Shown here: positions 1 to 64,000 of the stretch, one piece after another
Layout: each line of letters begins with the position of its first letter
How positions within the stretch are numbered: position 1 is the first letter of the stretch
From: Bacteroidota bacterium
Lineage (GTDB): Bacteria; Bacteroidota; Bacteroidia; Flavobacteriales_D; Crocinitomicaceae
Reading direction: 5' to 3'
Length of the DNA: 64,000 nt
NCBI GenBank assembly: GCA_016192075.1
Contig: JACPUU010000004.1
Span: 124,001 to 188,000 of the forward strand
Notes under the pieces: model-generated
The model's input: the letters and a program-made list of their open reading frames with translations, nothing else
Database searches by the model: none
What the model was told of the DNA's origin: nothing
Program-made: the position numbers and the translations under genes

Positions 1-2
1 GC

Positions 3-701
3 CTTTTCTATAGTCCTTATGGAGACACTATAGCCAGCGGAAACTATTTAAACGGACGAAGAGAAAGCACGTGGCACTATAAAATTCCTATTGATACAAT
101 TACCGATGTATTAGGTTTATATTCACCCGTTTCAAATGTTTTTTGCGAGTATGAAATTGATTTTCATAATGGTCTGATGAATGGTAACTATGAGTTCAAA
201 GTGAATAATGTCTTGAGAGCGAAAGGCGAAATGCTCAATGATAAATTGATTGGTTTTTGGCAGATATTTCACAAAAATGGGATGCTTTCAAATAGTTTAT
301 TTCTTGTCGAAAATCCAATTGAACTAAGTGTAAAAAAAAAATATAGATTTGTCGATACCAAAACAGGAAGTTTGCCTTTTGGTACCAAGGCAATGATTAT
401 TCCTGGTTTAAACACAAAGTTGGAAAGTGAATCTTTTCAGTTAATTATGTTTACTTCCCCAGGTACGGCTGAGATTTATTTAGACAAAGAATTTAAGGCC
501 TATTATGAATCTGGACAATTAATGTATCACATGGTCATAGATAAAGGAAATGTAGTAAGCGGTGATACACTATTTCACCCCAATGGTCTACCTCTGTATG
601 TTTGGGACTTTAGTACTTCAAAAAAAAGAGGTAAGTTCTATATTTATGACGAAACAGGCATACTCTTGTATGAAGAGAGAATAAAAAGGGGAGACATATG
701 A
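3..701 (+). CDS. YwqK/MORN-type repeat protein, 5' end outside window
   Basis: The frame is open from base 3 with no stop, so the gene begins outside the window and only its last 232 codons are seen. The visible protein repeats a pattern of a 'nGxxxxxG' turn followed by aromatic strands: SGNYLNGRRESTW, GEMLNDKLIGFW, YYESGQLMYHMVIDKG and FHPNGLPLYVWDF. This is the pattern of the MORN-like repeats of the YwqK family, common and of unclear function in Bacteroidetes; some members are annotated as antitoxins, which I would not assume here. An internal ATG at 177 could be mistaken for the start, but the repeats upstream of it are in the same frame. It is the first of five plus-strand genes of unknown function. 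Confidence 0.7.
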   Translation, partial: LFYSPYGDTIASGNYLNGRRESTWHYKIPIDTITDVLGLYSPVSNVFCEYEIDFHNGLMNGNYEFKVNNVLRAKGEMLNDKLIGFWQIFHKNGMLSNSLFLVENPIELSVKKKYRFVDTKTGSLPFGTKAMIIPGLNTKLESESFQLIMFTSPGTAEIYLDKEFKAYYESGQLMYHMVIDKGNVVSGDTLFHPNGLPLYVWDFSTSKKRGKFYIYDETGILLYEERIKRGDI

Positions 702-769
702 ATATAGTTCAAATGAAAATAACATACGCTGGGAGTATTTACGCGCCTTTATAATTAACTGACTTTTAC

Positions 770-1549
770 ATGAAAATACCTTCCATTCTGGTCTATTTAA
801 TTTTTATTCCCCTTATAGGTTGTATTGGCAATTCACAATTGTCCGATTTCGAGGATATATCAAAGCATGCAACAGAGCATTTCACGTCCAATGCAATTGA
901 AGACAGCGTTGATGTCAGAGCTTTGAATGTTAAAATGAATAATTTAAGTGGTACTAAAGACCTTAGAATTTTTTGGGAAATAAATGAATATGCACATGTT
1001 GATTTTATTCTTGAATATAACACCATGCTAATCAGAACTTTGAACAAAAAGGTAATAAATCAGTTGGATTCCGTGATATTAGAAGTTCAAATACCTGACT
1101 CAGACTTTGGTCTTAAGAGATACCGGGCAAGCAGAGAAGAAGTGAATAATTTGTGCAGGGAATACGAGTCTGTGGATTCAACCTATATTCCAATATTGAA
1201 GTTTGTGATGCGCTCTAATAGCATTGATATACTTAACTATTTTGACCGTAACATTGAGGAACAACAAAAAATGGAAACCTCTATCAGAGACACTTCGTAT
1301 TGGCAGCATGGCACTTTTTTGAATTATCTCAAAACTGATTTGCTTGTGGACACGAAAGATTCTATAAAAGAGGAAGCGAAGGCAGAAATATTCAGGTTTT
1401 TTTTCGGAGGTGCCTCATTCTTCTATCCAAATAAAAGGGCAATTAACCTGGTAAATTATATCCTTGAAGTCAGGGGAGATTCTGTGATCAATTATACGCT
1501 TTCTGATACCGCACGATTTGGTTTTACACCTGAGTGGTTAGAAATATGA
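770..1549 (+). CDS. putative lipoprotein, unknown function
   Basis: The 259-residue protein starts with a lipoprotein signal peptide: a short basic N-terminus, a hydrophobic run and the lipobox LIGC with Cys18. It is therefore probably acylated and anchored in the outer membrane or periplasm. No family is recognised in the remainder, which is charged and mixed alpha/beta in character. It is followed after 67 bases by another orphan gene on the same strand. The C-terminus may be shifted: a short frame (1553-1624) continues just after the stop with coding-like sequence, so a frameshift near 1547 cannot be ruled out. Confidence 0.6.
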   Translation: MKIPSILVYLIFIPLIGCIGNSQLSDFEDISKHATEHFTSNAIEDSVDVRALNVKMNNLSGTKDLRIFWEINEYAHVDFILEYNTMLIRTLNKKVINQLDSVILEVQIPDSDFGLKRYRASREEVNNLCREYESVDSTYIPILKFVMRSNSIDILNYFDRNIEEQQKMETSIRDTSYWQHGTFLNYLKTDLLVDTKDSIKEEAKAEIFRFFFGGASFFYPNKRAINLVNYILEVRGDSVINYTLSDTARFGFTPEWLEI

Positions 1550-1616
1550 AATATGCGAGGCTTAGGACAAGTTAAAGCAGATTCTGTAATAGTTTGGGAA
1601 AAGGGTTTAAAGAAAA

Positions 1617-2087
1617 ATGATTGATAAAAATGAATTTCGGCAAAACGTGTTAAAGCGGATTTTGGCTCTTGTAGACAAGCCTTATGCTGAGTGGACAACA
1701 CACAATAATAAATTGAATTCCATAGTATTTCTAAAAGATGAACATTGTAAGTTTGAAGATGAGTTGAATACGAATGAACGACCGTTATTGGAATGTGTAT
1801 TGACAAATAGTTATGTTCTAATAACTACTGACAGAGTTATTTCTATACTGGATGACAAAAGAACCGAGATGAAGTTTGAGAATATGGCAAGATTTGGGAA
1901 CGAATTTGAAAATGAAAATCATTTATCAGCAGATGGAAAAATGCCTAAGACAAATAGGGTGGTAATTTATAATAACGAAAATGGAAGGCTTGTTTTCGTA
2001 GTTGATTCTTTATATCCCGCTTATTTTTCTAAAGTATTGATTCATAACCTAATTAGTTTTCGAGTAAAAGGTAAATTTGCATGGTGA
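1617..2087 (+). CDS. hypothetical protein, 156 aa
   Basis: A 156-residue soluble protein with no signal peptide or membrane segment. It alternates short beta-like stretches, for example LECVLTNSYVLITTDRVISI followed by a charged turn and RVVIYNNENGRLVFVVD, which would suit a small beta-sandwich or PH-like fold, but no family can be named. The ATG at 1617 is the first in frame. It sits in the AT-rich left block with other orphans. Confidence 0.5.
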   Translation: MIDKNEFRQNVLKRILALVDKPYAEWTTHNNKLNSIVFLKDEHCKFEDELNTNERPLLECVLTNSYVLITTDRVISILDDKRTEMKFENMARFGNEFENENHLSADGKMPKTNRVVIYNNENGRLVFVVDSLYPAYFSKVLIHNLISFRVKGKFAW

Positions 2088-2170
2088 ATGTGATGCTCTC
2101 AAGACAAATGAAAATGTTATGACGAGTTCGCTAAAGTCGTATTGATGGAAGGGCCTATATCATAGATAAC

Positions 2171-2503
2171 ATGGAGAAGCTCAAATTGAACAGCGTTACT
2201 GAGATTATTGACTCTATAAGAAAATATAGACGATACTTTTTTCCTGTCTCTGAACCAATCTTGGATCAAGTAAATCTATTTCTGTTGGGTTTTATTCATG
2301 GGCAACGTGTTGCACTAAACAATCAGAAAAAAGTAGATTTTGACGTGATGTCCAGATTTAGTGTATTTGTAGATAAAAAATTAGGAGTAAATCGTAAAGT
2401 AGTAAATGATTGGTGGGTAGAAATCAGACTTCATTATTCTGAAGAACAACAGATGGATGCCTTCTTCAAACTGTGGGATGAATATTGTGCCACTATAAAT
2501 TAG
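2171..2503 (+). CDS. hypothetical protein, 110 aa
   Basis: A 110-residue protein, mostly helical by composition, with no signal peptide and no recognised motif. It starts at the ATG at 2171, after an 83-base gap from the previous orphan. The reading frame fits the strand and spacing of its neighbours, which is the main reason to call it. Function unknown. Confidence 0.45.
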   Translation: MEKLKLNSVTEIIDSIRKYRRYFFPVSEPILDQVNLFLLGFIHGQRVALNNQKKVDFDVMSRFSVFVDKKLGVNRKVVNDWWVEIRLHYSEEQQMDAFFKLWDEYCATIN

Positions 2504-2630
2504 GGGATAATCAAAATGATTCTGGACCGAAGAATAGGTAATAGTGCAATATTCCGGGGGTCTGTCGTACCACAGTAACAAGATAAAGATTTTGTAACAA
2601 ATAGGTTCTGCTTCTTGTATCGTTCATTAA

Positions 2631-2646
2631 TCCCGAAGGCTCGGGA
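2631..2646. repeat. small palindrome (TCCCGA-AGGC-TCGGGA)
   Basis: A perfect 6-base stem with a 4-base loop in the gap between two orphan genes. There is no T-run after it, so it is not a convincing terminator. Short GC-rich palindromes of this kind are commonly scattered between genes in Bacteroidetes; that link is from general knowledge. Confidence 0.4.
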
Positions 2647-2707
2647 CGAGTATAGAATTTATTGAAAAACCAATCCATGTTTCAATAGTTTGATTTATTT
2701 TCACAAT

Positions 2708-3235
2708 ATGAAAAGATACGGTGCAGTATTTGTTGTTTTATCCATGTTTAGTATGGTCGTTTTATCTCAAGATAAAAAAATACCATCCCATCAGATTTTG
2801 TCATTGAACGCCGGGTATAACCAGTTTCAAAGCGGTTATTTTTTTACGGAAGTAGAACTTTCTAAAGAAAGCAAAAGAATGACCTATTCTAGATACAATT
2901 TTCATTACTCTATGGGTTACAATCCGTGGTCAAAAGCAGGGCTTTTTGAGTTGAAAAGTTACGCCAACTTTCTTGTTTTATTTTCATTTGGGGGTTCGTT
3001 GGGGTATCATGTTTTTGGAAACTCAATAGATAATGCCTTAGTTTTTAAGCCTCAAGTGGGTCTGAATTTTATGATTTGTTCATTATACTATGGGTATAAT
3101 TGGCAGTTAAAATCGGATACAAATCCATTAATACTCAAACATAATCTTACAGCAAGTTTTTTTATTTTGGGAATTAATAAATTTGAAAAAAAAAGTGATC
3201 GAGAGTTTATTTGGTGGGGAAATTTGTTTAGGTAG
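2708..3235 (+). CDS. exported protein, unknown function
   Basis: I place the start at the ATG at 2708 because the protein then begins with a typical signal peptide (MKRYGAVFVV, a hydrophobic core, cleavage near VLSQ); an upstream in-frame ATG at 2690 would put extra residues before it. The mature part of about 155 residues is rich in Tyr, Phe, Ser and Gly with alternating polar and hydrophobic residues, which suggests a small outer-membrane beta-barrel or a periplasmic beta protein. No family recognised. It converges with the thi operon, whose last gene ends 45 bases away. Confidence 0.55.
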   Translation: MKRYGAVFVVLSMFSMVVLSQDKKIPSHQILSLNAGYNQFQSGYFFTEVELSKESKRMTYSRYNFHYSMGYNPWSKAGLFELKSYANFLVLFSFGGSLGYHVFGNSIDNALVFKPQVGLNFMICSLYYGYNWQLKSDTNPLILKHNLTASFFILGINKFEKKSDREFIWWGNLFR

Positions 3236-3279
3236 CCCCTAGCAAATGAAAATAATATGCGTACAAATCCCCCCACCCC

Positions 3280-3996
3280 CTAATAACTCAATTGCCTGAT
3301 TCCAAAACCGCTAAAATCAAACAGAAACAAGCGGTTGCTTTTATCGAATAATCCGGTAACAAGTTGTAAGGTTGTCAGTGCCATGTATAAACCTAAGATG
3401 CCGGGTACCATGCCTAAAACACCGTTTTCATTACAACTGGGAACATCTTCCGGGTTGGGTGCTTCAGGGTATAAATGCCGCAGGTTTTTAGAACCGTTGT
3501 AATTGAAGACAGCGAGTTGTCCTTCGAAATTATAAATGGTTCCGTACACAATAATCTTGTTCAGTTTAACTGCCATATCGTTGACCAAATAGCGTGTCGG
3601 GAAATTATCGGAACCGTCAATAACTATATCAAATGGAGCCAGGATTTTTTCAGCATTGGTTTCGGTCAGCATTTCATTGAAAACAATTGTTTCAATGGCC
3701 GGGTTTTGCATTTTAATCCGCTCAGCGGCCAGTTGTGCTTTTGATTTTCCAATGTCCTGGGTGGTGTATAAAACCTGGCGGTGCAGGTTATGCAGTTCTA
3801 CCCGGTCAAAATCAACAATGCCAAGGGTACCAATGCCGGCACCTGCCAGATACTGAAGCACCGGGCATCCCAGGCCACCCGCTCCGATAACAATTACTTT
3901 TGCCGCGCGAATTTTCTCCTGCCCTTTTGAGCCAATTTCACACAGCATCATCTGACGGCTGTATCGTAAAAATTCGTCTTTGCTGAATTTACTCAT
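3280..3996 (-). CDS. thiF: ThiF/MoeB-family sulfur-carrier adenylyltransferase
   Basis: This 238-residue E1-like enzyme should adenylate the C-terminal Gly-Gly of ThiS as the first step of sulfur transfer for the thiazole ring. The Rossmann nucleotide loop GAGGLG is at residues 38-43, the catalytic region LHNLHRQ at 68-74 and DGSDNF at 127-132. Cys188 in VPSC matches the conserved cysteine of the family. The two CxxC pairs that bind zinc in E. coli ThiF and MoeB are absent: the first is replaced by NLRHLYPE. It is the last gene of the thi operon and its start overlaps the thiH stop by 8 bases. The operon setting favours ThiF over MoeB. Confidence 0.9.
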   Translation of the reverse strand: MSKFSKDEFLRYSRQMMLCEIGSKGQEKIRAAKVIVIGAGGLGCPVLQYLAGAGIGTLGIVDFDRVELHNLHRQVLYTTQDIGKSKAQLAAERIKMQNPAIETIVFNEMLTETNAEKILAPFDIVIDGSDNFPTRYLVNDMAVKLNKIIVYGTIYNFEGQLAVFNYNGSKNLRHLYPEAPNPEDVPSCNENGVLGMVPGILGLYMALTTLQLVTGLFDKSNRLFLFDFSGFGIRQLSY

Positions 3997-5116
3997 GCGT
4001 GTATGCTAATACCTTATCCCAATCTTTCCACACGGCTTCGTAGCCTGCACGTTTTATAATGCCGGCAATTTCGGCCGCACTTCGTTCATCACTTATTTCA
4101 AACTGTTCCAGCGATTGCGGGTCAACGGCATAACCGCCGGGATTTGTTTTAGAACCAGCACTCATACTGGTTGCACCTAAGGGAATAATGTGATTTCTGA
4201 ACTTTTCAGATTCGCGTGTTGAGATGGATAATTCTACTTCTTCACTGAACAAACGGTAAGCACAAATTAACTGAACCAGGTCTTTATCTGTTACGATTAC
4301 ATTGGGCTCTATGATTCCCTCTGCCGGCCGCATACGCGGGAATGAAATGGAGTACTTGGTCTGCCAGTATTTTCGTTGCAGATAATCCAGGTGTGCGGCG
4401 CAGAAAAAAGATTCCGTTCGCCAGTCTTCTAAGCCCAGCAAAACACCAATTCCAATTTTATGAATACCCGCGGCACCCAGCCGGTCAGGTGTTTCAAGCC
4501 GGTATGTGAAATTTGATTTTTTTCCTTTGGGGTGATACGTTTTATAGGCTTCACGGTGATACGATTCCTGGTAAACGAGCACAGAATAAACACCTGCCTG
4601 GTGCAACTGCCGGTATTCGAATTCTTCCAGCGGTTGTACTTCGATCGAGATATTTGCAAACAAGGGCCTGAGCAATTGAATAGCGTTTAAAAAGTAATCA
4701 ACATGCACGGTATGATTGGCTTCGCCGGTAACCAGCAAGACATGATTAAAACCGGCCTGTTTAATTGCTTCTGCTTCTTTCAGTATTTCTTCGTTGGTGA
4801 GTGTTTTTCGTTTTAGTTTATTGTCGAAACTAAAACCGCAATAGGTGCAAATGTTTGTGCATTCATTGCTCAGATACATGGGTGCATACAGCTGCATGGT
4901 TTTTCCAAATCTTTTTTGCGTCAGCTGATGGCTGATTTGTGCCATTTGTTCAAGATAGGGGAGCGCTGCCGGAGCGATGAGTGCTTTAAAATCATCCAGT
5001 GTCCGCCGGTTTGAGGCCAATGCGCGTTCAACATCCATGGCTGTTTTGGAATGGATGGAATTTTTTATTTCATCCCAGTCATATGCGTTGAATTGTGGTG
5101 TAAAGGTTGTTTCCAT
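3989..5116 (-). CDS. thiH: 2-iminoacetate synthase ThiH (radical SAM tyrosine lyase)
   Basis: ThiH cleaves tyrosine with a 5'-deoxyadenosyl radical to give dehydroglycine, the nitrogen and carbon source for the thiazole, and works with ThiG. The radical SAM cluster motif CTNICTYC places three iron-sulfur cysteines at residues 86, 90 and 93, followed by the family-typical GFSFDNK. About 375 residues is normal for ThiH. I chose the ATG at 5116; a GTG three codons upstream is possible. It lies 11 bases after thiG and overlaps thiF. Use of ThiH rather than the glycine oxidase ThiO means the pathway takes its nitrogen from tyrosine. Confidence 0.95.
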   Translation of the reverse strand: METTFTPQFNAYDWDEIKNSIHSKTAMDVERALASNRRTLDDFKALIAPAALPYLEQMAQISHQLTQKRFGKTMQLYAPMYLSNECTNICTYCGFSFDNKLKRKTLTNEEILKEAEAIKQAGFNHVLLVTGEANHTVHVDYFLNAIQLLRPLFANISIEVQPLEEFEYRQLHQAGVYSVLVYQESYHREAYKTYHPKGKKSNFTYRLETPDRLGAAGIHKIGIGVLLGLEDWRTESFFCAAHLDYLQRKYWQTKYSISFPRMRPAEGIIEPNVIVTDKDLVQLICAYRLFSEEVELSISTRESEKFRNHIIPLGATSMSAGSKTNPGGYAVDPQSLEQFEISDERSAAEIAGIIKRAGYEAVWKDWDKVLAYTHE

Positions 5117-5127
5117 GTGATCCACAA

Positions 5128-5898
5128 CTATTCGTTCAAAAAGGAAGTAAGCGGACTTGATGCGGCTGCCTGGTTTATTGGTTTGCCCAAACGTGCTTCA
5201 AAAGCCATTCGCCCTGCTTCCACGGCCATTTTAAATGCGGCCGCCATTTTTGCAGGATTCCCTGCAACGGCTATTGCGGTATTAACCAGTACAGCATCAG
5301 CCCCAATTTCCATGGCTCTGGCTGCATCTGACGGTGACCCGATACCGGCATCAATAATAACCGGTACGCGACTTTGCTCAATAATTATTTCCAAAAAATC
5401 AATGGTTTTTAACCCCTTGTTGGTACCAATGGGTGAACCCAGCGGCATAACGGCAGCGGTACCGGCATCTTCAAGCCGCTTGCACAAAACCGGATCAGCA
5501 TGAATGTAGGGTAATACAATGAAACCCAGTTTTGCCAGCTCCTCCGTTGCTTTTAATGTTTCAATGGGGTCAGGCATCAAATACCGCGGGTCCGGATGGA
5601 TCTCTAATTTTAACCAGTTTGTCTCTAACGCTTCACGGGCCAATTGGGCGGCAAACACAGCCTCTTTGGCATTGCGCACGCCCGATGTGTTAGGCAGTAA
5701 ATGAATGTGCCTGTGTTGTAAATGAGACAACAACGAATCTGTATCCGTTTCCAGGTCGACACGTTTCAAAGCGACGGTTACCAGTTCTGATCCGGATGCA
5801 AGTACCGCTTCTTCCATTTGTGCCGATGAACCAAATTTGCCGGTTCCCAAAAACAACCGCGATGTAAATTCCCGGTCTGCTATTTTAAGTGTTTGCAT
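5128..5898 (-). CDS. thiG: thiazole synthase ThiG
   Basis: ThiG builds the thiazole phosphate ring from 1-deoxyxylulose 5-phosphate, dehydroglycine and the thiocarboxylate on ThiS. The 256-residue protein is a TIM barrel; the Schiff-base lysine is expected at Lys97 in NWLKLEI, and the phosphate-binding segments [20 protein letters not shown] and [13 protein letters not shown] are intact. The start overlaps the end of thiE by 14 bases, which suggests translational coupling. Length and motifs are standard. Confidence 0.95.
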
Positions 5899-6517
5899 AG
5901 AGTGCGTTATGAAGGGTGTTAACTAATTCTTTTTTATGAATGGCAGCGGTGAGTATACCTGAAACGGCAACGCCATGAACGCCGGTATTCAGGATATTTT
6001 GGATGTCTTCTGCAACAATACCGCCGATTGCATAGACCGGTGTTTGAATGGCTCTTTGGTGAAGGTCATCCAGGATGTTTTTATAACCTTCAAGTCCCAG
6101 CACCGGGCTCAGTTTTTCTTTGGTGGTGGTAAAGCGGAACGGTCCAAGACCAATGTAATTACAACCTTCGTTTACCCTGCGCAATACATCTGCCAGCGTA
6201 TTGGCTGTTCCGCCAATGATCTTAGTTGTGCCCAATAAAACCCGGGCTTTTTCAATGGACATATCCTGCAGGCCCAGGTGTACGCCATCAGCGTCGAGTA
6301 CTTTTGCCAGTTCAACCTGATCGTTGATTAAAAATACGGCTGAATACGGTTCACATACTTTTTTTACACGTTCAGCAACGGTTAAAAATTCCTGCTGCGT
6401 TGCATTTTTGTAGCGCAGCTGAATCCAGTTACAACCGGCGTCGAGTGCCTGCTGAACATTACGCAGCTGTTCGTCATTTGTGTGACCTTGTGAGATGTAG
6501 TGTAATTTGCTATACAT
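5885..6517 (-). CDS. thiE: thiamine phosphate synthase ThiE
   Basis: ThiE joins hydroxymethylpyrimidine diphosphate and thiazole phosphate to give thiamine phosphate. The 210-residue TIM-barrel protein carries the substrate motifs [34 protein letters not shown] and YAIGGI, the last two being diphosphate/phosphate-binding loops. It is the fully conserved ThiE of the operon, as opposed to the second, more divergent copy at 7235-7837. It overlaps thiD by 8 bases and thiG by 14 bases. Confidence 0.93.
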
Positions 6518-7262
6518 GATGATACCCTAACAGGGATGAATTACTTTGTAAAAATTGCGCGGTGTATTTTTTTGCCCTGCTGCAGCTTTCTCTTAAATCA
6601 TACCCCAATGCCAGGTTGGCTGTAATAGCTGCTGAAAATACACAGCCCGAACCGTGTTTGGGTGTAACCGCTTTTGCATCCGGATTCAGCCGGATAATTT
6701 CACCGTTGGTGTATAAATAATCTACACCGGGGGTGTCATCCCGGTGACCACCTTTCAGCAGAACATTACACTGTTGCGCCAATTCGCTGGCAGCAGCGTC
6801 CGGATTTTCAAGCTGTGTTAATAATTTTGCCTCACTGATATTGGGTGTCAGAAGAAATGTATGTTGCAAAACCGCCCGCAAATTTTCTGCATCACCGGTC
6901 TCCTGAAAAGCATACCCGGTGCTTGATTTAATAACAGGGTCAAGACAGATTTTTGTTTCGGGACTGATTTTTTGGATGTAAGAAACCACCGTGAACAAAT
7001 AGTTGACTGAAGGAACGATCCCGATTTTCAGATACGCCACCGGATATTCCTGCAGCAATACCTCCATGGCATTCAGTATTTCACTGACGGGTGTCCATTG
7101 AACCGAATAAAACCGGTTTTCAGTTTGCAGGGTATTGGCTGTGCAGATACCTAAACCATATACGTTGTGCTGTTCAAAGGTTTTTATATCAGCCAGTAAA
7201 CCCGCTCCGCCACTGGGATCGAATCCGGCAATACTCAATGCGTATTTACGTTTTTCAGACAT
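6510..7262 (-). CDS. thiD: hydroxymethylpyrimidine (phosphate) kinase ThiD
   Basis: ThiD phosphorylates hydroxymethylpyrimidine and its monophosphate to the diphosphate used by ThiE. It is a ribokinase-fold protein of 250 residues with the N-terminal motif GFDPSGGAG, the middle LLKGGH and the C-terminal anion hole/catalytic segment KHGSGCVFSAAI. The start lies inside the end of the upstream thiE-like gene (28-base overlap) and its end overlaps thiE, so the three are probably co-translated. Confidence 0.94.
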   Translation of the reverse strand: MSEKRKYALSIAGFDPSGGAGLLADIKTFEQHNVYGLGICTANTLQTENRFYSVQWTPVSEILNAMEVLLQEYPVAYLKIGIVPSVNYLFTVVSYIQKISPETKICLDPVIKSSTGYAFQETGDAENLRAVLQHTFLLTPNISEAKLLTQLENPDAAASELAQQCNVLLKGGHRDDTPGVDYLYTNGEIIRLNPDAKAVTPKHGSGCVFSAAITANLALGYDLRESCSRAKKYTAQFLQSNSSLLGYHHV

Positions 7263-7837
7263 TGTTTAAAATGGGGTATTGATTTGGTTGTATCGTGCCA
7301 GATAGTTCCCAGCAAAGCAGCTCCGTCAAAACCGGCCTGTGCAATTTCTTTCAGTTTAACGGCATCGATTCCGCCTATGGCAATTATTCGGGTACTGCTG
7401 TTTTTATGGTGTGCTACAGGTGGTATAAAATCAACAGCGGGTTTGTATCCCTGTTTTGAAATGCTGTCAAAAACGGGCCCGTAAAATGCATAGTCGAATT
7501 TGTCAGAAAGTTTCTCTGTCAGCGTATGGATGGATGTTGATAGTTTGCACCCATTCGCATGCAACTTTTCCAGTTCCTCGGCATGCAATTGTTCCCGTGC
7601 AGTTGCAGTAAAATGAATCCGGTTAAAACCATTTTTCAGCGCAGCAGAGTGCAGTTGATGGAAGGCAATTTTCGGATAATTTTCCGGTGCTATTTTTTCT
7701 AATAACCGCATTAAATCGGGTTCCGTATAATCCGGCTTGCGCAGGTGAAACCGTTCCAATCCCTCATCAAACAAAGCGTTTATAATAGCTGCTTCATTTG
7801 CAATTTCAGCGGGACTTGAAACAACGATGAGTTGCAT
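7235..7837 (-). CDS. second ThiE/TenI-like protein
   Basis: A 200-residue ThiE/TenI superfamily TIM barrel. I start it at the ATG at 7837, since MQLIVVSSP is the expected first strand; an in-frame ATG 11 codons upstream adds an atypical tail. It keeps the outline of ThiE (HLRKPDYTE, INRIHFT-like strand, YGPVFDSISK, IIAIGGID) but has lost the clear pyrimidine motifs: FLINDQ and GVHLG are replaced by IAFHQLHS and GFNRIHFT. Divergent ThiE/TenI copies in Bacteroidetes thi operons are well known. It may be the thiazole tautomerase (TenI role) that supplies the right thiazole isomer to ThiE, or a weak ThiE; sequence alone does not decide. Confidence 0.8.
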   Translation of the reverse strand: MQLIVVSSPAEIANEAAIINALFDEGLERFHLRKPDYTEPDLMRLLEKIAPENYPKIAFHQLHSAALKNGFNRIHFTATAREQLHAEELEKLHANGCKLSTSIHTLTEKLSDKFDYAFYGPVFDSISKQGYKPAVDFIPPVAHHKNSSTRIIAIGGIDAVKLKEIAQAGFDGAALLGTIWHDTTKSIPHFKQCLKNVNTH

Positions 7838-7908
7838 GGTATTTGTTTTTACGTTATGCCGGTGAAACAAGCTGTCCGGTTTTTTTTGCGCTGTGTGATA
7901 AACGGTGA

Positions 7909-9792
<1,884 letters not shown>

Positions 9793-9836
9793 TCAGGACA
9801 GGATGTTTACTGGAATAAATTTTGTGAATACACATT

Positions 9837-10043
9837 TTAGCCACCTTGTGTGGCCTTTATGATCAAAAGAGTATCGTTTGGGTGAATGACTGTAGTATTC
9901 CACTCCGTTTTGGGAACAACTACGTTATTAATGGCTACGGCAATACCTTTTTGCCCGCCGGGCATTTCATGATTCAGTACTTCCTGAACAGTGATGCCGT
10001 TTGTATCAAAGCTTTTGGGTTGGTTGTTAATTACAATTTCCAT
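9837..10043 (-). CDS. thiS: sulfur carrier protein ThiS
   Basis: ThiS is the ubiquitin-like carrier whose C-terminal Gly-Gly is adenylated by ThiF and turned into a thiocarboxylate for ThiG. I use the ATG at 10043, giving 68 codons and the usual N-terminus MEIVINNQ; the longer frame to 10100 has no family support. The protein ends in KATQGG, the required diglycine tail. It is the first gene after the riboswitch, so it heads the operon. Confidence 0.92.
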   Translation of the reverse strand: MEIVINNQPKSFDTNGITVQEVLNHEMPGGQKGIAVAINNVVVPKTEWNTTVIHPNDTLLIIKATQGG

Positions 10044-10157
10044 TTGCGGTACAGGTTCTTTAGTCAGCAATTGCCGGATTGAACGTAACGTATCCTGCAA
10101 TTACAGTGATATACGAATTCTATACTTTAGGGATGGCAGTAATCAGAAGCGATCTTA

Positions 10158-10232
10158 CTTTTCCCTTCGGCAGTACTAACTGCATCAGGTTCCAAGGGTA
10201 TTTCTCAGCACAAATAGTGCACCCCTAAAGTT
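10158..10232 (-). promoter_or_regulatory. TPP riboswitch (THI element)
   Basis: Read on the minus strand, the sequence shows the TPP aptamer in order: the P1-side GGGGTGC, the THI-box GCTGAGAAATACCC, GGAACCTGATGCAGTTA and the closing GCCGAAGGGAA. These are the conserved thiamine pyrophosphate-binding bulges. It lies about 115 bases upstream of thiS. When TPP binds, the operon thiS to thiF should be repressed; in this phylum control may be at translation start or transcription, and I see no clear terminator hairpin between the aptamer and thiS, which leans to translational control. Confidence 0.95.
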
Positions 10233-10474
10233 TTTACGAAGATACCATTTTTATTTGGTTGGCTGCTTTGGACTTATGAACCATGGTTCATAAATGACCC
10301 TATCCCGGGTTTTTCAGAAACCAATTTGCTGGCTCAAAGCAGGCATGGTCAGCAGTTGCATAAACCACATTAAAATACATCGTTTCATATTCTTTTTTGA
10401 AACGAAGGTGGTGACAAGGTGCTTTTTTTGAAAATTGATTTACGCACGGCGGCGGGTTGATTTGCGAAAGGCGC

Positions 10475-10509
10475 AAAAAAAAAACGCTGTCCAATTCGGG
10501 CAGCGTTTT
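10475..10509 (-). terminator. Rho-independent terminator of the Bax-inhibitor-1 gene
   Basis: On the minus strand a 9-base stem (AAAACGCTG/CAGCGTTTT) with an 11-base loop is followed by a run of about ten T. It lies 21 bases after the stop of the gene ending at 10530. The remaining bases between 10233 and 10474 hold no gene I can support. Confidence 0.85.
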
Positions 10510-10529
10510 CTATCAATATCCGCAGTTAT

Positions 10530-11243
10530 TTATCTGTCGCCGACAAAACGGAGAATAGACATAAAGAGGTTGATGAAAAGGATGTATAAAGTCAGTCCAC
10601 CCATCAATTCTTGCTTTTTACGCTCATCACCGGTTAAGGCAGGGTTGCCGGCTACACTTTTCAGCCGTTGCATTTCCCAAGCGGTTAAGCCGGTAAAAAC
10701 AAACAATCCAATGAAGGAAATCACATAAGACATGGTTTCACTTTCCATGAAGAAGTTTACCAATCCGGCAATGAACATACCAATGAAAAGCATGTACATC
10801 AATGATCCCATTTTACTGAGGTCAGTTTTTGTAAAGTAACCTAACAGAGCCATAGACCCAAACGCACCTGCCGTCACAAAAAATGTCAGGGCAATGGAAG
10901 AAGAGGTGTAAATCAGGAAAATGAAGCTGAGACTCAGTCCTATCAGAACGGAGTAAAGGATATACATAAACATAATTCCGCCAAAACCAATCCGGTTAAT
11001 CATGGAATGAATTCCAATAACCACCAGTAATGGGGAGAACATAATCAGGTAACCAAAGCCGGACAGGCCACCTTCAGTAAACATCATGTTCAGGAACGGA
11101 AGCGAGGTAGAAGCATAATAGGCTAACCCGCCGGATACAGCCAGCGCAAAGAACATGTATTTGTAAACATTTGCAAAAAACGAACGGGACAAGTCAGCTA
11201 CTGACTTTCCGCCGTCAATCACGTCATAATTACTATAACTCAT
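10530..11243 (-). CDS. Bax inhibitor-1/YccA family membrane protein
   Basis: A 237-residue integral membrane protein with about seven hydrophobic segments and the Bax inhibitor-1 (UPF0005) signature in the last third: FTGLTAWEMQRLK followed by a final pair of membrane helices (TLYILFINLFMSILRF). Bacterial members such as YccA and YetJ act as pH-sensitive calcium leak channels or as modulators of the FtsH protease; the exact role here is not shown. Single gene with its own terminator, divergent from the heptose epimerase gene. A minus-strand TAAATTTG (11264-11271) is a candidate -7 promoter element. Confidence 0.9.
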   Translation of the reverse strand: MSYSNYDVIDGGKSVADLSRSFFANVYKYMFFALAVSGGLAYYASTSLPFLNMMFTEGGLSGFGYLIMFSPLLVVIGIHSMINRIGFGGIMFMYILYSVLIGLSLSFIFLIYTSSSIALTFFVTAGAFGSMALLGYFTKTDLSKMGSLMYMLFIGMFIAGLVNFFMESETMSYVISFIGLFVFTGLTAWEMQRLKSVAGNPALTGDERKKQELMGGLTLYILFINLFMSILRFVGDR

Positions 11244-11360
11244 AGTTTTAAAGTTTAGATAATCAAATTTAGTAAAAATATAGTTTTATTTTTGTTAAAG
11301 GATCAGCAAATCCATTGCCAATCCGCAAAAAACTGACAAACTGTCTTAGAAACACACCAA

Positions 11361-12374
11361 ATGATTGTAGTAACAGGAGCAGCAGGCTTTATTCCATCAT
11401 GTCTTGTCAGCGCTTTAAACCGCGCAGGACATAACGACATTGTAGCAGTAGATGATTTTTCAAGGGCAGATAAAAACAAAAACCTGGATGAAAAGTCAAT
11501 TCTGGAGCGTGTTGAGCGAACCCGGTTTTTTGACTGGGCTGAAAAAAATGCAGCTAAAATCAGTTTTGTATTTCACCTGGGTGCCCGCACAGATACTACT
11601 GAGTTCAATAAAGCCATTTTTGATGAACTCAATGTCAAATACTCGCAGGATATGTGGAATTTCTGCACCAGGCACCAGATTCCGCTGGTGTACGCAAGCA
11701 GTGCCGCAACTTACGGTATGGGAGAGTTTGGGTATGAAGACTCGCATGAAATTGTAGCTAAACTGAAACCGTTAAATCCGTACGGTGATTCTAAAAATGA
11801 ATTTGATAAATGGGTTTTGCAGCGGTGCTTCGGCTCCGCTCAGCAGCCGCAGCAACAGAGTCCGACAAGTGGCGTACAAGGCCCGCCTTTCTGGGCAGGG
11901 TTGAAATTTTTCAATGTTTATGGTCCCAATGAATACCATAAAGGCCGCATGGCTTCTGTAATTTTTCACGCATTTAACCAGATTTCTGAAAACGGCAGCA
12001 TGAAACTTTTCCGGTCACACCGGCCAGACTATACAGACGGAGGCCAGCTGCGTGATTTTGTCTATGTCAAAGATGTGGTGAACGTTTGTTTGTTTATGAT
12101 GGATCACAAACCAGAATCAGGCTTGTACAACCTGGGAACCGGCAAAGCGCGTACATTTAAAGATCTGGCCCTGGCCACGTTTAACGCACTCAATAAACCG
12201 GAACAGATTAATTTTATAGACACACCTGCTGACATTCGTGACAAATACCAGTATTTTACCGAGGCAGATATGGCTAAGTTAATCCGCAACGGGTATCAAA
12301 CACCCTTTCATTCGCTGGAAGAAGGGGTGAAAGATTACGTGCAGAACTACCTTAACGGTCACCGATACTTTTAA
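11361..12374 (+). CDS. hldD: ADP-L-glycero-D-manno-heptose 6-epimerase
   Basis: An extended short-chain dehydrogenase that epimerises ADP-heptose at C6 for the lipopolysaccharide inner core, using NADP. The N-terminal Rossmann loop TGAAGFIPS, the conserved ALNRAGHNDIVAVDDF, the catalytic Tyr141 and Lys145 (PYGDSK) and the signature FFNVYGPNEYHKGRMASV are all present. Two oddities: the third glycine of the GxxGxxG loop is Pro12, and residues 155-174 form a Gln/Pro/Ser-rich stretch between the helix ending WVLQ and PPFWAGLKF that looks like an in-frame insertion. The protein is otherwise complete at 337 residues. Confidence 0.88.
   Translation: MIVVTGAAGFIPSCLVSALNRAGHNDIVAVDDFSRADKNKNLDEKSILERVERTRFFDWAEKNAAKISFVFHLGARTDTTEFNKAIFDELNVKYSQDMWNFCTRHQIPLVYASSAATYGMGEFGYEDSHEIVAKLKPLNPYGDSKNEFDKWVLQRCFGSAQQPQQQSPTSGVQGPPFWAGLKFFNVYGPNEYHKGRMASVIFHAFNQISENGSMKLFRSHRPDYTDGGQLRDFVYVKDVVNVCLFMMDHKPESGLYNLGTGKARTFKDLALATFNALNKPEQINFIDTPADIRDKYQYFTEADMAKLIRNGYQTPFHSLEEGVKDYVQNYLNGHRYF
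11823..11882 (+). repeat. repeat-like in-frame insertion within hldD
   Basis: About 60 bases coding for residues 155-174 of the epimerase carry GCTTCGGCTCCGCTCAGCAG, which resembles the dispersed 'CTTCGACTCCGCTCAGnn' intergenic repeats common in Bacteroidetes. The translated stretch is low in complexity and lies in a loop between two conserved blocks. The resemblance is from memory and the boundaries are approximate. Confidence 0.45.
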
Positions 12375-12382
12375 ACGCAGCT

Positions 12383-13399
12383 ATGGAAAAACAACCAGAC
12401 ATCCAACAACGTTTGCTTGAGGGCATCCGGCAGAAATTGCCAAAAGGAGAAAAGCTTGCACAGGTAATGATGGATGTGCTGAATCTGAGTCAGGATGCTG
12501 TTTACCGTAGAATGCGCGGCGAGGTGCCGTTAACCATTTTTGAAACCAAAATTCTGTGTGAAAAATACGATATTTCATTTGATGATTATGGTACATTCCG
12601 CAAAGGACAGGTTACGTTTTCATACAACGCACTCACCAGTATTGAACTTAATTTTGAGAACTACCTGATTGGATTGCGTGACGGTATGCGGCAGATTAAA
12701 AACCTGGAGCATCCGGAGCTGTGGATGAGTGTAAATGATACCCCGCTTTTTCAGTTATTCAATCTGCCGCACCTGACGCGGTTTAAATTTTTTTTCTGGG
12801 CAAAAACCTATTTAAAAATTCCGGCTTATGTTGATCAGAAATTTAAGCGGGAGAAGATTGATAAAAAAATTCTGCAGATTGGTATTGAAGCGCACAATAT
12901 TTATAACTCCATAACCACGCATGAGGTTTACAGCCATGAAACCCTGCGCGGTACCTTGCGGCAGATACAGTATTATTTTGACGCTGATCTTTTTGAAGAT
13001 CCAACCTATGCGCTGGAGTTGATTGACAATTTGCAGCAACTGGCACATCACATTCAAAAACAGGCTGAAATTGGCCGCAAATATGCCCGGGGCAATGACC
13101 CGGTGAGTTCAGGCAATGAGTTTCACATGTATTTTAACGAAACCTATATTGCTGATAATACTTACCTGATTAAGTGGAAAGACGGAAAGGCGGTTTACAT
13201 TTCACACAACATACTCAATTACCTGCTGACATCTGACCCTTTTTATACGGCTGAAACTGAGTTTACACTCCAGAACCTGTTTGCCAATTCAAGCCCTATC
13301 AGTGTTGTAAATGCCAAAGACCGAAGCCGTTTTTTTTCAGGACTGGAACGCACCATTCTGAATTTCAGAAAACACGTTGAGGCAACGCTTGACATGTAA
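12383..13399 (+). CDS. helix-turn-helix protein, Bacteroidetes-type regulator
   Basis: A 338-residue protein with an N-terminal helix-turn-helix at about residues 22-70 (LAQVMMDVLNLSQDAVYRRM then FETKILCEKYDISFD), resembling Cro/XRE-type domains. The remaining 260 residues are mixed alpha/beta with no known ligand-binding domain that I can name. Proteins of this layout are frequent in Flavobacteriales and annotated only as HTH regulators. It starts 8 bases after hldD on the same strand, so the two may be co-transcribed, though their functions are not obviously linked. Confidence 0.7.
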   Translation: MEKQPDIQQRLLEGIRQKLPKGEKLAQVMMDVLNLSQDAVYRRMRGEVPLTIFETKILCEKYDISFDDYGTFRKGQVTFSYNALTSIELNFENYLIGLRDGMRQIKNLEHPELWMSVNDTPLFQLFNLPHLTRFKFFFWAKTYLKIPAYVDQKFKREKIDKKILQIGIEAHNIYNSITTHEVYSHETLRGTLRQIQYYFDADLFEDPTYALELIDNLQQLAHHIQKQAEIGRKYARGNDPVSSGNEFHMYFNETYIADNTYLIKWKDGKAVYISHNILNYLLTSDPFYTAETEFTLQNLFANSSPISVVNAKDRSRFFSGLERTILNFRKHVEATLDM

Positions 13400-13401
13400 A
13401 C

Positions 13402-14223
13402 TTATTCCGGTAAAAGTAAAATCGGATTTTTAGTGTGAAGTGTCAGGTGCTGGGTGGCACTGCTATGGAAAAGCTGTTCAATAAAATTATATTTGCGGCG
13501 CAGCATAACCAGTACATCACATTCATGCGTTTGTGTGTAGTTGAGAATTCCTTCCACAATACTTTCAGCCGGTTCATAGTGAAAATTAACCTGGGTATTT
13601 CCAATTGCGGCAATAAACCGTGATTCAATTTTATCATACTCACGTGATGATTCGTCTGGTTTGTCAATTACGTGAAGTACATCCAGTGAAACGGGCATTC
13701 CGTTGGTCAGCTTTTTCAGGTGCGTAAACATGGTAACCGGCCGGTTGCCTGAATAGTCTGCCGCTATAATGGTGTGATTCCAGTTCCGCCAGGTGGCACC
13801 TGCGGGTATTGCCAGAATGGGCCGGTTAAGCCGCTTGATCAGGTGAGAGGTATTGCTGCCAAAAATGCGCCGGGTAAAAGTTGAAGCCCCGGTTGTGCCA
13901 ATAACAACCAGTTCCGTCTTATACTTGCGGGTTATTGTTTCAACACCTTCGTATAAAAAACCGTAATAACTTTCAAGGGTAAAGATGACGCCATCACTGG
14001 CAGGATTTGTCAGAATACGGTCATACATTTTGTGTAAACCGGTATGTGAGTCTTTTTCAAGAATATCTTTAAAATCAATCATTACTGTTCCTTGCCCGGC
14101 CGGAACCTGGTAACAGTTAAGCATGACAATTTCAGCGCGAATTTCGACCGCCAGGCGACACGCGTAAACCAGTGCATTATAGGAACTTTCAGAAAAATCT
14201 ACCGGTACAAGTAATGTTTTCAA
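13402..14223 (-). CDS. tandem-domain universal stress protein (UspA family)
   Basis: Two UspA domains in one chain of about 273 residues. The first (1-145) ends in the ATP-binding motif GTTGASTFTRRIFGS, matching Gx2Gx9G(S/T), so it probably binds ATP. The second (150-273) is more divergent and lacks that glycine motif but ends in the usual NPILLLP strand. I start it at the TTG at 14223 because the protein then opens as MKTLLVPVDFSES, the standard UspA strand; a longer TTG start at 14250 is possible. Tandem UspA proteins act in stress survival; the specific signal is unknown. It converges with the HTH gene. Confidence 0.87.
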   Translation of the reverse strand: MKTLLVPVDFSESSYNALVYACRLAVEIRAEIVMLNCYQVPAGQGTVMIDFKDILEKDSHTGLHKMYDRILTNPASDGVIFTLESYYGFLYEGVETITRKYKTELVVIGTTGASTFTRRIFGSNTSHLIKRLNRPILAIPAGATWRNWNHTIIAADYSGNRPVTMFTHLKKLTNGMPVSLDVLHVIDKPDESSREYDKIESRFIAAIGNTQVNFHYEPAESIVEGILNYTQTHECDVLVMLRRKYNFIEQLFHSSATQHLTLHTKNPILLLPE

Positions 14224-14317
14224 AGGTGTGCAAAAAAGATTAGGGAGCAAAGTTCTGCTCCCTAACCGACAAATGAAATGAAATTTGCCAAATAAGAAAC
14301 TGATAAAAATCAGTCAC

Positions 14318-16042
14318 CTAAAATTTAGGTGCAGATACTGTTCTGTATTTCTGAACAGTAATCTTACGATCTTTCGGGTATTTTATCGTAAATGCAAGTT
14401 TATAGGTTGCCGTTTGCCCCGGGGCCAGGTCTACTAACCATAATAAACGTCCGGTGGTCAGGTCATGATCAGCGCCTGAAATTTCGTCAATGGTTACTTC
14501 AATGTCACTGTCCTGTGAAATGGGCACCTGGTCAAAAAGGCTCATCTGCACCGGTGTTTCACGGTTGTTTTTCACCTTGATTTCATAGGTGTATGAATCT
14601 TTCCGGTTAGGGCCAATAACCTTTTTATCGCTGTATTCTTCCATCAGCCGGCGTGTAATTTCTACCCGCGTGTCGCGTCCAAAAGAAAGTCTCAATGTAT
14701 CTTCTACATTGGCCGTGTTCATGTATGACTGACCCACATAGGTTTCTGCAAAATAAACGTTGGTTGGTCCGGGCACCAGGTCCAGTTTCTCCCAGCCTAC
14801 AATGTTTGCCAGCAAAAAGGCATCTTTATCCAGTTTTGGAACGGCTTTGTGTGAAAAAGTTGCTTCCAGCTGATGGGTGGTAATATCTACCAGGTAGGGT
14901 TTGGAATCGCTGGGGATCGTATATTTTCGCGCAATCACAAATTCTCTGCTGAGTTGTGAAACTTCAATGGTAGTAAATGAAACAGATGATCCGGTAGGGT
15001 TTGTACCACCGCCAAAATCCCAGGTGTTGGTTATTCCGGTATTTCCACCCAGCGTTAGTCCGTCCAGGTTCTGAGTCATTTGCGGCGCAACGTTTGAGTT
15101 CCAGGAGTATTGTGAATACATGCGGTTCTGTGGTACTACATACTGTTCTTTTTTCAGGTAATCTCCTTCAAAATCAGTCATGGAATTGTAATTCAGATAC
15201 CACGGTGTAAGCGTTGGTGCTGAAGCAGAAACGTTGGGATCTGAGGTAGACAGAACCAGGTCTACATTGTCCCAGTCATTACCCGTATTATTAAATACTT
15301 TGGCTTTGTATTTTAATTCAATTTTGCCCGAAATATTTTCGGCTGACAGATCATAATTGGCCTGCCATCCGCAATTTGATACAATGTATTTCAGATCAAC
15401 GTCCATGGTTGTGGCTTCTTCCACATCTACCATCACAATAATCTGGTTGCTTTTGATGGTTTCTTTGTAATTTAATTCAGTAAGCTGATTCTGGTACCGC
15501 CAGATGGTTGTATTGGTCTCACTGATTTTGTTGTTGTAATCCGTCATAATTTTGTTCAGCTCCATAATACGTGTGCGGTAATAAACAGCCATTGCTTTCA
15601 GTTCTTCAACTGAAAGATTTTCCTGCTCACCTTTGATATCGGTATTTTTTTGAAGCAGATTTTTTTCCTGCTGGTAAGCATCCAGTTCATTTTGCAGATC
15701 TACCACTTTTGTACGCATCAGTTGCAAAGTATCCTGCAGTTGTTTGATGCGTGGGTTGTTGTCTACAAAACTGATGTAATCTATCTCAGAACTTACAGAA
15801 ACAAGGTTGAATGCTTTGTTTGAATTAAACTGAACACTTTTATGATCAGCCACTGTTGAAATATCTGTAAAAACTAATTTATTACGTCCTTTTTTCAAGG
15901 ATACGGTGGCAGTACGGTGCTCTTCACCGCCGGTTATAAAAACGGTTACTTGTTTAATTTTACTGGCTATTTTCAGGGTATTGACATCTTGCGCATGCGC
16001 ATAAGCGGAGATCACTAAAAACAAGGCAATTATTTTTTTCAT
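14318..16042 (-). CDS. MuiA-like DUF4139/DUF4140 protein, copy 1
   Basis: An exported protein of 574 residues: signal peptide (cleavage near AHAQ), an N-terminal DUF4140 domain of about 100 residues (TVFITGGEEHRTATVSLKKG), a coiled-coil stretch at about 95-190 and a C-terminal DUF4139 domain (GWQANYDLSAENISG, YKAKVFNNTGNDW, NRKDSYTYEIKVKNN). The mucoidy-inhibitor MuiA family is known in gamma-proteobacteria by its effect on capsule, but the molecular function is not established. It is one of two adjacent copies: the gene immediately upstream, starting at 17919, is clearly homologous over the whole length. Confidence 0.85.
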   Translation of the reverse strand: MKKIIALFLVISAYAHAQDVNTLKIASKIKQVTVFITGGEEHRTATVSLKKGRNKLVFTDISTVADHKSVQFNSNKAFNLVSVSSEIDYISFVDNNPRIKQLQDTLQLMRTKVVDLQNELDAYQQEKNLLQKNTDIKGEQENLSVEELKAMAVYYRTRIMELNKIMTDYNNKISETNTTIWRYQNQLTELNYKETIKSNQIIVMVDVEEATTMDVDLKYIVSNCGWQANYDLSAENISGKIELKYKAKVFNNTGNDWDNVDLVLSTSDPNVSASAPTLTPWYLNYNSMTDFEGDYLKKEQYVVPQNRMYSQYSWNSNVAPQMTQNLDGLTLGGNTGITNTWDFGGGTNPTGSSVSFTTIEVSQLSREFVIARKYTIPSDSKPYLVDITTHQLEATFSHKAVPKLDKDAFLLANIVGWEKLDLVPGPTNVYFAETYVGQSYMNTANVEDTLRLSFGRDTRVEITRRLMEEYSDKKVIGPNRKDSYTYEIKVKNNRETPVQMSLFDQVPISQDSDIEVTIDEISGADHDLTTGRLLWLVDLAPGQTATYKLAFTIKYPKDRKITVQKYRTVSAPKF

Positions 16043-16170
16043 AGGTCAGATTTTAATCCGGGAATTAAAGTAGATACAATCAGGACAGCAAAAGGTTCAG
16101 TTTAAGTAATTTTAACACTATCAGGTAATTAACAGCCTTTCCAAGTCCTCCTGTAAGTTGCTTTTTCACC

Positions 16171-17919
16171 CTAAAAGCTGGGACATGAAACCGTTCTGAA
16201 TTTTTTAACGGCAATTTCGCGGTCTTTTGGATACTTGATGGTAAATGAAAGTTTATACGAAGCTGTGGCGCCCGGTTGCAGGCTAACAATCCACTGAAGC
16301 TGCCCGGTGGTTAAATTCTGGCTGGCGGCAGAAATTTCGTTGACTGTTACTTCAATTTCACTATCCTGTGAAATAGGTACCTGGTCAAAAAGATTCAGTT
16401 GAATGGGTGTGTTGTGGTTGTTTTTGATTTTAATTTCATAGGTGTACGAATCTTTGCGGTTGGGACCCACCACTTTTTTATCACTGAATTCTTCCTGCAG
16501 CTCACGTGTTAGTTCAATTTTTGGATCACGCCCAAAAGAAAGGCGCAGTGTATCTTCTACATGCGCGGTATTGATGTATGATTGCCCAACATAGGTATTG
16601 GCAAAATAAACATTGGTAGGGCCGGGTACCAGGTCAAGTTTTTCCCAGCCCACAATATTGGCCAGCAGAAACGCATCTTTATCCAGTTTTGGAACCGCTT
16701 TATAGGTAAAGGTTGCGGGTAACTGGTGTTCTGTTATATCTACCAGGTAAGGTCTTGAATCGCATGGAATGGTGTATTTACGGTCAATGACAAACTCACG
16801 TGTAAGTTGTGCTACCTCAATAGCGGTAAATGATACCGGTGACCCGGCCTGATTAGCGAATTGGGTGAATTGCGGGTCTCCTCCGATTTCCATTCCGTTT
16901 TCAAATTCACCGCGTCCGCTGCTGAAATACAAACCGTCCAGGTTCTGGTTTATGGCCGGCATATTGTCATTGGCATAGTATTGCGTAAATGCGCGGTTTT
17001 GAGGTACTACATACACGTCTCCTTTTTCAAAATCAGACTGGCCGCTCATCATATCCGCATAACTCAGGTACCAGGGCACCAACGTGGGTGCTGATGCTGA
17101 AATGTTGGGATCAGAAGTAGATAAAACCAGGTTTACATCATTCCAGTCATTACCGGTATTGTTGAATACTTTTGCTTTGTATTTCAGCTTGATTTGTCCG
17201 CTGGTATTGTCGGCAGAAATATCGTAGTTTGCCTGCCATCCGCAGTTAGATACCACGTATTTTAAATCTACATCCAGGGTGGTAGCTTCATCAACATCCA
17301 CAATCACAATAATCTGGTTGCTGTGAATGGTTTCTCTGTAGTTTAGTTCCATTAACTGGCTTTGATAACGCCAAACCAGGGTATTGATTTCTGAAATTTT
17401 AGTGTTGTATTCCGTTATAATTTTATTGAGTTCCATGATCCGGGTGCGGTAATAGGTGGCCATTGCTTTCAGTTCCTCAACTGACAAATTTTTCTGCTCA
17501 CCTTTTATATCCGTATTTTTTTGAAGTAATTGTTTCTCCTGCTGGTAAGCATCCAGCTCATTCTGCAAATCAACAACTTTGGCCTGCATCAGTTTCAGCG
17601 TATCCTGTAGTGATCGGATGCGTGGGTTATTCTCAACAAAACTCAGGTAATCAATTTCAGCGCTGACAGATACCAGGTTAAATGCCTTGTCTGCATTAAA
17701 CTGCACACTTTTTTGATCTGCTACAGTAGAAATATTTGTAAAAACCAGTTTGTTCCGGCCCTTTTTTAACGATACGGTTGCCGTGCGCTGCTCTTCACCG
17801 CCGGTAATAAAGACGGTTACTTTTTTTAGCTCGCTGCTGATTTTAACGGTATTGATTTCCTGCAAAAAGGCCTGCAGCGGAGTTGTCAGAAACACCAGCA
17901 TAAATAGAATTTGTTTCAT
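16171..17919 (-). CDS. MuiA-like DUF4139/DUF4140 protein, copy 2
   Basis: A 582-residue paralogue of the next gene in the same orientation, with the same order: signal peptide, DUF4140 domain, coiled coil, DUF4139 domain. Long stretches are identical or nearly so, for example RTATVSLKKGRNKLVFT and KAVPKLDKDAFLLANIVGWE. They differ most in a linker around residues 300-350, where this copy has a longer Gly/Gln/Phe-rich segment, and at the C-terminus (RTVSCPSF against RTVSAPKF). The two genes are separated by 128 bases and probably arose by tandem duplication and then diverged. Confidence 0.85.
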   Translation of the reverse strand: MKQILFMLVFLTTPLQAFLQEINTVKISSELKKVTVFITGGEEQRTATVSLKKGRNKLVFTNISTVADQKSVQFNADKAFNLVSVSAEIDYLSFVENNPRIRSLQDTLKLMQAKVVDLQNELDAYQQEKQLLQKNTDIKGEQKNLSVEELKAMATYYRTRIMELNKIITEYNTKISEINTLVWRYQSQLMELNYRETIHSNQIIVIVDVDEATTLDVDLKYVVSNCGWQANYDISADNTSGQIKLKYKAKVFNNTGNDWNDVNLVLSTSDPNISASAPTLVPWYLSYADMMSGQSDFEKGDVYVVPQNRAFTQYYANDNMPAINQNLDGLYFSSGRGEFENGMEIGGDPQFTQFANQAGSPVSFTAIEVAQLTREFVIDRKYTIPCDSRPYLVDITEHQLPATFTYKAVPKLDKDAFLLANIVGWEKLDLVPGPTNVYFANTYVGQSYINTAHVEDTLRLSFGRDPKIELTRELQEEFSDKKVVGPNRKDSYTYEIKIKNNHNTPIQLNLFDQVPISQDSEIEVTVNEISAASQNLTTGQLQWIVSLQPGATASYKLSFTIKYPKDREIAVKKFRTVSCPSF

Positions 17920-18010
17920 AGAATCAGATTTAAAAAACAGGGTAGTACGTGTGTATTAAAACAATCTCAATCAGCAAAAGTTACACAGGGTCATTAAAAT
18001 GGGAGAGGGG

Positions 18011-19024
18011 TCAAATCCAAACCTGTGATCCTTCAGAACAGTTTTTACAAATATCAATCTGCTGTCTGTTTTTCAGAATTTGTTTTTGAAAACTGCGGTT
18101 GACGGCTCCACGCCAGATTGTTTTAAAATCAGTTTTAGAAAGGTTACCCAGTTCATGTTTTGCATCTTTGTCAAAGCAGCATGGCACGGCGGTTCCGTCC
18201 CAGGTAATAACGCAACTGCTCCAGCTGCGCCAGCATGAATTACGGAATTTATTTTTCAGTACCAGTTTACCGGTTTCATCTTTTTTATAGCGTGCAAATT
18301 TTTCCTGTTTTGGAATCAGGTCATTGCCGTTTTCAAAATCATAGACTTGTACCGTTTTTAAGGTAAGCCGGTCTACACCATAGTCACGCGCCAGTTTTTC
18401 AATTTCGGGAATCTGGTGTTCGTTGTAGCTTACAACCAGGAACTGAAATGTAACCAGCGGGTATGATACGCGGCGTTTCTTTTTTGCTTCAAGAAGGTTT
18501 TGTGCGCCTTCCAGCACTTTTTGCAGATTGCCTTCAACCCGGTATTTTTCATACGTTTCCTGGCTGGTACCGTCAATTGAAATAATCAGTTCACTCAGAC
18601 CTGAATCGATAATTTTATCAGCCGTTTCGGCTGAAATAAAATGCGCATTGGTAGAGGTAACAACATAAATATTGCGTTTACGCGCTTCGTTGACCAGCTC
18701 CAGAAAGTTTGGATTGATAAACGGTTCTCCCTGAAAATAATAATTAATATGCTGCAATGATTTACCTAGTTTATCCAGTATTTCTGTATTTAATTCTTTT
18801 TTCAGATTTCCGGTTGGGCGTGTAAATTGCCTGAGTCCGCTGGGGCATTGCGGACATCTCAGATTGCAGGCTGTTGTTGGTTCAATTGAAACCGCCATGG
18901 GTGTTCCCCAGTGGATTGGTCGCTTTACAAGGTATGAAAGATGGTACGAACTTTTTAGCAACGCGTAGTTTATCACCCGACGGAATGTGACTGTTTTTAA
19001 TATGGATTTGGTTCGGGTGTTCAT
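18011..19024 (-). CDS. radical SAM/SPASM domain protein
   Basis: A 337-residue radical SAM enzyme. The cluster motif CNLRCPQC gives Cys53, Cys57 and Cys60, within SIEPTTACNLRCPQCPSG. The C-terminal SPASM-type region has CCFDKDAKHELGNL and CKNC, which would bind auxiliary iron-sulfur clusters. SPASM enzymes modify peptides or act as dehydrogenases; no precursor peptide gene is visible beside it, so the substrate is unknown. The upstream gene is the AddB-like nuclease, separated by about 166 bases. Confidence 0.83.
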   Translation of the reverse strand: MNTRTKSILKTVTFRRVINYALLKSSYHLSYLVKRPIHWGTPMAVSIEPTTACNLRCPQCPSGLRQFTRPTGNLKKELNTEILDKLGKSLQHINYYFQGEPFINPNFLELVNEARKRNIYVVTSTNAHFISAETADKIIDSGLSELIISIDGTSQETYEKYRVEGNLQKVLEGAQNLLEAKKKRRVSYPLVTFQFLVVSYNEHQIPEIEKLARDYGVDRLTLKTVQVYDFENGNDLIPKQEKFARYKKDETGKLVLKNKFRNSCWRSWSSCVITWDGTAVPCCFDKDAKHELGNLSKTDFKTIWRGAVNRSFQKQILKNRQQIDICKNCSEGSQVWI

Positions 19025-19190
19025 CCTGTTATCTGCAAAAGCTAAGGTACTTCAATTTTTTGGTGCGGCGAATGCACAAACACGGGAACGACTGATTTCT
19101 GATTTCCACAACCCCCGTTGTCAGTTATCCTTGCTGCAACAGTGCCGCTAAAGGCCGTTTTTTTACTCTTGCTCAATCTCCTGCTGTTTA

Positions 19191-22013
19191 TCATACCTCA
19201 CAATGCTCACAATACTGTGAATCCGGATTATGTTCAAAGAAAAAATCCGGCTGATAGAGTGCTTCAATTTTTCGTTTCAGTTCTGTTTCAAATGAATCTA
19301 AAAGCTGTTCACTTAAAACAGGGTCTCCCTCTTTACCCACGCGCACATTCTGCAGCCAGTCATTGATATTAATCATGGATATAATGCCCGCTGAAAATGT
19401 TTTGTGCTGAGGGTTGTTGGCGCGGTACATGCTGGCATACATCAGCAATTGCCGGGCATATCCTTTTTTGTCGTGATCCATCAGTTTATACAATTCATTT
19501 TTTGAAACGTATGATTCGGTGATAACCACTTTATCATCGTCGCATTTTCCTGATTTGTAATCGACAATACGAATCATTGTACCCACCTGGTCAATGCGGT
19601 CTGCCAGACCTGACATCCGGATTTTTTTTGTCACCCCGTTAATTTCAAGCTCAAAGTCCAGCTCAAGCCTTTTCTCCAGCTCCTTTACAAAAATGGGTTG
19701 CGTTGATTTTTCAATTTCTTCTATTTGTTTGTCTATGAATTTGGTCAAAAAACTCAGTGAAACCTCAAATGATAAACGGTTCTGTCCATACCTGATTTCT
19801 GATTCGGTAAATGATTCAAGGTATTTTTCACGCAGGTATTTTTCAAGGTGCGGTTTTTCTTTTTTGAGCGCTTCTGAATTCAGCGGTTCATTTTTGTCCA
19901 GAAAATTTTTGCGGAAAATAAGTTCCAGCACGTCGTGAATTTTTGTACCAAACGTAGACGATTCTATATTTTCTTCTACCTGCTCATTCTCTCTCATTTC
20001 AAGTATGTAGCGGTAATAAAAATCAAGCGGGCAGGCCACCAGTTTATTCAGGGCTGATGGAGATAATCCCTGGGTTGAAAAATAGGCATCCAGTTTTTGG
20101 TGAACCGCTGCTACTGAGGGGTAACGCGTTGCCGCAATAACAGCTGTGCGGTCATCAGGCGTGTAGGTGTTGCGCACAATCCGGTGTCCGAATGCGGGAT
20201 CCAGTTCATTTTCAAGTTGGGTAATATAACGGCTCTTTTCACCATTTCCATTGTCGTCTCCGCCGCTGTTATAGGTCATGTAAACCGTTTTTGCGCGGTG
20301 CAGCAGCCGGTAAAAATGGTGTGCAAAAATGGCTTGCCGGTCTTCTTCCGTTGGCAGCTGATGGTGCTTTTTAAGATCGTAGGGTATAAATGAATTGCTG
20401 ACATTTACCTGCGGCAGGTTGCCCTCATTCATGCCCAGTATAACCAGGTTTTCAAAGTCCAGCAGCCGCGTTTCCAGAATTCCCATAACCTGTATTCCCG
20501 CCGTTGGATTTCCTAAAAATGAAAGTGATTCACTTTGCCAGAACTGGTAGAACATGCGTTTGAATGATTTCAGGTCCATGAAGTGCTGGTAGCGGTTCCA
20601 GATTTGTTCAAACTTTTTAAAAGAAACAGAAAAATGATACAGCATTTCCAGCTCCAGGTCTTTGCCGGGTGTGTCTTTAAAAATGCTGTAAAGTTCAGCA
20701 ACCAATACGTTCATGGCAGCAAATCCATCTTTTGAGGGCTGCTCCCACCAGTGAAAAACCTGGCTGAGTGAACTTAACTCGGGCAGATGTTGGGTAATTT
20801 CTTCCCAGTCAATAAAAACCTGGTTATGTTCCAGAATATGATTTTCAAGATCTGTCAGCCGGGCCTTACTTTTAATCAATGAAGAGATATATGCGTGATC
20901 CAGCACACGCAGCAGCGACTTATGATAGAGTTTTGAATTTTTGAATTTTTGAAAATTAAACTGAAGGTCAAAAATCAAATCAACCAGGCTTTTCAGGTGA
21001 GAGTATTTGAGCGGATACCCCATGGTAATATTTGCCGTTTCAAGTGATTGGGGTAACGACTGGCTGAGTGGAATCAGCAGTGACTCATCGGCCAGAACAA
21101 TGGCAGTTGAGTTAAGATCAGCCCCTTTTTCAACAAGCTCGCTGATGATCTTTCCGGCTATTTTGGCCTGACCGGTTTGCTGGGCTGATTCAATAATGGT
21201 AATTTGTTTGGGGGCAGCATTGAAATGATTTTCAGTCTGCGGTTTCATTTGCCAGCGCTGGCAGAGTTTGCGGTAAAAGTGCGCCGCTTCATGTTCACTG
21301 TTGAGGTAATAAGATTGGTCTATGTCGCTGTGAAAACTTCCCCGTTTTTCACGTACCAGGTAATGAATAATTTTTTCTTCGCTCGCAGACAAGGCGTTGA
21401 ATCCCAAAAAATAATAATGCCGCTGCGTCAGGTTTGCAGTCGATATTGTTTCTGCAAATCGCTGGTACGCTTTTCCCTGGTAAGTTTCACTGCGTGCGTG
21501 TAGGGTTTCATTAAATACGTTATAATAGGTGTGTAGCTGGTTCCAGAAAAGCAGGTATTTTTCCTGGCCCTGCGAAAGTTCAGGGTCATTAAAACTCCAG
21601 TGCTCAATTTCTTTGATATTTCGCAGATCGGCAAAAATCTGATCCGGCGAAACCAGGTAGCGATCTATTTCATCAAAGTCTGAGAGCATGGTTTTTCCCC
21701 ATTTCAGAAATTCGTTAAAATCTTCTTCCTTTTCTTTTTCAGGAGTTGTTTTTTGCTGAATTTTCCGGTGAACATCAAACAGAATAAAAAGCAATTCGTG
21801 CTGGTTCAGAATTTTTTCGGGCGTATGCTGGCTGATCCATTCATTAATGGTGATCATTTCGGGTGCAAAAAAAGGTCTTTTACTCAGGTGTGCAAGGTGG
21901 CTCTGAATGTAGACTGCGGCCCGTTTGTTGGGTATAATGACGGTTATTTCGTCAAGATTTTGTTCGTGGAGATTAAATAATTCGGAAGATTTTTCGGAGA
22001 GAAAAGTATCCAT
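19191..22013 (-). CDS. AddB-like PD-(D/E)XK nuclease
   Basis: A 940-residue protein with the arrangement of the AddB subunit of the AddAB helicase-nuclease, which trims broken DNA ends for RecA. The N-terminus has a helicase-like fold without a standard Walker A (VIIPNKRAAVYIQ); conserved middle segments include VILGMNEGNLPQ and RLLHRAKTVYMTY. The C-terminal nuclease domain has LVACPLDFYYRYI, TKIHDVLE and the active-site IVDYKSGK with RQLLMYASMY. Iron-sulfur cysteines are seen in ACPLD and YCEHC, but the usual fourth cysteine is missing because the protein stops two residues later. The partner AddA is not in the window. Confidence 0.82.
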   Translation of the reverse strand: MDTFLSEKSSELFNLHEQNLDEITVIIPNKRAAVYIQSHLAHLSKRPFFAPEMITINEWISQHTPEKILNQHELLFILFDVHRKIQQKTTPEKEKEEDFNEFLKWGKTMLSDFDEIDRYLVSPDQIFADLRNIKEIEHWSFNDPELSQGQEKYLLFWNQLHTYYNVFNETLHARSETYQGKAYQRFAETISTANLTQRHYYFLGFNALSASEEKIIHYLVREKRGSFHSDIDQSYYLNSEHEAAHFYRKLCQRWQMKPQTENHFNAAPKQITIIESAQQTGQAKIAGKIISELVEKGADLNSTAIVLADESLLIPLSQSLPQSLETANITMGYPLKYSHLKSLVDLIFDLQFNFQKFKNSKLYHKSLLRVLDHAYISSLIKSKARLTDLENHILEHNQVFIDWEEITQHLPELSSLSQVFHWWEQPSKDGFAAMNVLVAELYSIFKDTPGKDLELEMLYHFSVSFKKFEQIWNRYQHFMDLKSFKRMFYQFWQSESLSFLGNPTAGIQVMGILETRLLDFENLVILGMNEGNLPQVNVSNSFIPYDLKKHHQLPTEEDRQAIFAHHFYRLLHRAKTVYMTYNSGGDDNGNGEKSRYITQLENELDPAFGHRIVRNTYTPDDRTAVIAATRYPSVAAVHQKLDAYFSTQGLSPSALNKLVACPLDFYYRYILEMRENEQVEENIESSTFGTKIHDVLELIFRKNFLDKNEPLNSEALKKEKPHLEKYLREKYLESFTESEIRYGQNRLSFEVSLSFLTKFIDKQIEEIEKSTQPIFVKELEKRLELDFELEINGVTKKIRMSGLADRIDQVGTMIRIVDYKSGKCDDDKVVITESYVSKNELYKLMDHDKKGYARQLLMYASMYRANNPQHKTFSAGIISMININDWLQNVRVGKEGDPVLSEQLLDSFETELKRKIEALYQPDFFFEHNPDSQYCEHCEV

Positions 22014-22116
22014 TAAATAATTGATTTTTAATTAATTGAATTTTAATATCGTGTTTTAAAACGGCGAATGTTTATAAAAAAATGTTCAAAATATTGGCAT
22101 AAATTGAAACTTTGAT

Positions 22117-22124
22117 TAGATTTG
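22117..22124 (+). promoter_or_regulatory. candidate -7 element of the peroxiredoxin gene
   Basis: TAGATTTG matches the Bacteroidetes -7 consensus TAnnTTTG, with a TTG 20 bases upstream (22094-22096) as a possible -33 element. It lies 29 bases before the proposed TTG start at 22153. Confidence 0.5.
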
Positions 22125-22152
22125 TGTCGTAACATGATTAAATAATCGTCTT

Positions 22153-22614
22153 TTGGAATTAAAAGTAGGAGATAAAGCACCCGGGTTTGCAGGTACAACA
22201 GAAAATGGCCAAATCATAAGTCTTGCAGATTTCAGGGGTAAAAAAGTGGTCTTGTTTTTTTATCCGAAAGATATGACTTTAAACTGTACCATTGAAGCCT
22301 GTAATTTAAGAGATAATTATTCTGAACTTCAGAATATAGGCATAACGATTATCGGAGTCAGCGCTGACACCGGACAGAAGCACGAGCAATTCAAAACGAA
22401 ATACGATTTACCTTATCCGTTGATTGCCGATACGGACAAAAAAATTATCAAAGCATACGGGGTTTGGGGGCCGAAACGGTTTATTGGTTTTCAGTTTCAG
22501 GGTATTCGCCGGACCACGTTTCTCATTGATGAAGAAGGAACCATTGAGGCAATTATAGATAAGGTTAAATCGCGGTCGCATACCCAACAGATTTTAGAAT
22601 TAATAAACAAGTGA
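22153..22614 (+). CDS. bcp: thioredoxin-dependent peroxiredoxin (BCP/PrxQ family)
   Basis: A 153-residue cytoplasmic peroxiredoxin that reduces hydroperoxides with electrons from thioredoxin. The peroxidatic Cys45 is in YPKDMTLNCTIEAC and the resolving Cys50 is five residues on, the normal spacing in the BCP/PrxQ subgroup; Arg (IRRTT) of the active site is conserved. No in-frame ATG upstream is free of stops, so the start is the TTG at 22153, which gives the usual MELKVGDKAP. It overlaps the next gene by the TGATG junction. Confidence 0.92.
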   Translation: MELKVGDKAPGFAGTTENGQIISLADFRGKKVVLFFYPKDMTLNCTIEACNLRDNYSELQNIGITIIGVSADTGQKHEQFKTKYDLPYPLIADTDKKIIKAYGVWGPKRFIGFQFQGIRRTTFLIDEEGTIEAIIDKVKSRSHTQQILELINK

Positions 22615-22991
22615 TGGAAAAAGTAGTTTATAATTACCTGACTGATCAGCCCATGATGTTACCTGAAAGAGACATCACACGGTTGAATAAAATCAGAATC
22701 ACCTTTAAAAATGGTTTCCTGAAAGAGCAGTATCCGCAGGGGTTGGTTGGTTATTACAGAGCTGTTAATTCGCAGGATTTGAGAATTGGTATTGCGGTCA
22801 CCAATTATTCCCTGAGTCTCTATAAACTGGATAAGCGCAAAGATCGGAATATTATTGTGCAATACGATACGCATGGGTTTGATGTGCTGGATATTGAACG
22901 CATTACAGAGATTATTCCTCCGGCCGGTGAAATTGCACTGCATTACTGGATTTCAGAAAATAAGAATAAAAATTTTTTTGACCGTAAATAG
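22614..22991 (+). CDS. hypothetical protein coupled to bcp
   Basis: A 125-residue protein starting at the ATG that overlaps the bcp stop (TGATG), a sign of translational coupling. No signal peptide. It looks like a small mixed alpha/beta protein (RITFKNGFLKEQY, GIAVTNYSLSLYKLDKRKDR). No family recognised. Its position suggests co-expression with the peroxiredoxin, but not a shared biochemical role. Confidence 0.6.
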   Translation: MEKVVYNYLTDQPMMLPERDITRLNKIRITFKNGFLKEQYPQGLVGYYRAVNSQDLRIGIAVTNYSLSLYKLDKRKDRNIIVQYDTHGFDVLDIERITEIIPPAGEIALHYWISENKNKNFFDRK

Positions 22992-23025
22992 ATTACGGTT
23001 TGGTAGCGTTAGTTTGTAGAAAAAA

Positions 23026-23218
23026 AGAAGTAGAACTAAAAACAAAAGGTTATGGCAGAAGTCAATGAGACTTGAATTTGTAAGACAAATTCTTAGTCGA
23101 ATTGATCCCGGCCGAAGCTTCCTCTCCGAGTACCGTAAAGGAAGTGTAAAGCGTAGCGCCGGAATCTGTCAGAGAAAAAAGAGAAGTAGAACTAAAAACA
23201 AAAGGTTATGGCAGAAGT
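23026..23218 (+). repeat. 37-base direct repeat flanking a 119-base segment in the recA leader
   Basis: The same 37 bases occur at 23026-23062 and at 23182-23218. The second copy spans the true recA start codon; the first contains the same ATGGCAGAAGT and then runs into a stop after seven codons (MAEVNET). The 119-base segment between the copies holds a perfect 7-base palindrome (GAATTTG/CAAATTC) at about 23073-23091. The arrangement looks like an insertion that duplicated the leader together with the start codon, or an unequal duplication with foreign sequence between. Confidence 0.75.
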
Positions 23219-24224
23219 AAAAGAAGTAAACAATGACAAATTAAAAGCGTTGCAATTAACGCTGGACAAGCTTGAAAAAGCGTATGGAAAAGGAACCGTG
23301 ATGAAACTGGGAGACACCGCCATTGAAGAGATGGATGTGATTTCTTCGGGTTCGGTATCACTTGACCTGGCCCTGGGAGTAAAAGGATTTCCAAAGGGTC
23401 GTATTGTAGAAATTTTTGGGCCGGAATCATCCGGTAAAACAACGGTTGCATTGCATGCCATTGCAGAGGCCCAAAAGGCCGGTGGTGTTGCGGCATTTAT
23501 TGATGCAGAGCACGCATTTGACCGGTTTTATGCAGAAAAATTGGGCGTAGATACTCAAAACTTATTGGTTTCTCAACCGGATAACGGAGAGCAGGCATTG
23601 GAGATTGCTGATAACCTGATTCGTTCCGGCGCAGTAGATATCCTGGTCATTGACTCGGTTGCAGCGCTGACACCAAAAGCAGAGATTGAAGGTGAAATGG
23701 GCGACTCACAAATGGGCCTCCAGGCACGGCTGATGTCAAAGGCATTACGTAAACTGACAGGGTCTATCAACAAGGCACATACCTGCTGTATTTTTATCAA
23801 CCAGTTGCGTGAAAAAATTGGTGTTATGTTCGGAAATCCTGAAACAACAACCGGTGGTAATGCATTGAAATTTTATGCATCGCTGCGCCTGGACATTCGC
23901 AAAGCAAGCCAGATTAAAGAAGGGGATGAGGTTATCGGAACCCGCACCAAAGTAAAAATTGTGAAAAATAAAGTGGCTCCGCCATTCAAAAAGGCCGAGT
24001 TCGATATCATGTACGGCGAAGGTATTTCTAAGGTGGGTGAAATCGTCGATTTAGGTGTTGAGCTGGGCGTCATTAAAAAAAGTGGCTCCTGGTTCAGCTA
24101 CGGCGATACCAAATTAGGACAGGGACGCGATGCGGTTAAAGCCATTCTCAAAGACAACCAGGAATTAATGGATGAACTGGAGGCGAAAATTGTAGAGCAG
24201 ATCAATTTAAAAGAACGCGTGTAA
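23208..24224 (+). CDS. recA: recombinase RecA
   Basis: RecA forms filaments on single-stranded DNA and drives strand exchange in repair. The 338 residues are full length. The Walker A motif GPESSGKTT is at residues 71-79, the [11 protein letters not shown] and [20 protein letters not shown] (Walker B and loop L1) segments follow, and [22 protein letters not shown] (loop L2) is complete. Conserved through to the C-terminus. It has its own terminator, so it appears to be a single gene. The leader carries the duplicated segment described separately. Confidence 0.99.
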
Positions 24225-24296
24225 ACGCAAAAAGAAATCGGGACAATCGATACCCGTTAAATAGCTACCAAGGTTTTACTTCTACCAAAACCGAAA

Positions 24297-24330
24297 AAGG
24301 GGTGTCAGCCAACTGACACTCCTTTTTTAT
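24297..24330 (+). terminator. Rho-independent terminator of recA
   Basis: A 10-base stem (GGGGTGTCAG/CTGACACTCC, one G-T type pair) with a 4-base loop CCAA, followed by a run of T. It lies 73 bases after the recA stop. Confidence 0.85.
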
Positions 24331-24395
24331 TACCGTTTGCTCAATTCCCTGCGTGTATCGTCAGAATATGCTAATTTTAGGGCAAAATTAGAATC

Positions 24396-25415
24396 GTGCG
24401 AAATTTACTTTTTCTCCCCTGGCTCATCCTTCTTGGTGCATGCGGATCAGGTTCATCTGAAGAATCAAACCCTGACCAGGATTCTGTGGTTTTTGACTCA
24501 CTCGCGTGGTTCAATAAAAGCCTGGAATCAAATCCGTCAAACCTTAAAATTCTGTTGGAACGTTCCAAATATCACTTGCGGCAAGGGAATGTAGAAGACG
24601 CCCAGTTTGACCTGGAGAATTACCTGAAGGCCGATTCGTCAAACTTGGATGTACACAAATTATATGCAGATATTATGATGTCTAAACTGGTGCTTGAAAA
24701 ATCCATGTTCCACTATGAATACATCATTGATCACGATTCACTCTATACCGGGGCCTATATCGGAATGGGAAAACTTTACGCCCTGCTTGATAACAATGCA
24801 GCTGCCATTGCATACCTCAATCAGGCACTCAAAATTGATCCCTACCAGACAGAACCCTATTTTATGAAGGGAATGATTTACCGGAGTGATTTCATAACCA
24901 CCGGCCGCCAGGAAAGCTGGGACATGGCACTTTCTTCATTCCAAACCGCTATTGAGCAAGACCCCGATAATTATTCGGCCTACGTACAGCTTGGGGTCAT
25001 GCACGAACAAATGGGAGACTCAACCGCAGTTCAATATTACAATGCAGCCATAGACATTTACCCGCAGAGTATTGAGGCCTGGTACAACAAAGGAATTTTC
25101 TATCAGAACCGGGGTGAGCTTGATGAGGCATTTAGCTGTTACCGTGAGCTGCATCACATTGATTCAACCTGGGCTGATCCATATTACAACGAGGGGTATA
25201 TTCACCTGCTCATGACAGAACAGATAGACAGTGCTGTTTACTTTTTTAACAAGGCAGTTGAGTTGGATCCACAATATTACCAGGCATACAATAACCTGGG
25301 GCTGGCCTATGAAAAAAAGGGTGATTTGACCAATGCCCGGCTCTATTATACCAAAGCCGTTGAAATTAACCCGGATTATAAACTGGCCAAAGACAATTTA
25401 AACAGGCTGCAGTAA
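24396..25415 (+). CDS. TPR-repeat lipoprotein
   Basis: A 339-residue lipoprotein: GTG start (no ATG precedes it in frame), hydrophobic core and lipobox LGAC with Cys16. From about residue 45 to the end there are eight tetratricopeptide repeats of 34 residues, for example AYIGMGKLYALLDNNAAAIA and AYNNLGLAYEKKGDLTNARL. TPR stacks serve as protein-docking scaffolds, here in the periplasm or at the outer membrane. Its stop codon overlaps the start of the next gene by one base, so the two are likely coupled. Confidence 0.85.
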   Translation: MRNLLFLPWLILLGACGSGSSEESNPDQDSVVFDSLAWFNKSLESNPSNLKILLERSKYHLRQGNVEDAQFDLENYLKADSSNLDVHKLYADIMMSKLVLEKSMFHYEYIIDHDSLYTGAYIGMGKLYALLDNNAAAIAYLNQALKIDPYQTEPYFMKGMIYRSDFITTGRQESWDMALSSFQTAIEQDPDNYSAYVQLGVMHEQMGDSTAVQYYNAAIDIYPQSIEAWYNKGIFYQNRGELDEAFSCYRELHHIDSTWADPYYNEGYIHLLMTEQIDSAVYFFNKAVELDPQYYQAYNNLGLAYEKKGDLTNARLYYTKAVEINPDYKLAKDNLNRLQ

Positions 25416-26032
25416 TGACATTCAGGGAACGTCTGCGCAATCCGTTTGTTCAGCAATACCTGCTGGAAATATTACTTCCGCTGATTGGTTATTTTTTCTT
25501 TGACTGGAGCCTGGTCATCATTGCTGCATTTTATGTGATTGATCAGGTCGCCTCTGAAATTTCATTCCTTCGGAAATTTGCAGCAATCCGGAAATTTGAG
25601 AACAAAACGGCGGTTGTTTTTCTAACCATCAGCAGCCTTGTATTTGCGGCATTGCTTTGCCTGGAACTGGTTGTGCTGCTGGATTATTTTGCACCACATG
25701 GCTTGGCGCGTTTACAACACGTACTGGATGAACTGAAGGCTTTTGCCAAAGATGAATTATGGCTGCTTTTTCCGTTGGTACTTCTGATGTACTACCTGAA
25801 AGATCAGTTTACTTTTTTTATTCCGCGGCGTTTTTCCGGCAAAAATTCGTCCCGCTTTTTTATCTGGCACTGGATAGCAAATTTCAGCATCCTTGCACTG
25901 ATCGTTCTGGCTATTGAACTTGCCAAAAATTCTGATTTACACGACGTGGCTGCAATTGGTATTTTCCTTGCATTGAAACTTATTTTTGACTTTACAGTTG
26001 CTAAAATTGCTGATCACAAATCAAACAAGTAG
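25415..26032 (+). CDS. multi-pass membrane protein, unknown
   Basis: A 205-residue protein with about five hydrophobic segments near residues 17-40, 60-90, 112-128, 143-165 and 172-195. It starts on the last base of the TPR lipoprotein stop (TAATG), which points to coupled translation. No family recognised. The pairing of a TPR lipoprotein with an inner-membrane protein suggests a shared envelope role, which is inference. Confidence 0.6.
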   Translation: MTFRERLRNPFVQQYLLEILLPLIGYFFFDWSLVIIAAFYVIDQVASEISFLRKFAAIRKFENKTAVVFLTISSLVFAALLCLELVVLLDYFAPHGLARLQHVLDELKAFAKDELWLLFPLVLLMYYLKDQFTFFIPRRFSGKNSSRFFIWHWIANFSILALIVLAIELAKNSDLHDVAAIGIFLALKLIFDFTVAKIADHKSNK

Positions 26033-26036
26033 CTTT

Positions 26037-27527
26037 TCAGATCCGTACCAGTTTTTTGAGTTGAAAAACGCTTGTCCGGCTAACCCAGTTATTAATGTTG
26101 ATTTTTATAACCCATTCGGGTAGTTTGGAATACAAAACCTGTGTGGTGTAGCCATCGTAGGGAATACTCCGGATTGGCCCATATTCACATACATAAGCCT
26201 GCTCCGGTTTCACGGCATCAAGGTATTCAATAAAGGTTGCCCGGTCATGTACGGTGCGGCAGGTAATACCCGGTGACCGGTAAAAGTGGATAGGAAGTCC
26301 GGCATCTGAATAGTGTTCTGTTCCAAAACTGAATAGCTCCAGTTTTTTTCCCTCCGCAAAATGATAGAGAAAATGGTAGTAGCTGATATTGTCACTTGCC
26401 GGTAAAAAACTTTGATAGAAGAGTGCCGGCATGTTGATGAATAGTAAAATACCCAGACCAATTTGCCTGATTTTTGGCATTTTGCCAGATTGAATGAAGT
26501 TGTCAATCCCTTTGGCAGAAAGGTATATAAATGCAAATGCAACCGGAAAAAGAAACCGGATTTCTTTGTGCCCGATCATAAAATGGGCCATCAAAAAGGG
26601 TACCAGGCACCAAAGAAAAATACTCCGCGGGTTTTTATAAATTCCATAGAGAAAGAACAACAGTAATGGAATACTCACCGGAGGAAAACCCTTTACAACA
26701 TACAGGTAAATATAATTCCACCACGGACTGACCCCAAAGTTTGAGACAACATCTTCCAGAATATTCACCACAAAATAATTGGCGGGAGTCAGCACCCAGT
26801 TTCCATAAAACCAGTAGTCAATTACAAAACATGTCAGCAGTGCAATAATGCTGCCGGTAATTACCAATACAAATTCATTTAATTTCATTTTATAGATCAG
26901 CAGCATCCATAAGCCCACCCCGGCAATTATAAATGCCACCTGAAACCTGAAATAAAAAGCAAACCCCAGCAGCAAACCTATAATGAGCAGTCTGAAAAAT
27001 TGTTTTCGTTTTGCAAAATTGCGGTAAGTAAGCAGAAAAAAGAGGGCGTATAAAACGGTTATTGAAGCCAGATTTTCTGACGAAAACCGGGCACTGATAA
27101 ACGGAACGAACCACAGCAGAAAAACCATAGCAAAGAAAATTTTTTGCCCCGCCTGCGTTTTAAAATCTGTAAGTAAAATCAGCGCCAGCTTATGCATAAC
27201 CCACCAGGCCGACAGGCCAACCAGCAGGCGCAAAACAAAGGCCCAAAAAAACGGATCAGTTATTCCCAAAAAGCTGAAAAATTGAATGATTCCGTAGGCT
27301 ATGAATATGGGAAGTGCCGGCCTTATTTGTTCATTAAACTCCCACGGAAGAACAGTTGACGGGATATTGCCTGATTTATAATGACAGAACTCCAGAATCT
27401 GAAAATGTTCATCGGGGTGATGATAACCTTCACTAAACCAGGCGGCCAATACAAAAATGGCAAAACTGAAAACTGCCGTTTTTTGAAAAAAAGTAATTGT
27501 GCGGTAGTTTTTGAGTCCGGGTAACAT
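26037..27527 (-). CDS. GT22-family (ALG9-like) mannosyltransferase-type membrane protein
   Basis: A multi-pass membrane protein of about 496 residues with the signature HPDEHFQ near the N-terminus in the first extracytoplasmic loop. That motif is typical of glycosyltransferase family 22 (ALG9/PIG-B/PIG-M type), which transfer mannose from a lipid-phosphate donor; Asp/Glu of the loop would be catalytic. About ten hydrophobic segments follow. I use the ATG at 27527 rather than an upstream TTG. In bacteria the acceptor is usually unknown. It converges with the membrane gene of the previous pair, 5 bases apart. Confidence 0.78.
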   Translation of the reverse strand: MLPGLKNYRTITFFQKTAVFSFAIFVLAAWFSEGYHHPDEHFQILEFCHYKSGNIPSTVLPWEFNEQIRPALPIFIAYGIIQFFSFLGITDPFFWAFVLRLLVGLSAWWVMHKLALILLTDFKTQAGQKIFFAMVFLLWFVPFISARFSSENLASITVLYALFFLLTYRNFAKRKQFFRLLIIGLLLGFAFYFRFQVAFIIAGVGLWMLLIYKMKLNEFVLVITGSIIALLTCFVIDYWFYGNWVLTPANYFVVNILEDVVSNFGVSPWWNYIYLYVVKGFPPVSIPLLLFFLYGIYKNPRSIFLWCLVPFLMAHFMIGHKEIRFLFPVAFAFIYLSAKGIDNFIQSGKMPKIRQIGLGILLFINMPALFYQSFLPASDNISYYHFLYHFAEGKKLELFSFGTEHYSDAGLPIHFYRSPGITCRTVHDRATFIEYLDAVKPEQAYVCEYGPIRSIPYDGYTTQVLYSKLPEWVIKININNWVSRTSVFQLKKLVRI

Positions 27528-27799
27528 CAATGTCAAACAAATGGTAAAAAGCCATTATCCATAACGCGGGCCCATCATACTTATTTCAGATGCTCCTTTT
27601 TACAGAGAAAAATGAGGTGGTTTTTAAAGCCGGTCAATACCTGCGGCCGTATGTCAATTATGCGTGAATCAACGTTCGCAAAATCAGGTACAAAAAAAAT
27701 CAGGAAGTTTTGTGAGCGCAACGGATTAAATAGATAATAGTTAAAGCGCAAGGAAATAACTATCCAGATGAAACGGGTGAACGATCAGCTGAAAACAAA

Positions 27800-28177
27800 T
27801 TACCACGCCGGCGTTTTGCATGGATCGTGCGCAAGACCCAAAGCCTGGCCAACCGTTTGAAGTCCGACACCTTTGGTTTTTACCCAGACATAAGCCAGGT
27901 CAACCGGCGTACTTTTTAGTTCTCCCTGGTATGAGTACATCACATATACCTCATAGAACTGTTCGTAACCGGTAAATTTTACTTCTACGCCTTTTACTTT
28001 AATCACTTCCATTTCGGTATTGTCACAGCAACCACAAAACAGTGCCACTTTTTTTGCGTTTTCGATAAACGCTGCAGCGCGGTCAGCATCTGCTTTTGAT
28101 AAATAGGCCAACTGATCAGCCAGTGATACAGATTGAACCAGGAACAGGGTGATGACTGAAAGAATGAATTTTTTCAT
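27800..28177 (-). CDS. small exported Cys-rich protein, unknown
   Basis: A 125-residue exported protein with a signal peptide (MKKFILSVITLFLVQ, cleavage near SLADQ). The mature part has a CGCC cluster at residues 48-51 and a further cysteine at 120, suggesting disulfides or metal binding. The C-terminal segment GLAHDPCKTPAW is distinctive. No family named. It lies 12 bases downstream of purF on the same strand, so it may be transcribed with it. The 272 bases between it and the GT22 gene (27528-27799) hold nothing I recognise. Confidence 0.6.
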   Translation of the reverse strand: MKKFILSVITLFLVQSVSLADQLAYLSKADADRAAAFIENAKKVALFCGCCDNTEMEVIKVKGVEVKFTGYEQFYEVYVMYSYQGELKSTPVDLAYVWVKTKGVGLQTVGQALGLAHDPCKTPAW

Positions 28178-28188
28178 AGCGGTTAATT

Positions 28189-30090
28189 TTAATAAGCACG
28201 TTGGTTACTGCCTTCAATGTAATTGATAAATGCTTTGTTGACTACTTTATTTCCGCCAGGGGTAGGGTAGTCACCGGTAAAGTACCAGTCACCTGTATGA
28301 TCAGGGCATGACAGATGCAGATTTTCAATTGACTGAAAAACAATTTTTAATTCAGCGTGGAGTGAATCAGGTCGCAGCATCTGCGAAATTTTAGCTGAAA
28401 TTTCATCTGCAGAAAAAGGCTTGTAAATTTCCTTGACGTGGTTTACAATCTGTTCTTTTTTCAGTTTTTCCTGCGATTTACAGCGGTAATAAACATCATC
28501 AATGATATGCGCCATGTCGCGTTCTTTCAGCAATTCAATGGCCGCTTCAAAAGCAATAAAATCACCCAGCTTGGCCATGTCAATACCGTAACAATCCGGG
28601 TAGCGGATTTGCGGTGCGCTGGAGAGCACAACAATTCGTTTTGGATTCAACCGGTCCAGTATGCGCAAAATACTTTTTTTCAGCGTTGTTCCCCGCACAA
28701 TAGAATCATCAATTACTACCAGGTGATCTTTGCCTGCGTTTACCGTGCCGTATGTAATATCATAAACGTGTGCAACCAGGTCTTCACGCCCTTTGTCCTG
28801 GGTAATAAAGGTTCTGAGTTTGGTATCTTTAATAGCTATTTTTTCAATGCGGGTGCGTTTGTCGAGAATGGTTTTCAGTTCTGCATCTGAAAGTGATGCC
28901 CCTTTTTCACGAATGGTTTTCAGTTTAATCTCGTTCTGAAAGTCTTCAAGTCCTTTAATTAAGCCGTAAAAAGAGGTTTCAGCTGAGTTTGGAATGTATG
29001 AGAAAACGGCGTTGTCAATTTCGCCATCAATTGCTTTTAAGGTGGCATCTACCAAAGTACGGCCAAGTTCTTTACGCTCTTTATAAATAGAAACGTCACT
29101 CGGGCGTGAAAAATAAATGCGCTCAAAAGAACATTGTTTCAGCGGGCCGGGTTCCTTGATCATGACCTCGCTCACGTTACCGTTGCGTTTTATAATAAGC
29201 GCATGCCCTGGTTTAATTTCTTTGATTTTTTCAACAGGTACATTAAATGCGGTTTGAATTACCGGTCTTTCAGATGTAACAACACAAATTTCATCATCTT
29301 CATACCAGAAAGCAGGTCTTATTCCGTTCGGGTCACGCATAACAAATGCATCACCGTGTCCTATAAGTCCGGCCATGGCATAACCGCCATCCCACACTTC
29401 AGACGATTTTTTAAGAATCCGTTCAATATCCAGGTTTTGCCCAATCAGGTTATAGACATCGCGGTTAGACAGATCATCTGTTTTATACTGCTGATATAAC
29501 CGGTTATTTTCTTCATCCAGAAAATGGCCGATTTTTTCCATCACCGTAACCGTATCACTCATGGCTTTTGGGTGCTGGCCCAGTTTCAGCAGCAATTCAA
29601 ACAATTCGTCGTTATTGGTCAGGTTAAAATTACCGGCAACCAGCAGGCTCCTTGTTTTCCAGTTATTTTGCCGTAAAAAAGGGTGGCAGTTTTCAATGCT
29701 GTTGCCGCCAAAAGTGCCGTAACGCAGGTGTCCTAAAAACAATTCACCGGTAAATCCGGCATGTTTTTTCATGTATTCAGGGTTGCGCAGGTGAGCGGGG
29801 TTATGAGATTCAATTTCACCCAGGCGGTTATTGATCCGCTTAAAAATTTCCTGAATAGGTTGGCTGTCGACTGACCGTGAGCGACTTATGTAACGGTGGC
29901 CCGGTTCTACGTCAAATTTGATGTTGGCTAAGCCGGCTCCGTCTTGGCCGCGGTTGTGCTGTTTCTCCATCAGCAGATACATCTTATTCAAGCCATATAA
30001 GAGTGTTCCGTGTTTTTGAAGATAATAGTCAAGAGGTTTTTTGAGCCGGAGCAGTGCTATTCCGCATTCGTGCTTGATTGGGTCACTCAT
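28189..30090 (-). CDS. purF: amidophosphoribosyltransferase, Bacteroidetes long form
   Basis: The first committed step of purine synthesis: PRPP plus glutamine gives phosphoribosylamine. I place the start at 30090, giving about 633 residues and a propeptide MSDPIKHE before the catalytic N-terminal nucleophile Cys9 (ECGIALLRL). The glutaminase domain shows EKQHNRGQDGAG and FLGHLRYGTFGG; the transferase domain has the PRPP loop VVIDDSIVRGTT. This is longer than E. coli PurF (about 505), as in many Bacteroidetes, with an extra helical insert around residues 360-440. ThiC draws on the same purine intermediates. Confidence 0.92.
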   Translation of the reverse strand: MSDPIKHECGIALLRLKKPLDYYLQKHGTLLYGLNKMYLLMEKQHNRGQDGAGLANIKFDVEPGHRYISRSRSVDSQPIQEIFKRINNRLGEIESHNPAHLRNPEYMKKHAGFTGELFLGHLRYGTFGGNSIENCHPFLRQNNWKTRSLLVAGNFNLTNNDELFELLLKLGQHPKAMSDTVTVMEKIGHFLDEENNRLYQQYKTDDLSNRDVYNLIGQNLDIERILKKSSEVWDGGYAMAGLIGHGDAFVMRDPNGIRPAFWYEDDEICVVTSERPVIQTAFNVPVEKIKEIKPGHALIIKRNGNVSEVMIKEPGPLKQCSFERIYFSRPSDVSIYKERKELGRTLVDATLKAIDGEIDNAVFSYIPNSAETSFYGLIKGLEDFQNEIKLKTIREKGASLSDAELKTILDKRTRIEKIAIKDTKLRTFITQDKGREDLVAHVYDITYGTVNAGKDHLVVIDDSIVRGTTLKKSILRILDRLNPKRIVVLSSAPQIRYPDCYGIDMAKLGDFIAFEAAIELLKERDMAHIIDDVYYRCKSQEKLKKEQIVNHVKEIYKPFSADEISAKISQMLRPDSLHAELKIVFQSIENLHLSCPDHTGDWYFTGDYPTPGGNKVVNKAFINYIEGSNQRAY

Positions 30091-30184
30091 TGAGTTCCTT
30101 TGTGTAAATTTGGTGTGCAAAGTTAGCAAACTCCGCCCGTAATAACGAGGAACTAAGAATATTTTAAGAAATTTCGAAGGATTT

Positions 30185-30215
30185 TTTGTTAATAAAATTA
30201 ATCGTTGTACATTTG
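30185..30215 (+). promoter_or_regulatory. promoter of the rplM-rpsI operon
   Basis: TTTG at 30185-30188 and TACATTTG at 30208-30215 are separated by exactly 19 bases, an ideal match to the Bacteroidetes sigma-A consensus TTTG-N19-TAnnTTTG. The transcript would begin around 30221 and leave a leader of about 42 bases before the GTG start of rplM. Confidence 0.8.
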
Positions 30216-30262
30216 CACCCCGATTATAGGGAAGAAATACTAATAATTAAAAGCGAAATATT

Positions 30263-30718
30263 GTGAATACATTGAGCTACAAAACAGTTTCAGTCAATAA
30301 AGAAACAGCCGCTAAAAAGTGGTTATTGGTTGATGCAGAAGGTCAGACACTCGGACGTTTAGCGAGTAACGTAGCTTTCCTTTTGAGAGGAAAACACAAA
30401 ACCAATTTCACGGTGAATTCTGATTGTGGTGACAACGTCATTGTAATCAATGCAGAGAAAGTGGTGTTGACCGGAGATAAAATGGAGACAAAAATCTATA
30501 TCCACCACACAGGTTACCCTGGCGGACAGAGAGAAACAACTCCACGCGAATTCCTTGCAAAACAACCTACCCGTTTAGTTGAAAAAGCGGTTAAAGGGAT
30601 GCTGCCAAAAAGCAAATTGGGAAGTGCATTGTACAAAAATCTTAAAGTTTACGCGGGTCCAAAACATGATCAGGACGCTCAGAAACCCGAAACTGTTAAG
30701 ATCGATTCAATAAAATAA
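30263..30718 (+). CDS. rplM: 50S ribosomal protein L13
   Basis: 151 residues, standard for L13, with the conserved WLLVDAEGQTLGRLAS near the N-terminus and HHTGYPGG in the middle. The frame begins with GTG at 30263; no ATG precedes it. Head of the growth-linked translation block rplM-rpsI-rpsB-tsf. The short leader starts with CCCCGATTATAGGG, which could fold into a small hairpin; ribosomal-protein leader motifs for L13 are described in Bacteroidia, so this leader is worth a comparison. Confidence 0.97.
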   Translation: MNTLSYKTVSVNKETAAKKWLLVDAEGQTLGRLASNVAFLLRGKHKTNFTVNSDCGDNVIVINAEKVVLTGDKMETKIYIHHTGYPGGQRETTPREFLAKQPTRLVEKAVKGMLPKSKLGSALYKNLKVYAGPKHDQDAQKPETVKIDSIK

Positions 30719-30737
30719 GTAAAGAATAAACCAGACT

Positions 30738-31124
30738 ATGAGTGTAACAAACACATTAGGAAGAAGAAAGACAGCCGTTGCGAGAGTTTATCTTTCTAAA
30801 GGTTCAGGTAAAATCACTGTGAATGACAGAGAGGTAAAAAATTACTTTAAAACAGCTGTATTGCTGGATAAAGTAAATCAACCTTTCCAACTGACCAGCA
30901 CATTGGGTCAGTTTGATGTAAACATCAACGTTGATGGTGGTGGAGTGAATGGACAAGCCGAAGCAGTTCGTCTTGGAATTTCACGTGCCCTGGTAGAGCT
31001 TAACCCTGACTTCAAAACACTTTTGAAAGCAGACGGGCTTATGACCAGAGATCCACGTATGGTGGAGCGCAAGAAACCGGGAAGAAAGAAAGCAAGAAAA
31101 AGATTCCAATTCTCGAAACGTTAA
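30738..31124 (+). CDS. rpsI: 30S ribosomal protein S9
   Basis: 128 residues with the N-terminal [14 protein letters not shown] and the basic C-terminal tail ending [13 protein letters not shown] that reaches the P-site tRNA. Starts 20 bases after rplM, the usual pair. The stop is followed by a 208-base gap that holds three hairpins before rpsB. Confidence 0.98.
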
Positions 31125-31161
31125 TCTGAAGATCTTCCGGGATCGTTTAGAATCTAAATTG

Positions 31162-31273
31162 CTGAGACTATCCCCGATTGTTATCGGGATGCTACTCAGT
31201 GATTGCTTTAAAACGACAAAACCATCACCTGCAGGAGTCAGGTGATGATCCTGCGAAGCCTTGGCGAAGCAGG
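31162..31273 (+). other. cluster of three hairpins between rpsI and rpsB
   Basis: Three inverted repeats lie in the 208-base gap: 31162-31199 (CTGAG/CTCAG enclosing CCCGAT/ATCGGG), 31223-31247 (CATCACCT/AGGTGATG) and 31250-31273 (CCTGC/GCAGG enclosing GAA/GAA and GCC/GGC). None is followed by a T-run, so they are not typical terminators. They may be part of an rpsB leader, an RNA processing site or dispersed repeats. Confidence 0.5.
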
Positions 31274-31332
31274 AAAAGTAAAAAGAAAGTAAACAATCAG
31301 TCGGACGAACGGGCCGGCACAAACGAACAAAA

Positions 31333-32121
31333 ATGACAAAAACATCATTTGAAGAATTGTTAGAAGCAGGTGTTCACTTCGGACACTTGAAAAGTAAATG
31401 GAACCCTTACATGGCTCCATATATTTTCACTGAGAAAAAAGGAATTCACATCCTTGATCTGAACAAAACAGCAGTGCACCTTGATCAGGCTTGCGCAGCG
31501 CTGAAACAGATTGCAAAATCAGGAAAAAAAGTATTATTTGTTGCTACTAAAAAACAAGCAAAAGATATTCTTGTTGATCGTGTAAGACCAACAAAAATGC
31601 CTTTCGTTGTTGAGCGCTGGTCAGGCGGAATGCTTACCAATTTTGGTACTATCCGTAAAGCGATCCGTAAAATGGCGTCTATTGATAAAATGGATGAAGA
31701 CGGAACAATGGCTACCCTTTCAAAAAGAGAGCGTCTGCAAATGTCCCGTACACGTGCCAAACTTGACAAAAACTACGGAACCATTGCTGACATGACCCGC
31801 GTACCTGCAGCTATTTTCGTAATTGATGTTTTGAAAGAACACATTGCGGTTAAAGAAGCAAAAAAATTGGGCATTCCTACCTTTGCAATGGTAGATACCA
31901 ATTCTGATCCACGCGGTATTGATTTTGTTATCCCGTCAAATGACGATGCTACCAAATCAATTGCAAAAATTCTTGACAAAGTAACTGAAGCTATCAATGA
32001 AGGATTGGAAGAGCGTAAAACTTCAAGAGCAGGGGTAAAAGAAGAAGCTGAAGAAGGCGCAAAAAAAACAACCCGTTCAAAAGGACAGACAAAAGTGAAC
32101 GTTGAAGAGTCAGAAAATTAA
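31333..32121 (+). CDS. rpsB: 30S ribosomal protein S2
   Basis: 262 residues. Conserved features include EAGVHFGHLKSKWNPYMAPY, FVATKKQAKDI, VERWSGGMLTNF and PTFAMVDTNSDP. The last 35 residues form a charged tail (Glu/Lys-rich, ending VEESEN) longer than in E. coli, common in this phylum. Followed after 26 bases by tsf, the universal rpsB-tsf pair. Confidence 0.98.
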   Translation: MTKTSFEELLEAGVHFGHLKSKWNPYMAPYIFTEKKGIHILDLNKTAVHLDQACAALKQIAKSGKKVLFVATKKQAKDILVDRVRPTKMPFVVERWSGGMLTNFGTIRKAIRKMASIDKMDEDGTMATLSKRERLQMSRTRAKLDKNYGTIADMTRVPAAIFVIDVLKEHIAVKEAKKLGIPTFAMVDTNSDPRGIDFVIPSNDDATKSIAKILDKVTEAINEGLEERKTSRAGVKEEAEEGAKKTTRSKGQTKVNVEESEN

Positions 32122-32147
32122 TTGTTAAACAGAATTATTAAACTATC

Positions 32148-32984
32148 ATGGAAATGGTGATTACAGCAGCGCAGGTAAATGACCTCAGAGCAAAAACCGG
32201 TGCAGGGATGATGGATTGTAAAAAAGCGTTGGTTGAGGCAAACGGTGATATCCAGGAGGCAATTGACATCCTTCGTAAAAAAGGACAAAAAGTTGCAGCA
32301 AAAAGAGGAGACAACGAAGCGAAAGAAGGTTTGGCAATTGCTAAGATTTTTAATGACGGAAAATCAGGCGTTGTTCTTGCATTGAACTGTGAAACAGATT
32401 TCGTTGCAAAAAATGAGTCATACTATAAACTGGTTGACAGCTTTGTAGACCTGGCTGCAAAAACCCGTCCTGCTTCTGTTGAAGCTTTGATGAATGCAAA
32501 ATATGATGATACACTGACAGTAGCTGAAAAAATTACTGAGCAAATTGGTGTTATTGGTGAAAAACTGGAAATTTCAAACCTGAATATCCTGGATGCTGAA
32601 GCAGTTGTTGCTTACAACCACCCGGGAAATCAGATTGCAACACTGGTTGCACTTTCTAAAGGAGGTGACGCCGCAGTTGATGCCGGAAAACAAGTAGCCA
32701 TGCAGGTTGCTGCCATGTCTCCGATTGCGTTGAACAAAGAAGGTGTTGACGCTGATACAATCAGAAGAGAAGTTGAAATTGGAAAAGAATTAGCGATTCA
32801 GGAAGGTAAACCTGCTGAAATGGCTGAGAAAATTGCACAAGGACGTCTTCAGAAATTCTTTAAAGAGAGCACACTGTTGAGCCAGGAGTTTATCCGCGAC
32901 AACAAGAAATCAGTTGAGCAATTCCTCAACGATACACTGGCGGGATTAACCGTAACAGACTTCAAACGGGTATCGCTGAAATAA
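32148..32984 (+). CDS. tsf: translation elongation factor Ts
   Basis: EF-Ts releases GDP from EF-Tu. 278 residues with the N-terminal UBA-like domain (VNDLRAKTGAGMMDCKKALV) and the core motif VLALNCETDFVAKNESY. Directly after rpsB. Its transcript should end in part at the hairpin at 33002-33029. Confidence 0.98.
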   Translation: MEMVITAAQVNDLRAKTGAGMMDCKKALVEANGDIQEAIDILRKKGQKVAAKRGDNEAKEGLAIAKIFNDGKSGVVLALNCETDFVAKNESYYKLVDSFVDLAAKTRPASVEALMNAKYDDTLTVAEKITEQIGVIGEKLEISNLNILDAEAVVAYNHPGNQIATLVALSKGGDAAVDAGKQVAMQVAAMSPIALNKEGVDADTIRREVEIGKELAIQEGKPAEMAEKIAQGRLQKFFKESTLLSQEFIRDNKKSVEQFLNDTLAGLTVTDFKRVSLK

Positions 32985-33001
32985 TTATTTAAAATGAAAA
33001 G

Positions 33002-33029
33002 AAGAGAGATTTAGTCTCTCTTTTTTTTT
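33002..33029 (+). terminator. terminator between tsf and pyrH
   Basis: An 8-base stem (AAGAGAGA/TCTCTCTT) with a 5-base loop and a run of nine or more T. It ends only 17 bases before the pyrH ATG. pyrH and frr thus depend on read-through or on a promoter that I do not see. Confidence 0.75.
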
Positions 33030-33045
33030 GCCAAAAAATCGAGAC

Positions 33046-33753
33046 ATGAAGTACAAAAGAATTTTATTGAAACTGAGCGGAGAGTCCCTGATGGGTGAAA
33101 AAAATTTTGGAATTGATAACAAGGTCATTAATGACTACGCTGAGGAAATAAAACAGATCTGTGATGCCAAAGTTGAAGTGGCAATTGTCATTGGCGGCGG
33201 AAATATTTTCAGAGGTGTGCAGGCTGAACATGGCGGAATGGATCGTACCCAGGGTGATTACATGGGCATGCTTGCCACCATGATTAACAGCATGGCACTG
33301 CAGGCAGCGCTGGACAAACTTGGAATGTATACGCGCCTTCAGTCAGCCATTGAAATGAAAGAAATTGCTGAGCCGTTCATTAAACGCAGAGCGGTCAGAC
33401 ACCTTGAAAAAGGCCGTGTGGTTATTTTTGGAGCCGGTACCGGAAGCCCTTATTTTACGACTGATTCAGCGGCAGCATTGCGTGCTATTGAAATTGATGC
33501 CGATGTAATTTTAAAAGGCACACGGGTAGACGGTATTTATACGGCTGATCCCGAAAAAGATAAAAACGCAACCAAATTTGAAACCATTACATTTGATGAA
33601 GCCTATCAGCGTGGATTAAACGTGATGGATATGACTGCTTTTACCCTTTGCAAAGAAAATGATTTGCCCATAATTGTTTTTGACATGAATCAAAAAGGTA
33701 ACCTGATGAAAGTTGTTTCAGGCGAAAAAATTGGTACTTTAGTCACCGTTTAA
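33046..33753 (+). CDS. pyrH: uridylate kinase (UMP kinase)
   Basis: PyrH converts UMP to UDP as a hexamer. 235 residues from the ATG at 33046; a longer TTG start at 33028 lies inside the terminator T-run and is unlikely. The glycine-rich KLSGESLMG and IGGGNIFRG, the UMP-binding [17 protein letters not shown] and the aspartate-rich C-terminal region are intact. Followed by frr after 11 bases. Confidence 0.97.
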
Positions 33754-33764
33754 TTAATGGTAAT

Positions 33765-34328
33765 ATGGAAGAAGAAGTTCAGTTGCTGCTTGATGAAGCA
33801 AAAGACGGAAATGAAAAAACAATCAACCACCTTACTGCAGAACTTGAAAAAGTAAGAGCCGGGCGTGCAACCCCATCTATGCTGGACAGTGTAAGTGTAG
33901 AATATTACGGTGCAATGACACCACTTCACCAGCTTGCCAACATCAATACCATGGATGCCCGCACCATTACAGTACAACCCTGGGAACGTGGTATTCTCGA
34001 TGCAATAGCTACCGGAATTATCAATGCAAATCTTGGATTAAATCCACAGAATAACGGAGAAATGATTATTCTGAATGTGCCGGTTCTGACTGAAGAAAGA
34101 CGTAAAGACCTTGTAAAAAAGGTAAAAGCAGAGGTAGAACATGCCAAGGTTGGAATTCGAAACAACCGTAAAGATGCAAATGATTACCTCAAAAAATTAA
34201 AGACAGATGGTCTCCCTGAAGACCGCGTTAAAGATGTCGAAACAAAAATTCAAACCCTCACCGATGCTGCCGTAAAACGTTGTGATGAACTTGCCGCTAA
34301 AAAAGAGGCAGATATCATGACTATTTAA
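33765..34328 (+). CDS. frr: ribosome recycling factor
   Basis: RRF splits the post-termination ribosome with EF-G. 187 residues, a normal length, with RAGRATPSMLDSVSVEYYG near the N-terminus and the helical RKDLVKKVKAEVEHAKVGIRN. Last gene of the translation block; the tandem repeat array begins 46 bases after its stop. Confidence 0.97.
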   Translation: MEEEVQLLLDEAKDGNEKTINHLTAELEKVRAGRATPSMLDSVSVEYYGAMTPLHQLANINTMDARTITVQPWERGILDAIATGIINANLGLNPQNNGEMIILNVPVLTEERRKDLVKKVKAEVEHAKVGIRNNRKDANDYLKKLKTDGLPEDRVKDVETKIQTLTDAAVKRCDELAAKKEADIMTI

Positions 34329-34374
34329 TAAAGTACTGGGGTACAACGTTAGAAGCAACAAGCGTCGCTATTCT

Positions 34375-34985
34375 ACTTCAAAAATCAACATTCGTTAATC
34401 GCTATTCATGATTTCGATTAGTGTTGAAGTACTCAGGTTGTCGAACGATTTTTTTCCTTTGTTTTTTCAATAAGAGAGGTTACTTCAAAAATCAACATTC
34501 GTTAATCGCTATTCATGATTTCAAATAATGTCGAAGCGCTCAGATTTCCGAACGATTTTTTCCTTTGTTTTTTCAACAGGAGAATCTACTTCAAAAATCA
34601 ACATTCGTTAATCGTTATTCATGATTTCGAATAATGTTGAAGTACTCAGGTTGCCGAACGATTTTTTCCTTTGTTTTTTCAACAAGAGAAGCTACTTCAA
34701 AAATCAACATTCGTTAATCACTATTCATGATTTCGAATAATGTTGAAGCGCTCAGATTGCCGGACGATTTTTCCTTTGTTTTTTCAATAAGGGAGATTAC
34801 TTCAAAAATCAACATTCGTTAATCGCTATTCATGATTTCGATTAGTGTTGAAGTACTCAGGTTGCCGAACGATTTTTTCCTTTGTTTTTTCAACAAGAGA
34901 AGCTACTTCAAAAATCAACATTCGTTAATCACTATTCATGATTTCAAATAATGTCGAAGTGCTCAGATTGCCGGACGATTTTTTT
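34375..34985. repeat. six tandem copies of a ~106-base non-coding unit with an imperfect palindrome
   Basis: Six units start at 34375, 34482, 34588, 34694, 34799 and 34905 (periods 107, 106, 106, 105, 106). Each begins ACTTCAAAAATCAACATTCG and has, about 20 bases later, a matching arm ending AATGTTGAAG, so TCAACATT pairs with AATGTTGA, and ACTTCAA can also pair with TTGAAGT in another register. The rest of each unit holds CTCAGnTTGCCGnACG and a T-rich tract. Copies differ at single positions, often inside the arms. The period is not a steady multiple of three, so it is not coding. There are no variable spacers. Nothing else is seen between 34329 and 35148 except the terminator at 35002-35060. 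Confidence 0.85.
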
Positions 34986-35001
34986 GCTTCGGTTATGGAA
35001 A

Positions 35002-35060
35002 TAAAAAAACCTGAAAAGAGTTTACTGATAGTCGTGGTAGTAGCATGCTCTTTTCAGGTT
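35002..35060 (-). terminator. long-stem terminator after the response regulator
   Basis: A perfect 13-base inverted repeat (AACCTGAAAAGAG/CTCTTTTCAGGTT) with a 27-base loop, followed on the minus strand by a T-run. It lies about 90 bases beyond the stop of the gene at 35149. The large loop is unusual for a simple terminator. Confidence 0.7.
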
Positions 35061-35148
35061 ACCGTGCAAGGAAATTAAAACCAGAAGCAAAAAATATTGC
35101 TTTCTGTAGGGGTAGACGAAAGTTGTTTGCAGAGGGTTGGCTGAACCC

Positions 35149-35826
35149 TTAAGATTTTGTTTCAAATTTATAGCCTACGCCTCTTAAACTTTTGAAATAC
35201 TGTGGATTACGATTGTCTTTTTCAAAATATTTTCGCAGGCTGAGAATGTAATTATCAATGGTGCGGCTGGTAGGGAACTGTTCTTTACCCCAGATGGTAT
35301 CCAGTATCAGGTCTCTCGAAACCACCTCTCCCTTTTTGGAAATCAAAAGTTTAAGCAGCTCCATTTCACGTTTGGAAACAGTATGCAGTTGCCCGTTTGC
35401 CTTAATTTCAAATGTTTTGAAATTAACCTCGTGACCATCAAAGTAGTACACGTCCGGCAGCATTTCGCTTTTTTGCCGGTCAATCAGAATGGCTACACGC
35501 AGCAGCAGCTCTTCCAGGTTAAAGGGTTTTACCAGGTAATCGTCGGCACCAAGCTTCAAACCATTAATCCGGTCGGCTGAGGTACCCTTGGCTGAAATAA
35601 AAAGAATGGGTACGTGGCTTGTCTTCCGTATTTCACGGCACACATCAAATCCACTGATCTCAGGTAACATCACATCCAATATCACCAGGTGATATGAATC
35701 GTTAAAACGGGTGAGGGCATTTTTGCCGGTAGTTGCCACATCCACCTCATAATTTTCGAGTTCAAGATTGAGGGTAAGAACATTGATCAGACTTTCTTCG
35801 TCTTCAACGAGCAGAATTTTCTTCAT
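35149..35826 (-). CDS. OmpR-family response regulator
   Basis: A 225-residue regulator with an N-terminal receiver (acidic pair VEDEE, phosphoacceptor Asp51 in VILDVMLPE, Thr/Ser-Ala in FISAKG and Lys in LVKPF) and a C-terminal winged-helix DNA-binding domain (KREMELLKLLISKKGEVVSR, TIDNYILSLRKYFE). I use the ATG at 35826, which gives MKKILLVEDE. No histidine kinase lies beside it, so it is an orphan in this window. It is divergent from folK. Confidence 0.92.
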   Translation of the reverse strand: MKKILLVEDEESLINVLTLNLELENYEVDVATTGKNALTRFNDSYHLVILDVMLPEISGFDVCREIRKTSHVPILFISAKGTSADRINGLKLGADDYLVKPFNLEELLLRVAILIDRQKSEMLPDVYYFDGHEVNFKTFEIKANGQLHTVSKREMELLKLLISKKGEVVSRDLILDTIWGKEQFPTSRTIDNYILSLRKYFEKDNRNPQYFKSLRGVGYKFETKS

Positions 35827-35899
35827 GGCATATCGATACGTGCGCACCGCAAAAGTAGGAATTTTGTTGTCTTCCTGAAAATCGGTCTAAATTTGCGCT

Positions 35900-36409
35900 G
35901 TGAAAAAAAGGGGAGGTATTTATATCGGCATAGGCACCAACATGGGAAATCGCCTTGAAAATATTAACCGGGCCTATGAGCATATAGCGGCTCTTGCAGG
36001 TAGCATTGTTTCAAAATCAGCTGTTTACGTTTCTCCACCCTGGGGTTTTGAGGCCGATCAGGATTTTTACAATACCGTTGCAGAGCTTGATACAGACCTT
36101 GACCCGGTTCAGCTGATAACGGTTCTGAAAAGCATTGAAGTCCGCATGGGGCGGGTAAAAACCCGTGAGCAGGGCTATGAATCACGACTCATTGATCTGG
36201 ACATTCTGGATTTCAGGGGAGAAATTCGGGTATCAGATACATTGCAATTACCCCATCCAAGCCTTCATCTGCGTGGTTTTGTGCTTTATCCACTGCGTGA
36301 AATTTGCCCCTTGTGGGTGCATCCCGTCAGCGGCAAAAAAATAGGGGACCTGATAGGGGCCCTTGGGGCATCTGAAATACCTGATAAATTGGCCAATGCA
36401 AACGATTGA
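35900..36409 (+). CDS. folK: 2-amino-4-hydroxy-6-hydroxymethyldihydropteridine diphosphokinase
   Basis: FolK transfers a diphosphate from ATP to the pterin alcohol in folate synthesis. 169 residues from a GTG start at 35900, with the family motifs YIGIGTNMGNR, PPWGF and the signature RLIDLDILDF followed by LPHPSLHLRGFVLYPL. Complete. No other folate gene is adjacent. Confidence 0.93.
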   Translation: MKKRGGIYIGIGTNMGNRLENINRAYEHIAALAGSIVSKSAVYVSPPWGFEADQDFYNTVAELDTDLDPVQLITVLKSIEVRMGRVKTREQGYESRLIDLDILDFRGEIRVSDTLQLPHPSLHLRGFVLYPLREICPLWVHPVSGKKIGDLIGALGASEIPDKLANAND

Positions 36410-36524
36410 AGGGTATAAAATTTCCGAAAAACCGGCCACTGTACGCTTAGATGAAAAAATTTACTTAATATTGCACAGTTTTTAGGTTATTTAATAAATA
36501 AAATAGGATTTAAAATCAGATCTA

Positions 36525-38216
36525 ATGAAAAAGCAAAGTTATAAAGGATTAGCGGCTATTGCAGTAGTAGGTGCAATGCTAACCGGATGTAAGTTAATTG
36601 GTGACGTTGAGTACACCGTACAACAAGATCCGGTTCAAATGCATGGTGACAGCGTTAAAGTAAGCGTTACCGTAAAATTCCCTGAAAAAGGGCTGAAGAA
36701 AAAAGCGGTAGCTGAAATCACACCAACTTTGGGTGACGCTTCATTCAAAACCATTTCTGTACAAGGTGAAAAAGCAACCGGAAACGGACAAACTATTGCT
36801 TATAAACCAGGCGGAACAGTGAACTATACAGATGTTGTTCCTTATTCTCCTTCCATGGAAAATGCTGATCTTATGATCACAGGTACCGTGAAAAAAGGGA
36901 AAAAAGAAATTGCCCTGGATCCTGAAAAAATTGCTGATGGTACAATCATCACACCGTACCTGGTGCAAAACGATGACAAAGCCCTTATTGGTAAAGACAA
37001 TTTCGTGAGAACTACAGAAGAAGTTTTCTCAGGAACTCAGTTCAATTACCTGAAAGGAAAATCAGACGTTCGTACTACTGAGCTGAAAGACAAGGATATT
37101 CCTGCTTTCCAGGCTTGGATGGCTGATGCAGCTGTAAATCCTAAGAAAAAAGTTAAAAAAATCAATTTCGTTTCTTACGCTTCGCCAGAAGGTGAAGTTG
37201 CTAAAAACGGTGAGTTGGCTAATGATCGTGCAAAATCAGGTCAGGCCTCTGTTGAGAAAATTTTAACTGCTGCAAAATTCACTGCAACTCCTGAAATGTT
37301 CAGCCAACAGCCAAAAGGTGAAGACTGGGAAGGTTTCAAAACTGCCGTTAACGCATCAACATTGAAAGACAAAGAACTGATCGTTCGTGTTCTTCAAATG
37401 TATCCTGATCCGGTTAAACGTGAAGAAGAAATTAAAAACATGGGTAAAACTTACCAGGAACTTGAAAAAGACATCCTTCCTTCATTGCGTAGAACTCAAA
37501 TCAATGTAGTTTATGATAAAGTGGGCTGGTCTGATGAAGAACTGAAACAATTGTCTGTTTCTAAACCGGATACCCTGACTGTAGAAGAACTGTTGTTCAC
37601 TGCAACACTTTATACTGATCTTTCTGAAAAAATGAGAGTTTATCAGTTGGTTGTAAAATACTATCCTGAAGACTGGAGAGGTCACAACAACGTAGGATAT
37701 GTTTATTACATGCAAAACAACCTTGGCAGCGCTAAAACAAGCTGGGAAAAAGCAAACAGCATTAAAGAAAATCCTGTTACATTAAACAATCTTGGAATTG
37801 TTGCCCGCGTTCAGGAAAAAGATCGCGCTAAAGCAACCAAATTGTATACATCAGCTGTTTCTGCTGGTCCTGAAGTAAAATACAACCTGGGTATCATTGA
37901 TATCCAAAACGGAAAATATGCACAGGCTATCGGAAACTTCGGAAGCAACAATACATTCAACAAAGCCCTTGCTCAGGTGCTGAATGGAGATTACAGTGCA
38001 GCTTTGACTACTATCGATGCTTCACCTGATAAAGATTCAGCAATGGGTTACTACTTAAAAGCAATTATTGGTGCTCGTCAAAACAACCTGGATATGTTGA
38101 CCAATAACCTGAAAAGTGCTATTGCCAAAGATCCTAGCCTGAAAGCTAAAGCAGCTAAAGACAGAGAGTTTATTAAATTCTTTGAAAATGCTTCTTTCAA
38201 AGCAGTGGTTGGATAA
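36525..38216 (+). CDS. OmpA-like/TPR lipoprotein
   Basis: A 563-residue lipoprotein with a clear signal peptide and lipobox LTGC (Cys22). The N-terminal part is a beta-rich region, a middle segment (about 200-245, KKINFVSYASPEGE and LANDRAKSGQ) resembles the OmpA peptidoglycan-binding core, and the C-terminal third is a run of helical TPR-like repeats (GHNNVGYVYYMQNNLGSA, LNNLGIVARVQEKDRA). Such proteins tether the outer membrane to peptidoglycan and are abundant in this phylum. Ends in a strong terminator. Confidence 0.8.
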   Translation: MKKQSYKGLAAIAVVGAMLTGCKLIGDVEYTVQQDPVQMHGDSVKVSVTVKFPEKGLKKKAVAEITPTLGDASFKTISVQGEKATGNGQTIAYKPGGTVNYTDVVPYSPSMENADLMITGTVKKGKKEIALDPEKIADGTIITPYLVQNDDKALIGKDNFVRTTEEVFSGTQFNYLKGKSDVRTTELKDKDIPAFQAWMADAAVNPKKKVKKINFVSYASPEGEVAKNGELANDRAKSGQASVEKILTAAKFTATPEMFSQQPKGEDWEGFKTAVNASTLKDKELIVRVLQMYPDPVKREEEIKNMGKTYQELEKDILPSLRRTQINVVYDKVGWSDEELKQLSVSKPDTLTVEELLFTATLYTDLSEKMRVYQLVVKYYPEDWRGHNNVGYVYYMQNNLGSAKTSWEKANSIKENPVTLNNLGIVARVQEKDRAKATKLYTSAVSAGPEVKYNLGIIDIQNGKYAQAIGNFGSNNTFNKALAQVLNGDYSAALTTIDASPDKDSAMGYYLKAIIGARQNNLDMLTNNLKSAIAKDPSLKAKAAKDREFIKFFENASFKAVVG

Positions 38217-38236
38217 TCTAAAACTGATTTTAAACT

Positions 38237-38275
38237 AAAAAACGCCCTGGCTTGCCAGGGCGTTTTTGTTTTTGT
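38237..38275 (+). terminator. Rho-independent terminator
   Basis: A perfect 8-base GC-rich stem (CGCCCTGG/CCAGGGCG) with loop CTTG, flanked by A- and T-runs that extend the stem. It lies 20 bases after the OmpA/TPR gene. The A-run on the other side makes it able to work in both directions. Confidence 0.92.
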
Positions 38276-38813
38276 GCCCATGCCTCATTACTTAATCTCC
38301 CGGCGTAAAGCGCAGTTTTTATGCTGCGTATGAAAGTCTTCCAAAAGGCAAAGGTCATACGTCGTTTCAGGCCAGCTTTCAATGGGCACGTTTGCTGAAA
38401 TGCGGTTTCACCTGACCTGAAATAAATAGGTTCACCACTGACACCACTTTTCTGTATACCATGTATCGTTCGGGTGTGATCCGCTTAAAACAGGGTGTAA
38501 TTGAACACGGATGAAACTGATTCTACGGATCAGCACGGATATTTTTCAATCCTGCGTTTTATCCGTGCAATTCCCTGCCTGCCTTCAAACAGGCGCTGGC
38601 ATTGCATCCTTTTCCGTCGGACAGGCGGGTGTCAAATCCCGTATTCTGATCAATCTGATCTGGATTGCATGAACTCAATGACCAGAAACGTTGGGAGATT
38701 TGAAGACTCAGGAAGAAATAGTCAGGACAATTCGATCAAACTCACGTTAACATGAACCCTTCACCAGATATCAGGGGATTGATCAGATTGGTTACACAAA
38801 TCTGTGGACAGGC
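38276..38813. other. 538-base stretch without a gene; dispersed-repeat-like sequence
   Basis: No gene is supported here. About 38500-38650 contains ACGGATGAAACTGATTCTAC, the related TCTACGGATCAGCACGGAT, and a pair of arms CCTGCCTGCC/GGACAGGCGGG. These are typical of intergenic repeat debris in Bacteroidetes. The short frame at 38501-38755 is a product of the repeats. Nothing is seen in the rest. Confidence 0.5.
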
Positions 38814-38845
38814 AAAAAAAATGGCCGGATACTTCCGGCCATTTT
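38814..38845 (-). terminator. terminator of the histone-like gene
   Basis: A perfect 10-base stem (AATGGCCGGA/TCCGGCCATT) with a 4-base loop and, on the minus strand, a T-run. It lies about 20 bases after the stop at 38864. Confidence 0.9.
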
Positions 38846-38863
38846 ATAAGGTGTTTTAGTGGA

Positions 38864-39946
38864 TTAATCTTCGTCTTCTCCCTCGTCCTCTTCATCGTAG
38901 GCTTCGTCGGCCACATCTTCCTCTTCTTCTTCGTCATCGCCTCCCAGGTCATCATCTCCTACATCTGGTGTTTCTTCTCCTATATCCATTGCATCCACAT
39001 CGTCATCGTCATCGCCAATGGCAGGTGCGCCTGCGGCTCCAATAATAATCAGGTGATCAATTCCTTTATAGGTGAAAATGTACCCGCGCATTTCTTTACC
39101 CTGGTATGGGAATGTAATAACTGCAGGGTCATTGGCCTCGTTGAATTCTTTTAAAGCCAGGCGCACATCTGAATCCAGTTTTGCAACTGAACTCACAATT
39201 TTTTTCAGGTTTGGTTTACCGGGTGTGATAGGGCGGTAAACAGGTGCAGGAACGGCAGTGCTTTGCTTTGGTTCTTTCTTTGGTTTTTTCTCAGTTTCCC
39301 TGAGAACCGGCGCTTCAGTTTTTGCCGGCTTGGATGCTGGTTTTTCGGTTGTTGTTTTCACTTTACTTGTTGGCTTTGTTGTATTTTTTTCAGCACTTGG
39401 TTTGGCTGACTTAAGTTTGGAATCAGAAGGTTTGGTCTTTACAGGTGGTGCTACCGGTTTTTTTGCTGTTTTGGCAGAAACTTTTGCGGCTTTTGGAGCA
39501 GGTTTAGCTGCTTTTTTGACTGGTTTGACAACCACTTTTTTAGCGGGTTTGGCAGGTGCTGCTTTTTTAACCGGTTTAGCTACTTTTTTTGCAGGTTTAG
39601 CCGCCACTTTTTTGACCGGTTTAACTGCTTTTTTAACTGGTTTAACAACCTTTTTGGCCGGTTTTGCAGCTTTTTTAGCAGGCTTTGCCGCTTTTTTCGC
39701 AACCGGTTTCGCAACTTTTTTAGCAGGTTTAACAACCTTTTTAACAGGTTTGCTAACCTTTTTAGCCGGCTTTGCTTTCACCACTTTTTTAGGTGCCGCT
39801 TTTTTAACCGGTTTGGCCTTTGGCGCTGACTTCTTAACAGGCTTAGACTTTGCCACAACCTTTTTTACTGGTTTGGCTACTTTTTTTGCCGGTTTAGAAA
39901 CTGCTTTTTTTGCAGGCTTTGCCGGGGCTTTCTTCGCTTTTGCCAT
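38864..39946 (-). CDS. histone H1-like Lys/Ala/Pro-repeat protein with acidic tail
   Basis: A 360-residue protein in three parts. Residues 1-190 are tandem repeats of K-P-[AV]-K-K-[AV] and related pentapeptides, the pattern of bacterial histone H1-like (AlgP, Hc1) DNA-binding tails. Residues 235-300 hold a small ordered region (VAKLDSDVRLALKEFNEAND and KEMRGYIFTYKGIDHLIII). Residues 305-360 are almost all Asp and Glu. It probably binds DNA or RNA in the nucleoid, with the acidic tail competing for the basic arm. It is a single gene with its own terminator. The repeats also create a long open frame on the other strand, which is not real. Confidence 0.75.
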   Translation of the reverse strand: MAKAKKAPAKPAKKAVSKPAKKVAKPVKKVVAKSKPVKKSAPKAKPVKKAAPKKVVKAKPAKKVSKPVKKVVKPAKKVAKPVAKKAAKPAKKAAKPAKKVVKPVKKAVKPVKKVAAKPAKKVAKPVKKAAPAKPAKKVVVKPVKKAAKPAPKAAKVSAKTAKKPVAPPVKTKPSDSKLKSAKPSAEKNTTKPTSKVKTTTEKPASKPAKTEAPVLRETEKKPKKEPKQSTAVPAPVYRPITPGKPNLKKIVSSVAKLDSDVRLALKEFNEANDPAVITFPYQGKEMRGYIFTYKGIDHLIIIGAAGAPAIGDDDDDVDAMDIGEETPDVGDDDLGGDDEEEEEDVADEAYDEEDEGEDED

Positions 39947-40083
39947 GTGCGATTTTTTTAGATGATTTAATCTGTCAAAGTAAATTATTTCAGACTAAAT
40001 GGTCCCTGATTATAATTTACACGTGCGCAAAATAAGTAAAAAATAATCTGAAATTCTATATTAGTAGAAAAAATCCACCCTGT

Positions 40084-40539
40084 ATGGATCAAATTGACCT
40101 CAAGATCCTGGAATATTTGCAAACGGATGCAAAAATTACTGCAAAAGATCTGGCCTCACGGTTATCACTTTCAGCCACTCCTGTTTATGAACGAATCCGC
40201 AAACTGGAGAAGCAGGGAATCATCAAACGGTACGTGGCCATTCTTGATCCGGATATGCTCGATAAAAGCCTGGTTGTGTTTCTGAACCTGACCATTAAAG
40301 AGCACAACCTGGAAGCCCGCAGCAAACTGTTGCGAAAACTGACCGATCTGGACGAAATAACAGAACTCTATCATACTTCAGGAACCTACGATTTTGTGGC
40401 TAAAGTCCGCTTTGCCAATGTGAAAGAGTACAAAGAGTTTCTGGTAAACAAGGTGGCCGCCATTGAAAATATTTCTGACATTGAAAGCCACATTGTGCTG
40501 GAAGAAATTAAACACAGCACTCAGGTGAATCTTAAATAA
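40084..40539 (+). CDS. Lrp/AsnC-family transcriptional regulator
   Basis: 151 residues: an N-terminal helix-turn-helix (DLKILEYLQTDAKITAKDLA then LSLSATPVYERIRKLEKQGI) and a C-terminal RAM/AsnC ligand-binding domain (VFLNLTI, LYHTSGTYDFVAKVR). These proteins sense amino acids and bind DNA as octamers. The target is unknown and no divergent amino acid gene lies beside it. Confidence 0.93.
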   Translation: MDQIDLKILEYLQTDAKITAKDLASRLSLSATPVYERIRKLEKQGIIKRYVAILDPDMLDKSLVVFLNLTIKEHNLEARSKLLRKLTDLDEITELYHTSGTYDFVAKVRFANVKEYKEFLVNKVAAIENISDIESHIVLEEIKHSTQVNLK

Positions 40540-40570
40540 AGATCAAAATTTCAAATGTATACTTCTTAAG

Positions 40571-40586
40571 TCATCCTGAGCTTGTC
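40571..40586. repeat. dispersed repeat fragment (TCATCCTGAGCTTGTC)
   Basis: The sequence matches the core of the 'CATCCTGAGCTTGTCGAAGGAT' intergenic repeats well known across Bacteroidetes and other phyla. It is a short fragment, between the Lrp gene and the repeat lipoprotein gene. Identification is from memory. Confidence 0.35.
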
Positions 40587-40678
40587 TCAGTATTTGTCCC
40601 ATTTTTACACAGATGCTGAAACAATTCGGAACAGCATATCCTTATCGTCAATGAGTTACATGTTTGAAACGCTGGTGC

Positions 40679-41356
40679 CTATGGAATTATTCCCTGCTGC
40701 CGGAGCACCGTAACGATGAGTGGAACAAAAACAACCGCTACTTTATGTTCAAGGGGAATTGAATTTGCAAACTCACCCTCAAAATCCCAATCGTCCCAGT
40801 TCTCTGAATAAGAGGTGTACAGGTCCAGATCGACACTGTCACCGGATGCTTCCCAGTCGTCCCAGTTTTCAGAATAGGATGTGTAAACACTTGCATTCCA
40901 GGTACTGTGGTCGTCATCGACATCCCAATCGTCCCAGTTCTCAGCATAAGAGGTGTAAATGCTGATTTCAAAATTGGAGGTAACCAAGTTCCAGTCATCC
41001 CAGTTTTCAGCGTATGAGGTAGAGATACTTCCGCTGATGCCCCCTATGGAAAAATCCCAGTCATCCCAGTTTTCAGCATAGGAGGTGTAAAGTGAGCCGC
41101 TTACACCCTTGAATTGAAAATCCCAGTCATCCCAGTTTTCAGCATACGAGGTATACATTTCACCTGAAAAAGAGGGCGGAACATACGGATAGAGTCCACA
41201 GGAAAGGGAATCGTATTGACAGGAACCATTGTCTACTTCGGCGTTGTATGAATAATTGCAAGCAGCAGAATCAGTACAGCCTTCAATGGGACCTTTCTTA
41301 CAGGAAACAAATCCGGTTAGCAAGGTAAAGCATACGACAGTCCAAACGTTTTTCAT
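40679..41356 (-). CDS. exported lipoprotein with six 22-residue TSY-ENWDDW repeats
   Basis: A 225-residue protein. It begins with a lipoprotein signal peptide (Cys19 in FVSC) and a short Cys-containing module (CTDSAACNYSYNAEVDNGSC) like those found in secreted Bacteroidetes proteins. Residues 69-195 are six near-identical repeats starting at 69, 91, 113, 135, 159 and 181; the core TSY[AS]ENWDDW is invariant, and the rest is variable in charge. The C-terminus (residues 205-225) is hydrophobic. The Trp/Asp-rich 22-residue period suggests a beta-solenoid or beta-sheet stack. No family named; its role is unknown, and it sits beside T9SS cargo genes. Confidence 0.75.
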   Translation of the reverse strand: MKNVWTVVCFTLLTGFVSCKKGPIEGCTDSAACNYSYNAEVDNGSCQYDSLSCGLYPYVPPSFSGEMYTSYAENWDDWDFQFKGVSGSLYTSYAENWDDWDFSIGGISGSISTSYAENWDDWNLVTSNFEISIYTSYAENWDDWDVDDDHSTWNASVYTSYSENWDDWEASGDSVDLDLYTSYSENWDDWDFEGEFANSIPLEHKVAVVFVPLIVTVLRQQGIIP

Positions 41357-41442
41357 AGGTGGTGATGAATTAAAATTACAACTATTTTCAACGCTTTAAA
41401 CAGATATCCCGTTAACAATTCGTAAACACAGTAGAAATAATT

Positions 41443-41456
41443 TTTTAACTTAGATT
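41443..41456 (+). promoter_or_regulatory. shared 14-base motif TTTTAACTTAGATT, copy 1
   Basis: The same 14 bases occur 27 to 49 bases before both large T9SS cargo genes. It includes TAACTTAG, a near match to the Bacteroidetes -7 element TAnnTTTG, so it may be a shared promoter. This copy lies 48 bases before the CotH gene start. Confidence 0.4.
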
Positions 41457-41504
41457 AAACCTTTTAGAACACACCTTGTCAAACAAGGGTTATAAAACTG
41501 ACTT

Positions 41505-43727
41505 ATGCTCAAAAAAATTGGAATTGCCTGTGGCCTGCTTTCTGCAAACTTATTTGCGCAGGACCTGTATGACATTGATCACATCACAGTGATTGAAATT
41601 GAATTTAGCAGCAGTGACTGGGATGCGCTGATGGATGCCAATGATCTCACCGATGACGGAACAAAATTACCGGGCACGGTTACAATTGATGGTCATAGTT
41701 ATGACAGTGTTGGTGTAGCCTATAAAGGAAACAGCAGTTACGATGCAAGCTATCTCAAAAATCCGCTCAACATTGAACTGAATTATATTCTGGATCAATA
41801 TTACCAGGGATATTCTACACTTAAACTTGCTTCCGGCGCAAAAGACCCCTCTTTTGTAAGAGAGGTATTGAGTTATGAAATTGGAAGAAAATACATGGAC
41901 ATGCCTTTGGGTAATTATGCCAAAGTTTATATCAACGGCGCCTATTACGGTTTGTTTTCAAGCTCTGAAGCAATTGACGGAAGATATGGTGAGCGCAGGG
42001 TGTATGCCAACAAAGACAATCCCCGGTTTAAATGCAATCCGCCAAACGGTATGGGACCCGGGAATGAACCTTCACTGGATTACCTGGGAACTGACTCAGC
42101 GTTGTACGCCAACATTTACGAATTAAAATCAACTTTTGGCTGGGCTGAATTTATTGACTTTATGTATCAGCTTGAATACAACAGTGTCAATATTGAAACG
42201 TATCTTGATCTTGACCGCGCCCTTTGGATGCTGGCTTTCAACAACGTGATGGCGAACATGGACAGTTATTCAGGCCCAACCAAACAGAATTATTATATGA
42301 TTCAGGATGACAACGGCAGATGGTGCCCGATTATCTGGGATCAAAATGAAGGAATTGGTGGATTTGAAAATACAGGTGCAGGTCCTCCAACTTTGGCTGG
42401 CCTGACCAACCTGGATATGTACCTGCATTCAGCAGATGCAACTTATCCGTTGATTTCAAAACTATTTGCCATTCCGCGGTACAAAAAAATGTATGTGGCG
42501 CACATGCGTACCATTGTCTCTGAAAACATTACCAATAACTGGTATTATACCCGTGCACAAGCGCTTCAGGCAATCATTGAAACTGAGGTGCAAACAGAAC
42601 CAAATGGGTGGTATACCTATTCTGAATTCACTTCAAACCTGGACAATACACTTAGCGGTATGGAAGGTGCTTATGGGGTAGCCGAAGTTTTAGACGGCCG
42701 CGCCACGTATCTGGCCACGCAGTCAGACTGGAATCTGACAGCACCTGCAATTACAGCAATTACAAATACACCGGCAGTTGTATCAGCCAACACCTCCGTA
42801 ACCTTTACGGCCGCAATTACCAGTCCAACGTATGCCTATCTGGGTTACAGAACCTATACCGGTAATGTGTTTCAGAAAGCACAAATGTTTGATGACGGCC
42901 TTCACGGTGATGGTGCTGCATCAGACGGTACTTATGGCGTAACCATTTTTGTTGGCGCTGAGGATATTGAATATTACCTGTATGCTGAGAATGCAGATGC
43001 AGCTATCTTCTCTCCTGTACGTGCTGAACACGAATTTTATACCCTGGTGGTAGATGCTGATGTGGTGATCAATGAAATAATGCCAAAAAATAATGTCACC
43101 GCAACAGATGAAGAAGGAAAATACGAAGACTGGATTGAACTATACAACAACAGCGGTTCAGCAATTGATCTTACCGGTTATTTTCTCAGTGATGATATTA
43201 CTGATCCAAACAAATGGCAGTTTCCGGATACCAGCATTGCAGCTAACGGTTACCTGATTGTATGGTGTGATCAGGATACGCTTGATGCCGGTTTGCACAC
43301 AAACTTCAAGCTGGCCTCCAGCGGTGAAACACTTGTTTTATCAAACGCAGGTGGTTTTGCTGTTAACCAGGTAACCATGCCTGAAATTGAAAGCTCAACC
43401 ACTTACGGCAGGTATGTAAACGGTACCGGTTCATGCATTCGCATGGTGCCAACATTCAATGCAGAAAATTCGTACACTGCACTGGAAATTGCAGAAACGG
43501 CTGCAGCTGAAATAAGTGTTTATCCGAATCCGGCCAGTGAATTAGTTTATGTAGTTACCAATTCAGCAATTCCGGTAGATTACCAATTGTATGATCTGAA
43601 CGGAAAACTCATTTACAGCGGACAGGTAGAAAATAATACCGCTATTGAGGTGGGTGCGCTTGAAAAAGGCATTTATCTGGTTTATTTGCCAGGCACCGGT
43701 AGTGTGAAGAAGTTCGTTAAAAATTAA
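41505..43727 (+). CDS. secreted CotH-kinase/lamin-tail-domain protein with T9SS sorting domain
   Basis: A 740-residue secreted protein. Signal peptide (cleavage near LFAQ); CotH kinase-like domain from about residue 25 to 400, with YKGNSSYDASYLKNPLNIEL, LKLASGAKDPSFVRE, and WCPIIWDQNEG; a lamin-tail (LTD) domain around 520-640 (VVINEIMPKN, DWIELYNNSGSAIDL, ANGYLIVWCDQD); and a type A T9SS C-terminal sorting domain (ISVYPNPASE, YQLYDLNGKLIYSG, KGIYLVYLP). CotH-like kinases phosphorylate extracellular proteins in spores and eukaryotes; activity here is unproven. The protein is likely exported and anchored through T9SS. Confidence 0.88.
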   Translation: MLKKIGIACGLLSANLFAQDLYDIDHITVIEIEFSSSDWDALMDANDLTDDGTKLPGTVTIDGHSYDSVGVAYKGNSSYDASYLKNPLNIELNYILDQYYQGYSTLKLASGAKDPSFVREVLSYEIGRKYMDMPLGNYAKVYINGAYYGLFSSSEAIDGRYGERRVYANKDNPRFKCNPPNGMGPGNEPSLDYLGTDSALYANIYELKSTFGWAEFIDFMYQLEYNSVNIETYLDLDRALWMLAFNNVMANMDSYSGPTKQNYYMIQDDNGRWCPIIWDQNEGIGGFENTGAGPPTLAGLTNLDMYLHSADATYPLISKLFAIPRYKKMYVAHMRTIVSENITNNWYYTRAQALQAIIETEVQTEPNGWYTYSEFTSNLDNTLSGMEGAYGVAEVLDGRATYLATQSDWNLTAPAITAITNTPAVVSANTSVTFTAAITSPTYAYLGYRTYTGNVFQKAQMFDDGLHGDGAASDGTYGVTIFVGAEDIEYYLYAENADAAIFSPVRAEHEFYTLVVDADVVINEIMPKNNVTATDEEGKYEDWIELYNNSGSAIDLTGYFLSDDITDPNKWQFPDTSIAANGYLIVWCDQDTLDAGLHTNFKLASSGETLVLSNAGGFAVNQVTMPEIESSTTYGRYVNGTGSCIRMVPTFNAENSYTALEIAETAAAEISVYPNPASELVYVVTNSAIPVDYQLYDLNGKLIYSGQVENNTAIEVGALEKGIYLVYLPGTGSVKKFVKN

Positions 43728-43759
43728 GAGGCGGTACAACCAATTCTTGAGGATATACG

Positions 43760-43773
43760 TTTTAACTTAGATT
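43760..43773 (+). promoter_or_regulatory. shared 14-base motif TTTTAACTTAGATT, copy 2
   Basis: Second copy of the motif seen before the CotH gene, here 26 bases before the lectin-like gene. The spacing to the start codon differs between the copies. Confidence 0.4.
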
Positions 43774-43799
43774 GCTTCTAAAAAGCATTCCTAAAACGT

Positions 43800-46700
43800 A
43801 TGATAATGAACCGGATTTTTTCAGCGCTTGTTTTCAGCACTTTTTTGCAATTCAGTTTTGCACAGAGTTATCAGCTCAATGGAAATGCCATTGCAACCGG
43901 AAGCGATTGTTACCAGATTACCGATGCCCTGAATAGTCAGGTTGGTACGGTTTGGTATACTGATCTTTTGGATCTCAATCAACCGTTTGAAATAAACTTT
44001 GAAATGAATTTCGGAACCAGTGATGCCGGCGCCGATGGAATGGTTTTTGGGCTGCAGACTGTTGGGCCGTTTGCTGCTGGTGTTGGTGGTGGCGGAATTG
44101 GTTTTACCGGTTTTATGCCTTCTCTGGGAATTGAATTTGATACCTACTATAATTCTGTTTACGGTGATTTGGTAAATGATCACATTGCCATTATGCAAAA
44201 TGGTTCAGGCACGCATACATCAACAGATAATCTTGCGGGCCCGGTGCAGGCAAGTGCTACGGCAGCCAATATTGAAGACGGTGCTGAACATTATATACGC
44301 ATTACCTGGGACCCCGCCGAAGATTCGTTGAAAGTGTATTTTGATTGTGTCTTTCGCACAGGCATTCAAAACGACATAATCAATACCATTTTTGGCGGAC
44401 AGAATATGGTGTATTGGGGATTCACCGGTTCAACCGGCGGCGCTTATAATGTGCAAACGGTTTGTCTTTCTGAAAATATTTTTCCGGTTACCTACACGTT
44501 TGATATCTGCCCGGGTGAATCCATTGAATTGTCTCCCTACATTCTCAACGGAACCAATTACAACTGGACACCGGCAGCCGGCCTTAGTGCAACCAATATT
44601 CCAAACCCGGTTGCAAGTCCTGCAACAGATACGCAGTACATTGTCTCATTTCTGGATGCCTGCGGGCAGGTAAAAACCGATACCGTAAACATTAACGTGG
44701 TAGACAGTGCACCGGTTATTACATTCAATCAGAATACATTTATTTCCTGTCCGGATGATGTGGTGACTATTGAAGCAACGGTGACTGATGCGTTTGGTGC
44801 AGTTACCTATAGCTGGTCTCCAACACCCGGTTCAACCAATGAACTTACCGTGTCGCCTGATGTTTTAACCTGGTACTACCTCACCGTAACAGATGATTGC
44901 GTAGCTACAACAGACTCGGTTAAAATTGAAATCGGCGTGATCGACTTAACAGCTATTGATGTGATTGATGCTACCAATTGTCCGGGTCAGCCGGGTGTAC
45001 CGGGTGAAATTGAAATTTTTCCGGATGATCCGTCCTGGAGTTATACGTTGACTAACGGACCAACTGTTTACGGACCTCAAACCAGTAATCAGTTTCTGAA
45101 TTTGAGCGGAGGGGTTAATTATTTTTTGCATGTTGAAGATGCGAATGGTTGTGCTATTGACACCGTTGTTTATGTGGGATTGGGCACCAATCCGGTGACG
45201 GCCACCTGGGTTGCTGACAGCTTGCAGCATGTATCCTGCTTTGGGGCCAATGACGGTGGTGCTTACATCACCAATGTCGGAGGGGGTATCTCTCCGCCGT
45301 ATGATATTACCTGGACATCCACATCAGGTTTGTTTGATCAGACAACTGTTTCAGCAGGTGGCGGTGATGACCAGGATAATTTGCCCGGCGGTAACTGGGT
45401 TGTAACAGTAACAGATGGTGAAGGCTGTGCCTGGTCACAGGTATTCACCGTCAACGAACCATCTGAAATTACGCTTGATTTTAGTTTCAATGAGCCATCT
45501 TGTTATGAATTTACCGATGGTTCAGTAACCATAAATACAACCGGTGGCAGCGGCGGCAATACGTTTAATATTTCAAATGCATCCGGCACGCAGCTGAATC
45601 TGGGAAATTCAAATACCGTAAATCAGTTGGGTACCGGTTGGTATTATGCATCTATTGAAGACAATAATGGTTGTGGTACCAATGATTCTGTTTTTCTGGA
45701 TCAGCCCGGCATGCTTGACATTGAACTGGATGTTATTCAACCCATGTGTTACGGTGATTCATCAGGCTTTGCTTTGGTTGATACTGTTTTTAATTACACC
45801 GGTGATTACCAGGATATAGCTTATTTCTGGGCACCCAAACCGCAGGGAAGTAATGGAATCGGAAATTTATTTTCTGCCGGATTGTATGCCGGTGATTACA
45901 CCATTACCATCAATGACGAAAATGGTTGTTCACGCATATTTGATTTCAGCATTGTTTATCCTCCGGCACTTGCCTTTACCGAATTTGGATATGACCCTGC
46001 ATATTGCCGTTTGTTTAGCTACCAGTCAGGCAATGGGGTGGTGTATGCTGCCGGCTCTGGTGGAACGCCCGACTATAACTATGAATGGCTCAACCTGCAA
46101 ACCGGTCAGACATCCAATAATACAACCTGGGGCGGTTTGAATCCGGGAGATTATCAGATGACCCTGACGGATGATAACGGCTGTACATTGATTCAAACAG
46201 TAACGGTTGATTCTTTAAATCCACTGGCTGATTTTGAAATGACCTCTCCGCAGTTTACCAGCAATTATGAAGGTACAGCAGTTGTAGATGTTCACTTTAT
46301 CAATCAGTCATTGTACTATGCCAATCCAAATGACCCCAATGCTGATACAACTTTCTTCTGGCATTTTGGCTACAGCGGCCTTCCATGGCAAATCAGTCAT
46401 GATGTGGCAGAAACGTTTGACACAAGCTATTATGTTGGAGGTACGTATACGGTGTGCCTGGTGGCACTGAATAAAAACGGCTGTTCAGATACACTCTGTA
46501 AACCGGTTGTAATTTATGACCCGCTGGTGTTTACACCACTGAATATTTTTACCCCGGACAATGATGGTGTTAATGATTTGTTTTCGTTTGACTACCGCGC
46601 TGAAGCTGTTGCTGAGTTCAGTTGTATTATTGTTGACCGCTGGGGCATTGTCATGTTTGAAATGGATGACATCACTGACGCCTGGGATGGAAAAGATAAA

Positions 46701-46808
46701 AACGGATCAGTGTGTACCAACGGCGTTTATTTCTATACCTACGAAGGTGCTGCGCAAAACGGAATGGAGTTCAGCGGCATGGGAACCATTCAGATTATTA
46801 GTAAATAG
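43800..46808 (+). CDS. secreted lectin-like giant with PKD/SprB-type repeats and T9SS type B sorting domain
   Basis: A 1002-residue secreted protein. Signal peptide, then an L-type (legume-like) lectin domain at about 22-230 (YQLNGNAIATGSDCYQITDA, GADGMVFGLQ, LGIEFDTYYN, NDHIAIMQNG), a string of beta-sandwich repeats (SprB/HYR/PKD-like, about 240-905) and the gliding-motility-type C-terminal sorting domain (NIFTPDNDGVNDLF, VDRWGIVMFE, WDGKDKNG, CTNGVYFYTYEG). Type B cargo is carried to the cell surface by T9SS. Probably a carbohydrate-binding adhesin. Next to another cargo protein. Confidence 0.88.
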   Translation: MIMNRIFSALVFSTFLQFSFAQSYQLNGNAIATGSDCYQITDALNSQVGTVWYTDLLDLNQPFEINFEMNFGTSDAGADGMVFGLQTVGPFAAGVGGGGIGFTGFMPSLGIEFDTYYNSVYGDLVNDHIAIMQNGSGTHTSTDNLAGPVQASATAANIEDGAEHYIRITWDPAEDSLKVYFDCVFRTGIQNDIINTIFGGQNMVYWGFTGSTGGAYNVQTVCLSENIFPVTYTFDICPGESIELSPYILNGTNYNWTPAAGLSATNIPNPVASPATDTQYIVSFLDACGQVKTDTVNINVVDSAPVITFNQNTFISCPDDVVTIEATVTDAFGAVTYSWSPTPGSTNELTVSPDVLTWYYLTVTDDCVATTDSVKIEIGVIDLTAIDVIDATNCPGQPGVPGEIEIFPDDPSWSYTLTNGPTVYGPQTSNQFLNLSGGVNYFLHVEDANGCAIDTVVYVGLGTNPVTATWVADSLQHVSCFGANDGGAYITNVGGGISPPYDITWTSTSGLFDQTTVSAGGGDDQDNLPGGNWVVTVTDGEGCAWSQVFTVNEPSEITLDFSFNEPSCYEFTDGSVTINTTGGSGGNTFNISNASGTQLNLGNSNTVNQLGTGWYYASIEDNNGCGTNDSVFLDQPGMLDIELDVIQPMCYGDSSGFALVDTVFNYTGDYQDIAYFWAPKPQGSNGIGNLFSAGLYAGDYTITINDENGCSRIFDFSIVYPPALAFTEFGYDPAYCRLFSYQSGNGVVYAAGSGGTPDYNYEWLNLQTGQTSNNTTWGGLNPGDYQMTLTDDNGCTLIQTVTVDSLNPLADFEMTSPQFTSNYEGTAVVDVHFINQSLYYANPNDPNADTTFFWHFGYSGLPWQISHDVAETFDTSYYVGGTYTVCLVALNKNGCSDTLCKPVVIYDPLVFTPLNIFTPDNDGVNDLFSFDYRAEAVAEFSCIIVDRWGIVMFEMDDITDAWDGKDKNGSVCTNGVYFYTYEGAAQNGMEFSGMGTIQIISK

Positions 46809-46844
46809 CCGGGAAAATTTGCAGCATCCGGCTATGACCGGGCG

Positions 46845-47318
46845 CTACGGTGCGTATTCTGTATTTCCGGCATCAAAACCGGTTTTGATTTTTGCAGTAT
46901 ACTTTTTTTTCTGCTTGTGGTATTCAATTTCTCCGTTCCAAAAAGCAGGATAATTAACCTGGACAAAATAAATAGTACCGTATTTGATTGCCGTAAAATT
47001 TTCTGTTACCCGGGGCGTGACAGATTGCACTACGGTTACTGAATCAGGCAGCACGGTTGAATTTGTATACGGTTTAAACGAGTTGACAGCTACCAGAAGA
47101 GTGTCTCCTTTTTGGAGGGTTATTCCATTTTCCTCAAATTTAATGGCTGGTATTTTCAGGGTGCTGTTGGCAACAAAGATATATGATTCGGTACGTTGAA
47201 TACCGCTGTCTTCCATTCCGCCATAAACTTCGGAGTAGGAGCTGTAGGTATTCACCAGGTCGTTTTGTGCAAAAGCAAAACCAACTGTCAGGTAGATTAG
47301 AATGAAAAACTGTTTCAT
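46845..47318 (-). CDS. small exported protein, unknown
   Basis: 157 residues with a signal peptide ending at FAFAQ. The mature part is Thr/Ser/Val-rich and beta-like (VNTYSSYSEVYGGMEDSG at the N-terminus, then KGDTLLVAVNSFKPYT). The C-terminus ends NTEYAP. No family recognised. It converges with the lectin-like gene (37 bases apart). Confidence 0.55.
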   Translation of the reverse strand: MKQFFILIYLTVGFAFAQNDLVNTYSSYSEVYGGMEDSGIQRTESYIFVANSTLKIPAIKFEENGITLQKGDTLLVAVNSFKPYTNSTVLPDSVTVVQSVTPRVTENFTAIKYGTIYFVQVNYPAFWNGEIEYHKQKKKYTAKIKTGFDAGNTEYAP

Positions 47319-47486
47319 GTTGAACTAAGATACAATTTTGCAACAGAAAGGTTCAGCCTGTTCAATGGCATTCTCTTAAAAGGGAGGAATTGATTTTTCA
47401 TTCACCCCTGACGGGTTCATTGATCTTTGCTAGTTTTATCTGAACGAAGTGACGGATTGATTGTATTAAAAACAAATGCAATACCT

Positions 47487-47837
47487 ATGAAAATGTATTT
47501 CCTGCTGTTTTTGATTACGGGTTTTCCCATGCTGTTAATGGCGCAACAGGCAGAATATCAAACCTTGTTTATACCGCAGACCGTTACCTATAATGGATCA
47601 CCTGATCCCAATGAGTGTTGGGAATCGGTTGACCAGGGTATTCTTGTTCAGGTGGGTGAGCAGCAACTTTTTTTTCTTTTACCTGCCGGAGTTTTTGAAC
47701 GCCTGAAAAATCAGCTTGTCAACCAGCAGGTTTTAGTTGAAGTGGTGTATTTTGACGAGCGCACGGATGAAAGCGGTGCATCAGGCAGTGTACTAAAAAT
47801 AACGCATCAGGGTGTTGTTGTATTTCCTGCAAATTGA
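47487..47837 (+). CDS. small exported protein, unknown
   Basis: 116 residues from the ATG at 47487, which gives a signal peptide (MKMYFLLFLITGFPMLL, cleavage near MAQQ); an upstream in-frame ATG at 47427 would precede it. The mature part has alternating beta strands (QTVTYNGSPDPNECWESVDQ, VLVEVVYFDERTDE). No family recognised. It lies just before the thioesterase gene. Confidence 0.55.
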   Translation: MKMYFLLFLITGFPMLLMAQQAEYQTLFIPQTVTYNGSPDPNECWESVDQGILVQVGEQQLFFLLPAGVFERLKNQLVNQQVLVEVVYFDERTDESGASGSVLKITHQGVVVFPAN

Positions 47838-47865
47838 TTGTACATTTAGGTCATTCACCGAACCT

Positions 47866-48321
47866 ATGATTCAATTTACGCCTAAAGATCCTGATTTTGA
47901 AAAACGCGTACAGGATAGTTTTGCCCGCCAAAAATTTATGACATTCATTCATGCGCGGCTAAACAAAATTGAACCTGGGTTTTGTGAAATTGAAATTCCG
48001 TTCAGTGAAAATATTTCACAGCAGCACGGCTTTTTTCATGCCGGCATAATTGGTACTGTTGCAGATAATGCTGCCGGTTATGCAGCGTATTCACTCATGA
48101 GCAAAACATCTTCTATTTTAACGGTTGAATTTAAACTGAACCTGATTTCACCGGCTGACGGAGAACTGCTGATTGGCAATGCCCATGTTTTAAAATATGG
48201 CCGCACACTTACCATTTGCCGGTCTGATGTTTACAGTGTCAAAAACGGAATCCGGAAACTTTGTGCAGCATCGCAGTCTACATTGATTGAGCTGCCGGAG
48301 CATAATGATAAGCGCAATTAA
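47866..48321 (+). CDS. PaaI-type hotdog thioesterase
   Basis: 151 residues from the ATG at 47866 (a longer ATG at 47812 overlaps the previous gene). It shows the hotdog-fold signature QHGFFHAGIIGTVADNAAGY, the catalytic helix of the PaaI/YbgC-like acyl-CoA thioesterases, followed by LTVEFKLNLISPADGELLIG and GRTLTICRSDVY. It should hydrolyse an acyl- or aryl-CoA; the substrate is unknown. Confidence 0.85.
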   Translation: MIQFTPKDPDFEKRVQDSFARQKFMTFIHARLNKIEPGFCEIEIPFSENISQQHGFFHAGIIGTVADNAAGYAAYSLMSKTSSILTVEFKLNLISPADGELLIGNAHVLKYGRTLTICRSDVYSVKNGIRKLCAASQSTLIELPEHNDKRN

Positions 48322-48349
48322 ATCAGAACGGTCGTCAAAAAACAGATTG

Positions 48350-48382
48350 AAAAAAAGGTCTCCCGTTTCTGAGAGACCTTTG
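48350..48382 (-). terminator. terminator between convergent genes
   Basis: An 8-base stem (AAGGTCTC/GAGACCTT) with a 10-base loop and a T-run on the minus strand, just past the stop of the gene at 48404. It also lies 29 bases after the thioesterase stop and may serve both. Confidence 0.75.
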
Positions 48383-48403
48383 TGAATCTGGTTAAGTAAT
48401 TGG

Positions 48404-50233
48404 TTACAATCTGACAATGCGATTTGACATCAGCACCGTTTCATTACTCAGAATGTCTACCACATAAACGCCCTGCATAAATGCAGATACATCTATTTTT
48501 TCAGTATATAATCCGTTAACGGTGTTTAGTGTTTTGGTATAAACTACTTTACCCTGAACGTCTGTAATTCTGATTACAACATCCGCACCATTGAGCCCGT
48601 TGAGTTGCAGGTTAACATAGTTGCTTGCCGGGTTTGGATACACCGAAACAGAAACCGATTTGTCTGCTTCACTGATTCCGCTAAAGTCCATCACAAAACA
48701 GGCTGAGGTATCTGTACAGGAGCCTTCTGTTACTGCTACGGCGTAACTTCCGGTAACGGCAGATGGAGAAAAGGACTGACCTGTTTCACCGGGTATTGCA
48801 GCGTAGGCATTGTTGCAATCAAGCCAGGCATAAGTTGCACCGGTGGCATCTGCAGTTAAAGTAGGACCAGTCTCTGTAACACCAATGTTTACCGTATTAA
48901 TAGTGATGTTTTGTGTTTGTGTAGAGGTGTTTCCGGTTGCATCTGAATAAGTCCAGGTTACCACCGTTAATCCGGCAGTGGTAATTGGAAACGTTACATC
49001 CGGGGTGCCGTTTACAACACCTGCGCAATCATCTGTGGCAGTTGGTGCAGTGGGGCTTCCTGAAATACAGTAGGTAGAATCAGCCAGTGAAGCGGCATCA
49101 GCAACCGGGGCAGTTACATCACCAATAATGATATCCTGTGTTTCGGTTGTAATGTTTCCGTTGCCGTCATCGTATGTCCAGGTAACGGTAGTAGATGTGT
49201 TGATCGGGAATGAAACATCTGGTGTTCCGTCCAGCGTTCCGGCACAGTTGTCAAGCGCTGTTGGAATGGTTAAGCTGGCAAGCGGGCAAAGTGACGATAC
49301 CGGACTCAGCTGACCACAACCGTAATACGTTTTGAATGTATAATCGAATGATGGAAATGAACCGTAACCAGAGTTGGCATAAACCATTCCTCCGGGATAA
49401 TTGTTGTTGACATCGCCATCAATTCCCATGGACAGGTTAGAACAGGTAAAAACCAGGTAATAAGTTATTCCCGGTGTGACAGCAGTTGCAGGCCAAACCA
49501 CATCAACCCACATGTCAGATCCGGCACCAGGGGTAACGCCGGTAGCCAGTACCACACCACCTGCATTTGGTAAATTGTCGTAAAGTGTAATGGTGAGGTC
49601 ACCGGTAGCTCCGGCAGCATGGGTGTAAATAGCTGCGCCGCAAATGGTATTTTGAGTAGGAATAAAAGATTGCGCCAGGTCTGTCTGACTAAAAGCAGCC
49701 ATATAGGTATTGTTTACCAGGTCTGATTGGTCAACACCTCCGGGGATGGATGACGACGCAGGCAAGGGTGCAAGTACATCGGTAGAAGATTCCGTTACAT
49801 CCAGTGAAAAGGCTCCTTCAGCGGCAGCCGAACCGTGAACCAGAATGTAGTAGGTAGTACCCGGTGTATAGTTCCAGGTTACTTCTGATTGTACGCTGCA
49901 AAAATCATCACTTCCACCAACGCAGTTCAGCGCACCACAGGTTCCGTCATACACCCTGATTTTAGAGTCATACGCGGTGCCGGTGCAGAGTGAGGCAGTA
50001 AATACACCGCAGTTGTTTGATCCGGTAATCTGGTACCATACACCGCCTCCGGTTCCGTCAGATGTTCCGCAAAATGGAACAACGTCAGCCACTGCACCTA
50101 CCGTCGTTCCGGTATATGTGCCAGGGGTTATGGTTGTTGCCGTTGCACAATCTTCACCCTGTGCCAGGGTAGTATTGAATAAGCCAATCGCAAAAAGCGA
50201 GAAGGCAATTTTAGGGAGTATATCTAGTTTCAT
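48404..50233 (-). CDS. secreted adhesin-like protein with T9SS type A sorting domain
   Basis: 609 residues: signal peptide (cleavage near LAQ), a PPC-like beta domain (GVWYQITGSNNCGVFTASLC, CNYT-like turns), a jelly-roll-like middle (about 165-300), two HYR-like repeats with the PTALDNCAGTLDGTPDVSFP and PTATDDCAGVVNGTPDVTFP pattern, and a type A C-terminal sorting domain (SVYPNPASNYVNLQL, VRITDVQGKVVYTKTL, GVYVVDILS). Probably a surface-exposed or secreted binding protein exported by T9SS. Function unknown. Confidence 0.85.
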   Translation of the reverse strand: MKLDILPKIAFSLFAIGLFNTTLAQGEDCATATTITPGTYTGTTVGAVADVVPFCGTSDGTGGGVWYQITGSNNCGVFTASLCTGTAYDSKIRVYDGTCGALNCVGGSDDFCSVQSEVTWNYTPGTTYYILVHGSAAAEGAFSLDVTESSTDVLAPLPASSSIPGGVDQSDLVNNTYMAAFSQTDLAQSFIPTQNTICGAAIYTHAAGATGDLTITLYDNLPNAGGVVLATGVTPGAGSDMWVDVVWPATAVTPGITYYLVFTCSNLSMGIDGDVNNNYPGGMVYANSGYGSFPSFDYTFKTYYGCGQLSPVSSLCPLASLTIPTALDNCAGTLDGTPDVSFPINTSTTVTWTYDDGNGNITTETQDIIIGDVTAPVADAASLADSTYCISGSPTAPTATDDCAGVVNGTPDVTFPITTAGLTVVTWTYSDATGNTSTQTQNITINTVNIGVTETGPTLTADATGATYAWLDCNNAYAAIPGETGQSFSPSAVTGSYAVAVTEGSCTDTSACFVMDFSGISEADKSVSVSVYPNPASNYVNLQLNGLNGADVVIRITDVQGKVVYTKTLNTVNGLYTEKIDVSAFMQGVYVVDILSNETVLMSNRIVRL

Positions 50234-50258
50234 ATAGTTTCATGTTTAGAAACAGGCA

Positions 50259-50582
50259 TTAATTCTGCCGGTAAAATTTTTTAACCAGTTTTTTATTTTC
50301 AGCATACCAGGCTACTTTGGCTGCTTCATAACGCGCATCGTCAGCAACCGGGTCACCTGTATTTACAAAAACCGGAAATCCGGGTAAACCGGTAATGGAT
50401 GGTTTTGCCGGAGTATTTGTGTTACCTGTAGTGGATTGGTTTTCGTACACAATCACTGAACCACTTTGTGGACCGGTAGTGTTGCCGTTTACCGCCGTTG
50501 CCGGCATCTGCTGACCAAAAGCTGCACCGCCCGATATGAGCAGGTATAGTATCAGGTATTTTTTTTGTAGAGTTTTTCGCAT
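50259..50582 (-). CDS. small exported protein, unknown
   Basis: 107 residues from the ATG at 50582, giving a signal peptide (KKYLILYLLISGGAAFGQQ). The mature part is Pro/Gly/Asn/Thr-rich (QSTTGNTNTPAKPSITGLPG) with a charged C-terminal segment that has no fold recognised. Lies 25 bases downstream of nothing related; upstream of the T9SS cargo gene in the same orientation, so possibly co-transcribed with it. Confidence 0.5.
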   Translation of the reverse strand: MRKTLQKKYLILYLLISGGAAFGQQMPATAVNGNTTGPQSGSVIVYENQSTTGNTNTPAKPSITGLPGFPVFVNTGDPVADDARYEAAKVAWYAENKKLVKKFYRQN

Positions 50583-50772
50583 AAATTTTGTGTTTGAACA
50601 GACAATATAGAGAATAAACACCATGTGAAACAAGACAAATGTCATTTAAAGACAAACAATCATCACGTAAGAAGGAGGCTTCTGATTTCCGTTTTGTGTT
50701 ATACCGGCAAAAAAACAAGTCTGAAAAAGAGCATGGTTTAACCGTTTCACGTAACTTTAGAAGCACACCTGC

Positions 50773-51678
50773 ATGATCCCAAAAATGAAACATCGTATAC
50801 AGCCCATAGAATGGCTTAAGTATTTGTTATTCCTGTTTTCAGTTAAAAGAACGCATGGCTTTTTTGTGTTGTTTCTGTTTCCTGGTTTTTATTCGAATGG
50901 CCAAACCGGGCAACCTTTTTCGATTGGTGAAACAGTGCAGCTACAGTCCGCAGTTCTTGCTGAAACACGAACGCTGAATATTTACTTACCGTATGGTTAT
51001 TCGGCAGATTCAGCTAAAACCTATCCGGTTATTTACCTGCTGGATGGTTCGGCAGATGAAGATTTTATTCACATTGCAGGCCTGGTTCAGTTTTTGGCTT
51101 TTCCCTGGATAAACTGCCTTCCCGAAACCATTGTGGTAGGTATCAGCAATGTTGACCGCAAGCGTGATTTTACTTTTCCAACAACGGTTGAGCAGGACCT
51201 GATTGATTTTCCAACCACTGGTCATTCAGCAGAATTTATGGAATTTATTGAAAAGGAGTTGGTGCCATTTATGGATGCATCCTATAAAACAACTGCAGAC
51301 CGGACACTGATCGGGCAATCGTTGGGCGGACTATTGGCAACAGAAATACTGGTAACCAAAACCTCACTTTTTAATATGTATTTTATTATCAGCCCAAGCC
51401 TTTGGTGGGATCATGAATCTTTACTAAATCGGGTATCAGACTTGAACCTGGCCGGTAAATCTATCTATATAGCAGTTGGCAATGAGGGAAAAGAGATGAT
51501 TAACCCGGCCCGTGAATTATACAAAAAGCTGAAAAAAATGGGGCAGGCTGATACCCGCCTGTTTTATGATTATTTCAAAGACAAAACACACGCTGATGCG
51601 CTTCACAATGCCGTTTATGCAGGTTTTGAAAAAATGAAGAAGGATATTTGGAGACACGTGGGGCAATGTGGTATATGA
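50773..51678 (+). CDS. exported alpha/beta-hydrolase esterase
   Basis: About 301 residues with a hydrophobic N-terminal segment, then an alpha/beta-hydrolase of the Fes/esterase D type: YPVIYLLDGSADEDF, the nucleophile elbow GQSLGGLLA, and a late His (KTHADAL). Such enzymes cleave ferric-siderophore esters or acyl esters; no siderophore gene is nearby, so the substrate is open. The start could be ATG 50773 or the ATG four codons later. Confidence 0.82.
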   Translation: MIPKMKHRIQPIEWLKYLLFLFSVKRTHGFFVLFLFPGFYSNGQTGQPFSIGETVQLQSAVLAETRTLNIYLPYGYSADSAKTYPVIYLLDGSADEDFIHIAGLVQFLAFPWINCLPETIVVGISNVDRKRDFTFPTTVEQDLIDFPTTGHSAEFMEFIEKELVPFMDASYKTTADRTLIGQSLGGLLATEILVTKTSLFNMYFIISPSLWWDHESLLNRVSDLNLAGKSIYIAVGNEGKEMINPARELYKKLKKMGQADTRLFYDYFKDKTHADALHNAVYAGFEKMKKDIWRHVGQCGI

Positions 51679-51839
51679 GAAAAATCAGTACACATTCTGC
51701 AAAGACATTCTTTTTGCGCCAAATTAAACCGTAGCTTTGAAATGAACATGAATTCCTTACGGATGTTTTAGTATTCCACAAGGCGCCAGACGTAGGGTAA
51801 AAGTTATCCTTGTCTTTACGAATACTAAAGCCAGATACC

Positions 51840-52529
51840 ATGTGTTTTTCAGCCAGTGCAAGTTTTACTGCCGGGGCAGTACTTACCCTAATCGGAACAG
51901 TTAGTCTCAAAAAAGCCACACAGCGTCATGAAAAGTTTTTTGCTTCCATTCCCTTTTTGTTTGGCGTACAACAGCTTTCTGAAGGCTTTTTATGGCTGGC
52001 GTTGTCTGATTCAAGGTTTGTCTTTTTGCAGGGCTTTACAACCTATACCTTTTTGTTTTTTGCCCAGGTTCTATGGCCCATCTGGGTACCGCTTTCCGTT
52101 TTTCTGGTTGATAAAAAAAACAACCGCCGCGGTGCGTTGATTCCATTGATTGCTATTGGTGGCCTGGTTTCAGGGTACCTGACCTATTGCCTGGTTGCAT
52201 ACCCTGTTAACGCAAGTATTGTTGGGCATCACGTCCATTACCAGCAAGACTATCCAACCAATATAAGCCTGTATGGCGGAATTTTATATGTGGTGGCAAC
52301 GATCACCCCGCCGCTTTTTTCAAAAATAAAACACATGTGGCTGCTCAGCGCTGCCATTTTGATTTCGTATATCATGACAACTATTTTGTATCCAAATTAC
52401 CTGGTGTCCGTGTGGTGTTTTTTTGCATCCATTATCAGCATTTCAGTGCTGGCCATTATGTTCCAGGTGCGCAAAGCTGACCGGAAAAATGCCATGAACC
52501 CGGTGCATGGGTTATCGCAAATCATGTAG
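51840..52529 (+). CDS. DUF6629-type membrane protein
   Basis: A 229-residue protein starting at the ATG at 51840 with MCFSASASFTAGAV, the opening typical of the DUF6629 family. It has about seven hydrophobic segments. The function of the family is unknown. The extra 10 codons upstream (ATG 51810) lack support. The gap 52530-52774 holds nothing I recognise. Confidence 0.75.
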   Translation: MCFSASASFTAGAVLTLIGTVSLKKATQRHEKFFASIPFLFGVQQLSEGFLWLALSDSRFVFLQGFTTYTFLFFAQVLWPIWVPLSVFLVDKKNNRRGALIPLIAIGGLVSGYLTYCLVAYPVNASIVGHHVHYQQDYPTNISLYGGILYVVATITPPLFSKIKHMWLLSAAILISYIMTTILYPNYLVSVWCFFASIISISVLAIMFQVRKADRKNAMNPVHGLSQIM

Positions 52530-52774
52530 CCAATAACCCGCAGCGGTACTTCTGACCATCTATTCCAGCCTTTTTTAGAATGGCTTACCAGTTTTGATTT
52601 TTTAGACGGCCCATTCTTTTTTGTTTCCCAACGTTTTGAATCACTGTTTTATCAGGTGCGTACTAATATTCGGCCCGGTTGAATACAGCCCTGTGGCTTA
52701 AAAAATATAACAGGGTATCCTGAACAGGCTCTTGTAGTTATATTTGAACCGGAAGGTTTTTTAAATCTGATACT

Positions 52775-53572
52775 ATGGCAAACAATCATACAACATCGGT
52801 TGAAATCAAATACGGGATTAATACGCAGGGCTATTTTAGTTTTGAGGCGCCGGATAATCTCATTGTATTTGTGCACGGGTTTGGAGGGAATGCACTGGGA
52901 ACCTGGAATAACTTTCCGGCCATTTTGCTTTTTGACGATCAGTTTAAAAAGGCAGATATTATCTATTACGGATACGATACATTTAAAGGTCAGGCCGGTG
53001 ATCATGCCGCTGAATTGTATCATTTTTTAAATGCTGTCATGAGTCCTGTTGGGAATGGCATTTTACCACTGCTTCAAAATTTACCTGAAAGAGATTACAA
53101 GCGAATAATTCTGGTAGCGCATTCATTGGGTGCCGTGTTGGTGAGACAAGCACAGTTGCTGGCCTACATTGATAACAAAACGTGGGTCCATAAAACTGAA
53201 ATTGCACTCTATGCACCAGCACATCATGGAGCAGAAGTGATTTCACTGGCTATGCAGGCCTTGCCCGGATTATCAGGTTTGCTGGGAATCTTTGCCAAAT
53301 TCAGGTTTCCGATTTTGAATGATCTGGATGCAAAAGACGATGGAATTTTAAAGGCAATCAAAGAACAGACTGAAACATTGCAGAACAGCGGAAAAGGAGA
53401 TTTTACCAAAGCAAAGCTGGTTGTCTATTCCAAAGGAGATAAGGTGGTAAAAAGTTATCAGTACCTTTTGGATAAACCGGCTGAGGTAATACCCAACACC
53501 AGTCACATGTCAGTTTGTAAACCCAAAGATGCATATATTAAACCCGTTGAGTTATTAAAGAAGATTCTGTAA
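52775..53572 (+). CDS. cytoplasmic lipase-like alpha/beta hydrolase
   Basis: 265 residues without a signal peptide: an oxyanion segment FVHGFGGNALGTW, the nucleophile elbow VAHSLGAVLV, and a catalytic His in NTSHMSVCKP, as in the SERAC1/DUF676-like lipases. The active-site set Ser-His is in place, with a plausible acid residue between. It is followed after only 10 bases by a gene of unknown function, so the pair probably forms an operon. Confidence 0.75.
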   Translation: MANNHTTSVEIKYGINTQGYFSFEAPDNLIVFVHGFGGNALGTWNNFPAILLFDDQFKKADIIYYGYDTFKGQAGDHAAELYHFLNAVMSPVGNGILPLLQNLPERDYKRIILVAHSLGAVLVRQAQLLAYIDNKTWVHKTEIALYAPAHHGAEVISLAMQALPGLSGLLGIFAKFRFPILNDLDAKDDGILKAIKEQTETLQNSGKGDFTKAKLVVYSKGDKVVKSYQYLLDKPAEVIPNTSHMSVCKPKDAYIKPVELLKKIL

Positions 53573-53582
53573 TTTTTGAAAA

Positions 53583-54554
53583 ATGGAAAACAAAACCAGG
53601 AATTTGTTATCACTGAAAGCAGAGTTTCATGATAAAGGAAAAGCGTCACGGGGCCTGAAAAATATAATGGGCTTTATTGACAACAATAAAAATGAAGAAC
53701 TGAAACACCTGCTCCGGTTTCATGACCCCATTGGTGTGTATGGGCAGGAATTGGTTGAACGGTTTGAAATAGATGCGCTGATTGAATATTACAACCTGGT
53801 ATTGGTTTCTGTGTTTGCCGGTTACGCTCCCGGAAAACTGGATGAAATTACTTCAGGTGAAATTATTGCTGCGCTCAATAATCCTGCCGTGAAACCCTAT
53901 TACCAAAAGCACTACACGTATAAAATGGTGCAGTACACTTTACAATTTGTTACAGAAAACAGGCAATTTGTGCAAGAGGGAAATGCAACAACCATAAGCA
54001 CCTTTAATGAGTTTATTTCACTGAACCGTTTTTTGAAAAGAGACCAGGATATTGAACGGTTTTTAGGAATGCTGGACTTTGTCTGGTATAATAATAACAC
54101 CATAAATGATGTCAACGAAATTTTGGCATCACCCAAAAAACTGAATGAGGTATTTACCGCAAAGAACAAAACAGAAGCACAAAACGGAGTTTGGGGATTT
54201 ATTAAATACACCATGTTTTTAAGTCAGTTAAAGGATTTATTGGTGGCAACCGAAAAGTATCCGTTGCTGCAATCATCTTTCTGGATGTTTCATGGGTATT
54301 ATTTTGACCGGATGAATGATAAGATGAAACAAATCTTTAACGAGGCTTTTGAAAACCTTGAAAAAACCTTAGGTGATCCGGCAATATTTAAAAAAAGCAT
54401 TGAAGAAATTTACGGCGGTGAAATGCCTGAAGATTTAAGTGAAAAGCAATTGCGTGAGTTCGCCAAAACGATAATAGATCAGGCACGCGGTGATGTGAGT
54501 TTTGTATTGGATACCAAATGGGCACAACCGTTGAATGATTATTTCAGCAGCTGA
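53583..54554 (+). CDS. hypothetical protein paired with a lipase-like gene
   Basis: 323 residues, mostly helical and charged, with no signal peptide, membrane segment or recognised motif. Regions such as NIMGFIDNNKNEELKHLLRF and FLGMLDFVWYNNNTINDVNE are of low similarity to anything I know. It starts 10 bases after the lipase-like gene, so it is probably co-translated with it; it may be a partner, regulator or inhibitor of the hydrolase, which is inference only. Confidence 0.6.
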   Translation: MENKTRNLLSLKAEFHDKGKASRGLKNIMGFIDNNKNEELKHLLRFHDPIGVYGQELVERFEIDALIEYYNLVLVSVFAGYAPGKLDEITSGEIIAALNNPAVKPYYQKHYTYKMVQYTLQFVTENRQFVQEGNATTISTFNEFISLNRFLKRDQDIERFLGMLDFVWYNNNTINDVNEILASPKKLNEVFTAKNKTEAQNGVWGFIKYTMFLSQLKDLLVATEKYPLLQSSFWMFHGYYFDRMNDKMKQIFNEAFENLEKTLGDPAIFKKSIEEIYGGEMPEDLSEKQLREFAKTIIDQARGDVSFVLDTKWAQPLNDYFSS

Positions 54555-54818
54555 AATCCTGAAAGGCCTTACTGAATGCTTGTTTTTTCCTAATCCTGCT
54601 GATTCAGCGTTTAACGCCGGCAGATACGGCTGCACATGTCAGAGCTATCGGCTGGGTAGTTGACAGTTTTGTTTAATCACAATTACTTTTAGCGCTATTG
54701 CGGTTTCCCGCAATAAAAGTCACGTAAAACCCGCAATGCGTATTCAAAAACCTTTTTGCAGATTTACGAGCAGTGGTATTCATCTACGAATATCCGCCTA
54801 ACGAAAAAGCGCAAGCCT

Positions 54819-56009
54819 ATGGAAACCCAAAGTGATTTAAAAGCGACACAAAAAGCAATTCAGTCAAAAACCTATGTTGTTCATTCAGAGACGGATCTTA
54901 ACAATGCCATTGCTACAATCAATGCGGGCGGTGATACCACATGCAGTATTGACGTTCAGTCAGGGTTTACGTTGAGCGCAGACGTAACCGGTGTAACCAG
55001 CAATGTAACTATTCTGAGTTCAAACGGCAGCATCATCAACGATGGCGGGTTTAGTTTTTTAACCATCACCAACAATGCAAAAGTACGTCTTTCAATGAAT
55101 GCCGGTGGCACCGGAACCATTAACCTGGAGGGGAACGGCTATCAGCATGAAAATACGCTGGAAGGATTGACAGGGGGTGTTGTAGCCAATGTTTCTATTG
55201 CAAATAATGGCTGTCTTTTGGTGAATAGCGGTGAAGTGTTTCAAACCGGGGCTGTTTTTATTGACCCAATTTCTGGCGGTACTATTAATGGAACACTTAA
55301 TAACACCGGTATTATTACCGTTTCAGAAGGCATTATCAGCAACCAGCCAAATACACAACCCGTTATGAACGATGTAAACCTGGTCTGGGAGTCCTATTTG
55401 AAAATTGCCCCGGGTACAGTTTTTTCTGTGGGTGATGCCACGGTACAACTTATCTGTGCCATTACTTCTGACGGTACAGGCACCCTGGAAAGTTCAGGAG
55501 AAATTTTGCTCATTGGTGATCCAAACGGATTTAATTTACCAGGCCAGATCACGGGGGTTAATGTGAACGGATCACTGGTTTTGACCAGCAATGGTCTTTA
55601 TTCAGGTTCTATTGACAGTCCCTCCACACCGGGAGGAAATGCAACAACTGTAATAAACAAAAGCGGTGTTTTTGACCTCGGGCATGTGGGTGCCTGGAAT
55701 GTTGGAACCTACCATCAAACCAAAGGAATTCTGAAATTGTCAATTCCTGATTTTGAAGGCAATGCACCTTTGCTGACAGTTGGTTCGGCCAATTTTACGG
55801 GGGGAGCTATTCACATTGACGCTGAAAAATATTTTGTTCCGCCGGGTACAATAAGCACCACCATGCCCATATTTAATTTTGTGGAGTTTTCAAGCAGTGT
55901 GCCATTGGCGAGCATGGTCGTGTTTAAGAATTTTCCGGAAGGTATTACCCCTTCAATTATCCGGTTTGAAAATGTTTTTTTTCTCAGCCTCACGGTAGAT
56001 CAGAATTAA
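54819..56009 (+). CDS. beta-helix-like protein without signal peptide
   Basis: About 396 residues from the ATG at 54819. The sequence is Gly/Asn/Thr/Val-rich with repeated turns such as SNVTILSSNGSIINDGGFSF, GTINLEGNGYQHE and NGSLVLTSNGLYSG, a pattern of right-handed beta-helices or adhesin stalks. No export signal is visible at either possible start (the other ATG is 54756), which is odd for such a protein. No family named. Confidence 0.6.
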   Translation: METQSDLKATQKAIQSKTYVVHSETDLNNAIATINAGGDTTCSIDVQSGFTLSADVTGVTSNVTILSSNGSIINDGGFSFLTITNNAKVRLSMNAGGTGTINLEGNGYQHENTLEGLTGGVVANVSIANNGCLLVNSGEVFQTGAVFIDPISGGTINGTLNNTGIITVSEGIISNQPNTQPVMNDVNLVWESYLKIAPGTVFSVGDATVQLICAITSDGTGTLESSGEILLIGDPNGFNLPGQITGVNVNGSLVLTSNGLYSGSIDSPSTPGGNATTVINKSGVFDLGHVGAWNVGTYHQTKGILKLSIPDFEGNAPLLTVGSANFTGGAIHIDAEKYFVPPGTISTTMPIFNFVEFSSSVPLASMVVFKNFPEGITPSIIRFENVFFLSLTVDQN

Positions 56010-56045
56010 GCGACTTATAAAACTATTTTTGATATTCTCTGAACA

Positions 56046-56486
56046 ATGAAAAAAGAACACTTAGTTGAAAACGAAGAGTTGATTACGCAGTCTGACGACC
56101 AGCTGATTTGCCTCACCACTAAACGAATTCGTTATACTTCAAAATCATGGGGAAAATCATACCTGGTATCAATTCACCTGGAGAAGATCAGTTCAATAGA
56201 GGTGCGGTACAAAAGTTGGGTAATCATTTTGCTGATTGGAATTCTGCTGGGTGCTGCTTCGCTGTTTGTGAGTATGCAGTTTTATTCAGGTGAAGATATT
56301 ATGGTGGCAGGTTTGGGGCTGAGTTTTTTATGCATCCTGACCTATTTTATGACACGCAAACATGTCGTAACCATTTCGTCAGATGGCGGTGCTTCAATCA
56401 ATTTTTATACACGAGGTATGAAAGATGAAAAGCTGCTGGAATTTATCAATAAGGTGGAGCAGGCAAAATGCAGGTTGGTAAAGTAA
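56046..56486 (+). CDS. small membrane-anchored PH-like protein
   Basis: 146 residues: a beta-rich N-terminus (EELITQSDDQLICLTTKRIR, ISSIEVRYKSW) that resembles a PH-like domain, two adjacent hydrophobic segments at about 59-100, and a beta-like C-terminus. Proteins of this type are widespread and uncharacterised. It starts 36 bases after the beta-helix gene. Confidence 0.6.
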   Translation: MKKEHLVENEELITQSDDQLICLTTKRIRYTSKSWGKSYLVSIHLEKISSIEVRYKSWVIILLIGILLGAASLFVSMQFYSGEDIMVAGLGLSFLCILTYFMTRKHVVTISSDGGASINFYTRGMKDEKLLEFINKVEQAKCRLVK

Positions 56487-56708
56487 TTCTGATTTGGTTG
56501 CCGTTCAACAAAAGAAGGAATAGATCAACTAATCCAATCCGGCCTTTTGGCTCTTGGCGCTTCCCTTATCCCTTTAAGATTATCATAAAGACTTAAAATT
56601 TTTTCACCCAAACTGTCACTTTTTTAAAACTTGTTACACTAACGGTATGTTGGTAAGCACAACGAGGATTTCCTAAAAGTCCAATAGTAAATTTTTCATG
56701 GTTAGCTT

Positions 56709-56753
56709 AAACCGCGTCGCAGTTAGTAGATTTCCTGCGTCGCGGTTTTTTTA
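56709..56753 (+). terminator. strong terminator-type hairpin without an obvious gene
   Basis: Arms AAACCGCGTCGCAG and CTGCGTCGCGGTTT pair as 8+5 base pairs around a single T-T mismatch, followed by a T-run. It lies 222 bases after the nearest plus-strand stop, so it may end the previous gene or a separate small RNA. The remaining bases from 56487 to 56827 hold only this and the next hairpin. Confidence 0.7.
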
Positions 56754-56769
56754 TTCGGGATGCCACACT

Positions 56770-56803
56770 AAAAAAGCCTCCCGAATTTCTTCCGGAGGCT
56801 TTT
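56770..56803 (-). terminator. terminator of the SFPD-repeat gene
   Basis: A perfect 10-base stem (AAAAGCCTCC/GGAGGCTTTT) around a 12-base loop, 25 bases beyond the minus-strand stop at 56828. Confidence 0.85.
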
Positions 56804-56827
56804 GCGTATAGATGCAGGTATAGGGTT

Positions 56828-57226
56828 CTACAATCCGGGAAATGAGGTCACTTCCTGTACTTTAACGTCAGGGAATGAAGTCACAACCTGTATTTTAAAA
56901 TCGGGAAAAGACGTAACTTCCTGCCACTGGCCGCAGTCATCCGGGAATGATGTTACCCATTGCACTTTCAGGTCAGGAAAGGACTCTACCCATTGAATTT
57001 TAATATCCGGAAATGATTCTACAAACTGAACTTTTCCGTGCAGCGCAAAACCGTTCCAGGTACAATCAGAATTGACACTCAGAAAAAAATCAGCTTTTTG
57101 TGCATCGGTCAGTGCGGCGAATCGTGATTGGGTTGACTGGTCAGTATGGTCCTGGTACAAAAATCCGGCAAAACCAATTGCCGAAAACAGAAATGCGACT
57201 GCTAAAACAAGAGTTGATTTTTTCAT
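56828..57226 (-). CDS. exported protein with six 11-residue SFPD repeats
   Basis: 132 residues: signal-anchor-like N-terminus, a linker, then repeats with SFPD (last copy SFPG) at 71, 82, 93, 106, 117 and 128, spaced 11, 11, 13, 11 and 11. The unit is roughly 'VTSFPDxKVQxV', alternating hydrophobic and polar residues as in beta strands. Short SFPD/SFED-type repeat proteins are known in Bacteroidetes and proteobacteria with no established function. The unit length is half that of the 22-residue repeats in the protein at 40679-41356. Confidence 0.7.
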   Translation of the reverse strand: MKKSTLVLAVAFLFSAIGFAGFLYQDHTDQSTQSRFAALTDAQKADFFLSVNSDCTWNGFALHGKVQFVESFPDIKIQWVESFPDLKVQWVTSFPDDCGQWQEVTSFPDFKIQVVTSFPDVKVQEVTSFPGL

Positions 57227-57639
57227 ATAACAGGGTTTATCTACAATAATAGCCCAAGTTACGTTTTTACAACAATGCGTTGCGCTGATGACAGAATTAT
57301 TTTTTTGACGTTACTGCTTTGAAATCATTCCCTGCCGTTTTTGAATGGGTGATTGAATTGCGTTGGGTTAGGTTTTAGCCGCGGTGGGAAATTTATAATT
57401 TGTTTAAACGTAAAATTTTTAAGAGCAGTTAACCGCAGATTGGTCAAAAAAAGTGCTCATTTACAAGGTGTAACAAAAAGAATCAATGCAGAATTAAAAA
57501 GAAAAGCTCCCGTTTCGTTCGGAAACCATTGTGGTGTCAGTGCGTACATTTAATGCAAATTTGATCAGATGGGTTAATCTAAAACCATTTTTAAGACAGG
57601 TGATGAAATGAAAAGAGCCATTAAAACATAACTTTTTAT
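57227..57639. other. 413-base stretch without a gene; nothing recognised
   Basis: Between the SFPD-repeat gene and the sensor kinase no gene, tRNA or clear hairpin is seen. The two genes diverge here, so both promoters should lie in it, but I cannot place them with confidence. Confidence 0.5.
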
Positions 57640-60600
57640 ATGAACGTTTTACTCCTGGGTACTGCAAAAAATGAAACAATCCGTATAACGGAAATTGTTC
57701 GTGAAGCCGGAATAGAGCATCTGTCATATTGCAGTAATTTTCATGAGTTTCAACAAATCATTTCCGGACAAAAGGCAGATCTCATTCTTTCAGCAATGCA
57801 GTTTGGAGATTATTCAGCCTATGACGTGCAGACCCACGCAGCTGTGAAATCGAAGATACCGGTAGTAGTCGTAGCTGAAAAATTTTCTGATGCTGATATC
57901 CGTCATTTGTTTGAGCATGACATCCGCGATTTTTTACCTTATGGGGAGTTGCTGCGCCTGCCATTTATGCTTAAGCACATGGCCTCTTGTCTTAAAACGC
58001 GCAAAAATCTGGATGAAACCATTGAGAACCTGAACCGCGCAGTGCACAGTAAAACAGCACTTGTTGGCCGTCTTCCGGGACTTGTTTACCGTTGTTCACC
58101 GGACAAAAAAAGAATACCTGTTTTTTTAAGTGAACAATGTGACCGGGTTACGGGGCATGCTGCCACGCACTTGTATGCACACGGCCTGGAGCCGCTGATC
58201 CATCCCGACGACCAGGACAATACAGCCCGTGCAATTGAAAATGCCATTGCCACAAAATCTTTTTTTGAAATCCGTTACCGCGTACTTTCGGCTACCGGTG
58301 AAACCCGGCACATCTGGGAAAAGGGGAATGCTGTATATGATGCGTTGGGACACGCAGAAGCCCTGGAAGGAGTTATTTTTGATGTAACCCATAATCGTAA
58401 AAACGATGAGTTGATTCAGAAGATCAATTGCACCGTTAACATTGAAGCGGGTGAAGAATATTTTTCGAAATTAACCCGGTTTCTATTTGAAAATACCCAA
58501 TCCAAAGCCATTATGGTGGGCCGGTATCTGAAAGAAAAAAATGCCGTTCAAACAATATCGTATCGTGTTAGCGGCGTTGAACAGGACAATATAACCTACA
58601 ACCTGGCTAATACTCCCTGTGATCGGGTGATGAAAGCTGAAGTGTGCATCTATTCGTCTGGCATTCAGGAAAAATTTCCGGAGGATATAGACCTGGTTCA
58701 TCTCAATGCCGTTTCTTATGCCGGGGTACCGGTTTTAAACGGTGAGAATAAAGCCATCGGGCTGATTGTACTTATTCACGATAAACCCCTGGACAACCTG
58801 GACGAACAGGTGTTAATGCTCCAATGGGTCAGCTCCAGAACCTCTACTGAGCTTGAGCGCATGGCAACGGCTGAATTGCTGGTACACAATGAAAAAAAGT
58901 ACCGTGATGTGGTTGAAAACCAGTCAGAGATGATTGTGCGCTGGAACGGGCAGGGAAAAATTTTGTTTTCAAATAGAAGCTATCAGCGCTATCATCGTTT
59001 AAGCGAAGCCGAACTTTTAAATAAATCGGTGTACCAGCTGGTGAAAGATCATTCGCGCTTTGAAACTAAAATCAGGCAGCTTTCTGTTGAGCAAAATACC
59101 CTTTCAGATATTCATGAATCAGTTGATCATACCGGAAAAAAAGTATGGCATGAGTGGACAGACCGTGCCTTTTTTGACAGCACCGGCAGGCTGCTTGAGA
59201 TTCAGTCCATTGGTCGTGATATTACAATTCAGGTGCAGGCTGAGATGGAAATTGTGGCCCGTGAAAAATTTTCACAATCTGTTTTTTCTGCTATTCGTGA
59301 TCACATTGTGGTAATTACCCGTGAAGGAATTATAGTAAGTACTAACAAGGGCTGGCATAAATATTCGCAGGAGAATAAATTGCCGCTGAAAGATTCGGGA
59401 ATCGGATCCAATTACCTGGAGGCCTATTGTACTGCTGCCCAGGAGGGAGATGAGTCTGCCAAACGGGCGCTGGAAGGAATTGAATCTGTCATTTACAGAA
59501 AATCACGCTCATTTGAAATGGAGTATCCCTGCCATTCTGCCGGGTCACGGAGTTGGTTTATCATGCGGGTATCACCATTGGATATTGAAAAGGGCGGCGC
59601 AGTGATAACGCATACAGATATAACCGATAAAAAAAACAAAGAACTTGAATTAAGCCAGTCGTATGATGAGATTCTCCACACGCAGCAAATAAGCCAGGCG
59701 CTTATCAACGGAAGCTCAACCCATGATCTGGCTGATCTTATATTGGCCGGTATTCACCAAATGGTAAGTATTGAACGCGGCCGTATTTACCTGTATGATA
59801 AGAATACGCATTCGCTGCATTTGTACTCACGGCATTTGTCGTCTGATTTTGCCACTGCTGCTGAAACAAAAGATAATTTTTTAGAGGTTGAACCGGTTCC
59901 TGAACTCATCCCGGGTGGTTTGTTTAATGAAGCAATTACCGGTCAAAAAATAATTCTGACGCATGATAATGAAGAAATAAAAACATTGTTGCTTGAATGT
60001 GCGTATGCTGAACCGCTGCATAAACATGGTATACGAACATTTGGTCTATATCCGCTGATGCGTGGTACAGAGGTGATTGGATTGTTGTCGGCCGGCACTC
60101 CTTTTATTTTGAATGAGCGTGAAAAAAATACATTGTTCCGTTTTGCCCAGCGCGCATCTTTGGTTTTTTCACGTAAACAGGACCGGGATGAGCTGATACG
60201 GAGTGAAGAAAAATTCAAAGCCATTTCAAACTGCACAGCCAATTGGGAAAACTGGCTCGATACAAACGGTAAACCCATTTGGATTAACCCGGCTGTTGTC
60301 AGCCATTTTGGCTATACCGCTGAAGAGCTGCTGGAGATGCCTGATTTTTTCAAGACCATAATTTATTCAGAAGATTATGACAGGGTCATGAAAATTCTGG
60401 GAGAAGCCTTGTTAAATGCAACAGAGGGTGAAAAAATTGAAATTCGATGCAGCCATAAAAACGGCAGCGTACGTTGGTTTTCAATTTCATGGAAACAGGT
60501 ATACAGTTCAAATGGAAAGTGGATTGGAATCAGAACCAGTGGAAGTGATATTACCAAATTGAAATTGCAGGAGGCTGAATTGATTCAGCGCACCAATGAT

Positions 60601-62436
60601 CTGAAAGAAGCGCAGAGTATTGCCGGTTTGGGTGCCTGGAGCTGGGAGCCATGCACCTGCATGTTCAGGTTGTGTGAACGGATGTGTGCCATAATTGGTA
60701 TTGATTGCCCCAATGGTTTTCTTGATTCAAGTGTGTTCTTTGAAATGGTTCATCCTGAATCACGCAAAAAATTATCAGAACTGCTGCGGCAGGTAACAGA
60801 AGAATCATTTTCACGCGATGTGGAAATACAGCTGTGCGGTGCTGACGGAAAAGAAAAATACATGCTGTTTCGTGCAAAGGTTGTTCCCAACCCGCTTACC
60901 AGGGGCTTTAATATCCAGGGAACTGCGCTTGACATTACAGAGCTGAAAACATCCTTTTTGCGATCACGTGAGAGTCAGGAGAAATTTCAGAAAATTTTTG
61001 AATCCATCCAGGATGTTTATTACCAGGTTAATGCAGAAGGGTTGATAACATTGCTGAGTCCTTCCATTAAAACACTTACGGGCTATGAACCCGATGAGTT
61101 GATCGGAAAACCGATTGCACATTTGTTTCCGGATGCCGGCGCAGCCTATATGCGCAAAAAAATAAACCAGAAATTTCCGTTTAAAAAGGGTGGAAATTTT
61201 GAAGCAAAAGTAATATCCAGGAAAGGAGAAGATGTAATAGCCTCTGTTATCATGAGTCCGTTTTCAACCGGTAATGGTTCTGCAAAAATAATTCAGGGTG
61301 TAATGCGCGATATTACCGATAAAAAGCGGCAGGAAGAGCGCCTTGAAAATCAGCGCAGGCGATTGCTTGAGATTGTTAAACTCAACACCCAAATCATTGA
61401 AACGTCAGATCATTTTTATTATGTATTACAGATTTCTGAAGATCAGCAGCAGGCCAATCAACTGAAATATGTCAGTCTCCAGGTTTCTGAAATTCTGGGG
61501 GTAGACGAGCTTGATTTGCTGAATTTAGGGAATCGCTGGAATGATTTAATTCACCCGGATGATATTCCGGAAGTGGAAAAAACAATAGCCCTGATTATTT
61601 CGCAGAAAATTCCACAGTGCGTGAGTTACCGCATCCGGCACAGGGTTTCAGGTGAACTCCGGTGGGTTGATGATTATGCCTGCCCCTTGTTGAATACTAA
61701 CAACGAAGTGGTAGAAATTTTTGGTTCAGTAAAAGATGTGTCTGACCGGGTAAATTCCATTATCCGTATAACTGAAGAAAAGAAGCAGTCAATGGCTTAC
61801 CAATACCGCCTTTTAAGTTCACAGCTCAATCCGCATTTTATTTACAATACCCTTAATTCCTTTCAATATTATATTCTTGAAGGAAATGTGGAGGCATCAT
61901 TAAATCACATTTCAGATTTTTCTGTTTTAATGCGGCAGGTTCTGGAGAATTCCATGAACCGGTACATTACCATTGATGAAGAACTAGTTTTTCTGGAGCA
62001 GTTTATTAAAATTTCAAAACAACGGATGTCAGGGGAACTCACGTTTAAAGTAATTGTAGATCCTGAACTTGAAACGGGTGAATTGTTTATTCCGCCTATG
62101 CTGCTGCAGCCTTACCTTGAAAATGCCATGATTCATGGATTTATAAAATGCCCGCGGGACCCTGAAATAAAAGTGACCATTCGTAAAACAGGCAACCGCC
62201 TGGAGTGCATGGTAACCGATAACGGAATAGGGCGTGAGCAGTCACAAAAACTGATCAAAACCGCCGGAAAATCCAAACGCAAATCACACGGCATTGGAAT
62301 CATTAAGGAGCGTATTGACCTGCTAAACCAACTGACTAACGAAGATTTCCGGTTTTACATAGAAGACCTCCATGATGCACAGGGAGAACCTGTAGGAACG
62401 AATGTGATTGTGAGTTTTAATTGTATTTACAATTAA
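57640..62436 (+). CDS. large PAS/GAF sensor histidine kinase (LytS-type kinase core)
   Basis: A 1598-residue soluble sensor. Order: an N-terminal receiver-like domain (about 1-115) that lacks the phosphoacceptor Asp (ILSAMQFGDY in place of ILDxxMP); PAS (145-260), GAF (275-415), two PAS domains (420-665), GAF (675-855), four PAS domains (860-1370) and a kinase core of the LytS/YpdA type (SSQLNPHFIYNTLNS with His1399, N-box LLQPYLENAMIHG with Asn1495, G-box DNGIGRE with Asp1527, and SHGIGIIKERIDLL). No transmembrane segment is seen, so it senses cytoplasmic signals. LytS-type kinases usually work with LytTR regulators, but none is adjacent. Domain edges are approximate. Confidence 0.85.
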   Translation: MNVLLLGTAKNETIRITEIVREAGIEHLSYCSNFHEFQQIISGQKADLILSAMQFGDYSAYDVQTHAAVKSKIPVVVVAEKFSDADIRHLFEHDIRDFLPYGELLRLPFMLKHMASCLKTRKNLDETIENLNRAVHSKTALVGRLPGLVYRCSPDKKRIPVFLSEQCDRVTGHAATHLYAHGLEPLIHPDDQDNTARAIENAIATKSFFEIRYRVLSATGETRHIWEKGNAVYDALGHAEALEGVIFDVTHNRKNDELIQKINCTVNIEAGEEYFSKLTRFLFENTQSKAIMVGRYLKEKNAVQTISYRVSGVEQDNITYNLANTPCDRVMKAEVCIYSSGIQEKFPEDIDLVHLNAVSYAGVPVLNGENKAIGLIVLIHDKPLDNLDEQVLMLQWVSSRTSTELERMATAELLVHNEKKYRDVVENQSEMIVRWNGQGKILFSNRSYQRYHRLSEAELLNKSVYQLVKDHSRFETKIRQLSVEQNTLSDIHESVDHTGKKVWHEWTDRAFFDSTGRLLEIQSIGRDITIQVQAEMEIVAREKFSQSVFSAIRDHIVVITREGIIVSTNKGWHKYSQENKLPLKDSGIGSNYLEAYCTAAQEGDESAKRALEGIESVIYRKSRSFEMEYPCHSAGSRSWFIMRVSPLDIEKGGAVITHTDITDKKNKELELSQSYDEILHTQQISQALINGSSTHDLADLILAGIHQMVSIERGRIYLYDKNTHSLHLYSRHLSSDFATAAETKDNFLEVEPVPELIPGGLFNEAITGQKIILTHDNEEIKTLLLECAYAEPLHKHGIRTFGLYPLMRGTEVIGLLSAGTPFILNEREKNTLFRFAQRASLVFSRKQDRDELIRSEEKFKAISNCTANWENWLDTNGKPIWINPAVVSHFGYTAEELLEMPDFFKTIIYSEDYDRVMKILGEALLNATEGEKIEIRCSHKNGSVRWFSISWKQVYSSNGKWIGIRTSGSDITKLKLQEAELIQRTNDLKEAQSIAGLGAWSWEPCTCMFRLCERMCAIIGIDCPNGFLDSSVFFEMVHPESRKKLSELLRQVTEESFSRDVEIQLCGADGKEKYMLFRAKVVPNPLTRGFNIQGTALDITELKTSFLRSRESQEKFQKIFESIQDVYYQVNAEGLITLLSPSIKTLTGYEPDELIGKPIAHLFPDAGAAYMRKKINQKFPFKKGGNFEAKVISRKGEDVIASVIMSPFSTGNGSAKIIQGVMRDITDKKRQEERLENQRRRLLEIVKLNTQIIETSDHFYYVLQISEDQQQANQLKYVSLQVSEILGVDELDLLNLGNRWNDLIHPDDIPEVEKTIALIISQKIPQCVSYRIRHRVSGELRWVDDYACPLLNTNNEVVEIFGSVKDVSDRVNSIIRITEEKKQSMAYQYRLLSSQLNPHFIYNTLNSFQYYILEGNVEASLNHISDFSVLMRQVLENSMNRYITIDEELVFLEQFIKISKQRMSGELTFKVIVDPELETGELFIPPMLLQPYLENAMIHGFIKCPRDPEIKVTIRKTGNRLECMVTDNGIGREQSQKLIKTAGKSKRKSHGIGIIKERIDLLNQLTNEDFRFYIEDLHDAQGEPVGTNVIVSFNCIYN

Positions 62437-62454
62437 ACAGGCAAGGAAAAAGGA

Positions 62455-64000
62455 TTACTGAATTTTTTCAAGCAGTATGGTTGCTTTATTGAAGTTGGCT
62501 GATGAATTAATTATTTTTCGGTAATCTTCATAATGATCAAGGGAGATATTCAGCATTGAATAATATTCGTAAATCCGTATTGTAATTTGATTTTCGGTAA
62601 CCTCCAGCTTAGAACTGAATCCGGCAATTTTGGTTCCGTTTTCATTTTCATATACGTTCTCTATTTCAGTATTCTGGTTACCACTGTATTTATAACCATC
62701 AGGTATGCGAATGTTAATTTCGAACGAATAGCTTTTATTATGGTCACAGGTAATAGGCTGAATGCGGGGTTTCTCTGAATACATTTCAGTTTGAGGGCCA
62801 ATGAGTTTACCAACGTTCAGCAAAAGTTTGGTGCCAACTTTTTCATAAAAGGAATGGCTTCTGATGGTAGCCTTGTAGCTGCGTTTGCACAAATAATCCT
62901 GGCAGGTTGAAATATCTCCCCACGCTGCGGGATCAATCATTTCTGCATTTACAATTTCTCCGTCTGGGTAACGCCACTCAATCAGGTCCTTTAATGCAAG
63001 TTGTTTTTCTTCTTCTGATTCTGAAAAGTAAATTTCTGAGTTATAATCATAAGCCACCTGGCCTGTTCCAAATCCCAGAATGTCAATCACTGAAAAATTT
63101 TCTGCCAGGTCCAGGTTGACATTAATGGTCAGGTTGGTCTGGTCATTTTCAGGACTTGATGATTTAATCAGCATAAAGTCAGCGTAATTTTTCTTTTGTG
63201 AAACAACAACCGCGGTGTTACCTTCAAGCCACGACGGCACTATGCCATAATGTGCTACCTGTGATGAAGGATAGATAAATGTATGGTAGTCGGGAAAATG
63301 AATCACGTATTCGTTGAGGTAAAACCGTGAGCAGTAATCAGGATCTAACCACAGACTATATTTGTCACAAGTAATCAGTACCTCATAATTAATACCCATT
63401 TCACTCAATACCAGGCAATATACCTTAGCTAACCCAAAATCATTTCCTACACCGCTTTTAAGAATACTGAGAACGTCAGAATATTCAGGTGAATAATTGT
63501 CTTCATAATAAAAGTGCGTTTTCAGAAAGGCATTGAGATTTCTGAGGGTTACCTGCTCGTCCGTGCTTTCTCCGTCAAAATGTTTCATTAAGCTATTAAG
63601 CTTTCGTTTCTCAGTGGCGTTGAAATTTGAGAATTCAGCACGTTTTTGGTCTACCACGTATTCGTATTCAGAATAGGTTGTTTCACCATAGGCCGTGCCC
63701 CTTATTTTGTATTCCACAAACGGAGAATTGGCGTCAGGAGATGAATAGGATTCATCTTCAAGTGGCACCACATTTTCAAACAGGTACCAGTGTACGTCCG
63801 CGAATTTATTGTTCTTATTAGGCCAGTTGTACGCCTTGGTTGCAATGTACAATCCGTCGCCTCCGCAGATCACAAAATAAGCCCTTTGTGTGGGGCAAGC
63901 GGTTGATACCTCTTCAATACCGGCGTCGTAAACAGGAGTTTGAAGGGTGTAGGAATATTCAATCTGACCACCGACCTCAGCCCCTTCAATGGCAAAAATT
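62455..64000 (-). CDS. DUF3857/transglutaminase-like protein, 5' end outside window
   Basis: The frame stays open from the stop at 62455 to base 64000, so the gene continues beyond the window; the ATG/GTG at 63873 is internal. Upstream codons read GAEVGGQIEYSYTLQTPVYD, matching the DUF3857 motif, which normally precedes a transglutaminase-like domain. That domain follows (about residues 100-240 from the GTG), but its usual active-site GDCKDKA reads GNDFGLA, so the catalytic Cys is lost. A beta-rich DUF2569-like or unknown C-terminal domain completes it. Probably periplasmic and structural. It converges with the sensor kinase, 18 bases apart. Confidence 0.75.
   Translation of the reverse strand, partial: IFAIEGAEVGGQIEYSYTLQTPVYDAGIEEVSTACPTQRAYFVICGGDGLYIATKAYNWPNKNNKFADVHWYLFENVVPLEDESYSSPDANSPFVEYKIRGTAYGETTYSEYEYVVDQKRAEFSNFNATEKRKLNSLMKHFDGESTDEQVTLRNLNAFLKTHFYYEDNYSPEYSDVLSILKSGVGNDFGLAKVYCLVLSEMGINYEVLITCDKYSLWLDPDYCSRFYLNEYVIHFPDYHTFIYPSSQVAHYGIVPSWLEGNTAVVVSQKKNYADFMLIKSSSPENDQTNLTINVNLDLAENFSVIDILGFGTGQVAYDYNSEIYFSESEEEKQLALKDLIEWRYPDGEIVNAEMIDPAAWGDISTCQDYLCKRSYKATIRSHSFYEKVGTKLLLNVGKLIGPQTEMYSEKPRIQPITCDHNKSYSFEINIRIPDGYKYSGNQNTEIENVYENENGTKIAGFSSKLEVTENQITIRIYEYYSMLNISLDHYEDYRKIINSSANFNKATILLEKIQ

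What the first reader, a model, noticed from the sequence alone, without database searches (positions are those of the whole stretch)
34375..34985. Six tandem ~106-base palindrome-bearing units between frr and a response regulator
Six units with periods 105-107 are well conserved outside a few single-base changes, and each has an imperfect palindrome of about 54 bases. The arms TCAACATT/AATGTTGA pair perfectly in most copies; ACTTCAA/TTGAAGT can pair in a second register, so two folds compete. In copy 1 an inner TAATCG/CGATTA pairing is perfect, in others it is not. Each unit also has a T-rich tract. There is no gene, no variable spacer and no fixed multiple of three. Possible roles: a DNA-binding protein array (partition or nucleoid site), an RNA made of repeating hairpins, a tandem terminator, or a recombination hotspot. 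No known element explains it.
Basis: partly seen in the sequence, partly recalled or inferred. Interest (0 to 1): 0.7.

Follow-up and report, generated by a model that had tools for sequence, protein, structure and literature searches.

The report
Tandem array of heptamer-built intergenic repeat
The six units are a lineage-specific tandem expansion of a short repeat scattered through this Bacteroidota genome, and relatives of that repeat turn out to bracket, as inverted arms built of 7-base words, genes for a poorly understood 'four-helix bundle' protein across the whole phylum.

Summary
The array is real: six units at 34375, 34482, 34588, 34694, 34799 and 34905 (periods 105-107), between frr and a convergent response regulator. 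The palindrome is not better than chance (best inverted repeat 7-8 bp against a shuffle mean of 7.0-7.8), shows no compensatory change, and RNA folding is ordinary. What matters is a 40-bp core, ACTTCNNAAATCAACATTCGTTAATCGNTATTCGATATTC, built of 7-base words (lag-7 self-identity 0.58). It is dispersed in about 16-20 intergenic sites of this genome and in other Flavobacteriales, and is tandemly amplified, with locus-specific units of 100-183 bp, at several of them. Three close relatives with the same frr/regulator synteny have no array, so it is an insertion or expansion in this lineage. At one site in the same genome (rpmA/serS) two inverted copies of the core bracket a TIGR02436/PF05635 four-helix-bundle gene (S23/23S-rRNA-IVS protein family). 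This is general: such genes are flanked by inverted heptamer arrays with locus-specific words in 58-74% of 88 loci, against 1.1% of 265 control genes. Best reading: a gene-less, tandemly amplified member of an IVS-like class of intergenic element. Mobility and mechanism are inferred.

The parts
33765..34328 (+). frr (ribosome recycling factor), upstream neighbour
   Evidence: ORF; 55-73% identical frr relatives
34373..34984 (.). tandem array, about 5.8 copies of a 106-bp unit
34375..34481 (+). unit 1 (107 bp)
34482..34587 (+). unit 2 (106 bp)
34588..34693 (+). unit 3 (106 bp)
34694..34798 (+). unit 4 (105 bp)
34799..34904 (+). unit 5 (106 bp)
34905..34984 (+). unit 6, truncated in the T tract
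34375..34413 (+). R1 core (right arm, 7-base words) of unit 1; the others start at 34482, 34588, 34694, 34799, 34905
   Evidence: model R1, 40-42 bits each; lag-7 identity 0.58
34410..34430 (+). degenerate candidate left arm GATTTCGATTAGTGTTGAAGT of unit 1 (inverse orientation); the same place in each unit
   Evidence: read by comparison; not significant on its own
34995..35075 (-). conserved hairpin plus T7: terminator-like, for the response regulator; marks the right edge of the empty site in relatives
   Evidence: folding z -4.3; conserved in L061, L062, L064
35149..35847 (-). OmpR-type response regulator, convergent neighbour
   Evidence: ORF

Best explanation
The array is a lineage-specific tandem expansion of one copy of a dispersed intergenic element. 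Shown: the 40-bp core of each unit is a run of 7-base words, occurs at about 16-20 other intergenic sites in this genome and in other Flavobacteriales, is absent from the frr/regulator gap of the close relatives, and in the same genome occurs as a pair of inverted arms around a four-helix-bundle (S23/IVS-type) gene. Shown for the wider class: four-helix-bundle genes across Bacteroidota are bracketed by inverted arrays of locus-specific 7-base words. Inferred: the window copy is a gene-less member of this IVS-like class that landed or arose on the 3' side of frr and was then multiplied by replication slippage or unequal recombination, as happened independently at other copies. Inferred: it has no dedicated role at this locus, beyond taking the place of the frr terminator that relatives carry. 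How the class moves or is copied is not known; a role of the four-helix-bundle protein in trans is a guess.
For: Dispersal: the array's own DNA finds C12, C15, C7, C22, C2 and C19 sites at E 3e-6 to 0.02. The exact 12-mer CATTCGTTAATC occurs 14 times in the genome (6 of them in the array, most others at core copies) against 0 for the same letters read backwards. Model R1 finds 41 matches in the genome at E up to 1, 29 of them below 0.01, and independent matches in G026 (2.4e-10) and G074 (2.9e-9), which were not used to build it. Tandem amplification at other copies with locus-specific units: C2 106 bp, C12 165 and 152, C1 183; G074 100 bp x4; G011 103 bp x11. Empty site: L061, L062 and L064 have frr, a short gap with a GC-rich hairpin followed by T's, then the same conserved hairpin; no R1 match in 78 frr-downstream segments. 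Gene-bearing copy: arms at C15:31869-31907(-) and 32321-32351(+) bracket a TIGR02436/PF05635 ORF between rpmA and serS. Class: inverted-arm score of at least 30 in 64% of 28 (exploration), 74% of 34 (replication), 58% of 26 (phylum-wide), against 1.1% of 265 control ORFs; lag-7 identity 0.33, 0.36, 0.32 against 0.27. Setting: 8 of 16 core sites lie in convergent gaps, baseline 20%, p 0.007 post hoc.
Against: Only one of about 16 core sites in this genome carries the gene, and many sites are solo arms without a significant partner; the left arms inside the window array are not significant by themselves. No target-site duplication or insertion event was seen between close strains; no genome of the same genus is held. 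R1 was built from copies found with the array, so own-genome scores are partly circular (the initial DNA matches and those in G026 and G074 are not). In the replication set the direct-orientation control is also raised (29% at 30 or more). In three atpA/atpG insertions, matched arms beat cross-matched arms in two of three cases only.
Confidence: 0.62

Rival explanations
1. Neutral slippage product: 7-base words grow by strand slippage in intergenic DNA, short words resemble each other by convergence, and no mobile or protein-linked element exists. The array is just one more local tandem duplication.
For: Several tandem arrays have locus-specific units; many solo arms; words differ from locus to locus.
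Against: The core is a specific 40-bp order of words with invariant positions and matches at E 1e-9 to 1e-10 in other genera and families, more than convergence would give. Inverted matching of arms around four-helix-bundle genes exceeds control about 50-fold.
Confidence: 0.17
2. Selected tandem terminator or hairpin RNA downstream of frr: each unit's hairpin and T tract ends or stabilises the frr transcript.
For: Relatives have a GC-rich terminator-like hairpin in this gap and none is called on the + strand in the array, so the array may stand in for it. T tracts in each unit.
Against: Folding z-scores near zero for most units, palindromes at chance level, no compensatory change, array absent in relatives.
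Confidence: 0.11
3. REP/BIME-type array mobilised by a RAYT (Y1 transposase).
For: Six Y1_Tnp genes in the genome; BIMEs are clusters of short intergenic repeats (PMC3733652).
Against: No core match at any of the six Y1_Tnp genes. Two of them are flanked by quite different GC-rich palindromes, GGCGCGAGCGTCCCGCTCG and GCTGCGCAGGACATATTGTCCTGCGC. The core has no GTAG/CGTC tag and is not itself a palindrome.
Confidence: 0.05
4. Array of binding sites for a DNA-binding protein (partition, nucleoid or regulator).
For: Regular 106-bp spacing, about ten helical turns, conserved core.
Against: Absent from the same locus in relatives; other arrays of the core have other spacings (100, 152, 165, 183); no gene nearby of such type.
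Confidence: 0.05

Closest known systems
23S rRNA intervening sequences (IVS) with S23p ORF, e.g. Coxiella burnetii (PMC4990558)
   Same: Complementary borders that can form a stem with a four-helix-bundle S23-family ORF in the loop; sporadic distribution, thought parasitic. ORF-less IVS also exist (own knowledge).
   Different: The elements here lie between protein genes, not in rRNA helices; arms are arrays of 7-base words whose sequence differs per locus; many are gene-less solo arms or tandem arrays; RNase III cleavage untested.
REP/BIME elements and RAYTs (PMC3733652)
   Same: Dispersed short intergenic repeats, some in inverted pairs and clusters.
   Different: Core is AT-rich, non-palindromic, without GTAG/CGTC tag, and not found at this genome's Y1_Tnp genes.
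BrickBuilt MITE of Porphyromonas gingivalis (PMC4596501)
   Same: Bacteroidota intergenic MITE-like element holding a tandem array.
   Different: BrickBuilt has 23-nt repeats with leader and tail; here units are 100-183 bp and locus-specific, and the element has gene-bearing relatives. No sequence comparison was made.
Heptanucleotide TAACTGA direct repeats of Beggiatoaceae, Cyanobacteria and some Bacteroidetes (PMC4679880)
   Same: 7-base period, intergenic.
   Different: There a single fixed word in direct orientation, mostly near start codons; here degenerate words in inverted arms around a gene or at gene 3' ends.

Membership tests
23S rRNA IVS elements | Insertion in an rRNA helix | tested here: not met
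   Copies examined lie in intergenic gaps (frr/regulator, rpmA/serS, atpA/atpG and others); 23S genes were not examined
23S rRNA IVS elements | Complementary borders enclosing an S23-family (PF05635/TIGR02436) ORF | tested here: met
   Met for C15:31869-32351 and as a class; the window array itself has no ORF
23S rRNA IVS elements | Excision by RNase III | not testable with these tools
   needs RNA experiments
REP/BIME | Core is a short palindrome with GTAG or CGTC tag | tested here: not met
   Core sequence; unit palindromes at chance level
REP/BIME | Linked RAYT flanked by the repeat | tested here: not met
   No R1 match at six Y1_Tnp loci
MITE | Terminal inverted repeats and target-site duplication matching an autonomous element | tested here: inconclusive
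   Inverted arms at some sites, empty site in relatives; no target-site duplication could be delimited; no transposase partner found
Intrinsic terminator array | Stable hairpin directly before a T run in each unit | tested here: not met
Catalogued RNA family (Rfam) | Match to a catalogued family | tested here: not met

The most novel reading that the evidence does not exclude
Bacteroidota carry an undescribed, very abundant class of small intergenic element: inverted arms made of locus-specific 7-base words around (or without) a four-helix-bundle S23/IVS-type gene, whose arms are kept complementary while their words turn over. The rRNA intervening sequences would be the rRNA-inserted branch of this class, and the window array a gene-less, amplified offshoot.
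Probability: 0.4. Interest if true: 0.82.

Novelty: new variant of a known kind. Interest (0 to 1): 0.58.

Why it matters
The array alone is a modest find: a local expansion of an unnamed dispersed repeat. What it led to is larger. The S23/IVS four-helix-bundle family is very common in Bacteroidota (45 of 61 sampled genomes, up to 16 copies each) and has no known function. If these genes sit inside inverted heptamer arms as a rule, they are the cargo or the agent of a small selfish element, and the old question of what rRNA intervening sequences are and how they spread becomes testable.

Tried and rejected
RAYT/REP link: rejected, no core at Y1_Tnp genes, some of which have their own GC-rich repeats. 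Hairpin RNA with compensatory changes: none. Rfam at a permissive threshold: only chance-level matches to eukaryotic miRNA and snoRNA families. A reverse transcriptase as mobiliser: the single RVT_1 gene (C5:119789) looks retron-like and shows no link. An array conserved at frr in relatives: absent. Arm co-turnover at three atpA/atpG insertions: suggestive only. A permutation of arm pairing among loci was spoiled by very high scores between some loci, which I take to be homologous neighbourhoods, so the control-gene and direct-orientation comparisons were used instead. Literature searches for the association found nothing, but the library is open-access only.

Full report
What is there. Between frr (33765-34328, +) and a convergent OmpR-type response regulator (35149-35847, -) the window holds six tandem units starting at 34375, 34482, 34588, 34694, 34799 and 34905. 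Tandem Repeats Finder reports 34373-34984, period 106, 5.8 copies, score 977, with higher-order periods of 211 and 317. Units are 85-96% identical to each other over 85 bp. There is no ORF of 80 aa or more in the array, no tRNA and no Rfam family.

The palindrome does not hold up. RNA folding gives z-scores of -0.2, -0.2, -2.0, -1.2, -1.2 and +0.7. Neither pairing shows a single compensatory change; the substitutions in the paired columns lie on the right-hand side only and mostly break pairs. There is no evidence here for a selected hairpin.

The core is dispersed. Searching the genome (4.65 Mb, 22 contigs) with two units finds short, strong matches on six other contigs. The 12-mer CATTCGTTAATC occurs 14 times in the genome and its backwards control not once. 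An alignment of 12 copies gives the core ACTTCNNAAATCAACATTCGTTAATCGTTATTCAATATTC. It is a run of 7-base words of the type NATTCNN: identity at lag 7 and lag 14 is 0.58-0.59 in the array's cores, against 0.09-0.41 at other lags from 3 to 15. A profile of the core (model R1, sequence only) finds 41 matches in the genome up to E = 1, and independent strong matches in other genomes of the family and order, chiefly G074 and G026. Where both arms are present they face each other with the ACTTC ends inside, for example C12:667502(-)/667536(+), C6:21961(-)/22011(+), C12:759415(-)/759490(+). Many copies are single arms. Of 16 core sites, 8 lie in convergent gaps against a baseline of 20% (p = 0.007, post hoc).

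Tandem amplification is a habit of these copies. Besides the window, the core or a weak relative of it sits in tandem units of 106 bp at C2, 165 bp at C12:695857, 152 bp at C12:793364 and 183 bp at C1:46000 in the same genome, of 100 bp (4 copies) in G074 and of 103 bp (11 copies) in G011. The units share only the core; the rest is locus-specific. So the arrays formed separately, each from a core plus its local surroundings.

The array is not ancestral at frr. frr relatives place the genome in or near Crocinitomicaceae, Flavobacteriales. The three relatives that keep frr and the conserved hairpin in this order (L061, L062, L064; in L061 and L064 the regulator follows, L062 ends at a contig edge) have 109-136 nt from the frr stop to the conserved motif, with a GC-rich hairpin followed by T's, and no array; none of 78 frr-downstream segments has a core match. 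In the window the conserved hairpin follows directly after the array. The array therefore entered, or grew, in this lineage, and takes the place where relatives carry what looks like the frr terminator.

The link to four-helix-bundle genes. At C15, between rpmA and serS (rpmA and serS named from their sequences), core copies at 31869-31907 (-) and 32321-32351 (+) bracket a 124-aa ORF that matches TIGR02436 'four helix bundle protein' at 73.6 bits (cut-off 24) and PF05635 23S_rRNA_IVP at 42.2 bits (cut-off 33.8). Both arms had been found by plain DNA similarity to the array before the ORF was noticed. I then collected relatives of this ORF from 99 genomes and read their flanks. Most carried short tandem words on both sides, in inverted orientation, with a different word at each locus. 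This was tested by scoring the local alignment of the upstream 350 bp with the reverse complement of the downstream 350 bp. In the exploration set (28 loci) 64% scored 30 or more; in a replication set fetched afterwards (34 loci) 74%; in a phylum-wide set found with the TIGR02436 model (26 loci) 58%. Of 265 control ORFs of 240-700 bp, 1.1% did. Direct orientation gave 14%, 29% and 8% (Wilcoxon p = 0.001, 0.018 and 6e-6). Flanks of all three sets have a lag-7 excess (0.33, 0.36, 0.32 against 0.27), with a further peak at lag 14. Core matches near four-helix-bundle genes of other genomes were weak but placed beside the gene (L258, L267).

How it most likely works. Shown: dispersal of the core, its heptamer build, independent tandem growth, absence from the frr gap of relatives, one gene-bearing copy in the same genome, and the class-wide inverted heptamer arms. 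Inferred: that these are one class of element; that copies move or are copied, with or without the gene; that the protein acts on the arms; and that the window array grew by slippage or unequal exchange. By anatomy, a gene-bearing member works like an rRNA intervening sequence, a stem with an S23-family ORF in the loop (PMC4990558), but the members here are not in rRNA and RNase III processing is untested, so I do not file them as IVS.

Rivals. A purely neutral origin by slippage (0.17) is the main alternative: it explains the arrays but not the specific 40-bp core shared between families, nor the inverted matching around one gene family. A terminator or RNA role at frr (0.11) is possible as a by-product, since the relatives' terminator-like hairpin is missing here, but has no structural support. 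REP/RAYT (0.05) is contradicted by the six Y1_Tnp loci, two of which carry their own GC-rich repeats. A protein-binding array (0.05) has nothing for it but regular spacing.

Limits. The genome is a draft and the copy number of near-identical units may be mis-assembled. No genome of the same genus was held. R1 was trained on own-genome copies. The gene contexts rest on a simple ORF caller. The literature library is open-access only, so 'undescribed' is provisional. Organism names of most genomes are withheld.

Noticed in passing
window 34998-35115: Strongly conserved non-coding element between frr and the response regulator in other genera (L061, L062, L064): on the - strand a 13-bp stem ending in T7, with a conserved loop (TACTGATAGTCGTGGTAG) and conserved flank (TTACCGTGCAAGGAAATTAAAACCAGAAGCAAA). 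Conservation beyond the stem suggests an unannotated small RNA or 3' UTR element; no Rfam match.
   Followed up: partly
window 40679-41356 (-): Lipoprotein-like ORF of 225 aa with five to six repeats of (L/I)YTS(Y)AENWDDW(D/E), an unusual Trp/Asp-rich repeat.
   Followed up: no
window 38864-39946 (-): 360-aa protein whose N-terminal half is a Lys/Ala/Pro-rich (KPAKKVAKPVKK) repeat, histone-H1-like, with an acidic C-terminus.
   Followed up: no
L271, L272, L273 (G005, G007, G060): Four-helix-bundle genes with heptamer arms sit between atpA and atpG in three genera, 48-58% identical proteins but with different words in the arms.
   Followed up: partly
L241 (C20:43955) and L243 (C18:168102): Y1 transposase (RAYT-like) genes with GC-rich palindromic repeats GGCGCGAGCGTCCCGCTCGTGCC and GCTGCGCAGGACATATTGTCCTGCGC on both sides.
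   Followed up: partly
L197 (C2:135560-135814): The core array there is interleaved with another degenerate word repeat, ACCACAAAGTACACCAAGGAGG(C/T)ACAGAGTACACAGAG, likely a second dispersed family of similar build.
   Followed up: no
G000:C5:119789-120328 (4 kb before the window): Retron-like reverse transcriptase ORF of 344 aa, preceded by a 259-aa ORF and a 104-aa ORF that may belong to it.
   Followed up: no
window 10145-10236 (-): TPP riboswitch, 75.9 bits.
   Followed up: no
window 56838-57034: Two 33-bp tandem repeat tracts, 73-75% matches, period a multiple of three, probably coding.
   Followed up: no
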